A stretch of 50,564 bases of DNA from Deltaproteobacteria bacterium (lineage in GTDB: Bacteria; Desulfobacterota; DSM-4660; Desulfatiglandales; HGW-15). The translations under genes and the position numbers were made by a program. Under the pieces are notes generated by a model, which worked only from the letters and a program-made list of their open reading frames with translations, searched no databases and was not told where the DNA came from. This document shows, piece after piece, positions 1-50,564 of this stretch. How positions within the stretch are numbered: position 1 is the stretch's first letter; the number at the start of each line of letters is the position of its first letter. The stretch lies in assembly GCA_016931115.1 (NCBI GenBank), contig JAFGFM010000233.1:1-50564 (forward strand), read 5' to 3'.

Positions 1-57
1 AACACCGGCATTCCTAAGAAAACTCCTTCGATTTACATTACTGATTTCTTCCGTCAT
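1..57 (-). CDS. N-terminus of a Tat-exported protein (partial, runs off the left edge)
   Basis: Only the first 19 codons lie in the window. The peptide reads MTEEISNVNRRSFLRNAGV and carries a twin-arginine motif (RRSFLR) at residues 10-15, so the product is probably folded in the cytoplasm and exported by Tat, usually because it holds a metal or iron-sulfur cofactor. The start is well supported by an AGGAG ribosome binding site (63-68 region) a few bases upstream. It is the last visible gene of the minus-strand redox locus and follows the 348-residue orphan gene after a 66-base gap. Its function cannot be judged from 19 residues; a molybdoprotein, ferredoxin or periplasmic binding protein are all possible. 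Confidence 0.7.
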   Translation of the reverse strand, partial: MTEEISNVNRRSFLRNAGV

Positions 58-123
58 ATCAAGCTCTCCTGATTTTGAGTTAATAAAGCACCTTTATACT
101 TTAAACGGTATTTTACCGGAATT

Positions 124-1170
124 TCATGTCAATAATAGATCAATAACAGGCTGGAGTTTTGACGCTTCAAACCCTGCTAAAATGATCTCGGCCGGTTTTT
201 CAATAGTGACATTAAGAGGTTCTTTTCCAGGGTTCATGATCACCAGGGCCTCTCCTAACAGGGGTTTCATGATTTCTGTTCTGTATTTAATCTGCATGAT
301 ATTATCCCTGTTATTGAGATCCTGTTCTGTAAGAAACTCTATTATAATATCAGGGCTTTTGATCCTTCGCTCATGTACCTCAGCATAAACAGGTATTTTA
401 TCAAGGGTCTTGAGCATAGAAATAAACATAACCCGGCTGTCAAGCACATAGGATGTGTCACCGGTGCGGTCTCTCATCATCTTTTGAGGGATTTCATGCA
501 GGGGGTAATAGCCACTTATCTCCTTTGCAAGCGGCATTTTTATCGCCACGTAGGTTCCAAGTCTTTTTGAATGGATGATGAACTCGGGTATCCTTTTTGT
601 GGAATGGTTAAACTGCCTGCCAAATGCAATTTCTATGAGCTTCCCGGCAAAAGGTTCAAAGTTGTCATCAAGCTCAACAGAAAAGGCTTCATCCGGTTCA
701 AGCAGAAGTATAACAGTGAATGCTGCCCATGCCTCGTACCCGAGCCTGTACATTAACTCTGTTACTGATATGAGATCGTTTACAGCAATCTTTTCAAATT
801 CTTCCATTGTTATCTTTTTCTGAAACAACTCAAACAACCGGTTATAAAGGGCGCGTACCATGCCTTCTTCAGGCTTATGCAGAAAACTCATGAGGTCAAC
901 CGGAATATCAACACGCTCTATCTTAAGGGCTGCAACTATCTCTTTTTCGGCCCTGCCAAAATTTTCGCGAAGCAAATCCAGATTCATGGGCAATGTGGTG
1001 AAAAAATCACCCACAAATGAATTACGGATATCATCAAAGTATTCATAGAACCGCTTGCGCAGATGCTCCGGTATAGAGACTTCACGATTATCAATATATA
1101 TCTCCGTGTTTGATGCAATATAGTCGCTAAGGATTTTAAATTTCTTCTTCCATTCTGGTTCAATGTTCAT
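124..1170 (-). CDS. conserved-looking protein of unknown function (348 aa)
   Basis: I do not recognise this protein. It is a soluble, acidic, mostly alpha-helical-looking sequence with no signal peptide, membrane segment or cysteine-rich motif. The first 170 residues are rich in charged helices, and the C-terminal third looks more beta-rich (around the segment PGKEPLNVTIEKPAEIILAG). The start ATG is 1 base after the stop of the methyltransferase gene, with an AGAGGG-like ribosome binding site inside that gene's end, so the two are translationally linked. The position between a methyltransferase and a Tat-exported protein, downstream of an AOR/selenoprotein pair, suggests a maturation, chaperone or assembly role. 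That is inference from context only. Confidence 0.75.
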   Translation of the reverse strand: MNIEPEWKKKFKILSDYIASNTEIYIDNREVSIPEHLRKRFYEYFDDIRNSFVGDFFTTLPMNLDLLRENFGRAEKEIVAALKIERVDIPVDLMSFLHKPEEGMVRALYNRLFELFQKKITMEEFEKIAVNDLISVTELMYRLGYEAWAAFTVILLLEPDEAFSVELDDNFEPFAGKLIEIAFGRQFNHSTKRIPEFIIHSKRLGTYVAIKMPLAKEISGYYPLHEIPQKMMRDRTGDTSYVLDSRVMFISMLKTLDKIPVYAEVHERRIKSPDIIIEFLTEQDLNNRDNIMQIKYRTEIMKPLLGEALVIMNPGKEPLNVTIEKPAEIILAGFEASKLQPVIDLLLT

Positions 1171-1171
1171 A

Positions 1172-2023
1172 TCAGTTATCCCTCTCTTTTGTGTCCCAGT
1201 ATAAAAGCCCGGTTCTCATGGAAGAGGGCCAGTAGAGTTTTCCATCTTTTTCTGTGAGATGTTTTTTTAACAGATATGTCAGGTACTGATCATGATCCGA
1301 CCCCTTTTTAAGCTCGAATCTAACCATGATGCGGTCGAGCGCATCATCTAAGCTGTTATCTGTCCACACCGGCCACATCCCTTTTTTTTCCATGAGCACA
1401 TTTGGGAACATGCCCATCTGGAGCATTGCGTTATAGGCCACCTGAAAATTGGGGCTGTCATAGGGCAATCCCCATATACGGTCTGCTGCCATTGCCATCA
1501 GGCCATCCTGGTCTGGCGCCCTTAAAAGCATAAGGCATCTGTTTCTTGTGGCCTCGTTCATTGCAGTTATAAAACCCCTGATATCATCACACCCATATAT
1601 GGAATGAGAAGCAAGGGTGAAATCATGGGGTTCAATGCCGACAACAGGCCATAACCTGTCCAGCACTTCAACATTACGAATGCATTCCTTGTCAAGGTTT
1701 TCCATAAGCAATTCCCTCATATCTGCTGATGGTTCAATTGCTGTAACCTTTAACGCATATTTAGATAATAAAACTGCCCATGCCCCTGTGCCTGCCCCTA
1801 TGTCAAGGACTGTTGCATTCTTGCATGATGAAATCATGGAGATAATAATATCCCTGTGAGGGTCAGGCCTGGACCATCTCTCTTTCACCCTTTCATAAAA
1901 CATCTTTGAGCGGTCTTTCCACTTGTCCTGGTTATCCTTTGACCTTTTTTTCTGATTCCAGAAAGGGCCCTGTCTTTCTACAAGCTCTTTCCATAATAGT
2001 ATCCAGTCTGTGATCTTTTCCAT
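1172..2023 (-). CDS. class I SAM-dependent methyltransferase
   Basis: The protein (283 aa) has a Rossmann-fold methyltransferase core: motif I LDIGAGTG at about residues 73-80, followed by the acidic ribose-binding strand VTAIEPSADM at about 93-102, then a motif IV-like segment around HDFTLASHSIYG. The N-terminal 65 residues form a charged helical extension typical of small-molecule rather than rRNA methyltransferases. The C-terminus (about 180-283) is Trp/Met rich and may form the substrate cap. It starts 2 bases after the stop of the 134-residue gene and ends 1 base before the 348-residue gene, so these three are one operon. The substrate is unknown. The context (AOR, selenoprotein, remnant molybdoprotein) hints at methylation of a metabolite or cofactor in that pathway. 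Confidence 0.85.
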   Translation of the reverse strand: MEKITDWILLWKELVERQGPFWNQKKRSKDNQDKWKDRSKMFYERVKERWSRPDPHRDIIISMISSCKNATVLDIGAGTGAWAVLLSKYALKVTAIEPSADMRELLMENLDKECIRNVEVLDRLWPVVGIEPHDFTLASHSIYGCDDIRGFITAMNEATRNRCLMLLRAPDQDGLMAMAADRIWGLPYDSPNFQVAYNAMLQMGMFPNVLMEKKGMWPVWTDNSLDDALDRIMVRFELKKGSDHDQYLTYLLKKHLTEKDGKLYWPSSMRTGLLYWDTKERDN

Positions 2024-2025
2024 AT

Positions 2026-2430
2026 TTATACCGGTTGATTCTCTTCTTCTACCGGAGACCGGGGTCTTTTAACATCATCAGGCAGTGATTCGCCTATTTT
2101 TTTTACAAAGAGCAGGAACCCTTCAAGTGTACTGCCGGTGCCCCATTCCTTTGCCGCCTCTTTGTCAAGCTCTTCATCCTCGTTCATATCAAGCATATGC
2201 AGCAGATGCTCCCTGTCAGCCCTGTTAAGAGGACAGTCAAGAGCAAGACAGTGATCCCCTGTCTGGCAGAATCCATCATCTGCATATACATGCTGAACCA
2301 GCATCCTTCGCACAGGGTCATCACCTAAATACAAATGACGTACCTTGCCGCTGTATCCGCATACAGAGACAGAGAAATGCTGTCCGGTCGGTAAGGTGTA
2401 ATCCATCCACTTTGAGATATATTTATTCAT
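2026..2430 (-). CDS. small Cys-containing protein of unknown function (134 aa)
   Basis: This 134-residue protein is not recognised. It has an N-terminal beta-rich half with four cysteines (one at about residue 24, then a spaced trio near 54-65 in the stretch FCQTGDHCLALDCP) that could bind a metal or iron-sulfur cluster, and an acidic helical C-terminal half ending in a Pro/Glu-rich tail. There is no signal peptide. Its AGGAAA ribosome binding site overlaps the stop of the degraded molybdoprotein remnant immediately upstream, and its stop is 2 bases from the methyltransferase start. It was therefore probably translated downstream of an intact molybdoprotein gene before that gene was lost. Confidence 0.7.
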   Translation of the reverse strand: MNKYISKWMDYTLPTGQHFSVSVCGYSGKVRHLYLGDDPVRRMLVQHVYADDGFCQTGDHCLALDCPLNRADREHLLHMLDMNEDEELDKEAAKEWGTGSTLEGFLLFVKKIGESLPDDVKRPRSPVEEENQPV

Positions 2431-2439
2431 TATAATTTC

Positions 2440-2564
2440 CTATGCCTTGCCAAGTGCCTTTAAAACCCTGTCAGGTGTGGCTGGCGTATCAACCCATTTG
2501 CGTTAGGCTTTCCAACCACTCTGAACTCTTTACGCTGTCCGTTTACTCCCGCTAAGTCAGCCAT
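2440..2564 (-). pseudogene. remnant of a xanthine-dehydrogenase-family molybdopterin subunit (both ends kept, middle deleted)
   Basis: A GGAGT ribosome binding site and ATG at 2562-2564 open a reading frame beginning MADLAGVNGQRKEFRVVGKPN. This matches the usual first residues of xanthine dehydrogenase/aldehyde-oxidase-type molybdenum subunits, where an RVVGKPN motif precedes the substrate domain. A few bases later, in a different frame, the sequence reads KWVDTPATPDRVLKALGKA and then TAG (2440-2442), which resembles the C-terminal end of the same family. A gene of several hundred codons seems to have lost nearly its whole middle, joining the ends out of frame. In the first frame translation stops after about 34 residues. 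Family assignment is from memory of the conserved ends, not from an alignment. Confidence 0.65.
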
Positions 2565-2588
2565 ATTTTGTTACTCCTGAATTAAAAA

Positions 2589-2663
2589 AGGGTTCAAGGA
2601 CTCAAGGGGTCCAGGGTTCAAGAAAAAGTTTTTTTTACTTGAATCAGTAACCCCTTGAACCCT
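2589..2663. repeat. short inverted/direct repeat built on AGGGTTCAAG
   Basis: The 10-base unit AGGGTTCAAG occurs at 2589-2598 and 2613-2622, and its reverse complement lies in CCCCTTGAACCCT at 2651-2663. The arms can fold into a hairpin around an A/T-rich centre that includes a run of eight T residues (about 2629-2637). It sits between the stop of the selenoprotein gene and the degraded molybdoprotein start. It may be a terminator-like or small mobile repeat; no transposase is linked to it. Confidence 0.5.
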
Positions 2664-2671
2664 CTCTTATC

Positions 2672-4402
2672 CTACCTCCACGCATCAATTGAAACAGGCC
2701 TGCCAAGACCGAAATCGGTAACAAACCACGTTGTCTGTATCCCCCCGCCAACAACAAGTATACTTATGCTCCTGGCATTAAGGGGTTTTATTAATGTGTC
2801 ACCTGGGAGTTTCAGGTAATCCGAATATGGTGGAATGCCCTGCCGCGCCATTGGCATATACATGGTGGCTGCGACTCCGTTACCGAAAAAAGAATCAACA
2901 GTTTTCTCAACATTATCTGCAAGATATTTACTGAGATCATCCTTTGTATTCATGTTGTAATCGGCCTTAAGAAGCTCTGCCACGGTTGGATCCATAATAA
3001 CTGTTGCACCACCTATTGCTGCAAGGGATCTCATGTAATCACGCATGAGAAGATGAGATGGATATGACTTTTGTGCCTCACCCACACTTGAAATATATGT
3101 CCAGCCTGTACCAAAGGAGACTGTGCTGTCATTTGGTTTAAATTTATTTTTTACATGATATGGCTGCCAGCCTTGAGGCAATGCCTCTTCATTCTCTGCA
3201 ATACAGAGGTTGTTGTACTGGAGGTTACTACCGAGTGTGCTGAAGGTTGTTACACCGTGATGAATATTTCCAGCTGTTTTACTCATAATAGTTAAACTTC
3301 GGCCAACAACAGAGTTTACCTCGTTATGGGGCCCCATGGCATTTCCTTTGTAGTTCATGCCAAGTTCATCACGTATAGGGCCGTTAACAAGGATCATATT
3401 TGCCATTGAGCTTGTTGAATTGCCAAATGGCACCTGGGTTGCAACAGCAAGGATAAGGGGCATATATTCCGGTTTGGCCCCAACCATGACAGCGCATATT
3501 GCTACCTTTTCTACTGTGAACTCCCTTTTTCCTCCTGGCCAGTCAATAATTTTAACCACCTTATCAGGGGCATGGCTGGTTCCTTCAAGCATTGCCCTGA
3601 CCCTTTCTTCTGTGGGCAGGATTATGGGGTTGTAATCTGTCCAGTCCTTATCTTTGAAAAGGCGCTGTAAATTTTCCTCTGTATCAGGTGGAAGAAACCT
3701 GGGTTCAGGTGTTGGCGCAGGTGCCGGGCCTGTGTATTTTTCATCCTTTGTGAGGGGCTTTGTAAGGTGTTCAACAACAGTCGGCATCATTGGTTTACCT
3801 GATAACATATCGTTTCCCCTGACATAGCGCTTGTGCACCTCCCTGGGCTGACCTGCCACAGGAAAAGGTATCCCTATATAACGGATGGGCATACCTGTTA
3901 CATTTGTTAAATTATATTCAACAGCATATTTCATCATATTGGCTGCCGCAGCTCCAACAGTGGGTATCTTATATGTTGTCTCCAGTGTTTTACAGAATCG
4001 GCTCACGGCCGAGGTACAAGAGTCTCAACCCGATACCCCGATTAATGCGGCATTTCCCTTTTCCCCGATCTCTTTCCATAAAGCAGGGTCATCGGCCATG
4101 TAGCTGCCAGCCTTTCTTTTAACAACAACATTCACCTTTGGCATGTTTTCGTTAAACCATATCTTCATCTCCTCGAAAACACCATAAGCCGCATCAGGGC
4201 CTCCCCAGTTGATATCAACCAGGTACACGGTCTTGCCATCAAGTGAATCAAGGCGTTCTGTCAATGCTACCCTGTCAACCATAGGGTTTGCTATTGCAGG
4301 GTTCATGACTGTAATTTTTTCGCTGCAATATAGAGTGTTGCTGATGAGCGCTAAGACAGCAACAAGGAGCAGTAGTCTTACTGACATAAATATCCTTTTC
4401 AT
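2672..4402 (-). CDS. UGSC-family selenoprotein with N-terminal export signal; Sec encoded by in-frame UGA at 4025-4027
   Basis: Two adjacent open frames (down to 4025 and from 4006) are in the same frame and are separated only by one TGA. Reading it as selenocysteine gives a 576-aa protein with the motif GVSG-Sec-DSCTSAVSRF, Sec126 and Cys129 forming a UxxC redox pair. This fits UGSC-type (seleno)proteins, where a KTVxLVD strand precedes a GxxD-UGSCTS loop. A short stem-loop just after the UGA could be the bacterial SECIS. The chosen start has a GAGG site (4412-4415) 9 bases upstream and gives a hydrophobic signal-like segment (about residues 8-22); an upstream ATG at 4432 lacks a site. The C-terminal 400 residues contain a conserved-looking motif (LVNGPIRDELGMN, NAMGPHNEVN) of unknown role. 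The gene follows the AOR gene but beyond a terminator. An alternative is a true nonsense mutation, disfavoured by the Sec context. Confidence 0.85.
3998..4027 (-). promoter_or_regulatory. candidate bacterial SECIS stem-loop after the UGA codon
   Basis: On the minus strand the UGA (4027-4025) is followed after 12 bases by TCGGC (4012-4008), the loop CGTGA (4007-4003) and GCCGA (4002-3998), a perfect 5-bp stem with a 5-base loop containing a G. The distance from UGA to the loop is 17 bases, within the range of bacterial SECIS elements. No strong lower stem is obvious by eye. Confidence 0.6.
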
Positions 4403-4480
4403 ACTTAAAATCCTCATGTAAAAGTTAAACAAATTATTGTCTCAAATGTGAAATTTGATATCCAGATTTGTACTTATCAT

Positions 4481-4556
4481 AATCGAAATCCAAATCGTTA
4501 TCGAAATCGAAATCGTCATCCAAATCGAACCCGATTTCGATTGCGATTTCGATTGT
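4481..4556. repeat. hexamer-based (ATCGAA) repeat folding back on itself
   Basis: Upstream of the selenoprotein gene the sequence repeats variants of ATCGAA/ATCCAA on one side (4481-4529) and the complementary CGATTT/GATTGC units on the other (4530-4556). The arm TCGAAATCG (4501-4509 and again offset by six) pairs with CGATTTCGA (4532-4540 and 4544-4552). The period is six bases, so it would be in frame if translated, but no credible gene covers it. Such repeats are prone to slippage and could form a stable hairpin in the selenoprotein leader. Confidence 0.7.
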
Positions 4557-4644
4557 ACCATTTATATAATTATATTGAGCCATAAAAGACCAGAACGAAT
4601 GTGGAGTATCGAATGGATTTCATCCTGTCAGAGTACCTGAACCA

Positions 4645-4690
4645 TTTTAAAAAATATGCCGCCAGAATTATTCATCTCCCGGCGGCATAT
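4645..4690 (-). terminator. intrinsic terminator of the AOR operon
   Basis: Ten bases after the AOR stop, ATATGCCGCC (complement of 4681-4690) pairs perfectly with GGCGGCATAT (complement of 4654-4663). A U-rich run (complement of 4645-4653) follows on the minus strand. This separates the AOR transcript from the selenoprotein gene. Confidence 0.8.
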
Positions 4691-4701
4691 CTTAATTGAT
4701 G

Positions 4702-6744
4702 TTAACCAAGTTTATCTCTCTTTTTAAGGAGGTCGGCCACGTTTTTAAGCCCCATCTTTTCAAGGGTCTTCTTTGTGGGATTACCGGTTTCAGCGTTATA
4801 CCCCTCAAATTTGTAGAACCTGCTCTTCCAGTCTTCAAACTTGGCCCTGTCAAGCGTTCTCCCTGCACCTTTATCATATGTCCATTTTCCGTTCAGGTAC
4901 ATTGGCAGATCACTACCCCTGCCGGGCTGGTCATATATATAGTCAGGAAATACCTCCATTTTGCTTGTCCTGCCCTGGAGTATCCATATGGATCTGTCAA
5001 GAGTATATATCTTATGGCCCATTTCCATTCCATCAGCAAAGCTCAGGTCCTGGCCTGTTACAGCCTTCCAGAATTTTGGCTCTGCATTTGGTGTGGGGCC
5101 GCGTCTGTCTTCTGTGTTGTTGGTGATGCACATTGGCCATCTCCATCCGCAGAAACCGCCGCCGCCGATCCACATCTTTTCATAATGCTTTACCCATGCT
5201 ACCTGCTTTACCTTGCTGTCAGAGTAGATACCGGTCGGGCCATCGCCATAGTCTATCATGTACTCATCACCGTTATATGGCACCATGGCATCTGTATAAA
5301 GCTTGGCTGCCTCTGCTGCTGTCAGGTAGGGGTCTCCTGACTGTGCCATCCAGTGAAGAGGATAATTTGCCATCATATGAAGCATCAGGTCACGTTCACC
5401 AAGGATTGAACCATAACCCCACTCTACCTCTGTCTGTGAATCATAATGTTCCTGGGTTCCCCAGTAGGTTAAACGGAGGATGCCTTTTTGCAGATCATCT
5501 TCATACAGGCCGTATTTGGCGGCAAATCTGGCTGCACCTTCGGCCATGTCATTACCGATTCCCTTGCGGTTGGATATTGCGTCAAGGAGCATCTGCGGGA
5601 ATCCTGGGTCATTCATCTTGTCGATAGGCAGATCACACTCTATTTTTTTGCCTTTACCAAGAAGACCGCGCATGTTCAGGCTGCGCAGATAGCCCATTGT
5701 TGGCATGAGCTGCCAGTGGCCGAGCCCCATTTTCTGCATCATGTCATTAGCTACCCTTGATGCCTTTGCACTGCCTGGCAGGCTAAATATCATTGTTCCT
5801 GCACAAACTGATTCATTGGAATCACCTGTGGCAAGCCTCATACGACAGCCTCTCGGGCATGATGCACAGGCCGCAGCCCTTGCAGGAATAAGGGGAGGAC
5901 TGCCATTGGTGACATTACCACCGCTCGGTGCGCCGCTTATAAGGCTGTAACCCATACCACCGAATCTTGCTGCCTCACGAGGGTTATCTACATTCCACTG
6001 AAACTGATTGAACCATAAACGGGCATCCATAAATGCCTTTGGATCGGCAATCTTTACACCGCCCGTGCCTATTGCGCTGATGGCTTTAAGATTTTTCGAA
6101 CCAAAGACACCACCGAAACCGCACAATGCGGCCTGTGAACCAGGGCCATGAAGCAGGCAGCCAAGACGGCTAAGGTTTTCACCTGCGGGGCCGCAGCATA
6201 CCACAGCAGGCACCTGGGTTGTAAAATCATCATCTGCAACCTGTGCCCATTCTCCCTGCCTGAGGCTTGGAATAACACGTCTGGCTATCTCCTCCTGGGT
6301 ATCCCAGGTGTCCATACCCCATACACCCTTGCCATCTTCAATGGTTACCTTGTCATTAATTATATTTATCCATACAGGGGCACTTGCAGCCCCTTCAACT
6401 ACGATACCGTCCCACCCTGCAAATTTAAGCTGAGAGGTAAAACGACCACCAAAGTTACTGTGGCCGAACCACTCTATGGGGTAGAGCATCGGGCCAAGAC
6501 CCTGCACTTCACATCTCCCTGATGCAGGCACGTTTGTCCCTGAAAAGGGTGATGTCATCATTATTATAAGGTTTCTCTTGTCGAATGCCTCAAATGGCAA
6601 CTGATCACCAACCAGATCAAAAAATATTGCTGATCCGATTCCATGACCTCCGCCAAATGCCAGATACTTTTCTGTTGAAATGGTGCTGACCGATTTATCA
6701 GTCAGGTTTACTCTTGCAATTTTACCTGTATATCCGCCTTTCAT
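4702..6744 (-). CDS. aldehyde ferredoxin oxidoreductase family protein (tungsten/molybdenum bis-pterin enzyme)
   Basis: The product (680 aa) begins with the AOR N-domain signature (GGYTGKIARVNLTDKSV, then YLAFGGGHGIG) that binds the two tungstopterin moieties. It carries the [4Fe-4S] ligand set CxxCxxxC at Cys293, Cys296 and Cys300, with a later Cys in the GGGGFCGWRWPMC region as probable fourth ligand. AOR enzymes oxidise aldehydes to acids, or in relatives (YdhV-like, BamB-like) catalyse other low-potential redox steps, using ferredoxin-type partners. The start is ATG 6742-6744, with GGAGG at 6751-6755 overlapping the stop of the ferredoxin gene; an ATG two codons upstream has no room for a site. 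AOR itself has no export signal, yet its partner does. Length is slightly above the roughly 605-650 aa common for the family. Confidence 0.92.
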   Translation of the reverse strand: MKGGYTGKIARVNLTDKSVSTISTEKYLAFGGGHGIGSAIFFDLVGDQLPFEAFDKRNLIIMMTSPFSGTNVPASGRCEVQGLGPMLYPIEWFGHSNFGGRFTSQLKFAGWDGIVVEGAASAPVWINIINDKVTIEDGKGVWGMDTWDTQEEIARRVIPSLRQGEWAQVADDDFTTQVPAVVCCGPAGENLSRLGCLLHGPGSQAALCGFGGVFGSKNLKAISAIGTGGVKIADPKAFMDARLWFNQFQWNVDNPREAARFGGMGYSLISGAPSGGNVTNGSPPLIPARAAACASCPRGCRMRLATGDSNESVCAGTMIFSLPGSAKASRVANDMMQKMGLGHWQLMPTMGYLRSLNMRGLLGKGKKIECDLPIDKMNDPGFPQMLLDAISNRKGIGNDMAEGAARFAAKYGLYEDDLQKGILRLTYWGTQEHYDSQTEVEWGYGSILGERDLMLHMMANYPLHWMAQSGDPYLTAAEAAKLYTDAMVPYNGDEYMIDYGDGPTGIYSDSKVKQVAWVKHYEKMWIGGGGFCGWRWPMCITNNTEDRRGPTPNAEPKFWKAVTGQDLSFADGMEMGHKIYTLDRSIWILQGRTSKMEVFPDYIYDQPGRGSDLPMYLNGKWTYDKGAGRTLDRAKFEDWKSRFYKFEGYNAETGNPTKKTLEKMGLKNVADLLKKRDKLG

Positions 6745-6754
6745 TTCCATCCTC

Positions 6755-7543
6755 CTATTGCTTTGCCTTTGGCTTTGGTCCACCAAACATCCTTGGTCCC
6801 ATATTTTTATACTTTGGTGGTATTATCCTGCTGTCATCTACCAGACCCAGATTCAGGAAGTGATCATTGCGCAGGTTTACATTATATCCTTCGGTCTCTT
6901 TCTGGTCAGGTGTTTCAGTGACAAACTTAATGGCCTGCATGGGGCATGACTGTACGCATGCCTGTTTGCCGCCAGGACCGCCTTTTTCATCCCAGAAGGG
7001 GGTATCTATGCAAAGATCGCATTTTGTGGATTTTCCCAGGATGTGGTTCCATATGGTGCGGTGAGGCTGCTGCGGACACATTTCAAGGCATGTTTTACAA
7101 CCGATACATTCCTCTTCATTGATCCTTCTCACGTTTCCGTTTTCTGTGTCAATAAATGCCGCTCCTACAGGGCAGTTGATGACACATGGCGGTGTTACGC
7201 ACTGACGGCATACAGAGATCTGAAGGTCATCAGGGAATTTCCCGAATGAATTCTGTATTATCTGGATACGTGAAAGTGAAAGATTCTGCTCTCCATAATG
7301 AACCATTGAGCAGCTCAGCATGCAGGTAGTGCAACCGATACACTTTTTACTGTCATAAACCAGATAGCCTTTGGATTCGGGGTATGATGCCCCTTTGGCC
7401 TCTTCTGCAACAGCGGTTTTCACACCGGTTGACACGGCAATTGCTCCGGCAGCAAGCGCAGCGCTTCCGCCGACAAGGAATTGCCTACGATTCATTGTTT
7501 TTTCTGGGGCTTCTTTTTTGTCAGGTTTTTTGTTTTTTGGCAT
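6755..7543 (-). CDS. Tat-signal four-cluster ferredoxin-type electron transfer subunit
   Basis: The protein (262 aa) has a twin-arginine signal (NRRQFLVGG at about 18-26, followed by an Ala-rich hydrophobic stretch ending near AVAEEA), then several CxxCxxCxxxC clusters. The first has Cys68, Cys71, Cys74 and Cys78; others begin at CRQC, CIGC and CDLC, with the last cysteines in CVQSCP. This DmsB/HybA/YdhY-like arrangement passes electrons between a catalytic subunit and a membrane or periplasmic partner. The start ATG (7541-7543) has AGGAG at 7551-7555; an upstream in-frame ATG would bury the signal. It is the first gene of a two-gene operon with the AOR. If the signal works, the AOR could be exported as a hitchhiker; alternatively the signal may act only as an anchor. 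Confidence 0.9.
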   Translation of the reverse strand: MPKNKKPDKKEAPEKTMNRRQFLVGGSAALAAGAIAVSTGVKTAVAEEAKGASYPESKGYLVYDSKKCIGCTTCMLSCSMVHYGEQNLSLSRIQIIQNSFGKFPDDLQISVCRQCVTPPCVINCPVGAAFIDTENGNVRRINEEECIGCKTCLEMCPQQPHRTIWNHILGKSTKCDLCIDTPFWDEKGGPGGKQACVQSCPMQAIKFVTETPDQKETEGYNVNLRNDHFLNLGLVDDSRIIPPKYKNMGPRMFGGPKPKAKQ

Positions 7544-7629
7544 TCGTTGACTCCTTGATTGATAACGGGTTAAAATCATTTTAAACAAAAAATAAGTTCA
7601 AAATGGCCAGCTATTTATGAAGAACCCGG

Positions 7630-7659
7630 ATAATATACCAAAGATACTATGAGTGTCAA
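7630..7659 (-). promoter_or_regulatory. sigma70-type promoter for the ferredoxin-AOR operon
   Basis: On the minus strand a consensus -35 TTGACA (7659-7654) is followed by -10 candidates TATATT (7637-7632, 16-base spacer) or TATTAT (7635-7630, 18-base spacer). The leader to the ferredoxin start is about 85 bases. Confidence 0.65.
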
Positions 7660-7742
7660 TGATCAAGAGAGCTTATTGTATTCTAATGATCTGCGGCCCT
7701 CATTCTTAATCTACTAATATATTTTCCAGGCCCTGTTTACTA

Positions 7743-8618
7743 TTACCACCCGAAGGGTGTGTCTTTCGGGACTATTTCACAGTATGCCTCAGCCACATGG
7801 ATAAGGTTGTCATATATCTTGAATGAGTGCCATACATCGAGTTCTCCGTCACCCCGAAATAGAGACCCCGGGCCGAAATTCATACGTACTGCCACTACGC
7901 CCATCTCCTCATCTACTGCAATTGTTCGGTATTTTATACCTGCGAGTGTAGGGATAAACTGCTTTTTCATATTATCGCAACCCTTGAAAAAGGTGCATTC
8001 CGGGCCTGCCATGAGCTGCCCGTTTTCGAACCGGTAGGCATTGTCAGCCATTGGCGAATCCACCTTTACAAAACTCCCGACCTTTAAACCCTCAGGGTAT
8101 GTATCGGCCATTTTGATAGCCTTTTCTCTATCAACAAGCTGCTCTTTTTTGGGTACATAGGTCATACCCTTGCTTACGGTCTTCAGGTTTTCCGGGGTAA
8201 AGAGCATTCCCTCTTCCTTTCCCCTTACAACGGTTGACTCTATTTCACTTATCTTCTGATCCTCTATCTTAAGTCTGAAAACAAAGAGCACAGGCAGCTC
8301 TTTTTCTTCAATAACAAGGAATGATACAGCTACTCCCTGTTTTACATCAAGAATGTCACGCCTGTAGTCGGTCAGTTTGATCTTGCTCTGCCACAAACCT
8401 TGACCAACCTTTATCTCTTTACAGTCCTCTGTAAATTTTACCTTTGGTGAAAGGGGCAGGAGATCGGGTTTCTGAGCAACAAGCGCATCAAGATAACTTG
8501 TGACAAACCCCTTAAGGCACTCTCTGTCACATTTTGTAGATACACTTACGCAGGAGATACTGCTGAAAAAGATTAAAACAATTGTGAAAAATAAAGCCGG
8601 GACAGTTTTTTTTAACAT
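7743..8618 (-). CDS. probable lipoprotein with DUF8021/NTF2-like C-terminal region
   Basis: The 291-aa product starts with a hydrophobic signal ending in FSSISC, an imperfect lipobox, so the mature protein would begin at Cys23 and sit in the envelope. It has an N-terminal half of unknown fold and a C-terminal region (about 200-291) with VDEEMGVVAVRMNFGPG, LDVWHSFKIYDNLIHVAEAY and a final PFGW. That pattern resembles the NTF2-like domain called DUF8021, in which a small beta cone binds an unknown ligand. An AGGAGGAG site lies just upstream of the ATG. It is upstream of the ferredoxin-AOR operon but separated by a promoter. The domain name is from memory and uncertain. Confidence 0.7.
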   Translation of the reverse strand: MLKKTVPALFFTIVLIFFSSISCVSVSTKCDRECLKGFVTSYLDALVAQKPDLLPLSPKVKFTEDCKEIKVGQGLWQSKIKLTDYRRDILDVKQGVAVSFLVIEEKELPVLFVFRLKIEDQKISEIESTVVRGKEEGMLFTPENLKTVSKGMTYVPKKEQLVDREKAIKMADTYPEGLKVGSFVKVDSPMADNAYRFENGQLMAGPECTFFKGCDNMKKQFIPTLAGIKYRTIAVDEEMGVVAVRMNFGPGSLFRGDGELDVWHSFKIYDNLIHVAEAYCEIVPKDTPFGW

Positions 8619-8774
8619 AAACTCCTCCTATTTGATCATGACCAATTATTTGTTTTACTCTGCCTGAAAAAAACAGAAATATCAGAAAAAGAGCATTTTC
8701 TGAAAACAATCCATTCTATAATAGATTTTTTTAAGTTATACAAGCTGGAAATAGAGAGAGGTTTTATTTTATTT

Positions 8775-8808
8775 TAAAAAAACGCCGGAAGGATTTCCGG
8801 CGTTTTCT
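8775..8808 (-). terminator. intrinsic terminator, probably usable from both strands
   Basis: AACGCCGGAA (8781-8790) and TTCCGGCGTT (8795-8804) form a perfect 10-bp stem around a 4-base loop. A-rich sequence lies before it and T-rich sequence after it, so U tracts follow on both strands. It lies downstream of the 137-residue secreted protein gene. Confidence 0.85.
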
Positions 8809-8862
8809 GTTTTTCAAAGTGAGTTTAAGGTGTGAACAACTATATTTCAGCTCTTTTTTGAA

Positions 8863-9276
8863 TTATTTCACGCGTTTTGCCACAAAAGACATAGGGGGCA
8901 TCTCGCCGCCGCCGGGAGGAGCGCCTGCACCCTCTGGTGCACCTTCCATCTTGCTTGTGAAAGAGAGCTTGAGCTCATCACCGGCCAGTTCGCCTGTATA
9001 GGCTATAGTCATCTTCATGCCACCCATGTCTACAGGGACATCAAATGTGATCTTATTGCCGTCGATTTTGCCGTTCAGGATCTGGATAGTGCTGTTTTCT
9101 GCACCAACAGTAGTTCCTGTAAGCTTGTTTCCATCTGCCTTGAAATCATAGGAAAGGTTCATTGGCTCACCACCCATGCCTGAATCAAATGTACCTGCCC
9201 ATTTGCCGTCTATCTCTGCACCAAATGCAAGAGTTGCGACAAGTAAAAGTGCTGCCGTCATTACAGAAATCTTCAT
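8863..9276 (-). CDS. small secreted beta-rich protein of unknown function
   Basis: This 137-aa protein has a clear type I signal peptide (cleavage expected after TLAFGA, near residue 20). A repetitive beta-strand pattern follows (GKWAGTFDSG, LSYDFKADGNKLTGT, ITFDVPVDMGGMKMTIAYTGEL), as in small extracytoplasmic barrels of the lipocalin-like type that often accompany enzymes of carbohydrate or lipid metabolism. A Gly/Pro/Met-rich linker (APEGAGAPPGGGEMPP) precedes the last strand. The gene is monocistronic, with a strong ribosome binding site (AGGAGG region just upstream) and its own terminator. I cannot assign a function; export to the periplasm is the only well-supported statement. Confidence 0.75.
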   Translation of the reverse strand: MKISVMTAALLLVATLAFGAEIDGKWAGTFDSGMGGEPMNLSYDFKADGNKLTGTTVGAENSTIQILNGKIDGNKITFDVPVDMGGMKMTIAYTGELAGDELKLSFTSKMEGAPEGAGAPPGGGEMPPMSFVAKRVK

Positions 9277-9396
9277 CTTAAAATCCTCCTTGTTGAATAA
9301 TTTGCTTAAAATTGTTATTTAAATGATTAATGCAGGATTTGGAATCTATATGCAATTAGGCTTTTTTGTCAAATTAAAAAACATTTAAGGGAGGGT

Positions 9397-9690
9397 ATGG
9401 ACCCTTTGATACATAAACATAAAAACGGTTCCTCAGAGGGTTTTGTAAATGTGCTTCAAAAGATAATAGAACTGAATGCTGATAAGTACCTGAGCGGCCA
9501 TGCAGAACCCGCGACAAAGGCTGAGATTGAAGCCCTGCGAAACAATATCATGGAAAAGCGGGAAAAGGTAGGGGAGATGGTAAAGGCCGGTAAAACCCTT
9601 GATGAGGTAAAACAGGCATTTAATATCCCTGCCGGTCAAAGCCGGTGGCCATCACTGGTTGAGATTATCTATGGTGAGATGAAGCAGTAG
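9397..9690 (+). pseudogene. C-terminal fragment of a metallo-beta-lactamase-fold hydrolase
   Basis: The 97-codon frame reads like the last third of an MBL-fold hydrolase: ELNADKYLSGHAEPATKAEI matches the pattern L-x-AD-x-hydrophobic-xGH that ends the fold and supplies the last metal-binding His. It is followed by the helical tail (EKREKVGEMVKAGKTLDEV) that commonly closes such proteins. The HxHxDH motif and the rest of the catalytic domain are absent, and nothing similar is present upstream, where the divergent secreted-protein gene lies. A GGGAGG sequence sits only two bases before the ATG, an unlikely ribosome binding site. It is best seen as a truncated leftover, although expression of a short protein cannot be excluded. 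Confidence 0.65.
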
Positions 9691-9721
9691 AAAATAGCAT
9701 ACATATCTAATAATACACTGG

Positions 9722-9762
9722 TTGACTAAAATATTTTAGAGGTGTACACTTTTGGCGTACAC
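9722..9762 (+). promoter_or_regulatory. promoter with overlapping palindromic operator of the toxin-antitoxin operon
   Basis: TTGACT (9722-9727) and TACACT (9745-9750) are spaced by exactly 17 bases, a strong sigma70 promoter. The self-complementary GTGTACAC (9742-9749) overlaps the -10, and a second copy GCGTACAC (9755-9762) lies 13 bases further on. Paired half-sites over the -10 are what an autorepressing Phd-type antitoxin would bind. Confidence 0.75.
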
Positions 9763-9784
9763 AAAGTCAAAGAAGGAGATTTGT

Positions 9785-10018
9785 ATGCTTGAAGTAAACA
9801 TAAGAGATGCGAGATCCAATTTGAGTTCCCTGCTGGACAGGGTTGAAGCAGGGGAAGAGATAATCATTAAACGAAGAGGGAAAACAATAGCTAAAATAGT
9901 GTCTCCTCATAATAATTGCAAACTCCCGAGCCTCAAAGAATTCAGGTCATCGCTAAAAATACAGGGGAAGCCGATGAGCCAATCCATTGTGGATGCCCGA
10001 AAAGAGGATCGTTTTTAA
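9785..10018 (+). CDS. Phd/YefM-family antitoxin
   Basis: The 77-aa protein begins MLEVNIRDARSNLSSLLDRV, the classic Phd/YefM opening in which a small alpha/beta dimer binds operator DNA. It continues with EAGEEIIIKRRGKTIAKIVSP. The C-terminal 30 residues (SLKEFRSSLKIQGKPMSQ region) would be the flexible part that wraps and blocks the toxin. AAGGAG lies 7-8 bases before this ATG, so the longer in-frame frame starting at 9752 is rejected. Its TAA overlaps the toxin ATG by one base (TAATG), giving translational coupling. Promoter and palindromes directly upstream suggest autoregulation. Confidence 0.9.
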   Translation: MLEVNIRDARSNLSSLLDRVEAGEEIIIKRRGKTIAKIVSPHNNCKLPSLKEFRSSLKIQGKPMSQSIVDARKEDRF

Positions 10019-10437
10019 TGATATATATAGATACAAGTGTTCTTCTTTCCTATTATTGTCCTGAACCTCTAAGCTCAAAGGCTGAAAAAATTATTATCAG
10101 GGCTGATTCTCCTGTGATCAGTCCTCTTACTGAAGTTGAATTTGCATCTGCTCTTGCAAGGAAAATAAGGGAAAAAGAGATCTCAACCGAGTCATCAGAT
10201 AAAATACTCAATGAATTCAAGTCACATGTGCGACAGATGTTTTACAGGAAAATCCCTATTGATGCGGCTTGCTACAATCTGGCATTCAACTGGCTGTCAG
10301 GAAATGATACCCCACTCGCAACATTGGATTCGATCCATCTTGCTATAACCTCATTGAATAATTTGAAGATAATTACCGCCGACAAACAGCTGGCGAGAGC
10401 AGCACATAAATATGGTATCGATTATCAGCTACTGTAA
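10018..10437 (+). CDS. PIN-domain (VapC-type) toxin ribonuclease
   Basis: The 139-aa protein has the PIN-domain acidic set in order: Asp5 in MIYIDTSVLLSYY, the Glu of PLTEVEFASAL, the Asp of LATLDSIHLAIT and the Asp of IITADKQLARAA. These coordinate Mg2+/Mn2+ for single-strand RNA cleavage; VapC toxins usually cut tRNA or rRNA and arrest growth when the antitoxin is lost. The start overlaps the antitoxin stop by one base and replaces an earlier in-frame start that lies inside the antitoxin gene. All catalytic positions look intact, so the pair is probably functional. Pairing of a PIN toxin with a Phd-type antitoxin is common. Confidence 0.92.
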   Translation: MIYIDTSVLLSYYCPEPLSSKAEKIIIRADSPVISPLTEVEFASALARKIREKEISTESSDKILNEFKSHVRQMFYRKIPIDAACYNLAFNWLSGNDTPLATLDSIHLAITSLNNLKIITADKQLARAAHKYGIDYQLL

Positions 10438-10513
10438 ATCCTTATAAATTAAAAGATATAACCGACCTTTTTTACAATTTTTTAACATATAAACGATTGA
10501 AATTAACCGAATA

Positions 10514-10533
10514 GTATAGTAAGTATACTATAC
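10514..10533 (+). promoter_or_regulatory. perfect inverted repeat, probable MarR operator over a -10 element
   Basis: GTATAGTA (10514-10521), AGTA spacer, TACTATAC (10526-10533) form a perfect 8-bp-arm palindrome of 20 bases, the usual size for a MarR dimer site. A TATACT (10524-10529) within it is a good -10, so binding would block transcription. It lies about 40 bases upstream of the marR-type gene start. Confidence 0.7.
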
Positions 10534-10571
10534 AGCATGTGAATTATTATTTGTTTTAAGGAGAGTTTGTT

Positions 10572-11033
10572 TTGCAGAAGGATTTGGTTAGTAAGGTTGT
10601 TGCTGATCTGTTTTCTATCCCCACTTTTTCATCAAGGATTGTCAGAAGCAAATTTACAAAGGTTGCACTGGCCAATATCGAGGTCAGCCTGACACCTCTT
10701 CACTGCGAGATACTAAAGTTGCTTTCCGAAGAGGGCAGCCTTCCGGTCTTTGAGATCGGTAAACGGCTGGTACTGGCAAAGGCACATATGACCCAGCTTG
10801 TTGATAAGCTTGTTGAAAAGGAGATGGTTATTCGTGAACCGGACATAAATGACAGGAGAGTAACCAGGATTACCCTCTCTGAAACAGGAAGGCAGGGGCT
10901 GGATAGTCTGCATAACACTATAAGCGGTGCGCTTGAAGAGGCAATCTCATCATTAAGTGATAATGATCTTATGGAGCTGTCAGCATCACTGGATAAAATC
11001 AGGAATATACTGCCAAAGATGATGAAGGCATAG
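10572..11033 (+). CDS. MarR-family transcriptional regulator
   Basis: The 153-aa protein is a winged-helix MarR regulator: LTPLHCEILKLLSEEGSLPV, recognition helix region KAHMTQLVDKLVEKEMVIRE, and the wing motif DPNDRR-like INDRRVTRITLSETGRQ, with a C-terminal dimerisation helix. The start is TTG at 10572, supported by AAGGAGAG 8 bases upstream; no ATG fits. It most likely represses itself and the MATE exporter 57 bases downstream through the palindrome at 10514-10533, and is released by a small ligand that the exporter expels. Ligand identity is unknown. Confidence 0.92.
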   Translation: MQKDLVSKVVADLFSIPTFSSRIVRSKFTKVALANIEVSLTPLHCEILKLLSEEGSLPVFEIGKRLVLAKAHMTQLVDKLVEKEMVIREPDINDRRVTRITLSETGRQGLDSLHNTISGALEEAISSLSDNDLMELSASLDKIRNILPKMMKA

Positions 11034-11090
11034 GGCCAGTATAATCGAATATTACAGATATTTTTAGAAAGGTTTAAGGAATTAATATTT

Positions 11091-12509
11091 ATGAAGAAAT
11101 TTGATAAAAACTCACTTGACAGCGACCATGTGGGCAGGTTGTTGTTTTTTTTTACTTTACCCGCCTTTTTTGCAATGGCAGTCCACACACTTTATAACAT
11201 TGTAGATACTATTTTTATCGGTCAGTATGTAGGTCCATTAGCCATAGCAGGGCTATCTCTGGTGTTTCCCGTTCAGATACTTTCAATAGGAATAGGGCAC
11301 ATGGCCGGCATGGGCGGCGCTTCCCTGATATCAAGGTCACTTGGCGCCGGCAAAATACCACTCGCTCAAAAGGCAGTTGGAAACTCCATAATGATCACAG
11401 CAGTGTTATCCATTCTTGTTACCATACCCGGGCTCATTAATGTGCCCATGTTATGCCGGTGGCTGGGCGCTACAGAAAATACAGTTGTTTACGCCTCGGA
11501 TTATCTCTTTGTAATACTCATTGGAATGCTCTTTATGACCTTTGGTATGACCTTAAGCACCCTGATAAGGGCTGGCGGCAACGCAAAAGTCCCTATGATA
11601 GGCATGGTTTGCAGTGCTGCATTGAATATTGTTCTTGATGCCATATTTATAATTCCGCTTGGAATGGGGGTAAAAGGGGCGGCCTGGGCCACGGTCATAT
11701 CTCAGGTTTTATGCACGATCTATTTTTTAGGGTATTATTTCTGGGGAAAACCGACCTTAAGCTTCAAGGCATCAGATCTGTTGCCGGACTGGAAAATTAT
11801 TAAGGATATTTTTGCGATTGGTGTTTCAGCCCTTGGTATGACGCTTGCTGGAAGTTTTTCAGCTATAATCGTTAACCGCACAGTAGTCTCCTTTGGCGGG
11901 GACATGGCCATGTCTGCCTTTGGAATTGTTAACAGGGTTATGATGTTTGCCATAATGCCATCAATAGTGGCAGCACAGGGGCTTCAGCCGATCATTGGTT
12001 TCAACTATGGCGCAGGCCGTTTTGACAGGGTAATTAAAAGTATCAAGATAGGAACCTTTGCAACCACATTGATCGGGGTTCTTGTTTACCTCTATGTATT
12101 TTTCAAACCGGAATCTGTCGTAATGATTTTTACATCCGACAGGGAGCTGATAGCGCTATCATCCTATGCGGTTAAACGTGTGTTCTGTGTAATGTATTTG
12201 ATAGGGCTCATTAATGTCGGCGCAACTGTTTTCCAGTCAATAGGCAAGGCAGTGCAGTCATTTTTGTCAACTGTAACGAGGTCCATACTGTTTCTGCTTC
12301 CGGCTATTCTTATAATGCCCGGTTTTATGGGGCTGGATGGTGTGTGGTGGGCCTTTCCGATTGCGGATTTTTTAACCTTTGCCCTGGTTTTATTTATGCT
12401 GGCCCCCCTGTGGTTTGAATTAAAAAGGATGAATTCAAAAGCAAAAACAGCATCAGGTGATGCCCTGATTTCCGATGGTCTGACAGGTTCTTCCCAGGCG
12501 GTTGCCTGA
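11091..12509 (+). CDS. MATE-family multidrug/metabolite efflux transporter
   Basis: The 472-aa protein has about twelve hydrophobic segments in two related halves, the MATE arrangement. The first helix region reads FFTLPAFFAMAVHTLYNIVDTIFIGQYVG, in pieces typical of MATE/MepA proteins, and the second half repeats the pattern around FGIVNRVMMFAIMPSIVAAQGLQPIIGFNYG. MATE proteins export cationic drugs or metabolites in exchange for H+ or Na+ across the cytoplasmic membrane. AAGGA lies about 10 bases before the ATG. It shares a transcript with the upstream MarR regulator and ends at a strong hairpin (12525-12563). The hydrophilic tail after residue 450 is short and not conserved-looking. Confidence 0.93.
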   Translation: MKKFDKNSLDSDHVGRLLFFFTLPAFFAMAVHTLYNIVDTIFIGQYVGPLAIAGLSLVFPVQILSIGIGHMAGMGGASLISRSLGAGKIPLAQKAVGNSIMITAVLSILVTIPGLINVPMLCRWLGATENTVVYASDYLFVILIGMLFMTFGMTLSTLIRAGGNAKVPMIGMVCSAALNIVLDAIFIIPLGMGVKGAAWATVISQVLCTIYFLGYYFWGKPTLSFKASDLLPDWKIIKDIFAIGVSALGMTLAGSFSAIIVNRTVVSFGGDMAMSAFGIVNRVMMFAIMPSIVAAQGLQPIIGFNYGAGRFDRVIKSIKIGTFATTLIGVLVYLYVFFKPESVVMIFTSDRELIALSSYAVKRVFCVMYLIGLINVGATVFQSIGKAVQSFLSTVTRSILFLLPAILIMPGFMGLDGVWWAFPIADFLTFALVLFMLAPLWFELKRMNSKAKTASGDALISDGLTGSSQAVA

Positions 12510-12524
12510 TATTTAAAACAGCTT

Positions 12525-12563
12525 AAATATGCAGTGGTGTCACATTATCACCACTGCATATTT
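12525..12563. terminator. perfect 15-bp bidirectional hairpin between convergent genes
   Basis: AAATATGCAGTGGTG (12525-12539) is perfectly complementary to CACCACTGCATATTT (12549-12563) with a 9-base loop. It lies between the convergent MATE and DMT genes and can end transcripts from both sides, although the U tract is short. Confidence 0.75.
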
Positions 12564-12578
12564 ATCTATATCAACCTT

Positions 12579-12935
12579 TTACGCCCCAAATAACCTGCTT
12601 CTGAAAAGAAAGAATACTGCCCCCATAAGGCAGAATCCGGCCCAGAGGTAATCCAGTGTTATCTTTTCTTTTAAAAAGAATATGGAGAAGGGTACAAAAA
12701 TAAAAAGTGTAATTATCTCCTGGATAATTTTAAGCTGGCCGACACTAAGCACCGAATGGCCGATCCTGTTTGCAGGGACCTGTAAAAGGTATTCAAAAAG
12801 GGCAATGCCCCAGCTTACAAGGGCTGCAACAATCAATGGTTTATGGTTAAGGTTTTTAAGGTGCCCATACCAGGCAAATGTCATAAAGATATTGCTGCAG
12901 CAGAGCAAAAAAACAGTAATAAAGAAGCGGTTCAT
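12579..12935 (-). CDS. DMT-superfamily small membrane protein (DUF486 type)
   Basis: The 118-aa protein has four hydrophobic helices (about residues 4-20, 30-50, 66-86 and 93-112). Characteristic stretches are TFAWYGHLKNL, SWGIALFEYLLQVPANRIGH and IIQEIITLFIFVPFSIFFL, which match the short DMT proteins called DUF486. These are related to small multidrug resistance proteins and probably act as homodimers, but substrates are not known. The gene is separate from the lipoprotein gene upstream by 31 bases and may be cotranscribed with it and the flavoprotein. Confidence 0.88.
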   Translation of the reverse strand: MNRFFITVFLLCCSNIFMTFAWYGHLKNLNHKPLIVAALVSWGIALFEYLLQVPANRIGHSVLSVGQLKIIQEIITLFIFVPFSIFFLKEKITLDYLWAGFCLMGAVFFLFRSRLFGA

Positions 12936-12966
12936 CTTAACTCACAATAACAGGTTTTAAGTGATT

Positions 12967-13545
12967 CTACCTTTTTTCCCAGTGGTATTTATCCTCTTTT
13001 ACACTGATCCAGTAAAGGTCGCCTGAATCCCTCCAGGGATCAAGGACGATCCCTTCAAAAAAATCTTTTCCCTTTGCTGTAACCACAATAGTATTATGCT
13101 CACGGAACTTTTTCCCCTTATCGGCTACAGCCTCATAAAGGTTAAAGGTTTTAAGGTTAAGTGTTTTAAACTGTTTCATAAGGTCTTCTGCCCATTGAAA
13201 ACATAAGCCTCTATCCTTTAACCCTATATTAACCAGGATATTATGAAAATGGGGCTGCTTTATAATCCTGTATTCATATGCCAGATAAAGCGAGTAGAGT
13301 ATGCCTGTTTCAGCGAGCCTTCTTGCCTCAGCAGGGTTTGTGTTGTTCCCCAGCGCTGTCAGATCATGCTGGAGAGATTCTATCCTGTTAAGTGTTTCCT
13401 GAGGCAAGCCCTTAAGATTTCCTTTGAGTGCATCATTGATGCCCATATGTGAGGTTGCACAGGAGCTTAAAAAAAGAACTGATAGAAAGAAAAAAATGTA
13501 TATGAATAAATTTATTACCTTGTTGCCTTTAAAAAATATAATCAT
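12967..13545 (-). CDS. lipoprotein with a possible Cys-His-Asp (transglutaminase-like) catalytic set
   Basis: The 192-aa product has a long hydrophobic signal ending in the lipobox LSSC (Cys29), so it is anchored in the envelope after processing. The mature part contains, in order, Cys in DRGLCFQWAEDL, His in KKFREHNTIVVTA and Asp in GIVLDPWRDSG, the order and spacing seen in transglutaminase/NlpC-like cysteine peptidases. This is my reading, not an established family match. Its ATG overlaps the stop of the upstream flavoprotein gene (ATGA at 13542-13545), so the two are translationally coupled. A role in modifying an envelope protein or peptide is possible; no substrate can be inferred. Confidence 0.75.
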   Translation of the reverse strand: MIIFFKGNKVINLFIYIFFFLSVLFLSSCATSHMGINDALKGNLKGLPQETLNRIESLQHDLTALGNNTNPAEARRLAETGILYSLYLAYEYRIIKQPHFHNILVNIGLKDRGLCFQWAEDLMKQFKTLNLKTFNLYEAVADKGKKFREHNTIVVTAKGKDFFEGIVLDPWRDSGDLYWISVKEDKYHWEKR

Positions 13546-15050
13546 CTCAAATCCCTGATTATCGCCTTAACTGCCAATCTGCCTGAACTCAGCGCAAAAC
13601 TGCTAGCCGACCCCTCAATTAGAAGGTCATATGTACTATCATAAAGCCCGCCCATGTCCTGCCCAGTTACATGAAGATGAGGTATGGGCTCATCATTTGT
13701 GTCAAGAGCCTGCATCTCTCTATTCACTTTTACCCCGCCAAGGGTCAGAAAAAATGCCCTGAGCCCTTTCAATGCATAATACGGCCCATTAGCGGTGTCA
13801 AACTTTATAAGGTGCTCAGGTCTTCTATTAAATTCAGGGTCTGATTTCAAGTCTGAAAAAGTATTAACCTTATCAATGATTGTCTTGAGTTTTTCAGGCC
13901 TGATATGTATCTTTTTTGCAAGCTCCTCTATTGTATCAGCCCTGTATGCAAAACCTTCCTCTATCCCTTTTATTATACCTTCATCAAGGGCATCCATTTT
14001 ATCTCCAGGAACCACAATGTCATTAAAGGGTATAAGGGGGCCGTTTTCAATTAATGACCTCTTCATCTTTTCATCAAAGATAGACCACATGATACCACCG
14101 TTTGAGGTCATGGCATTGTAAACATCACTGAAGATAGACCCCAGTGATTCATTGTAAAACCTCTCCCCCTGTTTATTAACCCATAAGTATGGCTGTATAA
14201 GGGCGCATCGGGTCTGTTTCAGATAATCAGGTCCCCGGAACTGATTTATGGCAGGTTCATGATCCAGATATGGGCTGTTACCAGCAATGGCACCCATGCC
14301 TGAAAGCTGCGCATTAACCCTTAAGGCCATATTGATGCCATCACCCATGCGGCCGTCTATCTCTGGGCCGCGGTAAATGAGCCTTGCCATACCGGGGATG
14401 TTTATATCAGGTACATATTTTTTAAGCATCTGCCTGTTGCTGGCAAAACCACCTGTTGAAAGGATAACTGCATGTGCCATGATATGTATCTTTTTTCCTT
14501 CTTTTGTTTCAGCAGTTATACCTGTTATCTGCCCGGAATCGTCCGTGAGTATTTCCTTTGCAGGTGTTTCTGTAAGTATGGTGCCCCAATATTTTTTTAT
14601 TTTATTGCTTAATATCTTTACTACCTTTGCACCCCCGCCCTTGAAGATATGCCATACATTAAGGCTTTTTTCAGGGGGAAACAGCGTCTTAATCCCCTCA
14701 ATCCTGACACCTTTCTCCATTAACCAGTCTATGGTTCGCCCGGATTCACTTAGCAGGGTTCTGATAACCGGAGCATTGCAGCGCCAGTGATGAAACTCCA
14801 TTACCCTTAAAAAAACATCATTAACTGTGGTCTCGATGCCCTTTTTTTTCTGATAGCCGGAACCTATGCCCAGCGACCCCTCCGGTAAAAGACCTGCGCC
14901 TCCTGTAAAATTCATCTTTTCAAGCAGAGTCACAGTCAGGCCGTTTTCAATGGCAGTAAGTGCGGCAGAGAGACCGCTTAATCCTGCGCCGGCAATAACT
15001 ATGTCTGATTTGATGAATTCGTTTTTCGGGATGGGATTATTGATGTTCAT
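13542..15050 (-). CDS. FAD-dependent oxidoreductase of the fumarate reductase/flavocytochrome c type
   Basis: The 502-aa protein begins with a Rossmann FAD-binding motif (DIVIAGAGLSGLSAALTA at about 16-33), with the glutamate of the ADP-ribose contact in LLEKMNFTGG. It ends with the FAD_binding_2 closing segment (LHVTGQDMGGLYDSTYD). The middle 'capping' domain and the GGFASNRQML motif match soluble fumarate/urocanate reductase relatives that reduce an activated double bond. No signal peptide, heme motif or FMN site is visible, so it is probably cytoplasmic and takes electrons from an unidentified donor. It is divergent from the ECF sigma gene and coupled to the lipoprotein gene downstream. 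The ribosome binding site is weak. Substrate unknown. Confidence 0.88.
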   Translation of the reverse strand: MNINNPIPKNEFIKSDIVIAGAGLSGLSAALTAIENGLTVTLLEKMNFTGGAGLLPEGSLGIGSGYQKKKGIETTVNDVFLRVMEFHHWRCNAPVIRTLLSESGRTIDWLMEKGVRIEGIKTLFPPEKSLNVWHIFKGGGAKVVKILSNKIKKYWGTILTETPAKEILTDDSGQITGITAETKEGKKIHIMAHAVILSTGGFASNRQMLKKYVPDINIPGMARLIYRGPEIDGRMGDGINMALRVNAQLSGMGAIAGNSPYLDHEPAINQFRGPDYLKQTRCALIQPYLWVNKQGERFYNESLGSIFSDVYNAMTSNGGIMWSIFDEKMKRSLIENGPLIPFNDIVVPGDKMDALDEGIIKGIEEGFAYRADTIEELAKKIHIRPEKLKTIIDKVNTFSDLKSDPEFNRRPEHLIKFDTANGPYYALKGLRAFFLTLGGVKVNREMQALDTNDEPIPHLHVTGQDMGGLYDSTYDLLIEGSASSFALSSGRLAVKAIIRDLR

Positions 15051-15213
15051 TTTAATTATCTTTATACATTTACCCGGTTAATCGCCTAATATTATTGGTT
15101 AAAATATCCATGAAATATATCAGGACAACAGGTATATGACAAGATCAAATAAAAAAACAGATATAGAGAAGTTTTATGCAACTTTTATAAATATCATCCT
15201 GTATATAAGTTAA

Positions 15214-15822
15214 ATGGAAACAATAAACCCAAATATCCTGACCAGGTCAGATGAAGAGCTGATGCAGCATGTTGCTGAAAGAAATACGGCATCCTTCAAG
15301 GCATTATATAAGAGATATGAACTTGCGATCTTCAATCTGATACTAAAATATACTGGTGATAAAAGCCTTGCACAGGACCTGCTTCAGGAGACTTTTACAA
15401 GGATATGGTTTGCAGCTCACTCCTTTAACCAGGAAAAGGGCAGGTTCAAGACATGGCTGTTTACTATAGCCCTGAATATTACAAAGAGCGAAATGTCTAA
15501 AAAACAGTATTCATATTTTTATCAGGAGATATCGGAGAAAGATTTTACAGAAGCCGGCCTGGAAGAGATGGATGAGAAGATGCCTGATGCCAGGATGGTT
15601 AATATTGAAATACGGAAACATGTGAGGTTTGCCCTTTCCAGGCTTGAACCTTTCATGCGCGAGGTAATTATTTTAAGGCATTATCAGCAGTTGAAGTTCA
15701 GTGAGATAGCCCAGATTACAAATACACCCGAAGGAACCCTGAAATCCAGGTTTCACAGGGCAATATTATTACTTAAAGAACATTTAACAGGGATGGATAA
15801 GAGCTATGCAACATCCAAATAA
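15214..15822 (+). CDS. ECF-type RNA polymerase sigma factor
   Basis: The 202-aa protein has sigma region 2 (ELMQHVAERNTASFKALYKR, then AQDLLQETFTRIWFAA) and region 4 with a helix-turn-helix (FSEIAQITNTPEGTLKSR), without regions 1 and 3, the ECF layout. The linker is slightly long and acidic (EAGLEEMDEKMPDA). The ATG lacks a good ribosome binding site, which may keep translation low. The next gene, a zinc-finger anti-sigma factor, starts inside its last 17 bases, so stoichiometric control by the anti-sigma is likely. It probably responds to envelope or redox stress through the membrane-anchored anti-sigma factor; the regulon is not visible here. Confidence 0.93.
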   Translation: METINPNILTRSDEELMQHVAERNTASFKALYKRYELAIFNLILKYTGDKSLAQDLLQETFTRIWFAAHSFNQEKGRFKTWLFTIALNITKSEMSKKQYSYFYQEISEKDFTEAGLEEMDEKMPDARMVNIEIRKHVRFALSRLEPFMREVIILRHYQQLKFSEIAQITNTPEGTLKSRFHRAILLLKEHLTGMDKSYATSK

Positions 15823-16327
15823 AGACAGACTGATTGAGTTTTATTACAGCGAGGCTAATGACCTTGAGGCAAAGAGGGTTTTCAAGCACCTCCAGTCCTG
15901 CAATGATTGCCTGGAATACCTGAATACCCTTGACCACATTACAGGGCAGCTTGATCACTTTGTTAACCAGACTCCTTCAGAGGACACCTTTGACCTGATT
16001 ATGAAAGATATAGAGGTTGTACCCCTTAAAAACACATATAAAAAAGAGCTGTTCTCGGTGCTTCCTTTTATCAGGATAGTTATATTTATTCTGTTTGTTC
16101 TGGCAGCCCTGCATTTCTGTCAGGGTTGGCTTACTATTTTGCCTTTATGGGAAGTTATCAGAGAATACAGAATTATACAGGTTTTAGGTAGTTATGGATT
16201 AGTGGCTGTTGTCTTTTTTATCTTTGGAAGTTTTGTAACCCTTTCCATAACCCCGGTATTACTAATGGACTCTGAAAGGTTAAAAAACATGATCAGGCAG
16301 GTGTGTAATTATGGAGAAACAAAATAG
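15806..16327 (+). CDS. membrane-bound zinc-finger anti-sigma factor
   Basis: The 173-aa protein opens with a ZAS-like domain: His28, Cys32 and Cys35 in the motif HLQSCNDCLEYL, with helices that would wrap the ECF sigma. Two hydrophobic segments follow (about 78-97 and 130-155), placing the N-terminus in the cytoplasm with a short periplasmic loop. It overlaps the sigma gene by 17 bases and is followed after 15 bases by a membrane protein with zinc ribbons. The ZAS cysteine pair may sense oxidants, as in other ZAS proteins, or release may depend on proteolysis. The segment between the helices is too short for a substantial sensor domain. Confidence 0.85.
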   Translation: MQHPNKDRLIEFYYSEANDLEAKRVFKHLQSCNDCLEYLNTLDHITGQLDHFVNQTPSEDTFDLIMKDIEVVPLKNTYKKELFSVLPFIRIVIFILFVLAALHFCQGWLTILPLWEVIREYRIIQVLGSYGLVAVVFFIFGSFVTLSITPVLLMDSERLKNMIRQVCNYGETK

Positions 16328-16342
16328 TTAATGGAGGTAATT

Positions 16343-17395
16343 ATGAATAGAAAAAAACTTATAAGAAGACTGGCCATCCCCGCAGCCGTTATTTGCATAG
16401 TTACAATAATGGCATTAATTTTTCAGACACCCTTTGAAAAAAAGCAGGAAAAACAACATGAAGAAAGATTAAAGGCTCATATAAATGAACTTATACAGAA
16501 CTATCAGAAATATGTCACTGAAACCGCTTCAAAGATTAAAGCTATCCCTGTTGATCCGAAGATAATCGGTGAAATTCAGTCAAAAATCCTGAAGGAAAAT
16601 CAGGTTAAGTTATACCTGTGGCTCGCAGACAAAAATGGTGAATTTGTCTTCGGCAGCCCTGCAATAGCATTTGCCAAGATGAACCGGATGTATGAAAAGT
16701 ATAAAAACAGCATTCAGAATGACGGCCATTTTTTTAATCAATTTGATTATCTCTCAAAACTTATATCTCATAACGAGGAGATAGATTTTTCTGAATTTGA
16801 GTCTTATACGGTTTTTAAAAACCAAAAATATAAATGGCGTTTCTACAAAGAGGGAGGTGTTTACAGGCACAATTATATTCAGCCATACCGGTTTTTACTC
16901 TCCTCTCTTGTAACTGATGAAACAGGCAAGGTAATAGGAGAGATGTTTCTTAAGGTAGATGATTTTATCAACCATGAACTTTATTACAGAGGCGTTGCCG
17001 ATGGCATAACAGACACGTTAAAACCCATATTCGGCTTTATGGCTCTCTTTTCAGGCATGTTTCTGTGGTTCCTGTTACCAGCCTGGGTTTACACCGATGC
17101 AAGGCAGCGGGATGTTAGTAAACCCGGTTTGTGGGCATTTCTTGCGCTGATATCCCTGTTCTTCGGGCTTACAATCTATCTGCTTGCAAGGCCAGAAAAC
17201 TACAAGGTCTTTCATTGCCCACAGTGCGAAAATGAACTTAACGGTACAAAGGCATTCTGCCCCCATTGCGGATTTGATCTGTCAGGCACGTTCTGCAGGC
17301 AATGTCAGTATCCGGTAAAACAATCATGGCAGTTTTGCCCCAATTGCAGGGCCAAATTACAGGAGCCAAAAAAAACTGAAGAGGGTAGTAAATAA
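16343..17395 (+). CDS. membrane protein with extracytoplasmic domain and two C-terminal zinc ribbons
   Basis: This 350-aa protein has an N-terminal membrane helix (about 9-27), a roughly 195-residue extracytoplasmic region with a PAS/Cache-like segment (LYLWLADKNGEFVFGSPA), and two further membrane helices around 230-285. A cytoplasmic tail carries two double-CxxC zinc ribbons (CPQCENELNGTKAFCPHCG and CRQCQYPVKQSWQFCPNC). The start is ATG 16343-16345, because GGAGG at 16334-16338 is ideally placed for it; an ATG at 16331 overlaps that site. As third gene of the sigma operon it may be the sensor that signals to the anti-sigma factor, which is inference. I do not know a named family for the full architecture. 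Confidence 0.8.
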   Translation: MNRKKLIRRLAIPAAVICIVTIMALIFQTPFEKKQEKQHEERLKAHINELIQNYQKYVTETASKIKAIPVDPKIIGEIQSKILKENQVKLYLWLADKNGEFVFGSPAIAFAKMNRMYEKYKNSIQNDGHFFNQFDYLSKLISHNEEIDFSEFESYTVFKNQKYKWRFYKEGGVYRHNYIQPYRFLLSSLVTDETGKVIGEMFLKVDDFINHELYYRGVADGITDTLKPIFGFMALFSGMFLWFLLPAWVYTDARQRDVSKPGLWAFLALISLFFGLTIYLLARPENYKVFHCPQCENELNGTKAFCPHCGFDLSGTFCRQCQYPVKQSWQFCPNCRAKLQEPKKTEEGSK

Positions 17396-17402
17396 AAAAA
17401 GC

Positions 17403-17440
17403 GGCCGGGAGGAGGGTAATTCTCCCGGCCTTTCTTTTTT
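17403..17440 (+). terminator. intrinsic terminator of the ECF sigma operon
   Basis: GGCCGGGAG (17403-17411) pairs with CTCCCGGCC (17422-17430), followed by TTTCTTTTTT (17431-17440). It begins 8 bases after the stop codon. Confidence 0.9.
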
Positions 17441-17553
17441 AAATGGAATTAATTCTAAGCTAAAACATTAACTGGATAATAAAGAACAATCACACAGATG
17501 TCAATAATTTATAGCTAAAGATATTGTAAATTATTTGTAAAATCTATCTGTTA

Positions 17554-18144
17554 TTAAGACCTGATTAATGGTTTATATTTGAATTTCTGACCACCCACCG
17601 ATACCTCGATCATCAGGCCTCCTTTACTATGTAAAAAGATAGCCATGCCTTTATAATAGGTAGTTTGGGCCTGCAAAAGGGTATTCGGGTTTTTACTGGC
17701 TCCGGCACTGCTGCCAAAGTTGCCGGCCTGGGCCTCTACTCCTGCTGTAATAGCTACGGCCTGTGCAGTGGCATTAAATTCAAATGCACCGATGGTAAAT
17801 TCATCAAAGGCCCGTTTGTCTTTAAAAAAGATGATTTCACTGAATTTCTTTCCACCTGCCTGAAAACCGATTGAACCCTCTATTACAGTAACCCTTCCAG
17901 TGAATTCCCCGCCCCTGAAGACCTTTCCATTGCCATATGATCCGCCAAAGATAAGGCCACCTTTTCCAATTGATGGGAAAATTGCATAACCATAACAGTT
18001 GTTTAAAAAACTATTTGACACATTTGATTCCCTGAATATTTTTATGGCATTTGCATAATCATCATCTTCTCCAGCAAGGGAAAGCGGGGAGAGATTAATC
18101 AACATCATAATGAATATAATTAAAACATATTTCAGCCTTTTCAT
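17554..18144 (-). CDS. secreted SYLF (YSC84-like) lipid-binding domain protein
   Basis: The 196-aa protein has a signal peptide (cleaved near LSLAGED) and a full SYLF domain: GYAIFPSIGKGGLIFGGSYG, GKVFRGGEFTGRVTVIEGSIG, then SEIIFFKDKRAFDEFTIGAFEF and AVAITAGVEAQAG. In bacteria these periplasmic or outer-membrane proteins are thought to bind lipids; in eukaryotes SYLF binds phosphoinositides. The start is ATG 18142-18144 with AAGGAG 6-7 bases upstream; the longer frame lacks a site. It is monocistronic, and a single copy is visible. Confidence 0.9.
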   Translation of the reverse strand: MKRLKYVLIIFIMMLINLSPLSLAGEDDDYANAIKIFRESNVSNSFLNNCYGYAIFPSIGKGGLIFGGSYGNGKVFRGGEFTGRVTVIEGSIGFQAGGKKFSEIIFFKDKRAFDEFTIGAFEFNATAQAVAITAGVEAQAGNFGSSAGASKNPNTLLQAQTTYYKGMAIFLHSKGGLMIEVSVGGQKFKYKPLIRS

Positions 18145-18532
18145 ATTTTTCTCCTTTTTAGATTGGTGCCTTATACAAAAAAAATAAATATATAGCAAAA
18201 AATATCAGGATTTAACCTGATACAATTATTTACAATGCCTGAAATCATTGGTGCACGATATTAAAAAGTAAAATGAGTACCCTAAATAGCATTATTATTA
18301 CTGATTGTTACTACAATTATTCCCTGTTTCCATGTTTATTAATTAGTGTTAATATGTTTTTAAAAATATCTTATATTAAAAAATTAAATATATTCATAGG
18401 GTTAAATAAAAAAATATTAAAATATCGATCAAAATTCATTATCAGGTGTCTAATGAACCGTTATTACAGATTGTATTGCAGCGTGTTTATATGTCTGAAG
18501 ATCTGAAACCACTTCAGGGAAGGAGAAACATC
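18145..18532. other. AT-rich intergenic region between divergent genes
   Basis: This 388-base stretch is strongly AT-rich. It must hold the divergent promoters for the SYLF and YXWGXW genes, but no clear -35/-10 pair, repeat or RNA structure stands out. A 77-codon open frame in it (18273-18506) is Ile/Tyr/Lys-rich, as expected by chance in AT-rich DNA, and has no ribosome binding site. Confidence 0.6.
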
Positions 18533-20173
18533 TTGAAGAGCTTAATTATAATAGTTTTATCATTATTGTTTACGGCCGGAACCATGTACGGTCAGACAAA
18601 TCAACCACCTCCTGTACCATACGAGGAGCAGCCGGAAGTGCAGACACGCGGTCCTGTAAATGAGGCATTTGCGCAGCCGGTAGCCATTGAAGAAAATGAG
18701 GGCTATATAGTGCCCAAGGCACCGCCTGTCGACATAGAGGAGACTCTCCCTGCGAAAAGGCCAGTAGGCGAGCAGTTTGCATGGATACCCGGATACTGGG
18801 CCTGGGACTCGGAAAGGGATGACCATATATGGATAAGCGGATGCTGGAGGGCAGTTCCCCCTGGCAAATACTGGAATCCTGGTTACTGGGCAAAGGTACA
18901 AGGCGGCTACAGATGGGTGGCCGGTTTCTGGGCACCTGTAAGTAATGCAGAGGTCGAGTATTTACCTCCGCCCCCTGCGGTTACCTATATTGAACCGGCA
19001 GGAGCTGATAGACCCGATATGATATGGGTACCGGCATGCTGGTACTGGTCTAATGGCCGCTATACTTTGCGGTCAGGCTACTGGATTCAAGCCCGTGAAG
19101 ACTGGGTCTGGGTTCCATCACATTATTTATGGACACCGCGTGGCCATGTTTTTGTGAGCGGGCACTGGGATTATCCGCTTCTCCACCGTGGCGTATTGTT
19201 TGCGCCTGTTTATTTTCGTGGGAATCTTTATGGAAGACATAGATTATCTTATTCGCTGAGTATTGTCCTGGATCTGGGTAACCTTGAGTTTGGCCTTTTT
19301 ACCAGGCCCGGGTACCGGCACTATTATTTTGGAGATTACTATGACAACTTCTATATTGGGATTGGTATTTTCCCGTGGTTTGAGAGCGTAACAAGACGCA
19401 CATGGTATGACCCCATCTATCTGCATAACCGCTGGAGTCATCGAAGGCATGATCGCGACTGGTGGAAGCATGAACGGCGCGAATATGAACGGCGCAGGGC
19501 TGATAGAGATTTGCGGCCTCCAAGGACATATCATGAGATGGAACGTCGTGTGAAAAATATGGCTGAATCCCGGAAAAAAAATTATGAGGTGGCCGCCCCT
19601 ATGAACAGGATTATTGAAAGGAAGGCAACCACCTTCAAGTACAGGCAGATCAAACCTGAAGACCGCAGACAGATATCGAGACATTCCGAAGACCTTCAAA
19701 AAAATATCAGGGAGAGAAGTCAGAGGGAGGCACTTGAAAATTCAATCAGAAACGATCGGCCAGTGAGGGTGAACACCCGCACGCAGAAACCTATAGAACG
19801 GCAGGCCCCGATAAATCGCCCAGGAACTGATATTAATAAAATAGAAAGGCCGGAAATGCGAACACCGGTAGAGGGTAATAATTCTGATGAAAATAATTCA
19901 AGGCGCAGTGTAACTTCGTACCCCAGGCCTGTACGCTCGGAAGAGGTGAGGGGTGAGCGCTCAACTACTCCATCTACTCAGGGAAATGTTAAAGAGAGTG
20001 TACAGCGCAAAGATCGACAGGTTAAACCTGATAATGTGAGAACTCCTGCTCCACAGGTATATGACAGGTTTAAAGAGGAGCTTAAAAAGAAACAGGCTTC
20101 ATCTGATCAGGGTGAAATAGAGGTAAAACAAGAGAGAAAAGCCAGACCAAGGATTGATAAAATTAAGAGATAA
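18533..20173 (+). CDS. YXWGXW-repeat secreted protein with basic C-terminal tail
   Basis: The 546-aa product starts at TTG 18533 with AAGGAG 7 bases upstream, giving a signal peptide (KSLIIIVLSLLFTAGTMYGQ); the ATG-started frame 29 codons longer lacks a site and would bury the signal. From about residue 75 to 245 it has at least eight W-x-x-G/A-x-W units: WIPGYWAW, WISGCWRA, WNPGYWAK, WVAGFWAP, WVPACWYW, LRSGYWIQ, WVPSHYLW and FVSGHWDY. This is the YXWGXW repeat of unknown function in exported proteins. The C-terminal half is Arg/Glu/Pro-rich and low in complexity (about 320-546), probably disordered and able to bind polyanions or cell wall. It stands alone. A role in the envelope or extracellular matrix is inference. 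Confidence 0.88.
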   Translation: MKSLIIIVLSLLFTAGTMYGQTNQPPPVPYEEQPEVQTRGPVNEAFAQPVAIEENEGYIVPKAPPVDIEETLPAKRPVGEQFAWIPGYWAWDSERDDHIWISGCWRAVPPGKYWNPGYWAKVQGGYRWVAGFWAPVSNAEVEYLPPPPAVTYIEPAGADRPDMIWVPACWYWSNGRYTLRSGYWIQAREDWVWVPSHYLWTPRGHVFVSGHWDYPLLHRGVLFAPVYFRGNLYGRHRLSYSLSIVLDLGNLEFGLFTRPGYRHYYFGDYYDNFYIGIGIFPWFESVTRRTWYDPIYLHNRWSHRRHDRDWWKHERREYERRRADRDLRPPRTYHEMERRVKNMAESRKKNYEVAAPMNRIIERKATTFKYRQIKPEDRRQISRHSEDLQKNIRERSQREALENSIRNDRPVRVNTRTQKPIERQAPINRPGTDINKIERPEMRTPVEGNNSDENNSRRSVTSYPRPVRSEEVRGERSTTPSTQGNVKESVQRKDRQVKPDNVRTPAPQVYDRFKEELKKKQASSDQGEIEVKQERKARPRIDKIKR

Positions 20174-20202
20174 TTCAATATATTTTAGGTCATAATCAGG
20201 AG

Positions 20203-20230
20203 AGGGGCCATTGCGAAAGCTATGGCCCCT
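20203..20230. terminator. hairpin between convergent genes
   Basis: AGGGGCCAT (20203-20211) and ATGGCCCCT (20222-20230) form a perfect 9-bp stem. It lies between the convergent YXWGXW and 2-oxoacid oxidoreductase beta genes. No U tract follows on either strand, so termination strength is uncertain. Confidence 0.5.
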
Positions 20231-20252
20231 GTCATACCATCTATATCGTCTC

Positions 20253-21179
20253 TTATGCCCTGATGCTGCAAAGGGCCTGAAGGATACTAAACCTGTTATC
20301 AGACTGCTGCTGCAAAACGCTTATCTCTTGATCTTTAAGGTGATTGAACTTACCTATCAGTTTCAGCATCTCATTTATCGGTTTTGGTTTGGCTACTGGT
20401 TGAGTAATCCTATAAGCCCCGTTTCCCACTTCCCACAGAGGGAAATAGTTTGACTGGACTGCGGCACGACACACTGTAATGGATGAATCAGGTTTTACCT
20501 TCCAGCCTACTGTGCATGGGCAGAAGACATGCAGATATACAAACCCCTGTTTTACCATCTCCTTTGCCTTTGTAAGTTTTTTTGCGTAATCCTCCAGGTG
20601 GCTTAGGGTTGCAGTGGCAACATAGGGGATGTCATGCATGGCCATTATCATGGGCATATTCTTTGAATTGGTTGTCTTTCCTATGCTTTTTAATCCAACC
20701 GGGGTAGTGCTTGTTGCTGCTCCATAAGGGGTAGCGCTGCTTCTCTGAACACCTGTGTTCATGTATCCTTCATTATCATAACAGATATAGATAATGTTTT
20801 CGTTGCGCTCTGCTGCACCGCTTATGGTCTGTATGCCTATATCCTGTGCGCAGCCGTCACCTGTATGACATACAATTGTGGCGTCAATCCCTGCCTTTTT
20901 GTAGTACCTCGCCAGACCTGTTGCACTCGATGCGACACCGGTCATAACACAGGCATAGTAAGAATGTTTGTGCCATGCCCTGTCATTCTGGCCATGTATG
21001 GTTGGCGCGCTGCATCCCGGTGTGCCCAGCAGGATACTATCTTTGCCCATGATCTTTGAAACAAGGCGAAGATTAAGTTCCATTATACAACCAGGGCAGC
21101 ATGCATTCCCAGGAGAAAACTGGTCTTCATCGCAAAAGTACTCAGTAACTTTTGGTAACTTATTTAATTTTTCAGCCAT
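20253..21179 (-). CDS. 2-oxoacid:ferredoxin oxidoreductase, beta (thiamine pyrophosphate) subunit
   Basis: The 308-aa subunit carries the TPP motif GDGCAQDIG followed after the usual spacing by YDNEGYMNTGVQRS, where the Asn and Gly contact the Mg-diphosphate. N-terminal cysteines in NACCPGCIMEL fit the cluster-binding region of PorB-type subunits. The enzyme oxidatively decarboxylates a 2-oxoacid with CoA to acyl-CoA, CO2 and reduced ferredoxin. It is last in the gene order gamma-delta-alpha-beta, 17 bases after the alpha gene. Pyruvate is the commonest substrate, but the linkage to an acyl ligase and reductase suggests a branched or aromatic 2-oxoacid may be used instead; sequence alone cannot decide. 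Confidence 0.9.
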   Translation of the reverse strand: MAEKLNKLPKVTEYFCDEDQFSPGNACCPGCIMELNLRLVSKIMGKDSILLGTPGCSAPTIHGQNDRAWHKHSYYACVMTGVASSATGLARYYKKAGIDATIVCHTGDGCAQDIGIQTISGAAERNENIIYICYDNEGYMNTGVQRSSATPYGAATSTTPVGLKSIGKTTNSKNMPMIMAMHDIPYVATATLSHLEDYAKKLTKAKEMVKQGFVYLHVFCPCTVGWKVKPDSSITVCRAAVQSNYFPLWEVGNGAYRITQPVAKPKPINEMLKLIGKFNHLKDQEISVLQQQSDNRFSILQALCSIRA

Positions 21180-21196
21180 AATAATTCCTTTCTTCC

Positions 21197-22384
21197 CTAT
21201 GGTAACCAGGTAAGTTCCTGGTAGGGTTTGTTCTGGGATGCCTTATAAATCTCATCGACCATACCTGAGATATGTTCCTTGGTAATATCCATATTGGCAA
21301 GACCATCAATAAAGCTCAACATGGGCATGATGCCGATGTGCCTTGTCAGGGCGCATACCTCCTGAAATACAGGCCCGCAATTCCAGCCAAAACAGATGCT
21401 GCGATCCAGAACCCCGATCGCCTTTTTACCCTTTAAAATATGGCATAATTTTTCAACAGGGAAGGGGCGGAAGAAACGTAATTTTACTAACCCTACCTTT
21501 ATACCCTGCTCACGTTTGGCATCAATAACTGTCCTTGCAGTACCAACAGCGCTTCCGGTTGCAACCAGAACAATATCCGCATCATCACATCGGTACGACT
21601 CAATCTGACCGCCATAACCGCGCCCGAATTCATTTTTAAAATCTTGATCGATTTTATCCCACAGCTCTTTGGATCGTTCCATGGCCGCCATATGTTTCTT
21701 GCGGTATTCGACAAAACCCATGCCAATACCATGGCTCCCGCAACCGGTGCCTGCGCCGGCAACTAACTTCATTCTCTGTGGCTGCTCTTTTAAAGGCGCA
21801 AGAAAACGATCCACATCCTCCTGTTCAGGGATATCCACACTCTCAGCCAGAAAGGAGAGATAATAACCATCATAGTTTACCATAACAGGGAGCTGGATAT
21901 CATAGTCTTCAGCCAGCCTGTATGACATTATGATGGTATCCAGTATCTCCTGGCAGTTTTCAACCACAATCTGGATCCAGCCGGAATCTCTTGTGCAGAT
22001 CATATCCTGCTGGCCAGAATAAACCGCATGTATTCCGGGCGGCTCTCGATTGACATTTACCATAACAAGCGGGGCCCTGTAGCCGGATGTCTGGAGCATG
22101 GTATCATACATATAAACAAGCCCGTATGATGAGGTGGCTGTAAATGCCCTGCCTCCAGCCATGACAGCGGCACATGCCACATTCTGTGCCGAGTTTTCAC
22201 CCTCTACAGCAACATATTCACAGTCAAGCAGGCCATCAGCATGAAATTTAGCAAGCTGCTCCACAAGTTCACTCTGTGGGGTAATCGGGTAGGCCGACAC
22301 CACATCTGGGCGGCAGCGAAGTACCGCATAGGCCGCAGCGGTATTTCCGGTAATTACCTTTATATTTTTAGATCTTGCAGTCAT
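21197..22384 (-). CDS. 2-oxoacid:ferredoxin oxidoreductase, alpha subunit
   Basis: The 395-aa protein has the pyrimidine-binding fold of PorA-type subunits (TGNTAAAYAVLRCRPDVVSA, then YPITPQSELVEQL and VEGENSAQNVACAAVMAGGR). These contact the thiamine aminopyrimidine and the neighbouring subunit. The later part carries the domain II transketolase C-like fold (VGLVKLRFFRPFPVEKL). The chosen start is ATG 22382-22384 because GGAG at 22394-22397 is 9 bases upstream; an ATG two codons earlier is too close to it. The start lies inside the delta gene's 3' end, a 17-base overlap that couples translation. Together with beta, gamma and delta it makes a complete four-subunit enzyme. Confidence 0.92.
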   Translation of the reverse strand: MTARSKNIKVITGNTAAAYAVLRCRPDVVSAYPITPQSELVEQLAKFHADGLLDCEYVAVEGENSAQNVACAAVMAGGRAFTATSSYGLVYMYDTMLQTSGYRAPLVMVNVNREPPGIHAVYSGQQDMICTRDSGWIQIVVENCQEILDTIIMSYRLAEDYDIQLPVMVNYDGYYLSFLAESVDIPEQEDVDRFLAPLKEQPQRMKLVAGAGTGCGSHGIGMGFVEYRKKHMAAMERSKELWDKIDQDFKNEFGRGYGGQIESYRCDDADIVLVATGSAVGTARTVIDAKREQGIKVGLVKLRFFRPFPVEKLCHILKGKKAIGVLDRSICFGWNCGPVFQEVCALTRHIGIMPMLSFIDGLANMDITKEHISGMVDEIYKASQNKPYQELTWLP

Positions 22385-22676
22385 CAGCATAATCTCCTTC
22401 CTGTGTCATAGTAATTGCTTTTTTCGGGCATTCCTTTGCACATATACCGCAACCCTTGCAAAACCCCAGGTTAATTAAAAAGTAGTCATCTTTTATACTT
22501 ATACATTGTGGTGGGCAAAAGGTCATACATATGCCACAACCATTGCATATCTCGTTATTTATGACAGGACGAGAGGTTCTCCAGTCACCTGTGTTCAGAC
22601 ATAGAAGGGGGTTATTGCCGTCAGACCAGCATGCCTCATATTTGTAGATATATTTTTCTTCTTTTTTTAATCCCAT
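22368..22676 (-). CDS. 2-oxoacid:ferredoxin oxidoreductase, delta (2x[4Fe-4S] ferredoxin) subunit
   Basis: The 102-aa protein has two ferredoxin clusters, CNGCGICMTFCP and CKGCGICAKECP, the PorD layout that wires the TPP site to free ferredoxin. An N-terminal extension of about 45 residues (ACWSDGNNPLLC, TGDWRTSRPV) is also typical of PorD. It overlaps the gamma gene by 10 bases and the alpha gene by 17, so all subunits are translationally coupled. All eight cluster cysteines are present. Confidence 0.94.
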   Translation of the reverse strand: MGLKKEEKYIYKYEACWSDGNNPLLCLNTGDWRTSRPVINNEICNGCGICMTFCPPQCISIKDDYFLINLGFCKGCGICAKECPKKAITMTQEGDYADDCKI

Positions 22677-23224
22677 GAATAGACCTCCACTTCATTATAT
22701 CCCCTTTGTGCATTCCGGATATTTCTCTCCAGCATATCACCTTCAAGGTAATCACCGAATCCTCTGAAAATGGATTCCAGCGTGACCCACCCGGTGGTGG
22801 CAGCAAGCGCCCCGATCAGGCAGGTATTTGGTATATCCCTGCCGATTTCACACAGGGCTACCTGGGTTGCGTTAATAACCCCTGCCTTTTCAAGGTTATC
22901 TGAAGGTCTGCCGTTAAATGGTTTCGGGCTATTAAGTATCAGTACACCCCCTGGTTTCAGACCTTCATAAAGGTTTCCTATTTCAAGAAGGGTAGGGTCT
23001 ATAACCATAAGACAGTCGGGTGTATAGATCTGGGTCTTCTCCCTTACAGGCTCTGTATCAAAACGGGTAAAGGCTACTACAGGCATTCCTCTGCGTTCAA
23101 ACCCGTACATGGGAAAACTTGCAACATGTTTTCCCTCATAGGCGCAGGCAGAGGCAAGCATCCTTGCTGCAAGCACTGCTCCCTGCCCACCCCTTCCGTG
23201 AAATCTTATCTCTTTTGCGGACAT
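22667..23224 (-). CDS. 2-oxoacid:ferredoxin oxidoreductase, gamma subunit
   Basis: The 185-aa protein starts EIRFHGRGGQGAVLAARMLA a few residues in, the signature of PorC-type gamma subunits that bind CoA, and continues with FPMYGFERRGMPVVAFTRFD. The start is ATG 23222-23224, overlapping the TAA of the ligase gene by one base, with AAGGAG about 10 bases upstream inside that gene; an ATG seven codons earlier lacks a site. Coupling to the ligase gene indicates that the ligase and oxidoreductase work in the same pathway. Confidence 0.92.
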   Translation of the reverse strand: MSAKEIRFHGRGGQGAVLAARMLASACAYEGKHVASFPMYGFERRGMPVVAFTRFDTEPVREKTQIYTPDCLMVIDPTLLEIGNLYEGLKPGGVLILNSPKPFNGRPSDNLEKAGVINATQVALCEIGRDIPNTCLIGALAATTGWVTLESIFRGFGDYLEGDMLERNIRNAQRGYNEVEVYSWD

Positions 23225-24909
23225 TACTTGTATGCTCCTTTCCATGATATCCGGACTTCGTCCAATAATCTTTTTTCTATGTCTGTGCGTAATGCCTTTT
23301 TATCCAGTTTCCCTGCATTTGTCATGGGCATATTCTCTATAAAGACGACCCGTTCAGGAAATTGCAATACAGAGGCATTCTGGGATTTTAAAAAATCTAT
23401 AACCCCTTCAAATGTAAGCGCAGCACCTTTTTGTGCTTCTATGTAGGCGCAGACCCTCTCGCCCATGAGTTTGTCAGGCATGGGAATAACCCCTACAAGG
23501 GCAACATCAGGATGCAGTATAATAAGCTTTTCTATGTCAGTAGCGCTTATACTCTCTCCACCCCTGTTGATCATCTCCTTGATCCTGCCACAAAGGGTTA
23601 TATAACCCTGTTCGCTTATCATGGCAATATCTCCTGTCCTGAAAAATCCATATTCATCAAAGATTTTGGCATTTTCTTCAGGATTATTGTAATACCCTGA
23701 AAAAACAGACGGACCTTTTACCAGCAGCTCACCGGGGGTATTACATGGTAATTCTGCACCTTTTGAATCAATAACCTTATATGTATCATAGGGGAATGTA
23801 GGTCTGCCCACAGTGCGGCAAATAGTATCAAAACTGTCTGCTGTGCGAGTAATGCAGGTCATTCCCTCGGTTGCGCCATATCCATTATAATAACTGACAT
23901 TCAAACGATCTGTGATCTCTTTTATCATATCACTGTGGCTTGCACCCCCACCGGAGTGCATCTTTTTCAGGGAACTCAGGTTATACTTATCTATATCCTC
24001 ATATTGAAGCAGTCTCTGGGCAAGCGTGGGGACCCAGATTACAGACGTGACCTTCTCCTCTTCTATTGTCCGGCAAATATCGGAATTGTCGGTTGATTTT
24101 TGAAACACAAGCGTCCCCTGTGTTATTATGCTGCCAAGGAGCCCCTTTGAAAATGAGAGATCATGGCCCACAGGCCCTACAACCATATTGATATCTTCGC
24201 AGTGCTGATCCCATGACCTTGAACAGAATTCAACCGCACAGGCAAGGCTGTTGTGAGTGCGTGGCACTATCTTTGGCTCACCGGTTGTCCCGCCTGTAGG
24301 CCCCATATGGGCAACCTGACGCGGGTCAGGCCTGCGGTTTGTCAGCAGGATTCTATTTTCCTTTGTTAAAGGGGTTTCATGGATCAGATCTTCCATGCAT
24401 TTATAAACCGCACCTTCAATCTTACCACGAACAGTGATCACATTTTTTATCTCAGGATGATCTTTAAGCACGCTTTCAACCATTGGTGCGTAATCGAATT
24501 TACTTGTTCTGGCTGCTACAACCCAGTATTTTGCCCCAGTAAGTTTTATAAGCCTCTCTATCTCAAATTGCCGGTACCTGTCGATCAGAAGCACTGGGAT
24601 TACCCCAATCTTCTGACATGCAAAATAGACAAAAACAAATTCATTCCAGTTGGGGAGCTGCACAAGGACACGGTCAAGGGGTTGAATACCCAGTTTGATC
24701 ATGGCAACAGCTAAACGATCAGCCTTTTCGCGCGCCTCACCATAGGTATAGCGGCTTACCCTGTCAATAAATGCCACTTTGTCAGGATGGATATCAGCTG
24801 CCAGATCAAGATAATCACCTAATGTAAAACCGCGCCACCAGCCCCTGGCGATATATCTCTTTTCATCTTCAGCTTTATATGGAACTGCACCTTCAAGTAA
24901 TTTGAACAT
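23224..24909 (-). CDS. AMP-dependent acyl/aryl-acid ligase (EntE/DhbE-like)
   Basis: The 561-aa enzyme has the adenylating superfamily motifs: the P-loop-like GPTGGTTGEPKIVPRTH, YYNGYGATEGMTCITRT, the RTGDIAMISEQGYITLCGR hinge region, and near the end TNAGKLDKKALR with the catalytic Lys. The N-terminus (YIARGWWRGFTLGDYLDLAAD) resembles 2,3-dihydroxybenzoate-AMP ligases and aryl-CoA ligases more than acetyl-CoA synthetases. It would activate a carboxylic acid with ATP, probably to the CoA thioester. The start ATG 24907-24909 has GGAGGT at 24915-24920; the longer frame starts inside the upstream flavoprotein gene. The acid is unknown; an aromatic or cyclic acid is a guess from the subfamily. 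Confidence 0.88.
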   Translation of the reverse strand: MFKLLEGAVPYKAEDEKRYIARGWWRGFTLGDYLDLAADIHPDKVAFIDRVSRYTYGEAREKADRLAVAMIKLGIQPLDRVLVQLPNWNEFVFVYFACQKIGVIPVLLIDRYRQFEIERLIKLTGAKYWVVAARTSKFDYAPMVESVLKDHPEIKNVITVRGKIEGAVYKCMEDLIHETPLTKENRILLTNRRPDPRQVAHMGPTGGTTGEPKIVPRTHNSLACAVEFCSRSWDQHCEDINMVVGPVGHDLSFSKGLLGSIITQGTLVFQKSTDNSDICRTIEEEKVTSVIWVPTLAQRLLQYEDIDKYNLSSLKKMHSGGGASHSDMIKEITDRLNVSYYNGYGATEGMTCITRTADSFDTICRTVGRPTFPYDTYKVIDSKGAELPCNTPGELLVKGPSVFSGYYNNPEENAKIFDEYGFFRTGDIAMISEQGYITLCGRIKEMINRGGESISATDIEKLIILHPDVALVGVIPMPDKLMGERVCAYIEAQKGAALTFEGVIDFLKSQNASVLQFPERVVFIENMPMTNAGKLDKKALRTDIEKRLLDEVRISWKGAYK

Positions 24910-24928
24910 CCGTGACCTCCATATGGGT

Positions 24929-27049
24929 TTAAATCTCACAACCGATTTTTGCGCCATCCCTTATGGCATCCACTATCAGACCCGGCTCCTTACAGCTTCC
25001 TATCACATAGATTTCAGGCACAAGCTCTTTAAATTTTTCTACAATACTATTATCAGGCTCCCAGTCCTGGGTGCTGATTATGTTTTTACCTCTCAGGATA
25101 TATCTACGTTTGTCTTTCAGGCTTATGGTTAGCCCCTTATCTGAAATGGTGCGGTATTCTACATCAGGCCATATGGATACATTATTCTGTTTCAGCCATG
25201 GCCACAGACTGACTATATCATCTATGGTCATTCGATCTCCCAGCTCCTTTTCAGGGCCGTTATGCACCATGGTCACCCTGCGTCTGCGCTTGACAAGATA
25301 TTCCGCAAGTTCGCACCCATGCAATGTTCCGCCCATTATCACAACACTCTTTCCAACGGGCATCCAGATCTTTGACAATTTTTCAAGCTGAGCTGAACTG
25401 AAGAATTTAAGCATAAATTTCAGCATACCATGAAGTTTTTCAGTATTGATCACCTTGGGGTTATCTGCTCCTGTAACACCGATTTTACCATGGGCTGCAC
25501 CTGATGCAATTATAAGCACATCAGGGCGTTCACGCTGGATGATCCGGGATGTGACCTCACTCTTTAATCTGACCTTTACACCCTCTTTTTTCAATTGTGT
25601 GGATAGATACCTGACAAACTTGGTCATATCCTCGGTTTCAAGGTCCTTCACAATGGCTGCAAGAGGAATTAACCCGCCAAGGTAGCTGTTTTTTTCATAC
25701 AGTACTACATCATGTCCGCGCTGTGCAGTAACCCTGGCTGCCTCCATTCCTGAAGGCCCTCCTCCAATAACGAGTACCTTTTTTTTCTTTTGAGCAGGCC
25801 TGATCTGAAATTCAGGAAGGTGCTCCTTACCAAGGTATGGGTTTGTCCTGCATGCAAGCACCTGATTGCGGTTACGGCAGTCAAAGCAGTAAAGGCAGCC
25901 GTTACACCAGCGGATGTCATTAATACGCCCCTCTTTGGCCTTATTGGGAAGATCCGGGTCAGCAAGAAGACGCCTTGTCATGCCCACAAAATCAAGGCTC
26001 CCCTTTTGGAGATACTCTTCGCCCAGCATCGGATCAAGCCGGCAGGCAGTCCATACAGGGATCTTTACCCCACCCTTTTTTACCGCCTCTACAAGGGGAA
26101 CAGATGCGCCACGTCCATTCCGGCTCCAGTCATAATCTTTTGGGAGGTCATCAGGCGGGGCAGGGTAGAGTATGCGGTCAGGCTGTATAAGCCCCCCGCG
26201 ATGCCCATATCTCTCACCGCGCAGGTTAAGGCCATCTGCCACCTCAGCTACACATTTGGCAAGCTCCACACCCTCTTCAAGGGTGGTAGCCCTCGGGTGG
26301 TTGTATTCCACAGCGTTCATGATTACATGGATGGCAAACCCAGGCCCGGTTCGTCTGCGCGCCTCTTCGATACAGCGGCGAAGGAACCTGGTGCGGTTTT
26401 CAAAACTCTGTGGGCCGTACTCATCAGTACGTTTATTCCATATCCTGGAAAGGAATGTATTACCCTGATGTGCTGTGCCATGATTGAATTCACATGCATC
26501 AAAACCTGCCCTGTATGCCCTTTCAGCAGCGCCTGCCCACAGGTTGATCTGTTCTTCGAGCTCATCCCTTGTCATCTCGCGGCTGGGCAGAAAATCAGGC
26601 CCTGGGAGCTCTTCCTCTGTCATGGAAGAGGCACATTTGATATCCCTTATTTTGGGGTCTCTGGGTAAAAGCCCGGTAGGGTTCCATGGCCCGGCATGCT
26701 GGAACTGGATAGATGCCTTGCAGTCATGTTTATGTATCGCATCGGTCAGTCGCTTAAAACCGGGTATAAGGCGGTCATCGTCCATGTGAAGCTGTACACC
26801 CTCATAGTTGCCCGCTGCATCATAATGTACATGCTGGATGCCCAGGGGATATTCTGTTCCGCATGATTCAACAACAAGTAATCCAACACCGCCTTTTGCA
26901 AGTCTCTCATAATAGGTGATCATCCTCTCGCCAACATTCTGATCAGGGTCAACAAATGAGGAGCCATTGGCTGTTTTAATAATCCGGTTTTTCACCTTCA
27001 TTTGCCCGATCATACCCGGCTCAAACAGTTTTTGAAACCTGTAACCCAT
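24929..27049 (-). CDS. old-yellow-enzyme/2,4-dienoyl-CoA-reductase-type iron-sulfur flavoprotein
   Basis: The 706-aa protein has three parts: an FMN TIM barrel (1-370), a [4Fe-4S] cysteine cluster (Cys382, Cys385, nearby cysteines to 391, and Cys400), and a C-terminal FAD/NAD(P) unit with KVLVIGGGPSGMEAARV and a second Rossmann motif KSVVIMGGTLHGCELAEY. NADPH electrons pass FAD, Fe-S and FMN to reduce a carbon-carbon double bond. FadH, BaiCD and trimethylamine dehydrogenase share this plan. The catalytic Tyr normally found in the GYL-x-x-FLS segment seems replaced by His194 (HGTAHQGNTFLSRI), so chemistry or substrate may differ. GAGGAG precedes the ATG. It stands between the dehydrogenase and the ligase in the operon. 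Confidence 0.9.
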   Translation of the reverse strand: MGYRFQKLFEPGMIGQMKVKNRIIKTANGSSFVDPDQNVGERMITYYERLAKGGVGLLVVESCGTEYPLGIQHVHYDAAGNYEGVQLHMDDDRLIPGFKRLTDAIHKHDCKASIQFQHAGPWNPTGLLPRDPKIRDIKCASSMTEEELPGPDFLPSREMTRDELEEQINLWAGAAERAYRAGFDACEFNHGTAHQGNTFLSRIWNKRTDEYGPQSFENRTRFLRRCIEEARRRTGPGFAIHVIMNAVEYNHPRATTLEEGVELAKCVAEVADGLNLRGERYGHRGGLIQPDRILYPAPPDDLPKDYDWSRNGRGASVPLVEAVKKGGVKIPVWTACRLDPMLGEEYLQKGSLDFVGMTRRLLADPDLPNKAKEGRINDIRWCNGCLYCFDCRNRNQVLACRTNPYLGKEHLPEFQIRPAQKKKKVLVIGGGPSGMEAARVTAQRGHDVVLYEKNSYLGGLIPLAAIVKDLETEDMTKFVRYLSTQLKKEGVKVRLKSEVTSRIIQRERPDVLIIASGAAHGKIGVTGADNPKVINTEKLHGMLKFMLKFFSSAQLEKLSKIWMPVGKSVVIMGGTLHGCELAEYLVKRRRRVTMVHNGPEKELGDRMTIDDIVSLWPWLKQNNVSIWPDVEYRTISDKGLTISLKDKRRYILRGKNIISTQDWEPDNSIVEKFKELVPEIYVIGSCKEPGLIVDAIRDGAKIGCEI

Positions 27050-27105
27050 AACTATCTCCTCTATAAGAAAAAATGCCAGTTTTCTGAGAGAATTACAGAT
27101 GAATG

Positions 27106-28023
27106 TTAAAGTTTATCATCCACAATCCTGGCAGCGTTTTTGAGTGTTGAGACGCTCTTTTTTAATCCTTCTGCTTCGTCAGGGGCGAGCTGGTATTCCA
27201 GTATCTCCAATACCCCATTTTTACCCAGTCTTACAGGGACAGACATGCTGATCCCATTCACACCATACTCACCATCAAGCATAACAGAACATGGAATAAT
27301 ATCCCCGGTATTCTCAACAATCGCTCTTACAATCCTTTCAAGGCCGATGGCGCATGTCCAGCCTGCTGTTCTTCCTGACTGGAGTTCTTCAAGCCTCTTT
27401 AATATATTAGGGATCTCTGAGCGGATCTTTGCCTTAATCTCTTCACTTACATTTATTTTTTTTCCATCGATTTTTGCAGTGCTGAAGAGATAGACCTGTG
27501 TTGATCCATGCTCCCCAATAACAAGCCCGTCTACCTGGCTTACCTTCACTTTACAGGCCTTTGCAAGCATCTCCCTGAAACGAAAAGAGTCATTAATGGA
27601 GTACCCGATGATTTTTTTAGGGTCAAACCCTCCTGAAAGCCAGGTTGCGTAGTTCAGTGGGTCTACAGGATTGGTAGCTGTGATTACAATGGCATCAGGG
27701 CAGTATTGTTTTATTTTGATTGATATCTGTTTGATCAGCTCAATGTTTTTGGGCAGCATCTCCATCCGGTCGGCAATCAGTCCCTGCTGGACACCGGCAG
27801 CGTTGATAATAATATCGGAACCGGACATATCGCTGTAATCGCCTGTACGGATGATCACATCCCTTGAGGAAACAGCTGTACTGATATCAATAGCATGCTG
27901 CTGGAGGAGATTTTGCCTTGTCCCGCCGATCATTAAAAACTCATGGGCCAGCCTATTTGCGGCAAGATAGAAAACTGCGGGGGCACCGACACTACCTGCT
28001 GCACCTATTACTGTGATCTTCAT
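27106..28023 (-). CDS. lactate/malate dehydrogenase family protein
   Basis: The 305-aa protein has the glycine motif VIGAAGSVGAPAVFYLA, the Asn of ATNPVDPLNY, the Asp/Arg pair in NDSFRFRE and the catalytic His172 in IGEHGSTQVYLF. The substrate-loop segment GVQQGLIADRMEML has Gln at the discriminating position, as in lactate rather than malate dehydrogenases, but lacks the usual KPGxTR sequence. The strand-2 acidic residue that binds the NAD ribose is replaced by Gly (FLMIGGTRQN), with Arg36 nearby, which could favour NADP. It is first in the operon (56 bases before the flavoprotein). It probably oxidises or reduces a 2-hydroxy/2-oxoacid pair feeding the oxidoreductase. Confidence 0.88.
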   Translation of the reverse strand: MKITVIGAAGSVGAPAVFYLAANRLAHEFLMIGGTRQNLLQQHAIDISTAVSSRDVIIRTGDYSDMSGSDIIINAAGVQQGLIADRMEMLPKNIELIKQISIKIKQYCPDAIVITATNPVDPLNYATWLSGGFDPKKIIGYSINDSFRFREMLAKACKVKVSQVDGLVIGEHGSTQVYLFSTAKIDGKKINVSEEIKAKIRSEIPNILKRLEELQSGRTAGWTCAIGLERIVRAIVENTGDIIPCSVMLDGEYGVNGISMSVPVRLGKNGVLEILEYQLAPDEAEGLKKSVSTLKNAARIVDDKL

Positions 28024-28237
28024 ACATCCTCCAGGGCATATTTTTTTTAAGCGCCTGAAAATATATAAATCCTAATTATTTTACAGCTTAAAATTATATC
28101 TATCATGAGACTCTATATGATTCCAGATATTTCTAATAATAAATCAGAATAATGTGAAAAAGATAAAAAACAGAGAGTTATCAGTAACCTTCATAGAAAA
28201 AAAGACTATGTTGCTGATTAAATTACTGTTAAAAAAT

Positions 28238-30316
28238 TTAGATATTGTGTGAATCCTCAATGCTCATTTTTATCTCTATACCTTTTTTCCCGCCTGGTGG
28301 TAACTCAAGAGGTAATCTAAAAAGCAGGCTGGAGCCCTGATATGTGTGTTCAAATCCATCTTCTGATTTTGACACAGTCATAATGGGATAAAACCATGCT
28401 GTTACAGGAAGGGAGAACTCATACCTGACTATGAGTCCATCTGTTTTATTTATAAGGTTGAATGCCCTGACATTATTTTCTTCGCCAGTCTCATGTATCC
28501 CACGTTTTTTATCAGTTTCGGGAAGGTGATAGTACTTTGCAGGGTCCTGATCAGAGTAAAGATTGATATTAAACTCACAGCCAAATACCCTTGAGATATA
28601 GTCCATTCCAATATTATAAAAATTATAGGTAAAAACCATTTCAGAATCTAATGAAATATTAATAGCCTTTGATAAACAAGGTGTTACTGTTGATAGCTCA
28701 AGTTCTATCTTAATATTATCTTCTTTTGTAACCATGTTTTTCAGGTTATAGATTTTACTCGAAAGGTCTGCATCAGGGTGGTACTGTGCCCTTGAATAAT
28801 TTTCCAGTGAGGTCTCGTTTGTAAAATAATGGTCAAGCAGGGATATCCTTGGATAATGGTCATAGACGAGAAGTGATTCTATGTTATCTATGCCTTTATT
28901 CTGTATATCATGTATTGATGTAATACCATCATTAGAGGTGCTGGCTTCATTATGTGCACTGATGCTGTTATGGTACGCCTCTTTTCTTCTGGTCAGGGTG
29001 TCTGTAAGATTATATCCTTTCTTAAAAAAGGAGATATCAAAAATACCACCGCCAGAGGCAGGAGCTATACCAATGGCCATTTTATTATTCTCTACTATTA
29101 TCTCGTTATGCCCATCTTTATCGATATCAATAAAGAGATACCCTAGCTGACCTGGCTTATCTTTACAAAGTATCTCCTGTGCCCTGATAAGATTTTCCTG
29201 AATTGCCCGCCTTAGATGGCCGAGATAAAGGCCGCCAAAAACCCCATGCCAGTAGGCGCAGTTACACTGGGCACGCCATATGCATATCTGAGCCTCTATA
29301 TTTTCTACGGCCTTCTCACTAAGGAAAAGCATTTTTTTATGCATGCGGTTGGTTTCATAATATTTCACCAGAAAATTATCCCATATACCACCGCGGACAA
29401 AAGGTCTAAAGTGATCCCACTGGTTATCGTTCTTTAGCCTCTTGATGATATTTTCAAGCGCATAGGACTGGTCTGGTGGCAGTGCCCATTCAGTCATCTC
29501 CTCATATGATGCCTGAGGGAGATAAATCCTGCCAAGAGGCGGGTATGTGGCAATATAATCACTGGGAAGCATTGTTTTAAGCCAGTCGCTGTTGCTTTCT
29601 ATTGCACTGAAGAATTTTTCAAGCCATCCCTTTTGTATAACCCATTCATGGGTTCCAGGCCATAATCCGAATTTTTCACCATCGTCACCATATACGGCAA
29701 TGTTTCTGCCCAGGCTTTCTTCATGACGCAGATGACCTATTACATCCTCAACCATCCTGAATGGTATCAGGTAACGCATCACCATTGGCGTTGCCAGTAT
29801 TTTAAGGGTATGCCCCTCTTTTTCTGTAATATAGCTTCCATAGATCTGATCAGGCTTTAAACCGGAATAATACATATGGGTATCATCGACAATCGTATAA
29901 GAAAGCCCTGAATCCTTTAAGACAAGGGGCAGGGTAGAATCCCATACCCTCTCAGTCAGCCAGAAACCCTTTGGCTGTTTCCCGAATTTCTCATTCAGGT
30001 ATGCATTCATCAGATTGACCTGGCCGATCGCGTCACGGGCAGGGATTTCAGCGAGAAGCGGTTCAAAAAAACCGCCTGAAAGCATCTCAACCTGTTTTCT
30101 TTTAACCATTTCGCTAATTAGGGCAATATATTCATTACGATTTTTGTCTATCCATTCAAGTAAAGGCCCTGAAAAATGGAGGCCTGTTTTTATACCAGGA
30201 TGCCTGTAAAGGATGTCCAGGAGAGGCCGATAGCATTTATCCATAGCCATACTGAATACATGATCAAAATTTCCAACAGGCTGATGACAATGAAGCGCCA
30301 TTACCAGGTTAAGCAT
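28238..30316 (-). CDS. glycoside hydrolase family 57 enzyme, 4-alpha-glucanotransferase type
   Basis: The 692-aa protein begins LVMALHCHQPVGNFDHVF, GH57 region 1 with the HxHQP motif. Region 3 gives the nucleophile Glu122 in GFWLTERVWD and region 4 the acid/base Asp212 in YGDDGEKFGLWPG. These positions nearly equal Glu123 and Asp214 of the Thermococcus 4-alpha-glucanotransferase. The middle and C-terminal halves fit the DUF1925 and DUF1926 beta domains of that subfamily. It would transfer or hydrolyse alpha-1,4-glucan, acting in glycogen or maltodextrin metabolism in the cytoplasm (no signal). The start ATG 30314-30316 has AGGGGGT 7 bases upstream and overlaps the end of the second GH57 gene by 8 bases; a longer frame has no site. 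Confidence 0.92.
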   Translation of the reverse strand: MLNLVMALHCHQPVGNFDHVFSMAMDKCYRPLLDILYRHPGIKTGLHFSGPLLEWIDKNRNEYIALISEMVKRKQVEMLSGGFFEPLLAEIPARDAIGQVNLMNAYLNEKFGKQPKGFWLTERVWDSTLPLVLKDSGLSYTIVDDTHMYYSGLKPDQIYGSYITEKEGHTLKILATPMVMRYLIPFRMVEDVIGHLRHEESLGRNIAVYGDDGEKFGLWPGTHEWVIQKGWLEKFFSAIESNSDWLKTMLPSDYIATYPPLGRIYLPQASYEEMTEWALPPDQSYALENIIKRLKNDNQWDHFRPFVRGGIWDNFLVKYYETNRMHKKMLFLSEKAVENIEAQICIWRAQCNCAYWHGVFGGLYLGHLRRAIQENLIRAQEILCKDKPGQLGYLFIDIDKDGHNEIIVENNKMAIGIAPASGGGIFDISFFKKGYNLTDTLTRRKEAYHNSISAHNEASTSNDGITSIHDIQNKGIDNIESLLVYDHYPRISLLDHYFTNETSLENYSRAQYHPDADLSSKIYNLKNMVTKEDNIKIELELSTVTPCLSKAINISLDSEMVFTYNFYNIGMDYISRVFGCEFNINLYSDQDPAKYYHLPETDKKRGIHETGEENNVRAFNLINKTDGLIVRYEFSLPVTAWFYPIMTVSKSEDGFEHTYQGSSLLFRLPLELPPGGKKGIEIKMSIEDSHNI

Positions 30317-32795
30317 ATTGATTACCCCCTGTAAACCCCAGAAGCCTCTCGACCTGCCGGAATAATGATAAAGTGTCATGATCCATTTTGTTCATAAAAT
30401 CCATATCTGTCCCCAAGTCATAAAAAAGATTCTGAAATTCCCATAAATCAGAATGAATATTGTATTTCTGAATAAATTCAAGAGTCTTTAAAATATTTAT
30501 TAAGCAAAGGTTTATATTATTCCCCCTGATTAACAGTATTTGTTCTGTAAGAAAATATTCAATCGATTTGGATATGCGTTGCTGCTGTAAGAGGGTGACA
30601 GGATCAAACACTATACTGTTAACAGGGTTTGATATCTCCTCATCAGGCTCTCTTTCAAACAGACTTAATAAATATTCAATTTCATTGAAATTAATCGGTG
30701 TATTTCCTGAATACTTGAATAGTTTTATAAAAAGATCGTTAGTCATGGATTGAATTGCATTTACTAAATAATCCGGTATGTTTTTATCCTGTGATGCAAG
30801 GTATCTGATGTAATTATACATCTCCTGTGGTCTTTCACATACTGATCCAAAAAGCCTATTTTCTAATTCTCCAGAAAGGATATCTGTAATCCCTGATTTA
30901 ACATCAGGCATCATATCGTTAAAGGTAAGGGTCTTCGAATCTGAAAGGTATTTTGAGAATTTATCAAGGTTAAGTGCCTCCTTTTTACCAGACAGTATTC
31001 TATCAATCATCTCCTCTATGGGTTTCTGATTATCCCTGCTTGTCTTTCCTGAAATGCATTTGAGTTCATGTTCAGGGGTTTTAATAGAGATACTGCATAT
31101 CATTAAACCTGGATCCAATTCTTCAGGGTCATCTGTTTCAGTATAAAAGAGCCTGTTTTCACCTGTCATACCCATTTTTTCATTATGTGGATTAACAATA
31201 TTTTTTAACCATTCTAATCTATGCGCCTGATCCATAACGCATAGCAGTGAATAATTGGCACAGAGGGAGATCATATTGTGTTTCAGAGGAAGAACCTTTT
31301 TATTATATACCTCAAGGCCGTTCCCATACCTCTGATCATTTGATATTGCCCCGTTAAGATAATCCATAAGACCCTTTTCAAGCCCTTCCTGTGAGAATGG
31401 CTCGCATAATTCAATGGCCTTTTTTGCGTACATAAGCACCTGAATGGCCTCAATCCCTGAGATATCATCAAAGAACCAGCCACAGCTTGTAAACATATAG
31501 AGCGAAAATTTTTGAGACTCAAGTAGCCTGAATACCAGGTCCTTTTCTTCTTTAGTTAGTGATTTTGCTGAGTGCCTCCTGATAAATCTGTTTTTTTCCT
31601 TTTCCTCAGGCGTCAGCAACACTGATATATAATCATTGCGTGCTTTCCAGGTATCTTTTAAAAGTCCCTTTGTCTCCCTTTCAAAAATCGTTGATAGACG
31701 CATGCTAAGCCAGTCAAGCCCATCCCTTAAGGGGCTTCTCCATGACTGTGTCCAGCCAGGATGCTGACTAACACTGCACCCGCAATTTGAACGCCATCTT
31801 TCAACTCCATGTGCACAGCTCCAGGCGCTGTTTTCAATGATCATCACCTCTTTTTCAGGGGGACACTTTTCAAGAAATTCACCATAATTTGTAATTGAAA
31901 TATCACCCTGATGTTTTATCGTATCAAGCACCCAGGTAAGTGCCATTTCACCGAATTTGAAGTGGTGACCATAGCTCTCCCCGTCTGTTGCCATGCTGAC
32001 AAGGGCAGGGGTATTTGTCTCTGATGGATATGCCTCCATAATCTTTCGAAGAAAGATCTCACCTGAACCAAGCAGTTTTTCATACGCAATGGCCTTTGAG
32101 AGTGGCCCATTGTAAAAGAAAATATCAATATAAAGAGAGCTGTCTTCTGATAAAAAGCACCTGTATGGCCGAGTGCAGTCCACTCTGCCGCCTGAAACAT
32201 CCAGCCATTCTGATTTATCAGGGTTTAGGTTTCTTATCATATGGGCCTGAAAAGGAGAAAGTATGGTAAACCTGACACCTTCACTGGCCATTACCCTCAG
32301 GGTATCGCTGTTTACAGCTGTTTCAGCAAGCCACATACCCTCTGCCTCTCTGCCAAATCTTTGGGAGAAATCAGCCAGACCCCATTTAACCTGGGTTATT
32401 TTGTCTTTTTCAGATGCGAGCGGCATGATTATATGGTTATAAACCTGGGCTATGGCATTGCCATGTCCACTAAATGTCTTGCAACTTTTTTTATCTGCCT
32501 CAATGATCTGTGAATATATCCAGGGATTTTCTTTTTCCAGCCATGATAAAAGGGTGGGGCCAAAATTAAAACTGATATGTTCATAATTATTGACCAGCTT
32601 TTTAATAAATCCATTCTCACCATGAAGCCTGCTTCTGGTATTAGGGCCGTAACATTCGCGTGTTATCCTTTCGTTCCAGTCATGATATGGGTAGGCAGAT
32701 TTTTGTATATGGATGGTTTCTGTCCATGGGTTTTCTCTTGGTGGTTGATAAAAATGGCCGTGAATGCAAAGGAATCGATTTGTTTTTTTATTCAT
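30309..32795 (-). CDS. GH57-superfamily protein with DUF3536
   Basis: The 828-aa protein opens with FLCIHGHFYQPPRENPW, the HGHFYQPxR variant of GH57 region 1, followed by the predicted nucleophile Glu158 in EGMWLAETAVN and the acid/base Asp271 in SMATDGESYGHHFK. The C-terminal half (about 320-828) matches the helical DUF3536 extension. Proteins of this type occur in many anaerobes and cyanobacteria but their substrate is not established; linkage to glucan metabolism is suggested by the following GH57 gene, whose ATG lies within its last 8 bases. The ribosome binding site is weak. Confidence 0.9.
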   Translation of the reverse strand: MNKKTNRFLCIHGHFYQPPRENPWTETIHIQKSAYPYHDWNERITRECYGPNTRSRLHGENGFIKKLVNNYEHISFNFGPTLLSWLEKENPWIYSQIIEADKKSCKTFSGHGNAIAQVYNHIIMPLASEKDKITQVKWGLADFSQRFGREAEGMWLAETAVNSDTLRVMASEGVRFTILSPFQAHMIRNLNPDKSEWLDVSGGRVDCTRPYRCFLSEDSSLYIDIFFYNGPLSKAIAYEKLLGSGEIFLRKIMEAYPSETNTPALVSMATDGESYGHHFKFGEMALTWVLDTIKHQGDISITNYGEFLEKCPPEKEVMIIENSAWSCAHGVERWRSNCGCSVSQHPGWTQSWRSPLRDGLDWLSMRLSTIFERETKGLLKDTWKARNDYISVLLTPEEKEKNRFIRRHSAKSLTKEEKDLVFRLLESQKFSLYMFTSCGWFFDDISGIEAIQVLMYAKKAIELCEPFSQEGLEKGLMDYLNGAISNDQRYGNGLEVYNKKVLPLKHNMISLCANYSLLCVMDQAHRLEWLKNIVNPHNEKMGMTGENRLFYTETDDPEELDPGLMICSISIKTPEHELKCISGKTSRDNQKPIEEMIDRILSGKKEALNLDKFSKYLSDSKTLTFNDMMPDVKSGITDILSGELENRLFGSVCERPQEMYNYIRYLASQDKNIPDYLVNAIQSMTNDLFIKLFKYSGNTPINFNEIEYLLSLFEREPDEEISNPVNSIVFDPVTLLQQQRISKSIEYFLTEQILLIRGNNINLCLINILKTLEFIQKYNIHSDLWEFQNLFYDLGTDMDFMNKMDHDTLSLFRQVERLLGFTGGNQYA

Positions 32796-33002
32796 GATAC
32801 TATCTATCCGATCAGTTTAATGTAGATTATCAGATTATTCCCATCCTGTTATTATGATATGCAATACTATCCTTTTTCCATCTAAAATGCATATTTTAAA
32901 TTTTAAAATGATTCAGGTAAATAAAAATTTATGCTATTGTCCAACACTAATATTAGTTATTTACACATGAATCTATGTCAATCTGCCAAGGAGGATATCA
33001 AT

Positions 33003-34202
33003 ATGATATCAACAGACAAACTAAATAAGTACGGCGAGATACTGCTCTGGGGGCTTCAAAAGGCCAGGACAAAAAAATACAAACAGAACGATAACATCCT
33101 GATAAGGTTTGATCTATCAGCCATCAGGCTTGCTGAGATACTTCAGGCAAAGATACTGGATATGGGTATGAACCCAATACTTCGCATGAGCAGCACACCT
33201 CGAATGGAAAAGAATTTTTTCGAAAGGGCAAACAACAAACAATTAGGATTTCAGCCATCTGGTGAAAAGGAGTTTAATGAGAATCTTCATGGCGCCATAA
33301 GTCTTTTGGCCCCTGAATCTATCACCCATCTCAGGCATATAGACCCCGGGAAAATCGGGAAGGCGGCCCTTGCACGAAAACCCCTCAGGGATATTCTATG
33401 GAAAAGAGAGGATAAAGGGGATTTTGGATGGACCCTATGTATGGTGCCAACTCAGGGTGCTGCTGAAACCGCGGGCATCTCTCTGAAACAATATACCGCA
33501 CAGGTCATTAAGGCATGTTACCTTGATATGAAAGACCCTGTAAAGGGATGGGAAGAGACCTTTAATAATGCAATGGTTATAAAAAAATGGATCAACCGCA
33601 TAAAGGTGGCATATTACCATATTGAATCTGAAAATATGGATATAAAAATAACACCTGGAGAAAAGCGAAGATGGATAGGGGTATCCGGTCACAATATACC
33701 GAGTTTTGAACTATTCATATCACCTGACTGGAGGGGCACAGAGGGTGTTTATTATGCCAACCTGCCTTCATGCAGGGATGGTAATTATGTTGAAGGGATC
33801 AGGCTGGAATTCAAGAATGGAGAAGTGGTAAAAAGCAGTGCGAAAAAGGGAAGAGATTTTGTAGCAAAACAGATCTCCATGGATAAAGGTGCAAGAAGGG
33901 TAGGGGAGTTTTCACTTACGGACAGGAGATTCTCCAAGATAGACAGATTCATGGCAAATACCCTGTTTGATGAAAATTATGGTGGTAAATATGGTAACTG
34001 CCACCTTGCAGTGGGCATGTCATATTCTGATACATTTGATGGCGACCCCTCAAAACTTACCAAAGAGATCAAGGAGAGGTTAGGCTTTAATGACTCTGCC
34101 CTGCACTGGGATATAGTAAACACAGAGGATAAAACTGTTACTGCATGTATGAAATCAGGAGAGAAAAAAATCATCTACGAAAACGGGATGTTCAAATACT
34201 GA
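33003..34202 (+). CDS. M29-family (thermophilic-type) aminopeptidase
   Basis: The 399-aa protein fits the M29 metallopeptidase family: an alpha/beta N-domain, then KKWINRIKVAYYH... leading to SGHNIPSFELFISPDWRGTEG (metal-ligand Glu region), LPSCRDGNYVEGIRLEF, then the later ligands in RFMANTLFDENYGGKYGNCHLAVGMSYSD and an H-x-D near LHWDIVN. M29 enzymes remove N-terminal residues with Co2+ or Zn2+ and are cytoplasmic. The start is ATG 33003 with AAGGAGG 8 bases upstream; the frame extends 24 codons further but without a site. The gene stands alone, divergent from the GH57 pair, and ends at a hairpin. Confidence 0.9.
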   Translation: MISTDKLNKYGEILLWGLQKARTKKYKQNDNILIRFDLSAIRLAEILQAKILDMGMNPILRMSSTPRMEKNFFERANNKQLGFQPSGEKEFNENLHGAISLLAPESITHLRHIDPGKIGKAALARKPLRDILWKREDKGDFGWTLCMVPTQGAAETAGISLKQYTAQVIKACYLDMKDPVKGWEETFNNAMVIKKWINRIKVAYYHIESENMDIKITPGEKRRWIGVSGHNIPSFELFISPDWRGTEGVYYANLPSCRDGNYVEGIRLEFKNGEVVKSSAKKGRDFVAKQISMDKGARRVGEFSLTDRRFSKIDRFMANTLFDENYGGKYGNCHLAVGMSYSDTFDGDPSKLTKEIKERLGFNDSALHWDIVNTEDKTVTACMKSGEKKIIYENGMFKY

Positions 34203-34220
34203 TTTTTGATTTAAAAAAAT

Positions 34221-34247
34221 AGCCGCGAATAAACTACATTCGCGGCT
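34221..34247. terminator. perfect 10-bp hairpin after the aminopeptidase gene
   Basis: AGCCGCGAAT (34221-34230) pairs with ATTCGCGGCT (34238-34247) around a 7-base loop, 18 bases after the aminopeptidase stop. A run of seven A residues before it gives a U tract only on the minus strand, so it could also end a minus-strand transcript from the gene-free region. Confidence 0.7.
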
Positions 34248-34904
34248 AAAATACTTCGGTTCTTATATTCATTATTTATATCTAACTACCATCTGACCTA
34301 GAGGTTGGGTTGATAAGTTAACCTGCCAACGCGTTAAATATAATAGTGGCTTCCCTAAATGCCGTTGTTATCTCCGATACTGATATCAACTAAAAATATT
34401 ATTTGGATACGACCGGTAGAAAAGATGCACGCGCATCAGAGAAGCTCTTGTACATACCACCTGTGACTTCCTGATTTTATTATAACCCTTGGAAGAATCT
34501 ACTAAATATAATAGTTACTATCCTGTGGTTAAGGTGTTTATGTTGAAGTCAGGTGGCACACCCGTACATATCTATTTTCAAAGAGCCTTTTGTATCATTT
34601 GATTACTGGATCGGACCATCGCCTGATTAACTTTAAAAATATTTCCAACCGCACAAAAAATAATCAAAGATACTAATGATAATATTTTTACAGGTTGAAT
34701 AACTGAAAATTAACAGGTGAACTATTGCTTCAGATTGGGTTTATTCATTAGTAATTCTTACTACACAACTAATGGGTCAGGCTGATTTGTTATCATTTCC
34801 TAAACGCAACTAGATTATACGATTTACATATTCAGGTGTCCATCTTTATTTAAAGAAAATAGAAAATAATTATTTTTCCGCGCCGTTTCTACCATGTGCG
34901 CCAA
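34248..34904. other. gene-free region of about 650 bases
   Basis: No open frame over 60 codons on either strand. It holds a nested set of complementary segments (34406-34596, listed separately), a 13-base direct repeat TAAATATAATAGT at 34335-34347 and 34503-34515 (each containing a TATAAT), and a small hairpin CATTAGT/ACTAATG near 34747-34775. It lies downstream of both flanking genes (convergent), so it needs no promoter for them, which makes its length notable. Confidence 0.6.
34420..34600 (-). ncRNA. candidate structured RNA (long interrupted hairpin), unidentified
   Basis: Complementary segments are nested in order: GATAC 34406-34410 with GTATC 34592-34596, AAAAG 34420-34424 with CTTTT 34587-34591, GCTCTT 34444-34449 with AAGAGC 34581-34586, GTAC 34450-34453 with GTAC 34564-34567, CCACCT 34457-34462 with AGGTGG 34551-34556, and GACTTC 34465-34470 with GAAGTC 34545-34550. 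This is a rod of about 190 bases with internal loops and a large apical loop. Minus-strand orientation is preferred because GATGC-GCGT-GCATC (34437-34424) followed by TTTT resembles a short terminator. Overall shape recalls 6S RNA, but I could not match its conserved bases, and the strand is uncertain. Confidence 0.35.
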
Positions 34905-36248
34905 TCACATCTGATCAAGTTCATCATTTATCTTCTTGATATAGCTATTCAATTTTTCCAGCATTGGTGTTTCTGGATAACAACTTATCAGATTATCCAG
35001 AATTGTCTTTGATGACAGTAATAGCTCCTTTTTCTTTTGACCATTTTTTTCTTCACTCGCAGCCATGAATAATTTAGCAGCTTTTAATCTTTCATTATTG
35101 ATATGTTTATCTATAGCCAGGTTCTTCAACTTTTCTGCTTCAAAATTGGGGCCTTCGGAGGTAAGGGGTTTTAGAATTTTTATAGCCTCTTCATATTTTT
35201 CATCCTCTATTTTTCTTTTTGCATCTTCGAGTGTGGTATGATCTTTACTGTTTGAATTGTTATATTTTTCTTCGGCGGCATCCACACCCTTGAGTGCCTC
35301 TTCAATCATACCCAGTTCAGGGCCCTCCTCAGCAGAAAGGCGCCATCTTAGTAATATTAACCTGGCTCCAGTGAAATCATTCTGAGATAATAATTTTTTT
35401 ACATTATTAATTTTTTGTTCTGCCAGATCAGCTTTTTCAGGGTTGATATCTGAAATCTTTTTTTCAATTGAGGTGTCAAGTGTTGACTTATTCTCCATTG
35501 TTTTGGCAATAATTTTCTCAGTACCCTTATAGTTGTTGTTCTTTTCATCTATAAGATCAACCAGTTTCTCAAAAAAGAATGCGGCTTCTCTTGTGTTTCT
35601 CATCTTAATTTCCAGATCTATTATAATCGACAGGAGATTGACCATGTCTGGTCTTGACCCCATTTCATTGTATATATCTTTAGCAATAGACAGTGCCTCC
35701 TTTGTCATGGCGCTCCTTGATAAAGAGTCAACAAGGATTATGCCTATATCAGGGGTAAGGGCCCCTTTGCCATACATTGATTCAAGCTCTTTGCACTTTG
35801 ATATTACGTGATGAAGATTATCTGCCAGATAATCTTCAAATATCTGTTTTTTTAAGGATGAATATTCATTAATTATCTCCTTTTCTATCCCCCCGTCTAT
35901 GGCCCCCTCACCAAAAAGATATTGCTGTTCAATAATGCCCATGCTGTTAAATAGAGTCTGTATGGTTTTTATATAATCCTCGCGGGCAGCATTTCCTTTG
36001 TTCAACCCCTTAATCTTTTCATATGTCTGTAATAATGAGGTTGCTGTCTTTTTTTGTTTTTCTGACAGGTTATTTTCATAAAGGATCTTATTTAATGCCT
36101 CCATTTTTTGATCAAGCATATCATTGGAAAGGGCAGGGAGGGCATAGTATTCTACAGTCTCTTTTTCTGTTCGTTTGGGGATCGTAACGCAACCAGCCAG
36201 TATTATAAGTAAAATAAAAACATTAACTATTCTCAGGCTATTCATCAT
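34905..36248 (-). CDS. lipoprotein with helical (TPR-like) repeats
   Basis: The 447-aa product has a lipoprotein signal with the lipobox LAGC (Cys20). The mature protein is almost entirely charged alpha helix, with TPR-like pairs such as NDFTGARLILLRWRLSAEEG and EKYEEAIKILKPLTSEGPNF, so it probably acts as an envelope scaffold. Its ATG lies within the last 11 bases of the upstream class A penicillin-binding protein gene, so the two are coupled. By analogy with LpoA/LpoB, outer-membrane lipoproteins that activate class A PBPs through TPR-like domains, it may regulate that enzyme. The analogy is inference; no sequence similarity to LpoA is claimed. Confidence 0.8.
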   Translation of the reverse strand: MMNSLRIVNVFILLIILAGCVTIPKRTEKETVEYYALPALSNDMLDQKMEALNKILYENNLSEKQKKTATSLLQTYEKIKGLNKGNAAREDYIKTIQTLFNSMGIIEQQYLFGEGAIDGGIEKEIINEYSSLKKQIFEDYLADNLHHVISKCKELESMYGKGALTPDIGIILVDSLSRSAMTKEALSIAKDIYNEMGSRPDMVNLLSIIIDLEIKMRNTREAAFFFEKLVDLIDEKNNNYKGTEKIIAKTMENKSTLDTSIEKKISDINPEKADLAEQKINNVKKLLSQNDFTGARLILLRWRLSAEEGPELGMIEEALKGVDAAEEKYNNSNSKDHTTLEDAKRKIEDEKYEEAIKILKPLTSEGPNFEAEKLKNLAIDKHINNERLKAAKLFMAASEEKNGQKKKELLLSSKTILDNLISCYPETPMLEKLNSYIKKINDELDQM

Positions 36249-39200
36249 TATCTTTTCCTTTCAGGGGGCTGAATTCTCTTAAATATGCAGAGGATGATTT
36301 CTCTTCCTGGTTAATGTAGATTTCAGTAAACTGATCCTCTATTGGGTAGTTTTCATTTTCAGATACAGGAAGCCCATCCTTTTTAGACACGATTATAGGT
36401 GTCATACTATTATTTTTAGTTACCTCTATTGATGACGCGGTAAATGCCAGGTCAGAGATATTAATCCCTTTTTTGTATTCTTTGCTCTCAACGATCCCTT
36501 TTGCTGTATCAATCCATATAGGGAGTGCCCCAGATGCACCGGAAATACTAAAACTTTTTCCTTTCATGGGAAAATTATTATCATAACCAACATATGAGGC
36601 AATTACATATCCCAGATTAAGGTCAAATTCACCAGTAATACTGTCCAGGCCGGGAATATATCCGACAAAGCTTGAGTTTGTGAAACGGTTTGCAGTGCCT
36701 GTTTTTCCATAACACAAAACAGGTAATTCCATGTTGCCGCTTTCAAAATCAATATCCATCTTGACTGAATCCCTGGCCCTCTGACCTGTTCCATTTTTTA
36801 CTACATTTCTCAGTATCTCAATAATTGAAGCAGATACACTCTTTGATACCACTGTTTTGTTTTCAGGTTTATATTCCCATATCAGCACATTATCCCTGTC
36901 AGTAATTTTTGTTATTACTGGTATCAGACCTTCTGATGTATCAACGCCTGGAATAGTATCTATTTCGCCACTCAGCATTGTCTGATATGCCATAGCGCCT
37001 TCTATTATACTTATTGCATTTGGCCCAAGGGGAAAAGAAAGCACAGGGTCAAGAGGTGAATAGATGCCCATATCCTCTGCAAGCCTTTTAACATAAGCAA
37101 GATTCACCAGTGTTTTGAAATCTCTGATATGTGACAGGAGGTTTATGTCATACCTTGAATAGGCTGTTAATTCACGATAGTGTTTATTCATATAGTCCTG
37201 AAGGTTATTTAATATCCCGGATGGTACAAGGTCATCTATCCAGATATCATCAACGCTGAAATTTTCTTTCCTCTCAATAAGATCATTTATTGTGACTCTA
37301 AAAAATTCCCTGCCATTAATATAGAGCGGATTTTCAGTGTAAATGACTCTCTCGTCACCTTCATTTGTTTTCAGTATATACAGCCGGTTCAATCCTCTGT
37401 TAAGGCCTGTTTCTATGCTTGATGGATTATCGCTATAAAGAGTAAAGAGAAGATTGATATCCTTCAGGTCATCAAGCATCTGTGAATTGATTTTTTTCAG
37501 GTGATCATAGTTGTATCTTAAAATAGATTTATTATTGTTATCAGTGAGCTTTCTTGAATCAATGCTGAGATGAAGCCTGTTAATATTATCAAGGGCATAT
37601 AAATTTCCATCAAATAATATATCCGACTCAATGCTTTTGCAGGCCATATCAAAGGCTGCCTCTCTGATAGCGCTGTTTGTTACCAGCACCCCGTGTTCAT
37701 CCCTTATCCTGGAGACATAGTCATCATATGATTCATTGCTGCCACGGGTTAAACCCAGTATCTCTACAACATCCTTAAATTCACTCATGGTAAGCCGGTC
37801 TGTGAGATGATACAGCAGCCAGACAGTTGCAAGGTTTTCTGATTTTACCCCTGCCCATGTCATTGAGACTGTTTCGCTTTCAGGCTCGTGATCAGGATTT
37901 GGTAAATAATATGTGCTCTGATAGGTATAAAGATCACGCACATTAAACAGTTTATCAAGGCTGTGCCATTTGAGTTGAAGTGCGGCGGTATAAACGATTG
38001 GTTTAAATATTGATCCAAGCTGTCTTTTTGCATCAACAGCTCGATTAAAGTGCCTGTTAAAGTATCCACCAACCATGGCCTTTACCATACCATCCTTAAG
38101 AATAACCACTCCTCCTTCAAGCTCAGGGACAGGCGCAAGACATATTTTTTTTTCTCTCTCTTCCGTCATGGTGACAGGGATATAATCACCTTCATTAAAT
38201 AGATTAATAAATTCATTCAAATAGTTAAAATCATGTTTAAAATTATAGCCATACTTCCACATTGCCCATGCACTTGCCACCTCCTTAAGCGCTGGGATAT
38301 CAATGATACCGGTCATGACATCATTCCATGCTACGGATATTTCAGGCACCTTATCAGTCTTGACAATGCTGCTTATTTTTACAAAAAATGGGAGGCCTGA
38401 TTCCTGAGCCTGATAATAGGCACCCACCTTTTTTATGTATCTATCCTTGAAGATGTTATTATCCATGCCTGAGAGCCTTATATCCAGCAGGGGAAGATTC
38501 TTCTGAATACTCATTAAGGCTGCATCCTGAATCTCTTTATTAATAGAGGTGTAGATCTTGATACCTGATGTAGCAATATTATCGACACCTTCATCATGAA
38601 GTATTTTCTTGAAATATTCTGACTGCAGTTGATCCCTGATATAATCCAGTATTACATTTAATCGGTATGTTACCTGACCTTCATTGAACGGGACATCCTG
38701 TTTTATTGCCTCAAGATATTCTTCATTGGATATCATGTTTAATTTAAACATGTTTTTTAGCACATAGTTCTTCCGGATATTTGCATTTTTTATGGCCTTA
38801 TTCTTTCCTTCATCTGTATTTTTTGTAAATGGATTATATTTGTAAGGCCCCTTTACCATTCCAGCTATAAATGCGGCCTCAACAATAGTAAGCTCTTTTG
38901 CATCCTTATTAAAAAAATATTCAGATGCTATCCTGAGTCCCTTACCAAATCCGGTAACCTCAAACTGGTTAATATACATTTCAAGTATCTCCTCCTTGGT
39001 ATAAAAATACTCAAGAATCAGACCCTGAAACAGTTCTTTAAGTTTTGATAAGTAACCGCTTTTTTCCCTTTTAAAGACATTTTTGGCTGTCTGCTGTGTA
39101 ATGGTGCTTCCGCCCTGAACAACCTTTCCGACCTTCATATTGGCAATAAATGCCCTTGTAATAGCCTTGAAATCAAAGCCTGAATGATGGAAAAAATTAC

Positions 39201-39477
39201 CATCCTCTGATGCTATCAAGGCCTTGATGTAAATTTTAGGAATGTCCCCGTAATTAATATATTTACTGTGCATTTTTTCAAAAAAAACACCTATTGGTGT
39301 AATATCGTCATTATAAAAAACCGGACTTTCAGAGGATATTATATTGGCGATTACCCCACGGTCGATCTGGTTTTTTACCTCCTGTCGAACGAAGAATAGA
39401 AACACGAGCAGAGAAAAAAGCAGTGCGAAAAATGTTATAAGTGTAATGGTAATAATTCTTTTTAATTTTTTCTTCAT
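36238..39477 (-). CDS. class A penicillin-binding protein (transglycosylase-transpeptidase) with a large insertion
   Basis: The 1079-aa protein has an N-terminal membrane anchor (about 8-30). A GT51 transglycosylase domain follows, with catalytic Glu91 in IASEDGNFFHHSG, then QGGSTITQQTAKN at 121-133. The transpeptidase domain has SxxK at Ser489-Lys492 (GSIFKP), SxN at 546-548 (SEN) and KTGT at 925-928. It polymerises and cross-links peptidoglycan at the inner membrane. The distance from SxN to KTGT is about 380 residues; in usual class A PBPs it is roughly 100-170, so about 230 extra residues (about 555-790) are inserted. The domain resumes at LAYVKRLAEDMGIYSPLDP. The next gene is an overlapping helical lipoprotein. 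Confidence 0.93.
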   Translation of the reverse strand: MKKKLKRIITITLITFFALLFSLLVFLFFVRQEVKNQIDRGVIANIISSESPVFYNDDITPIGVFFEKMHSKYINYGDIPKIYIKALIASEDGNFFHHSGFDFKAITRAFIANMKVGKVVQGGSTITQQTAKNVFKREKSGYLSKLKELFQGLILEYFYTKEEILEMYINQFEVTGFGKGLRIASEYFFNKDAKELTIVEAAFIAGMVKGPYKYNPFTKNTDEGKNKAIKNANIRKNYVLKNMFKLNMISNEEYLEAIKQDVPFNEGQVTYRLNVILDYIRDQLQSEYFKKILHDEGVDNIATSGIKIYTSINKEIQDAALMSIQKNLPLLDIRLSGMDNNIFKDRYIKKVGAYYQAQESGLPFFVKISSIVKTDKVPEISVAWNDVMTGIIDIPALKEVASAWAMWKYGYNFKHDFNYLNEFINLFNEGDYIPVTMTEEREKKICLAPVPELEGGVVILKDGMVKAMVGGYFNRHFNRAVDAKRQLGSIFKPIVYTAALQLKWHSLDKLFNVRDLYTYQSTYYLPNPDHEPESETVSMTWAGVKSENLATVWLLYHLTDRLTMSEFKDVVEILGLTRGSNESYDDYVSRIRDEHGVLVTNSAIREAAFDMACKSIESDILFDGNLYALDNINRLHLSIDSRKLTDNNNKSILRYNYDHLKKINSQMLDDLKDINLLFTLYSDNPSSIETGLNRGLNRLYILKTNEGDERVIYTENPLYINGREFFRVTINDLIERKENFSVDDIWIDDLVPSGILNNLQDYMNKHYRELTAYSRYDINLLSHIRDFKTLVNLAYVKRLAEDMGIYSPLDPVLSFPLGPNAISIIEGAMAYQTMLSGEIDTIPGVDTSEGLIPVITKITDRDNVLIWEYKPENKTVVSKSVSASIIEILRNVVKNGTGQRARDSVKMDIDFESGNMELPVLCYGKTGTANRFTNSSFVGYIPGLDSITGEFDLNLGYVIASYVGYDNNFPMKGKSFSISGASGALPIWIDTAKGIVESKEYKKGINISDLAFTASSIEVTKNNSMTPIIVSKKDGLPVSENENYPIEDQFTEIYINQEEKSSSAYLREFSPLKGKDNDE

Positions 39478-39668
39478 TTTAGCTACTTGTCCAGAATCCT
39501 GTTAATATTTGAAATGCCCTTAAAAGAAATATCATAAAGCAGATAATCCAGATTTTTTCAACAGATTTAGTATTTATTACCATTTGACCTTCATGGATAA
39601 ATAAGTTACATGTCGCTAAAAAAACAATACTAGACGTCCACATCATCAATAATAGAGGAGCAGGTGAA

Positions 39669-40448
39669 TTGAAGAAGATAAAAGTCGGCATTATCGGGGG
39701 AACAGGGCTTGATGATACAGATATAATCAATGACAGAGTCATTCAGGATATTAGTACCCCCTATGGGAAACCATCTTCCACTCTGTTAATAGGAACAATT
39801 GGTGAGACAGATGTTGTCGTTTTATCAAGGCATGGTAAAAATCATTCAATTTACCCTTCCGCAGTCAATTACAGGGCAAATATATATGCACTGAAACAGG
39901 AGGGTTGCACACATATTATCGCCACTACGGCTGTTGGCTCTCTCAGAGAAGAAATTGAGCCAGGGGATTTGGTCTTCCCTGACCAGTTTATTGATTTTAC
40001 TAAACAAAGACCCCTTACTTTTTTTGATAAAGAGAGAGTGGTACATATCTCTATGTCACATCCATTTTGTGAAAATCTACGCAGTGTGCTGATAAAAAAT
40101 GCAAGGGAACTGGGCTTTCGTCATCATATAAAAGGAACAGTTATTACAATAGAAGGGCCAAGATTTTCTACAAAGGCTGAATCACATATGTTCAGAGGTT
40201 TTGGGGCTGATATAATAAATATGTCCACAGTTCCTGAAGTAATTCTCGCAAGAGAGCTTGGCATCTGTTATCAGGGTATTGCCATGTCTACTGACTATGA
40301 TTGCTGGAAAGAGGGTGAAGAGCCTGTTACATGGGAGATGATAGTTGAAATTATGAATAATACAGCAGGCAAGGTAAAAAGTTTGATACTCAAGATATTA
40401 CCTGAAATAAAATATATTAATGATGATTGTAACAAGGGGGTTGCCTGA
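39669..40448 (+). CDS. mtnP: S-methyl-5'-thioadenosine phosphorylase
   Basis: The 259-aa enzyme starts KVGIIGGTGLDDTDI with the phosphate-binding Thr, and contains SRHGKNHSIYPSAVNYRAN, TTAVGSLREEI, IEGPRFSTKAES, INMSTVPEVILARE and the adenine-recognising TDYDCW. It cleaves methylthioadenosine, a by-product of polyamine and autoinducer synthesis, to adenine and methylthioribose-1-phosphate. The start is TTG at 39669 with GAGGAG 8 bases upstream. It is followed by adenine phosphoribosyltransferase one base later, which recycles the adenine. The Asp of TDYDCW supports a 6-aminopurine substrate. Confidence 0.94.
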   Translation: MKKIKVGIIGGTGLDDTDIINDRVIQDISTPYGKPSSTLLIGTIGETDVVVLSRHGKNHSIYPSAVNYRANIYALKQEGCTHIIATTAVGSLREEIEPGDLVFPDQFIDFTKQRPLTFFDKERVVHISMSHPFCENLRSVLIKNARELGFRHHIKGTVITIEGPRFSTKAESHMFRGFGADIINMSTVPEVILARELGICYQGIAMSTDYDCWKEGEEPVTWEMIVEIMNNTAGKVKSLILKILPEIKYINDDCNKGVA

Positions 40449-40449
40449 T

Positions 40450-40983
40450 ATGACAATCAAATCCTACATAAGAAGCATACCTGATTATCCTAAAAAGGGT
40501 ATAATATTTAGAGATATTACTACCCTGATTAAAGACCCGTTAGGTTTCAGGATGGTTATTGACAGCTTTACCCAGCGCTATATAAAGGAACATACTGATT
40601 TTGATATTATCGCCGGAATAGAATCCCGCGGGTTTATTATTGGCGGGGCACTTTCCTATACACTTGGTAAGGGTTTTATACCAATAAGAAAAAAAGGCAA
40701 ACTTCCGGCAGAGGTGGTATCCTATGAATATGATCTGGAGTATGGAAAAGATACGGTTGAAATTCACAAGGATGCTATAAAAAAAGGCGACAGGGTGCTT
40801 ATTATTGATGATCTTTGCGCAACAGGGGGGACAGCTATAGCCGCAACCGCCCTCATTGAAAAACTGGGGGGCATAATATCAGAGGTTGCTTTTATTGTTG
40901 ATCTTCCAGACCTGAAAGGTTCTAAAAAATTAAAAAACAAGGGGTATAATGTACATAGTTTATTAGAATTTGAAGGCGAATAA
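40450..40983 (+). CDS. apt: adenine phosphoribosyltransferase
   Basis: The 177-aa protein has the APRT opening IRSIPDYPKKGIIFRDITTL, the ESRGFIIGGALSY loop and the PRPP-binding motif RVLIIDDLCATGGTAIAA. It converts adenine and PRPP to AMP in the cytoplasm. The chosen ATG (40450) is one base after the phosphorylase stop, with AAGGGGGT upstream; a longer frame starting inside that gene is rejected. Its TAA overlaps the permease ATG (TAATG), so three genes are coupled into a purine salvage operon. Confidence 0.95.
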   Translation: MTIKSYIRSIPDYPKKGIIFRDITTLIKDPLGFRMVIDSFTQRYIKEHTDFDIIAGIESRGFIIGGALSYTLGKGFIPIRKKGKLPAEVVSYEYDLEYGKDTVEIHKDAIKKGDRVLIIDDLCATGGTAIAATALIEKLGGIISEVAFIVDLPDLKGSKKLKNKGYNVHSLLEFEGE

Positions 40984-42446
40984 TGATACTCAAAAGCAGA
41001 CTGGATAAAATCTTCAGGCTTTCTGAAAATGGAAGTAATACAGGCACTGAGATTACTGCCGGTATCACTACCTTCATGACAATGGCATATATTATTGTTG
41101 TTCAGCCAATGGTCCTCTCAGGCAGGATGTTTGGCTTTGATACAGGTCTGGATTTTGGCGCTGTGATGACAGCTACCTGTATATCCTCTGCTGCTGCAAC
41201 AGCCATAATGGGTATATATGCAAGATACCCCATTGCCCAGGCACCTGGAATGGGAGAAAATTTTTTCTTTGTTTTTTCAGTTCTGCCTGCTGTTACTGCG
41301 GCAGGTTTTGCAAACTCATGGCAGGTTGGGCTTGGTATTGTCTTTATATCCGGCATACTGTTTCTTGCACTCTCATTACTTGGTGTCAGAAAAGTAATCA
41401 TTGATGCTGTAAGCCCAAGCATGAAAAACGCAATGGCTGTAGGCATAGGGATATTTATTGCCTTTATAGGTATGCAAAATGCAGGAGTTATTGTTACAGC
41501 AGCTACGATTGCTTCAACCCCTGATGGCGCAATTATAAGCGGCGGGACACTTGTTAAACTGAATCCACAAATATTTACAGTTGACCTTTTGGTTTTTGCA
41601 TCCGGTCTTTTATTAACCGCTGCACTTTATACTCGAAAAATCCGCGGAGCTATTATACTGGGAATTATAGGCGCCACATTCGCATCAATAATAATAAAGT
41701 TGATTGCATCTTCAGGTTTAGAGATAGCTGGATCGCCTTTTCTTTCAGATTCAAAACTTGTTAAGGAGTTTGCACTTTCATTAAATCTATTTTCTCTCCC
41801 CCCTTCCATAAAACCTACTTTTTTTAAAATGGATATACTTGGTGCACTTTCTCTTTCCATGGTGCCATTTATTATAATTTTTCTTTTCATGGATATGTTC
41901 GATACAATAGGCACACTCATAGGGGTAAGTGAACAGGCGGGGTTTATCAAGGATAACAGGCTTCCAAGAGCAGAAAAGGCCTTTTTATCCGATGCAGTCG
42001 GGACTGTGATAGGGGCATGTTCAGGGACAACAACTGTGACCAGTTTTATTGAAAGCGCTGCCGGGGTGGAGCAGGGGGGGCGTACAGGGTTGACGAGCAT
42101 AGTTGTAGCTCTCTTCTTTTTACTGGCACTTTTTTTGAGCCCCCTGATTTCCATGATAGGCAGTTATACAACGATTACTGCCCCTGCACTTATTGTAGTG
42201 GGCTCAATGATGATCAAAAATGTCCTGAAAATAAAGTGGGATGATTTTAGTGAATCAATCCCCTGTTTCCTGATGATTACAGGCATCCCACTGACATATT
42301 CCATTTCAGATGGGCTTACAATGGGTTTTGTAAGTTATCCCTTTATCAAGCTTTTAAGTGGAAAAGGAAAGAACATCAGCTGGTTTATGTATTTATTGGC
42401 AATTCTATTAATATTATACTTTGTTTTTGTCCGATCAAAGGTTTAA
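40983..42446 (+). CDS. NCS2-family purine permease (adenine/guanine/hypoxanthine type)
   Basis: The 487-aa protein is a 12-14-helix AzgA-like transporter: TEITAGITTFMTMAYIIVVQ at the start, then AQAPGMGENFFFVF, GTLIGVSEQAGF and a later CSGTTTVTSFIESAAGVEQG loop with the substrate and proton residues. It imports purine bases with H+. It is coupled to adenine phosphoribosyltransferase, so adenine or hypoxanthine is the likely cargo. Its stop overlaps the stop of the convergent nucleoside phosphorylase gene by four bases, with no terminator between them. Confidence 0.93.
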   Translation: MILKSRLDKIFRLSENGSNTGTEITAGITTFMTMAYIIVVQPMVLSGRMFGFDTGLDFGAVMTATCISSAAATAIMGIYARYPIAQAPGMGENFFFVFSVLPAVTAAGFANSWQVGLGIVFISGILFLALSLLGVRKVIIDAVSPSMKNAMAVGIGIFIAFIGMQNAGVIVTAATIASTPDGAIISGGTLVKLNPQIFTVDLLVFASGLLLTAALYTRKIRGAIILGIIGATFASIIIKLIASSGLEIAGSPFLSDSKLVKEFALSLNLFSLPPSIKPTFFKMDILGALSLSMVPFIIIFLFMDMFDTIGTLIGVSEQAGFIKDNRLPRAEKAFLSDAVGTVIGACSGTTTVTSFIESAAGVEQGGRTGLTSIVVALFFLLALFLSPLISMIGSYTTITAPALIVVGSMMIKNVLKIKWDDFSESIPCFLMITGIPLTYSISDGLTMGFVSYPFIKLLSGKGKNISWFMYLLAILLILYFVFVRSKV

Positions 42447-43258
42447 GGCAATTCTTTAATAACGCTCTCCCATAGCGCGGAAAGCAAAGGGCTTGCAGCC
42501 TTAGCTATTTTGATCACCTTTTCAACCTTTACCTCTTCCATGCAGTCAGGAAGATCCATATCAGTTATCACCACTATAGCCATTATCTTTAATCCGCAGT
42601 GCTTTGCCACAATCACTTCATGTACTGTGGACATACCAACAGCATCAGCTCCAAGCATCCTCATAAAACGAACCTCTGAAGGCGTTTCAAGGCAGGGGCC
42701 TGTAATACCCATGTAAACCCCCTGTTTAAGATCAATCTCAAGTTTCATGGCATTATTTTTTGCTATCAAAATCAATCCAGGGTCATATACCCTTGACATA
42801 TCCAAAAAGCGTGGGCCAAATTCATCAAGATTCGGGCCTGTCAGCGGGTCTATGCCTGTAAAATTAATATGATCATCTACGACCATAAGATCACCGGCTT
42901 TAAACATTGGATTAAACCCGCCCGCAGCACTTGAAATAAACAGATACTTAGCCCCAAGTTTCTTCATAATCCTTATCGGAAAGGTTATCTCTGAAGGAGA
43001 ATATCCTTCATAAAGATGAAAACGGCCTTCCATTGCAAGCACCCTTTTTCTGGATATGGTGCCTGCCACAAGGAAACCATCATGGCCGATAACAGTGGAA
43101 ACAGGGAAATAGGGTATATCTTTATATGCTATTCTATTATCTACTATCATTCTTCCAGTTAAGTTACCCAGCCCTGTACCTGTGATCATGCCTATATCAG
43201 GTGGATATTTTATAATAGATTCAATAAATTCAGCCGCTTTGTATATTTTTTCGAGCAC
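42443..43258 (-). CDS. purine nucleoside phosphorylase (trimeric type), possibly adenosine-specific
   Basis: The 271-aa enzyme shows the trimeric PNP fold: MITGTGLGNLTGRM, VIGHDGFLVAGTI, MEGRFHLYEGYS, ISSAAGGFNP, GITGPCLETPSEVRFMR and AVGMSTVHEVIVAKHCG. It cleaves purine nucleosides with phosphate. The base-recognition segment reads VVITDMDLPD, whereas 6-oxopurine PNPs have ITN at this place. Asp here is the residue used by methylthioadenosine phosphorylases for adenine, so adenosine or deoxyadenosine may be the substrate. The start is GTG 43256-43258 with GGAGG at 43265-43269. It converges on the purine permease. Confidence 0.9.
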   Translation of the reverse strand: MLEKIYKAAEFIESIIKYPPDIGMITGTGLGNLTGRMIVDNRIAYKDIPYFPVSTVIGHDGFLVAGTISRKRVLAMEGRFHLYEGYSPSEITFPIRIMKKLGAKYLFISSAAGGFNPMFKAGDLMVVDDHINFTGIDPLTGPNLDEFGPRFLDMSRVYDPGLILIAKNNAMKLEIDLKQGVYMGITGPCLETPSEVRFMRMLGADAVGMSTVHEVIVAKHCGLKIMAIVVITDMDLPDCMEEVKVEKVIKIAKAASPLLSALWESVIKELP

Positions 43259-43426
43259 TTGGAGCCTCCATCAAGTTGTGATTTATATAGATAGAATAAT
43301 AAATTGATATGGAAACTGTAATAAGATAATCCCGCAAATAAATCAAGCCCGGCAATACCAAAAAGCCATGACCTTGACAAAAAGTCTGTAATGTGAGAGT
43401 TTAACCCTGTTTTTAGGAGGTCAATA

Positions 43427-44035
43427 TTGGAAACTGATTCATTTAACAAATATTACCTGAGAAATCTGATTTTGGGGATTATTTCATTTTTACTGATTTT
43501 TTCTCTTATCGTCTTTCCGTCAGATATACAGACTGGCGTTAAATCCCATCCTCTTATTAAGAATCAAAGGCCTTATAAAGCCGATTTGATCAGCAGGCTT
43601 GCTCATAATAGTTTTACAGTATATCATTCAAGCAAAGAAATGGTTTATATCGATATTATAAATGATGCAGCAGAACGATATAAAATTGACCCTGCATTGA
43701 TTAAAGCAATTATTCTAGCCGAATCAAGGTATGATCACATGGCTGTTTCAAAAAGAGGCGCAGTGGGTTTAATGCAGTTAATGCCTTCAACAGCGGATGC
43801 ACTAGGTGTAAAAGATATCTATGATCCTGTGCACAATATTAATGCAGGAGTTAAATATATCAAGCAGTTACTTGAATTATATAATGGGGATGTTAAGCTT
43901 GCGTTAGCCGCATATAATGCAGGAAGCAAAAAAGTAAGAAAATATAATGGCATCCCACCTTATAAAGCCACAGAGACTTATATCAAAAAGGTATTTGAGT
44001 ATTACTGGAGCTATCAACTGGCAAGTCAGGCCTGA
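43427..44035 (+). CDS. membrane-anchored lytic transglycosylase (SLT family)
   Basis: The 202-aa protein has an N-terminal membrane helix (about 14-31) and an SLT domain. Catalytic Glu99 lies in KAIILAESRYDHMAVS, followed by GAVGLMQLMPSTADALGV, INAGVKYIKQLLELYNGDVKLALAAYNAG and a final YIKKVFEYYW. It cuts murein glycan strands in the periplasm, forming anhydro-muropeptides. The start is TTG 43427, strongly supported by AGGAGG at 43415-43420 with a 6-base spacer. It is followed by the PHP phosphoesterase gene after 60 bases. Confidence 0.92.
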   Translation: METDSFNKYYLRNLILGIISFLLIFSLIVFPSDIQTGVKSHPLIKNQRPYKADLISRLAHNSFTVYHSSKEMVYIDIINDAAERYKIDPALIKAIILAESRYDHMAVSKRGAVGLMQLMPSTADALGVKDIYDPVHNINAGVKYIKQLLELYNGDVKLALAAYNAGSKKVRKYNGIPPYKATETYIKKVFEYYWSYQLASQA

Positions 44036-44094
44036 AATATTTTTCCTTATATAAAAATAATAGTTCATATTGATCTCTTTTGCTTAGGATTCAA

Positions 44095-44964
44095 ATGATA
44101 ATAGATCTACATATCCATTCCGCTTGTTCGGATGGATTATACTCCGCTGAGAAGATATTTGAAAAGGCGTCTGAGATTGGTATCGGGCTTTTGTCCATTA
44201 CTGATCATGATTCAATTGAATGCCAGAAAAAGGCAAAATCTCTTTCTGAAGAATATGGGATCAGTTATGTTTACGGGGTTGAACTTAGCGTATCATTTAC
44301 ACACCATTTCTATAACAGTTCAAGACCTATTTCACTTGATTTTCTTGGCTATGAATACAATCCTGATGATGAGAGGCTCAATAAAAAACTTAAAGAACTC
44401 AGGAGTTATAGAAAAAAAAGGGCAGAAAAGATACTTGAAAGGATTAATTTTGAACGGTCAAATGAAAACAAAATGCCGCTTACCTGTAAAGGTCTTGATG
44501 AAATTGAAAGATATGTTTATGGTGTATTTGGAAGACCGCATATTGCAGATTATATGGTGAGAAAAGGGATTGTGAAAACAAGGAATGAGGCGTTTGAAAA
44601 ATACCTTACAAAATGTAATGTTGAAAAAATGCCATTATCGCTTGAAGATGTCTCAAGTCTTATTAAAAATGCAGGAGGAAAACTTTTTCTTGCACATCCA
44701 AATCATCCACGAGGCTCCTCGTTAATAAAATTAACTCAGGATATTGAGGAGCAACAGAAAATTATTACAAAATCTATCCTTCCCTTTATTGATGGTATAG
44801 AATGCTGGCACTCTTCCCATGACAGGAACAGTATTGAGCGATATCAGGAATATGCAAAAAAAAAGAAACTCCTTGTTTCAGGTGGATCAGATTGTCATCA
44901 GGATCCTCTTCTTATGGGGAGCGTAGAGGTACCTGATTATGTATCAGGACAATTTGGTATGTAA
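44095..44964 (+). CDS. PHP-domain phosphoesterase
   Basis: The 289-aa protein begins MIIDLHIHSACSDGLYSAE with the metal-binding His6 and His8. It continues with ITDHDS at about 35-40, the long insertion typical of RNase AM/TrpH-like nucleoside 3',5'-bisphosphate phosphatases, FLAHPNHPRG and a C-terminal GGSDCHQDP. Such enzymes hydrolyse pAp or 5' nucleotides from short RNA. The chosen ATG 44095 has AGGA 5 bases upstream; a TTG five codons earlier is less likely. It is followed by NAD kinase in the same direction. Confidence 0.88.
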   Translation: MIIDLHIHSACSDGLYSAEKIFEKASEIGIGLLSITDHDSIECQKKAKSLSEEYGISYVYGVELSVSFTHHFYNSSRPISLDFLGYEYNPDDERLNKKLKELRSYRKKRAEKILERINFERSNENKMPLTCKGLDEIERYVYGVFGRPHIADYMVRKGIVKTRNEAFEKYLTKCNVEKMPLSLEDVSSLIKNAGGKLFLAHPNHPRGSSLIKLTQDIEEQQKIITKSILPFIDGIECWHSSHDRNSIERYQEYAKKKKLLVSGGSDCHQDPLLMGSVEVPDYVSGQFGM

Positions 44965-44999
44965 CCACCATGTCAAATAATTATAAAAAAGGGAATAAG

Positions 45000-45890
45000 A
45001 TGGAAACATTTTCAGTTGGGGTAATATATAAACATAGATTTGAACCGGCAAAACAGGAGGCTCATAAACTTGTTAAATGGTTACAGGGGAAAGGATTGAA
45101 TGTGTTTTCCGAAGAGATGGGCCCGAGCGGGCAGAAAGAAGAGCCCTATGACAACCCTGAATTACTACCTGTTAATGACCTCAAATGGATAATTGTGCTT
45201 GGAGGAGATGGAACCCTTTTAGGGGCATCAAGAAAATATGGACGCCATGGCATCCCTATATTAGGCGTTAATCTGGGAGGTCTGGGTTTCCTTACATGCA
45301 TTCCAATTGATAAACTCTACTCATCCTTAGATATGATTCTCAATAACAGCCTTGATATTGAAGAAAGACTGATGCTCGAAACAAAGGTAACAAGAAATAA
45401 TCGGGAGATTTATAAATTTCAGACATTAAATGACGTGGTAATAAATAAAGGTCCTCTCGCAAGAATAATAGAGCTTGATGTGCTTATCAATAATGAGTTT
45501 TTAACAACATTCAGGTCTGACGGGCTTATTATTTCGACCCCGACAGGATCTACAGGTTATAATCTGTCAGCAGGAGGGCCGATACTGTACCCGACTATTT
45601 CAAATGTCATACTTACCCCTATATGCCCATTTACCCTTACCAACAGACCAATCATACTGCCTGATACAGTGGTCATTTCGGTAATGATGTTGAAAGAAAG
45701 TGAGGAAAAGGTAAGTCTGACATTTGATGGACAGGTAGGTTTTGATATCCTTGAAGGGGATAATATCCTTGTTTACAGATCAGATTCAAATATTAAACTG
45801 TTTAAATCACCGGATCAGACCTATTATGAAATACTTCGAAAAAAAATGAAATGGGGCGGGGCAACCTACAGCAAAGATGCAGACAAATAA
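45000..45890 (+). CDS. nadK: NAD kinase
   Basis: The 296-aa enzyme has the ATP-NAD kinase motifs GGDGTLLGASRKYG at 68-81, GVNLGGLGFLT and LIISTPTGSTGYNLSAGGP. It phosphorylates NAD to NADP with ATP or polyphosphate. Two starts are possible: ATG 45000 preceded by AAAGGGAATAAG, and ATG 44970 without a site. I chose the former, which agrees with the usual VGVIYKH-type opening. It overlaps the DUF4911 gene by 14 bases. Confidence 0.93.
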   Translation: METFSVGVIYKHRFEPAKQEAHKLVKWLQGKGLNVFSEEMGPSGQKEEPYDNPELLPVNDLKWIIVLGGDGTLLGASRKYGRHGIPILGVNLGGLGFLTCIPIDKLYSSLDMILNNSLDIEERLMLETKVTRNNREIYKFQTLNDVVINKGPLARIIELDVLINNEFLTTFRSDGLIISTPTGSTGYNLSAGGPILYPTISNVILTPICPFTLTNRPIILPDTVVISVMMLKESEEKVSLTFDGQVGFDILEGDNILVYRSDSNIKLFKSPDQTYYEILRKKMKWGGATYSKDADK

Positions 45891-46107
45891 AAAACTTTTT
45901 ATAGTAGACAGGTCAAAAATTAACTATATCAGGTGGATAATAGAGTCATATGATGGTATGGCTATTGTATCAACCCTTGATCCGTTTAAAGCAGTTATAG
46001 AGTTAAAAATAGCGCCAGGGTGCAATACTGTTATAGATGAACTTTTACATTCTTTAAGAATTGATGAAAAAATTAAATTTGACCCATATAATCCTGTGAC
46101 CTTATAA
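45877..46107 (+). CDS. DUF4911 family protein
   Basis: The 76-aa protein has the pattern R-x-x-I-x-Y-hydrophobic-x-x-I-I-E-x-Y-D-G (SKINYIRWIIESYDGMA) and LDPFKAVIELKIAPG, which I recognise as the small DUF4911 family found mainly in Desulfobacterota. No function is known. It overlaps the end of the NAD kinase gene by 14 bases and ends one base before miaB, so it is in their operon. Confidence 0.8.
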   Translation: MQTNKKLFIVDRSKINYIRWIIESYDGMAIVSTLDPFKAVIELKIAPGCNTVIDELLHSLRIDEKIKFDPYNPVTL

Positions 46108-46108
46108 A

Positions 46109-47443
46109 ATGATAAATACTAAAAAAATGAAATATTACTATATTGCTACAATGGGCTGCCAGATGAATGAATATGATTCTGATTCTATCGGAAGTATCTT
46201 GCAGGGACAAGGCCTTTTATCTACAGAATCGCCTGATAAGGCTGATCTGATTATCATTAATACATGCACTGTTAGAGAAAAGGCAGACCAAAAGGCCTTT
46301 AGCCTTCTTGGTCGAATGATCATTATCAAGAAGAAACGGAGCAATATTGTATTAGGAATGATGGGCTGTATTGCCCAGCAAGAAGGCAGGGCGCTTTTAA
46401 AGAAATTTCCTGAGCTTGATCTGGTGATAGGGACCAGAGAAAAAGGGAATATAAGCAGTATGCTTGATCGTATTGTAAATAACGGAGAGAGAATAGCTGC
46501 GACAGATATCTCATTGACATCTATACACAATTTTAAGCATTCAGAAGTTTTTTTTAAAGGCAGGATAAAAAGTAATCTTTCTATTATGGAAGGGTGCAAT
46601 AATTTTTGCAGCTACTGTATAGTCCCCTATGTAAGGGGGCGTGAGGAGAGCAGGCCCCAGGAGGATATTGTAAAAGAGGCCAAAATGCTCGTAAAACAGG
46701 GGGTAAAGGAAATTACTTTGCTTGGTCAGAATGTAAATTCATACTCTGCCGGCAAAGGCGGGAAAGTAAAATTCCCTGAACTTCTAAAAAATATAGCAGA
46801 GATTGAAGGCCTTCATAGGATAAGGTTCACGACATCACATCCAAAGGATTTATCTGATGATCTAATCAATGCATTTATTGAAATAGAAAAACTTTGCCAG
46901 CATATGCATCTACCATTCCAGTCTGGGTCTGACAGGATTCTGAAATTAATGAACCGCAAATATACAAGTAAGGAATATATGCGACTGGTAAGTATGCTCA
47001 GGGATATCAACCCCGGTTTTTCTATAACCAGTGATGTTATAGTTGGTTTTCCCGGGGAAAGTGAGGATGACTTTAAAAAGACCCTTGACCTTATTGAAAA
47101 AATAGAGTTTGATAACCTCTTTTCTTTTAAGTATTCAGATCGAAAAGGAACCAAAGCAGCTGAGATGCCTGATAAATTAGATGAAACAGAGAAGGCATCC
47201 AGGCTAAAGACATTACAGGATCTGCAGAAAGAAAAGACATTGCTCAGAAATAAAAGACTAGAAGGAAAAACAGAAGAAGTTCTCGTTGATGGTTTAAGTA
47301 AACTCGGTACACAATACTCAGGTAGAACCGGAACAAATAAAATAATAAATTTTAATAGTGATACTAATGTTATAGGTGATATAGTCAAAGTTAAAGTTAA
47401 CCGTGCTTTTATTAACTCTCTTAATGGAGAGTTATTAATCTGA
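46109..47443 (+). CDS. miaB: tRNA-2-methylthio-N6-dimethylallyladenosine synthase
   Basis: The 444-aa enzyme has the methylthiotransferase domain with cluster cysteines Cys17, Cys53 and Cys87 (YIATMGCQMNEYDSD, NTCTVREKA, MMGCIAQ). A radical SAM core with Cys163, Cys167 and Cys170 (EGCNNFCSYC) and a C-terminal TRAM domain (VLVDGLSK) follow. It adds a methylthio group to i6A37 of tRNAs reading UNN codons. It follows DUF4911 after one base. No strong ribosome binding site is visible, consistent with coupled translation. Confidence 0.95.
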   Translation: MINTKKMKYYYIATMGCQMNEYDSDSIGSILQGQGLLSTESPDKADLIIINTCTVREKADQKAFSLLGRMIIIKKKRSNIVLGMMGCIAQQEGRALLKKFPELDLVIGTREKGNISSMLDRIVNNGERIAATDISLTSIHNFKHSEVFFKGRIKSNLSIMEGCNNFCSYCIVPYVRGREESRPQEDIVKEAKMLVKQGVKEITLLGQNVNSYSAGKGGKVKFPELLKNIAEIEGLHRIRFTTSHPKDLSDDLINAFIEIEKLCQHMHLPFQSGSDRILKLMNRKYTSKEYMRLVSMLRDINPGFSITSDVIVGFPGESEDDFKKTLDLIEKIEFDNLFSFKYSDRKGTKAAEMPDKLDETEKASRLKTLQDLQKEKTLLRNKRLEGKTEEVLVDGLSKLGTQYSGRTGTNKIINFNSDTNVIGDIVKVKVNRAFINSLNGELLI

Positions 47444-47483
47444 TAGGCATTAGGTTATATTTCATACAGGCAATAGTCTTGAA

Positions 47484-48347
47484 ATGGAAATTGTGAATAT
47501 AGATTATTCAAAAGAACTTATCCTTATTGTTGATGATGACCCTTTCTTAAGAGAGACTCTTGAAAAATTACTTGAGATAGTTGGCATACCTTCACACTCA
47601 GCCTCAAATGGCGATGAAGCCATGAAAATGCTTGACAATAATAAATACACAATGATTCTAACTGATATGAAAATGCCAGGTGTTGATGGAATGGATCTGA
47701 TAAAAATGGTCTGCCAGGTTCATGAAGTAAGCATAATTGCTATGACTGGCTATTCAGAAGGGTATACATATGTTGATGTAATAAATGCTGGGGCAAGTGA
47801 TTTTATAAAAAAACCTTTTGGCATCGAGGAACTTGAAGCCAAGATTCGAAGAGTAATCACAGAGAGAAACCTCCGAAAAGAGCTGAACAGGTTATCCATT
47901 ACAGATTCACTTACAGAGCTATATAATCAAAGACATTTTTATTTCAGACTAAATGAAGAAATAAAAAGGGCAAAAAGGCAAAAAAATTTACTTGCGTTAA
48001 TATTATTGGATCTGAACGACTTTAAAATTTACAATGACAATTATGGGCATCTTGCAGGAGATGAAGTTATTCGGGATGCTGGTGACATTATTAGGCGCTG
48101 CATCAGAGAATCTGTTGATTCAGGATACAGGTATGGCGGGGATGAGTTTGCAGTTATCCTTATTGATGCAGATATTAATATTGCCAAAGAGATAGGCAGC
48201 AGGATAGAGGCAGCATTTTTAAATAATAACAAGGTTACAGTCAGTGTTGGCTACTCAATCTATAATGCTGATATGAATGTTAAAGAACTGATTGATATTG
48301 CAGATAAAGATCTATACAGGTCTAAACAGAACAAGATACGTGCATGA
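47484..48347 (+). CDS. response regulator with diguanylate cyclase output (REC-GGDEF)
   Basis: The 287-aa protein has a receiver domain (acidic triad in ILIVDDDPFLRE, phospho-acceptor Asp61 in LTDMKMPGVDGM, Lys in FIKKPFG). A GGDEF domain follows with an intact active site (YRYGGDEFAVIL, 218-222). It should make cyclic di-GMP when phosphorylated. The usual RxxD inhibitory site five residues before GGDEF reads ESVD, so product inhibition at that site is probably lost. No histidine kinase is nearby. It follows miaB after 40 bases and may be read from the same transcript. Confidence 0.93.
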   Translation: MEIVNIDYSKELILIVDDDPFLRETLEKLLEIVGIPSHSASNGDEAMKMLDNNKYTMILTDMKMPGVDGMDLIKMVCQVHEVSIIAMTGYSEGYTYVDVINAGASDFIKKPFGIEELEAKIRRVITERNLRKELNRLSITDSLTELYNQRHFYFRLNEEIKRAKRQKNLLALILLDLNDFKIYNDNYGHLAGDEVIRDAGDIIRRCIRESVDSGYRYGGDEFAVILIDADINIAKEIGSRIEAAFLNNNKVTVSVGYSIYNADMNVKELIDIADKDLYRSKQNKIRA

Positions 48348-48470
48348 GCATATATTCTGATAATGTATATTATGTAAACCAAAATATACAGGATTTATAA
48401 AGGTTGATAATTGATTTTAGAATTATAAGTATGCCCTACTTATTTTATTGTAAACGAAATTAAATAGTTA

Positions 48471-48497
48471 TTGACAGATTGATCAGTATTATATTAT
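48471..48497 (+). promoter_or_regulatory. promoter of the COX24-like peptide gene
   Basis: A consensus -35 TTGACA (48471-48476) is followed by AT-rich sequence with TATTAT (48492-48497) as the best -10, at a slightly short 15-base spacing. It is 30 bases upstream of the small gene's start. Confidence 0.5.
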
Positions 48498-48527
48498 TTA
48501 TCACCATCTTTTATTGGAGGTCCTTTA

Positions 48528-48617
48528 ATGAGTAGTGTTGTTAAGAAACGCCGCAAAAAAATCAGGAAGCATAAATACAGAAAACAGATGAAAAAAATGA
48601 GGCATAAGAATAAGTAA
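48528..48617 (+). CDS. 29-residue very basic AURKAIP1/COX24-domain peptide
   Basis: An ATG at 48528 preceded by GGAGG (48516-48520, 7-base spacer) opens 29 codons ending TAA. About half of the residues are Lys or Arg, with the core KKRRKKIRKHKYRK then QMKKMRHK. This matches the tiny COX24/AURKAIP1-domain proteins, whose mitochondrial homologue is a small ribosomal subunit protein (mS38), so the bacterial peptide probably binds rRNA. A consensus -35 and a strong terminator flank it, showing an independent transcription unit. It is too short for ordinary gene calling. Confidence 0.85.
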   Translation: MSSVVKKRRKKIRKHKYRKQMKKMRHKNK

Positions 48618-48638
48618 TTATCTTATTTATTAAGAATC

Positions 48639-48670
48639 AGCAGTTCCATTTTTAATGGAACTGCTTTTTT
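48639..48670 (+). terminator. intrinsic terminator after the COX24-like gene
   Basis: AGCAGTTCCATT (48639-48650) pairs perfectly with AATGGAACTGCT (48654-48665), 12 bp with a 3-base loop, followed by a T run. The stop of the convergent NifU-type gene is at its right edge, so it may serve both directions. Confidence 0.9.
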
Positions 48671-48894
48671 TATATAGACTCAACCTTCAGTATCTCAGGG
48701 ATATTCTGTTTTAATATCTTTTCAATACCCATTTTTAATGTCATTGTCGACATTGGGCACCCTGAGCATGCCCCTGTAAGTTTAACCTTCACCACACCAT
48801 CTTCATCAACAGCTATCAGATCTACATCTCCTCCATCTGCCTGAAGTGATGGCCTGATTCTGTTTAGTACATCCTCGATTTTTTTATTTAGCAT
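48670..48894 (-). CDS. NifU C-terminal-type iron-sulfur scaffold protein
   Basis: The 74-aa protein has the NifU-like domain: IEDVLNRIRPSLQADGGDV, VKVKLTGACSGCPMSTMTLK with Cys43 and Cys46, and MGIEKILKQNIPEI. Two subunits hold a [4Fe-4S] cluster between CxxC pairs for delivery to apoproteins. It starts one base after the stop of the SPL-family radical SAM gene (48896), which suggests that the scaffold supplies clusters to that enzyme; this is inference. Confidence 0.92.
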   Translation of the reverse strand: MLNKKIEDVLNRIRPSLQADGGDVDLIAVDEDGVVKVKLTGACSGCPMSTMTLKMGIEKILKQNIPEILKVESI

Positions 48895-48895
48895 T

Positions 48896-50008
48896 TTATT
48901 CTCCTTTTTCTAAAGTTGTGTCCCAGAATAATCTGACCCTGTTATCAAGATAATTAGATAGCCCTTCTGAATTCCCCGGTGACCATCCCAGACTTTTATG
49001 CCATATTTCATCACTTTCCATGCATAAGTACAATCCGGGATCAAATCCTGCCCAATCTTTAAGAAGCTTGCCTAAAAATGAGTACATTTCAATGCGTAAT
49101 GGTTTAAAATACCTGGATTTTCCATCAAGTCCATGCACAAATTCATTATTTAAAATAATACTTTCCGGATGCCGGTTCAGGATTATTTTTTTTAATGATG
49201 GTAAAAAACGCATACAACCCATGCTGATCCATATTATTTTTTCAGGTCTCAGGTATTTCGCCATTAGATCGATAGTTTCAGAATAGTGTTCTTTCCAGTC
49301 ATCATGAGTGATCAGTGGATCAAAATGAAATCCTGTAATATATCCTTCATCCTGGCACGCCTTAGCAGCAATAAGCCTTTTTTCTATAGACGGGGCGCCA
49401 TGTTCTTCATGTGTGGCAATATATGGGCTGTTCAGTGACCATGAAACAATTACTCTTTCTCTTGTTTTATAGTTAAGAAGTCTTTTTATTTCAGTTGTTT
49501 TTGTCTTGTACTCTATTACTGTATTTTTTCTGGTACTAATAAAATCAGTGATTAAGTCGCTGAACTTATGAATATCATCCAGCGCAAGGCTATCAGTGAA
49601 TTCACCAGTGCCTATTCTGAAAATTTTTCCGGGTGATTTATCGATTGATGTAGCTACTTTACTTAATTCATCTTCAAGATTAACAAATATCCTGAGAGAT
49701 GGTTTATTAAAGTATGCCTGAAGAATGCAATAACTACAATTAAGCGGACAGTTTGTCCCTATATTCAGGATCATGTATCCGCAACATATATAATTATTTG
49801 TCCCGGGGCAAGGCTTTAAAAATTCACCTCTAAAAGGAATAAGTCGCAAGGTCTGCTTGTCCATGTCATCTGTTTCATCAACAGGGAAATCATCCTGGTT
49901 GCGGCATGTAAATACAGGGATATCATTTAATCTGTTTTTAATATCAGAAGTAAGCGGGAAAGATTCCGCCCCATCTTCCTGCAGAATTTTATTAATTTTA
50001 TATCTCAT
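48896..50008 (-). CDS. spore photoproduct lyase-family radical SAM protein
   Basis: The 370-aa protein has the radical SAM cluster Cys87-x3-Cys91-x2-Cys94 (NCPLNCSYCILQ) preceded by CPGTNNYICCGYM. SPL-type features follow: RIGTGEFTDSLALD, EYKTKTTEI and the late LYLCMESDEIWHKSLGW. In spore formers SPL repairs the thymine dimer 'spore photoproduct'; in Gram-negative anaerobes like this one the substrate is not established. It is coupled to the ParB-like gene (5-base gap) upstream and the NifU-type scaffold downstream. Confidence 0.88.
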   Translation of the reverse strand: MRYKINKILQEDGAESFPLTSDIKNRLNDIPVFTCRNQDDFPVDETDDMDKQTLRLIPFRGEFLKPCPGTNNYICCGYMILNIGTNCPLNCSYCILQAYFNKPSLRIFVNLEDELSKVATSIDKSPGKIFRIGTGEFTDSLALDDIHKFSDLITDFISTRKNTVIEYKTKTTEIKRLLNYKTRERVIVSWSLNSPYIATHEEHGAPSIEKRLIAAKACQDEGYITGFHFDPLITHDDWKEHYSETIDLMAKYLRPEKIIWISMGCMRFLPSLKKIILNRHPESIILNNEFVHGLDGKSRYFKPLRIEMYSFLGKLLKDWAGFDPGLYLCMESDEIWHKSLGWSPGNSEGLSNYLDNRVRLFWDTTLEKGE

Positions 50009-50013
50009 TATTT

Positions 50014-50564
50014 TTATTCATTCACCCAGGGGTCTTTTATGCTTTTAAGATTAAATTTTTCTTCTGTCATTTCAGATAAAACTTTTTTTAATTCTACTCC
50101 ATTGCTGAAGTCAATTTCCATCCTGTATCCCTTTGACTCAAAGAATTGTGGGTTCAATATCCTTACATTATCAGGCAAACGCAATTCTTTCACGTTTTTT
50201 TCAAACAAATCCTGATATCTTGAGATATTTGGATTGCGTAACATCCTCAAATAGTCCATAAATTCTTTTGCCTTTTGAGGTATGTTCTTTTTTTCATCTC
50301 TCATCAGCTCTTGAAGATATGCATCATTCAGGATAAATGATATTGGAGATTTTTTAATCCTTGAAATATCTCTTATATAATCAATAAATTGCAGTTGAAA
50401 GTTGTAGCTTAATCTTAGCTTATTAATCCAGTTACTGATCAATAAAATATCCTCTCTATCCATATCAATCAATGATTCTATTGCCTTAATTTGTAATACA
50501 TTAGTTGATATATATTGCTTTATTGATTCATCAAGCCTGTTGATTTTTAAAAGCACAGGATAAT
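50014..50564 (-). CDS. ParB-like partition/nuclease-domain protein, C-terminal part (runs off the right edge)
   Basis: The frame is open to the window end (the residues before a GTG at 50556 read YP), so the N-terminal ParB nuclease-like domain is outside. The visible 183 residues include an HTH-like segment with LLISNWINKLRLSYNFQLQF and a C-terminal pattern LRLPDNVRILNPQFFESKGYRMEIDFSNG. I associate this with the ParB-like proteins that neighbour SPL-family genes in Desulfobacterota. A role in DNA binding or repair is likely; the ParB assignment is from this pattern and the neighbourhood, not from a visible ParB box. Confidence 0.6.
   Translation of the reverse strand, partial: YPVLLKINRLDESIKQYISTNVLQIKAIESLIDMDREDILLISNWINKLRLSYNFQLQFIDYIRDISRIKKSPISFILNDAYLQELMRDEKKNIPQKAKEFMDYLRMLRNPNISRYQDLFEKNVKELRLPDNVRILNPQFFESKGYRMEIDFSNGVELKKVLSEMTEEKFNLKSIKDPWVNE

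Follow-up and report, generated by a model that had tools for sequence, protein, structure and literature searches.

The stretch of DNA analyzed here (50,564 nt, hereafter the window) contains two neighboring open reading frames separated by a single TGA, which raises the question of whether these are two genes or one selenoprotein gene and, in the latter case, what its product might do. A preliminary description of the locus, made from the sequence alone, had proposed the second reading. The frames are in phase, as it described; they lie on the minus strand and run from the ATG at 4402 to the stop codon at 2672-2674, and the TGA at 4025-4027 (codon 126) is the sole internal stop. The junction, described as GVSG followed by DSCTSAV, reads ...AALIGVSG-U-DSCTSAVSRF..., and it places the proposed pair of Sec126 and Cys129 at the site of the UGSC motif, whose form here is U-D-S-C. 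The assignment to the UGSC family also held, as Pfam PF24696 matches residues 32-194 with 37.1 bits against a gathering cut-off of 25. The score against the NCBIfam equivalog NF041046 (UGSC_fam) is 28.5 bits, below the cut-off of 125, and the protein is therefore not filed under NF041046. Finally, the C-terminal region, for which no role had been assigned, matches no Pfam or NCBIfam model from about residue 228 to residue 576. We conclude that the region is very probably one selenoprotein gene with a probably exported product rather than two genes (Table 1).

Table 1. Coordinates of the features at and next to the UGSC locus (positions in the window).
Feature	Position	Strand	Remarks
UGSC-family selenoprotein gene	2672..4402	-	576 aa with putative Sec126, stop codon included; L071 orthologue 92% identical, TGA kept
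In-frame TGA, predicted Sec126 of the UDSC motif	4025..4027	-	TGA shared by 68 aligned family members, with Cys at +3 in 66 of these
Putative bacterial SECIS hairpin UCGGC-CGUGA-GCCGA	3998..4012	-	12 nt 3' of the TGA; silent conservation and covariation
Signal-peptide-like N-terminus, residues 1-26	4325..4402	-	Sequence and hydrophobicity heuristic; no cleavage site from a dedicated program
UGSC domain, about residues 30-215	3758..4315	-	Predicted Rossmann-like alpha/beta fold; probable distant relative of the GrdB Sec domain
C-terminal partner domain, about residues 228-576	2675..3721	-	Unmatched in Pfam and NCBIfam; no clear fold match in the PDB
Aldehyde:ferredoxin oxidoreductase (AOR)-family gene	4702..6786	-	Upstream of the UGSC gene, same strand
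Fe-S ferredoxin-type subunit, Tat-like N-terminus	6755..7588	-	Overlaps the start of the AOR gene

The UGA at codon 126 was taken as selenocysteine, a prediction from sequence that we hold to be almost certain. The preliminary description had made this reading depend on the presence of the selenocysteine machinery, and SelA, SelB, SelD and tRNA-Sec were all found, each above its cut-off, in the source genome, a fragmented draft assembly of 5.18 Mb in 240 contigs (98.5% complete). The tRNA-Sec scored 73.6 bits and was also identified by ARAGORN with the anticodon TCA, and the SelD gene carries an in-frame TGA too. One TGA is kept in every orthologue of the window gene: in G001 (92% identity), in G006 (70%) and in six named MAGs (64-67%), which are labeled Acidobacteria and Gammaproteobacteria. 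More broadly, a TGA occupies the Sec column in 68 of the 83 aligned homologous stretches, and 66 of these 68 have Cys at +3. Comparison of the window gene with L071 yielded dN/dS values of 0.12 for the part before the TGA and 0.085 for the part after it, which indicates purifying selection on both sides. Homologues with neither Sec nor Cys at residue 126, which had been named as evidence against the reading, do exist in some paralogous clades (Ser, Ala, Asn or Leu), whereas the orthologues keep the TGA. The expected Cys homologues across the TGA are represented by CGSC in one related locus (L150), and none was found within the close family. This distribution suggests that Sec was lost in separate branches and not in the window gene's own line; in the clades with neither residue, the fold may have another role.

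The stem-loop of 5 bp that had been described 12 nt after the TGA was found at 4012-3998 (minus strand); its 5-nt loop contains a G. When only the window sequence is considered, the folding energy of the hairpin is unremarkable (z of -0.30). The hairpin is, however, clearly beyond chance across 21 related genes: 94% of the cells of the stem are paired, two pairs have changed on both sides in a compensatory manner, and all five measures lie above every, or nearly every, shuffle. Among the 248 codons that could be tested in these genes, the highest silent conservation was observed for Ser131, Ala132, Val133 and Ser134 (TCG GCC GTG AGC), all of which lie in the hairpin. We used this silent-site test because a run of 14 codons 3' of the TGA that are identical to those of L071 proved not to be unusual, the gene having runs of 17 elsewhere. 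Many other subfamilies present a hairpin at about the same place with a different sequence and, based on synonymous shuffles of 68 genes, the hairpin region is more stable (mean z of -1.11) than the rest of the genes (-0.15). An Rfam scan of the window matched no family, a result that is uninformative because bacterial SECIS elements vary. With strong support from the sequences, SelB and tRNA-Sec would thus carry translation through the UGA at a bacterial SECIS hairpin.

The claim of an N-terminal signal-like helix stood, and a simple hydrophobicity rule identified signal-like or lipoprotein-like N-termini in most family members (L036, L091 and L114 are among those without one). Export itself, and with it the location of the selenol, was assessed by such heuristics. 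These suggest that the 576-aa protein is probably exported and that its Sec center is hence probably extracytoplasmic.

We then considered the fold and kinship of the UGSC domain. An AlphaFold2 model (pLDDT 73.9, pTM 0.69) places residue 126 where a helix begins after a central strand of a Rossmann-like sandwich. Structure comparison of the model gave a best Z of 10.2, and the matches listed are alpha/beta sandwich folds, a list from which the absence of the thioredoxin fold is no exclusion. The predicted fold appears Rossmann-like rather than thioredoxin-like, the latter having been suggested for UGSC by the 2008 Global Ocean Sampling study (PMC2398784). A profile of the selenoprotein subunit GrdB of glycine reductase was built from twelve PF07355 loci of the phylum, most of those listed carrying the motif UGTCTRC. 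Profile-profile comparison against the UGSC domain gave a probability of 88.5% for the window's family (P0001 clade), 96% (E of 3.9e-9) for the remaining UGSC proteins of the phylum and 95.4% for both sets joined. Sec was aligned on Sec in each case, and reversed controls remained below 3%. The GrdB motif UGTCTRC is aligned to UGSCTSC or UDSC, some UGSC proteins, the one in L132 among them, share the pattern UxxCxxC with GrdB, and both families present a PHPxG region. In contrast to GrdB, the window protein lacks the N-terminal half, has a signal-like N-terminus and shows no PF07355 match: none was found in P0001 at an E-value of 0.001 and none in its genome, while 66 further genomes of the phylum contain PF07355. 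No solved GrdB structure was found for comparison. These results suggest a distant kinship between the UGSC domain and the GrdB Sec domain.

The C-terminal domain (C-domain) yielded nothing convincing when compared to Pfam, NCBIfam, PDB sequences and PDB folds. Modeled alone (pLDDT 74.8, pTM 0.77), it presents a weak structural likeness to class I fumarate hydratase and to cyclic-amide hydrolases, with a best Z of 5.5 that is within the range of unrelated pairs. Sequence comparison revealed no conserved Cys or His but an invariant Asp256, Asn363, Arg368 and Glu403. Profile comparison detected no relation to GrdB, and we rejected the C-domain as a homologue of GrdE (hhalign probability of 0.4%). 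The partner of the UGSC domain thus differs from that of glycine reductase, and a pyruvoyl-type mechanism is unsupported because of this lack of a detectable relation to GrdE. The association of the two domains is nearly constant. Of the 297 genomes of the phylum searched with a profile, 29 contained matches. Among 26 loci examined, 25 combine the C-domain with UGSC, either by fusion or through a UGSC gene of the same locus. Separate genes are usually close, in either order and often with gaps of 3-70 bp; in L150, the UGSC gene in Cys form lies about 1.2 kb from the C-domain. The exception, L134, has no UGSC gene within the 1.5-kb flanks of its C-domain. In L131, a single-domain UGSC member that scores 144 bits, above the NF041046 cut-off, stands beside a C-domain gene. 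L127 was considered as another case of separate subunits and was discarded, since it contains a frameshift and is probably a broken fused gene. In several relatives, a thioredoxin (CxxC) or AhpC/TSA domain is fused N-terminally to the C-domain. Together, these observations suggest an enzyme of two parts that uses a thiol reductant, on the plan of glycine reductase.

AOR genes are also found near other UGSC subfamilies (L033, where the gene lies 8 bp downstream, as well as L075, L100 and L110), and glycyl radical enzymes are found near other UGSC members; both types of neighbors are catabolic genes of anaerobes. The neighborhoods are nevertheless varied, and AOR adjoins only some members. Two further features were observed around these genes. 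Repeats of the hexamer AATCGA lie between the UGSC and AOR genes (window 4481-4529), and a longer array occurs on a second contig of this genome (L031, 138-219). In addition, a probably secreted family without Pfam match is encoded near UGSC genes at window 7743-8618 (minus strand) and at ten other loci, and has 14 copies in three genomes.

The source genome contains about 16 family members when contigs C2 and C49 are counted as one split gene; 14 of the 16 have an in-frame TGA and two do not. The named MAGs possess 9-30 family matches each. A tree of 76 proteins pairs most paralogues with one-to-one orthologues in G001, which belongs to the same genus, and in G006, from a different genus; such orthologues span G000, G001 and G006, and the family is therefore an old, kept set and not an assembly artefact. 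By comparison with the 14 Sec members of this one genome, a 2016 survey reported 33 UGSC selenoproteins in 26 organisms (PMC5029168). A 2026 review mentions a Methylomirabilota MAG with 63 selenoproteins (PMC13188914).

Several paralogues depart from the common motif. In L052 (1201-1818, plus strand) and L060 (970-1563, plus strand), Sec is replaced by Ala and the Cys is kept (ADAGSC and GDAGSC), which makes them natural Sec-to-Ala paralogues. The paralogue at L054 (928-1428, plus strand) has a shifted motif, GNGGUTCAGP, that is Sec-x-Cys instead of Sec-x-x-Cys. A non-Sec paralogue on the minus strand of L066, near 1580 (G003:C68), contains an in-frame TAG (LNDOVVYVIN) in place of the Lys of its relatives' GK motif, which could be pyrrolysine, a point mutation or a sequencing error. 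Finally, one paralogue possesses a tandem TGA TGA (GFGGUUGC) at L044:366-2186 (plus strand), L082 7574-9394 (minus strand) and L116:3-1763 (plus strand) and the bases after it. A second site near its C-terminus, TGA-N-TGA (GGHUxU), is conserved in the three genomes and is followed in all three by the same strong 8-bp hairpin. This paralogue is a probable four-selenocysteine protein (Sec-Sec and Sec-x-Sec).

As far as can be read from these sequences, the locus combines a Sec codon, a SECIS element, two domains, kinship to GrdB and a recurrent partnership. Our preferred reading, to which we assign a probability of roughly 55%, is that of a two-domain selenoenzyme which acts outside the cytoplasm and, as in glycine reductase, cleaves an organic substrate reductively. 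The Sec126/Cys129 pair at the helix start of the N-terminal UGSC domain is the proposed active center, and the C-domain would bind the substrate. By analogy with the Sec of GrdB, the UGSC selenol would attack the substrate and reductively cleave a carbon-heteroatom bond. The resulting Se-S bond would then be reduced by a thiol donor, a function that the fused thioredoxin or AhpC domains may serve in relatives. The many paralogues would represent different substrate specificities of one anaerobe. No substrate or activity was found for any UGSC protein in the literature searched; a GrdB-like operon linked to fluoroacetate dehalogenation offers a precedent for substrates other than glycine (PMC10838667).

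Other readings of the locus must be weighed against this one. If the TGA were a true stop, the region would consist of two genes or a pseudogene, the second frame starting from the GTG at 4006. Such a start codon is present 3' of the TGA and the energy of the single-window hairpin lends this reading some support, but it would split the UGSC domain in two. It also fits poorly with a TGA kept across dozens of homologues with no other stop, with purifying selection on both sides, with a silently conserved and covarying hairpin and with a complete Sec machinery, and we regard it as extremely improbable.

Granting one selenoprotein, the product might instead be a Sec-dependent thiol/selenol oxidoreductase or peroxidase of the cell envelope, which would reduce disulfides, peroxides or oxyanions with the C-domain as a binding partner. 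We consider this unlikely. UxxC is indeed like redox motifs, and the AhpC/TSA and thioredoxin domains fused to relatives' C-domain, the signal-like N-terminus and the thioredoxin-like fold assumed in 2008 (PMC2398784) all point in this direction; yet the predicted fold is Rossmann-like, the profile kinship is with GrdB, and 14 Sec copies with catabolic neighbors suit substrate catabolism better. It is also conceivable that the C-domain, as a lyase or hydrolase, sets the chemistry and that Sec only activates or protects it. Most subfamilies keep Sec, which argues against this scenario even though Sec-less paralogues exist. The invariant acid, amide and arginine residues of the C-domain, with no Cys, agree with it, as does the likeness to fumarate hydratase and the cyclic-amide hydrolases, but structural scores of that size are those of unrelated pairs. 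We judge it distinctly improbable.

Part of this system was already known. Selenoproteins of the UGSC family rank among the most abundant in aquatic metagenomes, and the Global Ocean Sampling study described a UGSC selenoprotein fused to a conserved domain, Unknown_1 (PMC2398784). The window protein resembles this fusion in joining a UGSC selenoprotein to a conserved unknown domain, Unknown_1 being compared by its description alone. In contrast to the window's C-domain, the fused domains of that study as a rule hold conserved Cys (PMC2398784). Relative to the PF24696/NF041046 family, the window protein is above the PF24696 cut-off with UxxC at the defining site, but it differs by its long fused C-domain, its probable export and its UDSC in place of UGSC. 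Prior knowledge thus covered the UGSC family itself and a single fusion of UGSC to an unknown domain, whereas the partnership and its scale appear new: no paper on the link between UGSC and GrdB, on a constant partner or on such an expansion was found in a search that covered a minority of subscription journals and preprints.

More tentatively, and at slightly less than even odds, we propose that UGSC and the C-domain form a distinct class of selenium-dependent reductases evolutionarily linked to glycine reductase, made of fused exported proteins or neighboring subunits, with more than a dozen Sec versions per genome. The size of the expansion also bears on annotation: in every genome of this kind, automatic callers will split or truncate over a dozen genes. 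With the near-constant partner, the kinship to GrdB and the old, specialized expansions, what was an "unknown redox protein" becomes a two-part reductase that can be tested. If this proposal is true, one anaerobe could reductively degrade many different organic compounds outside its cytoplasm.
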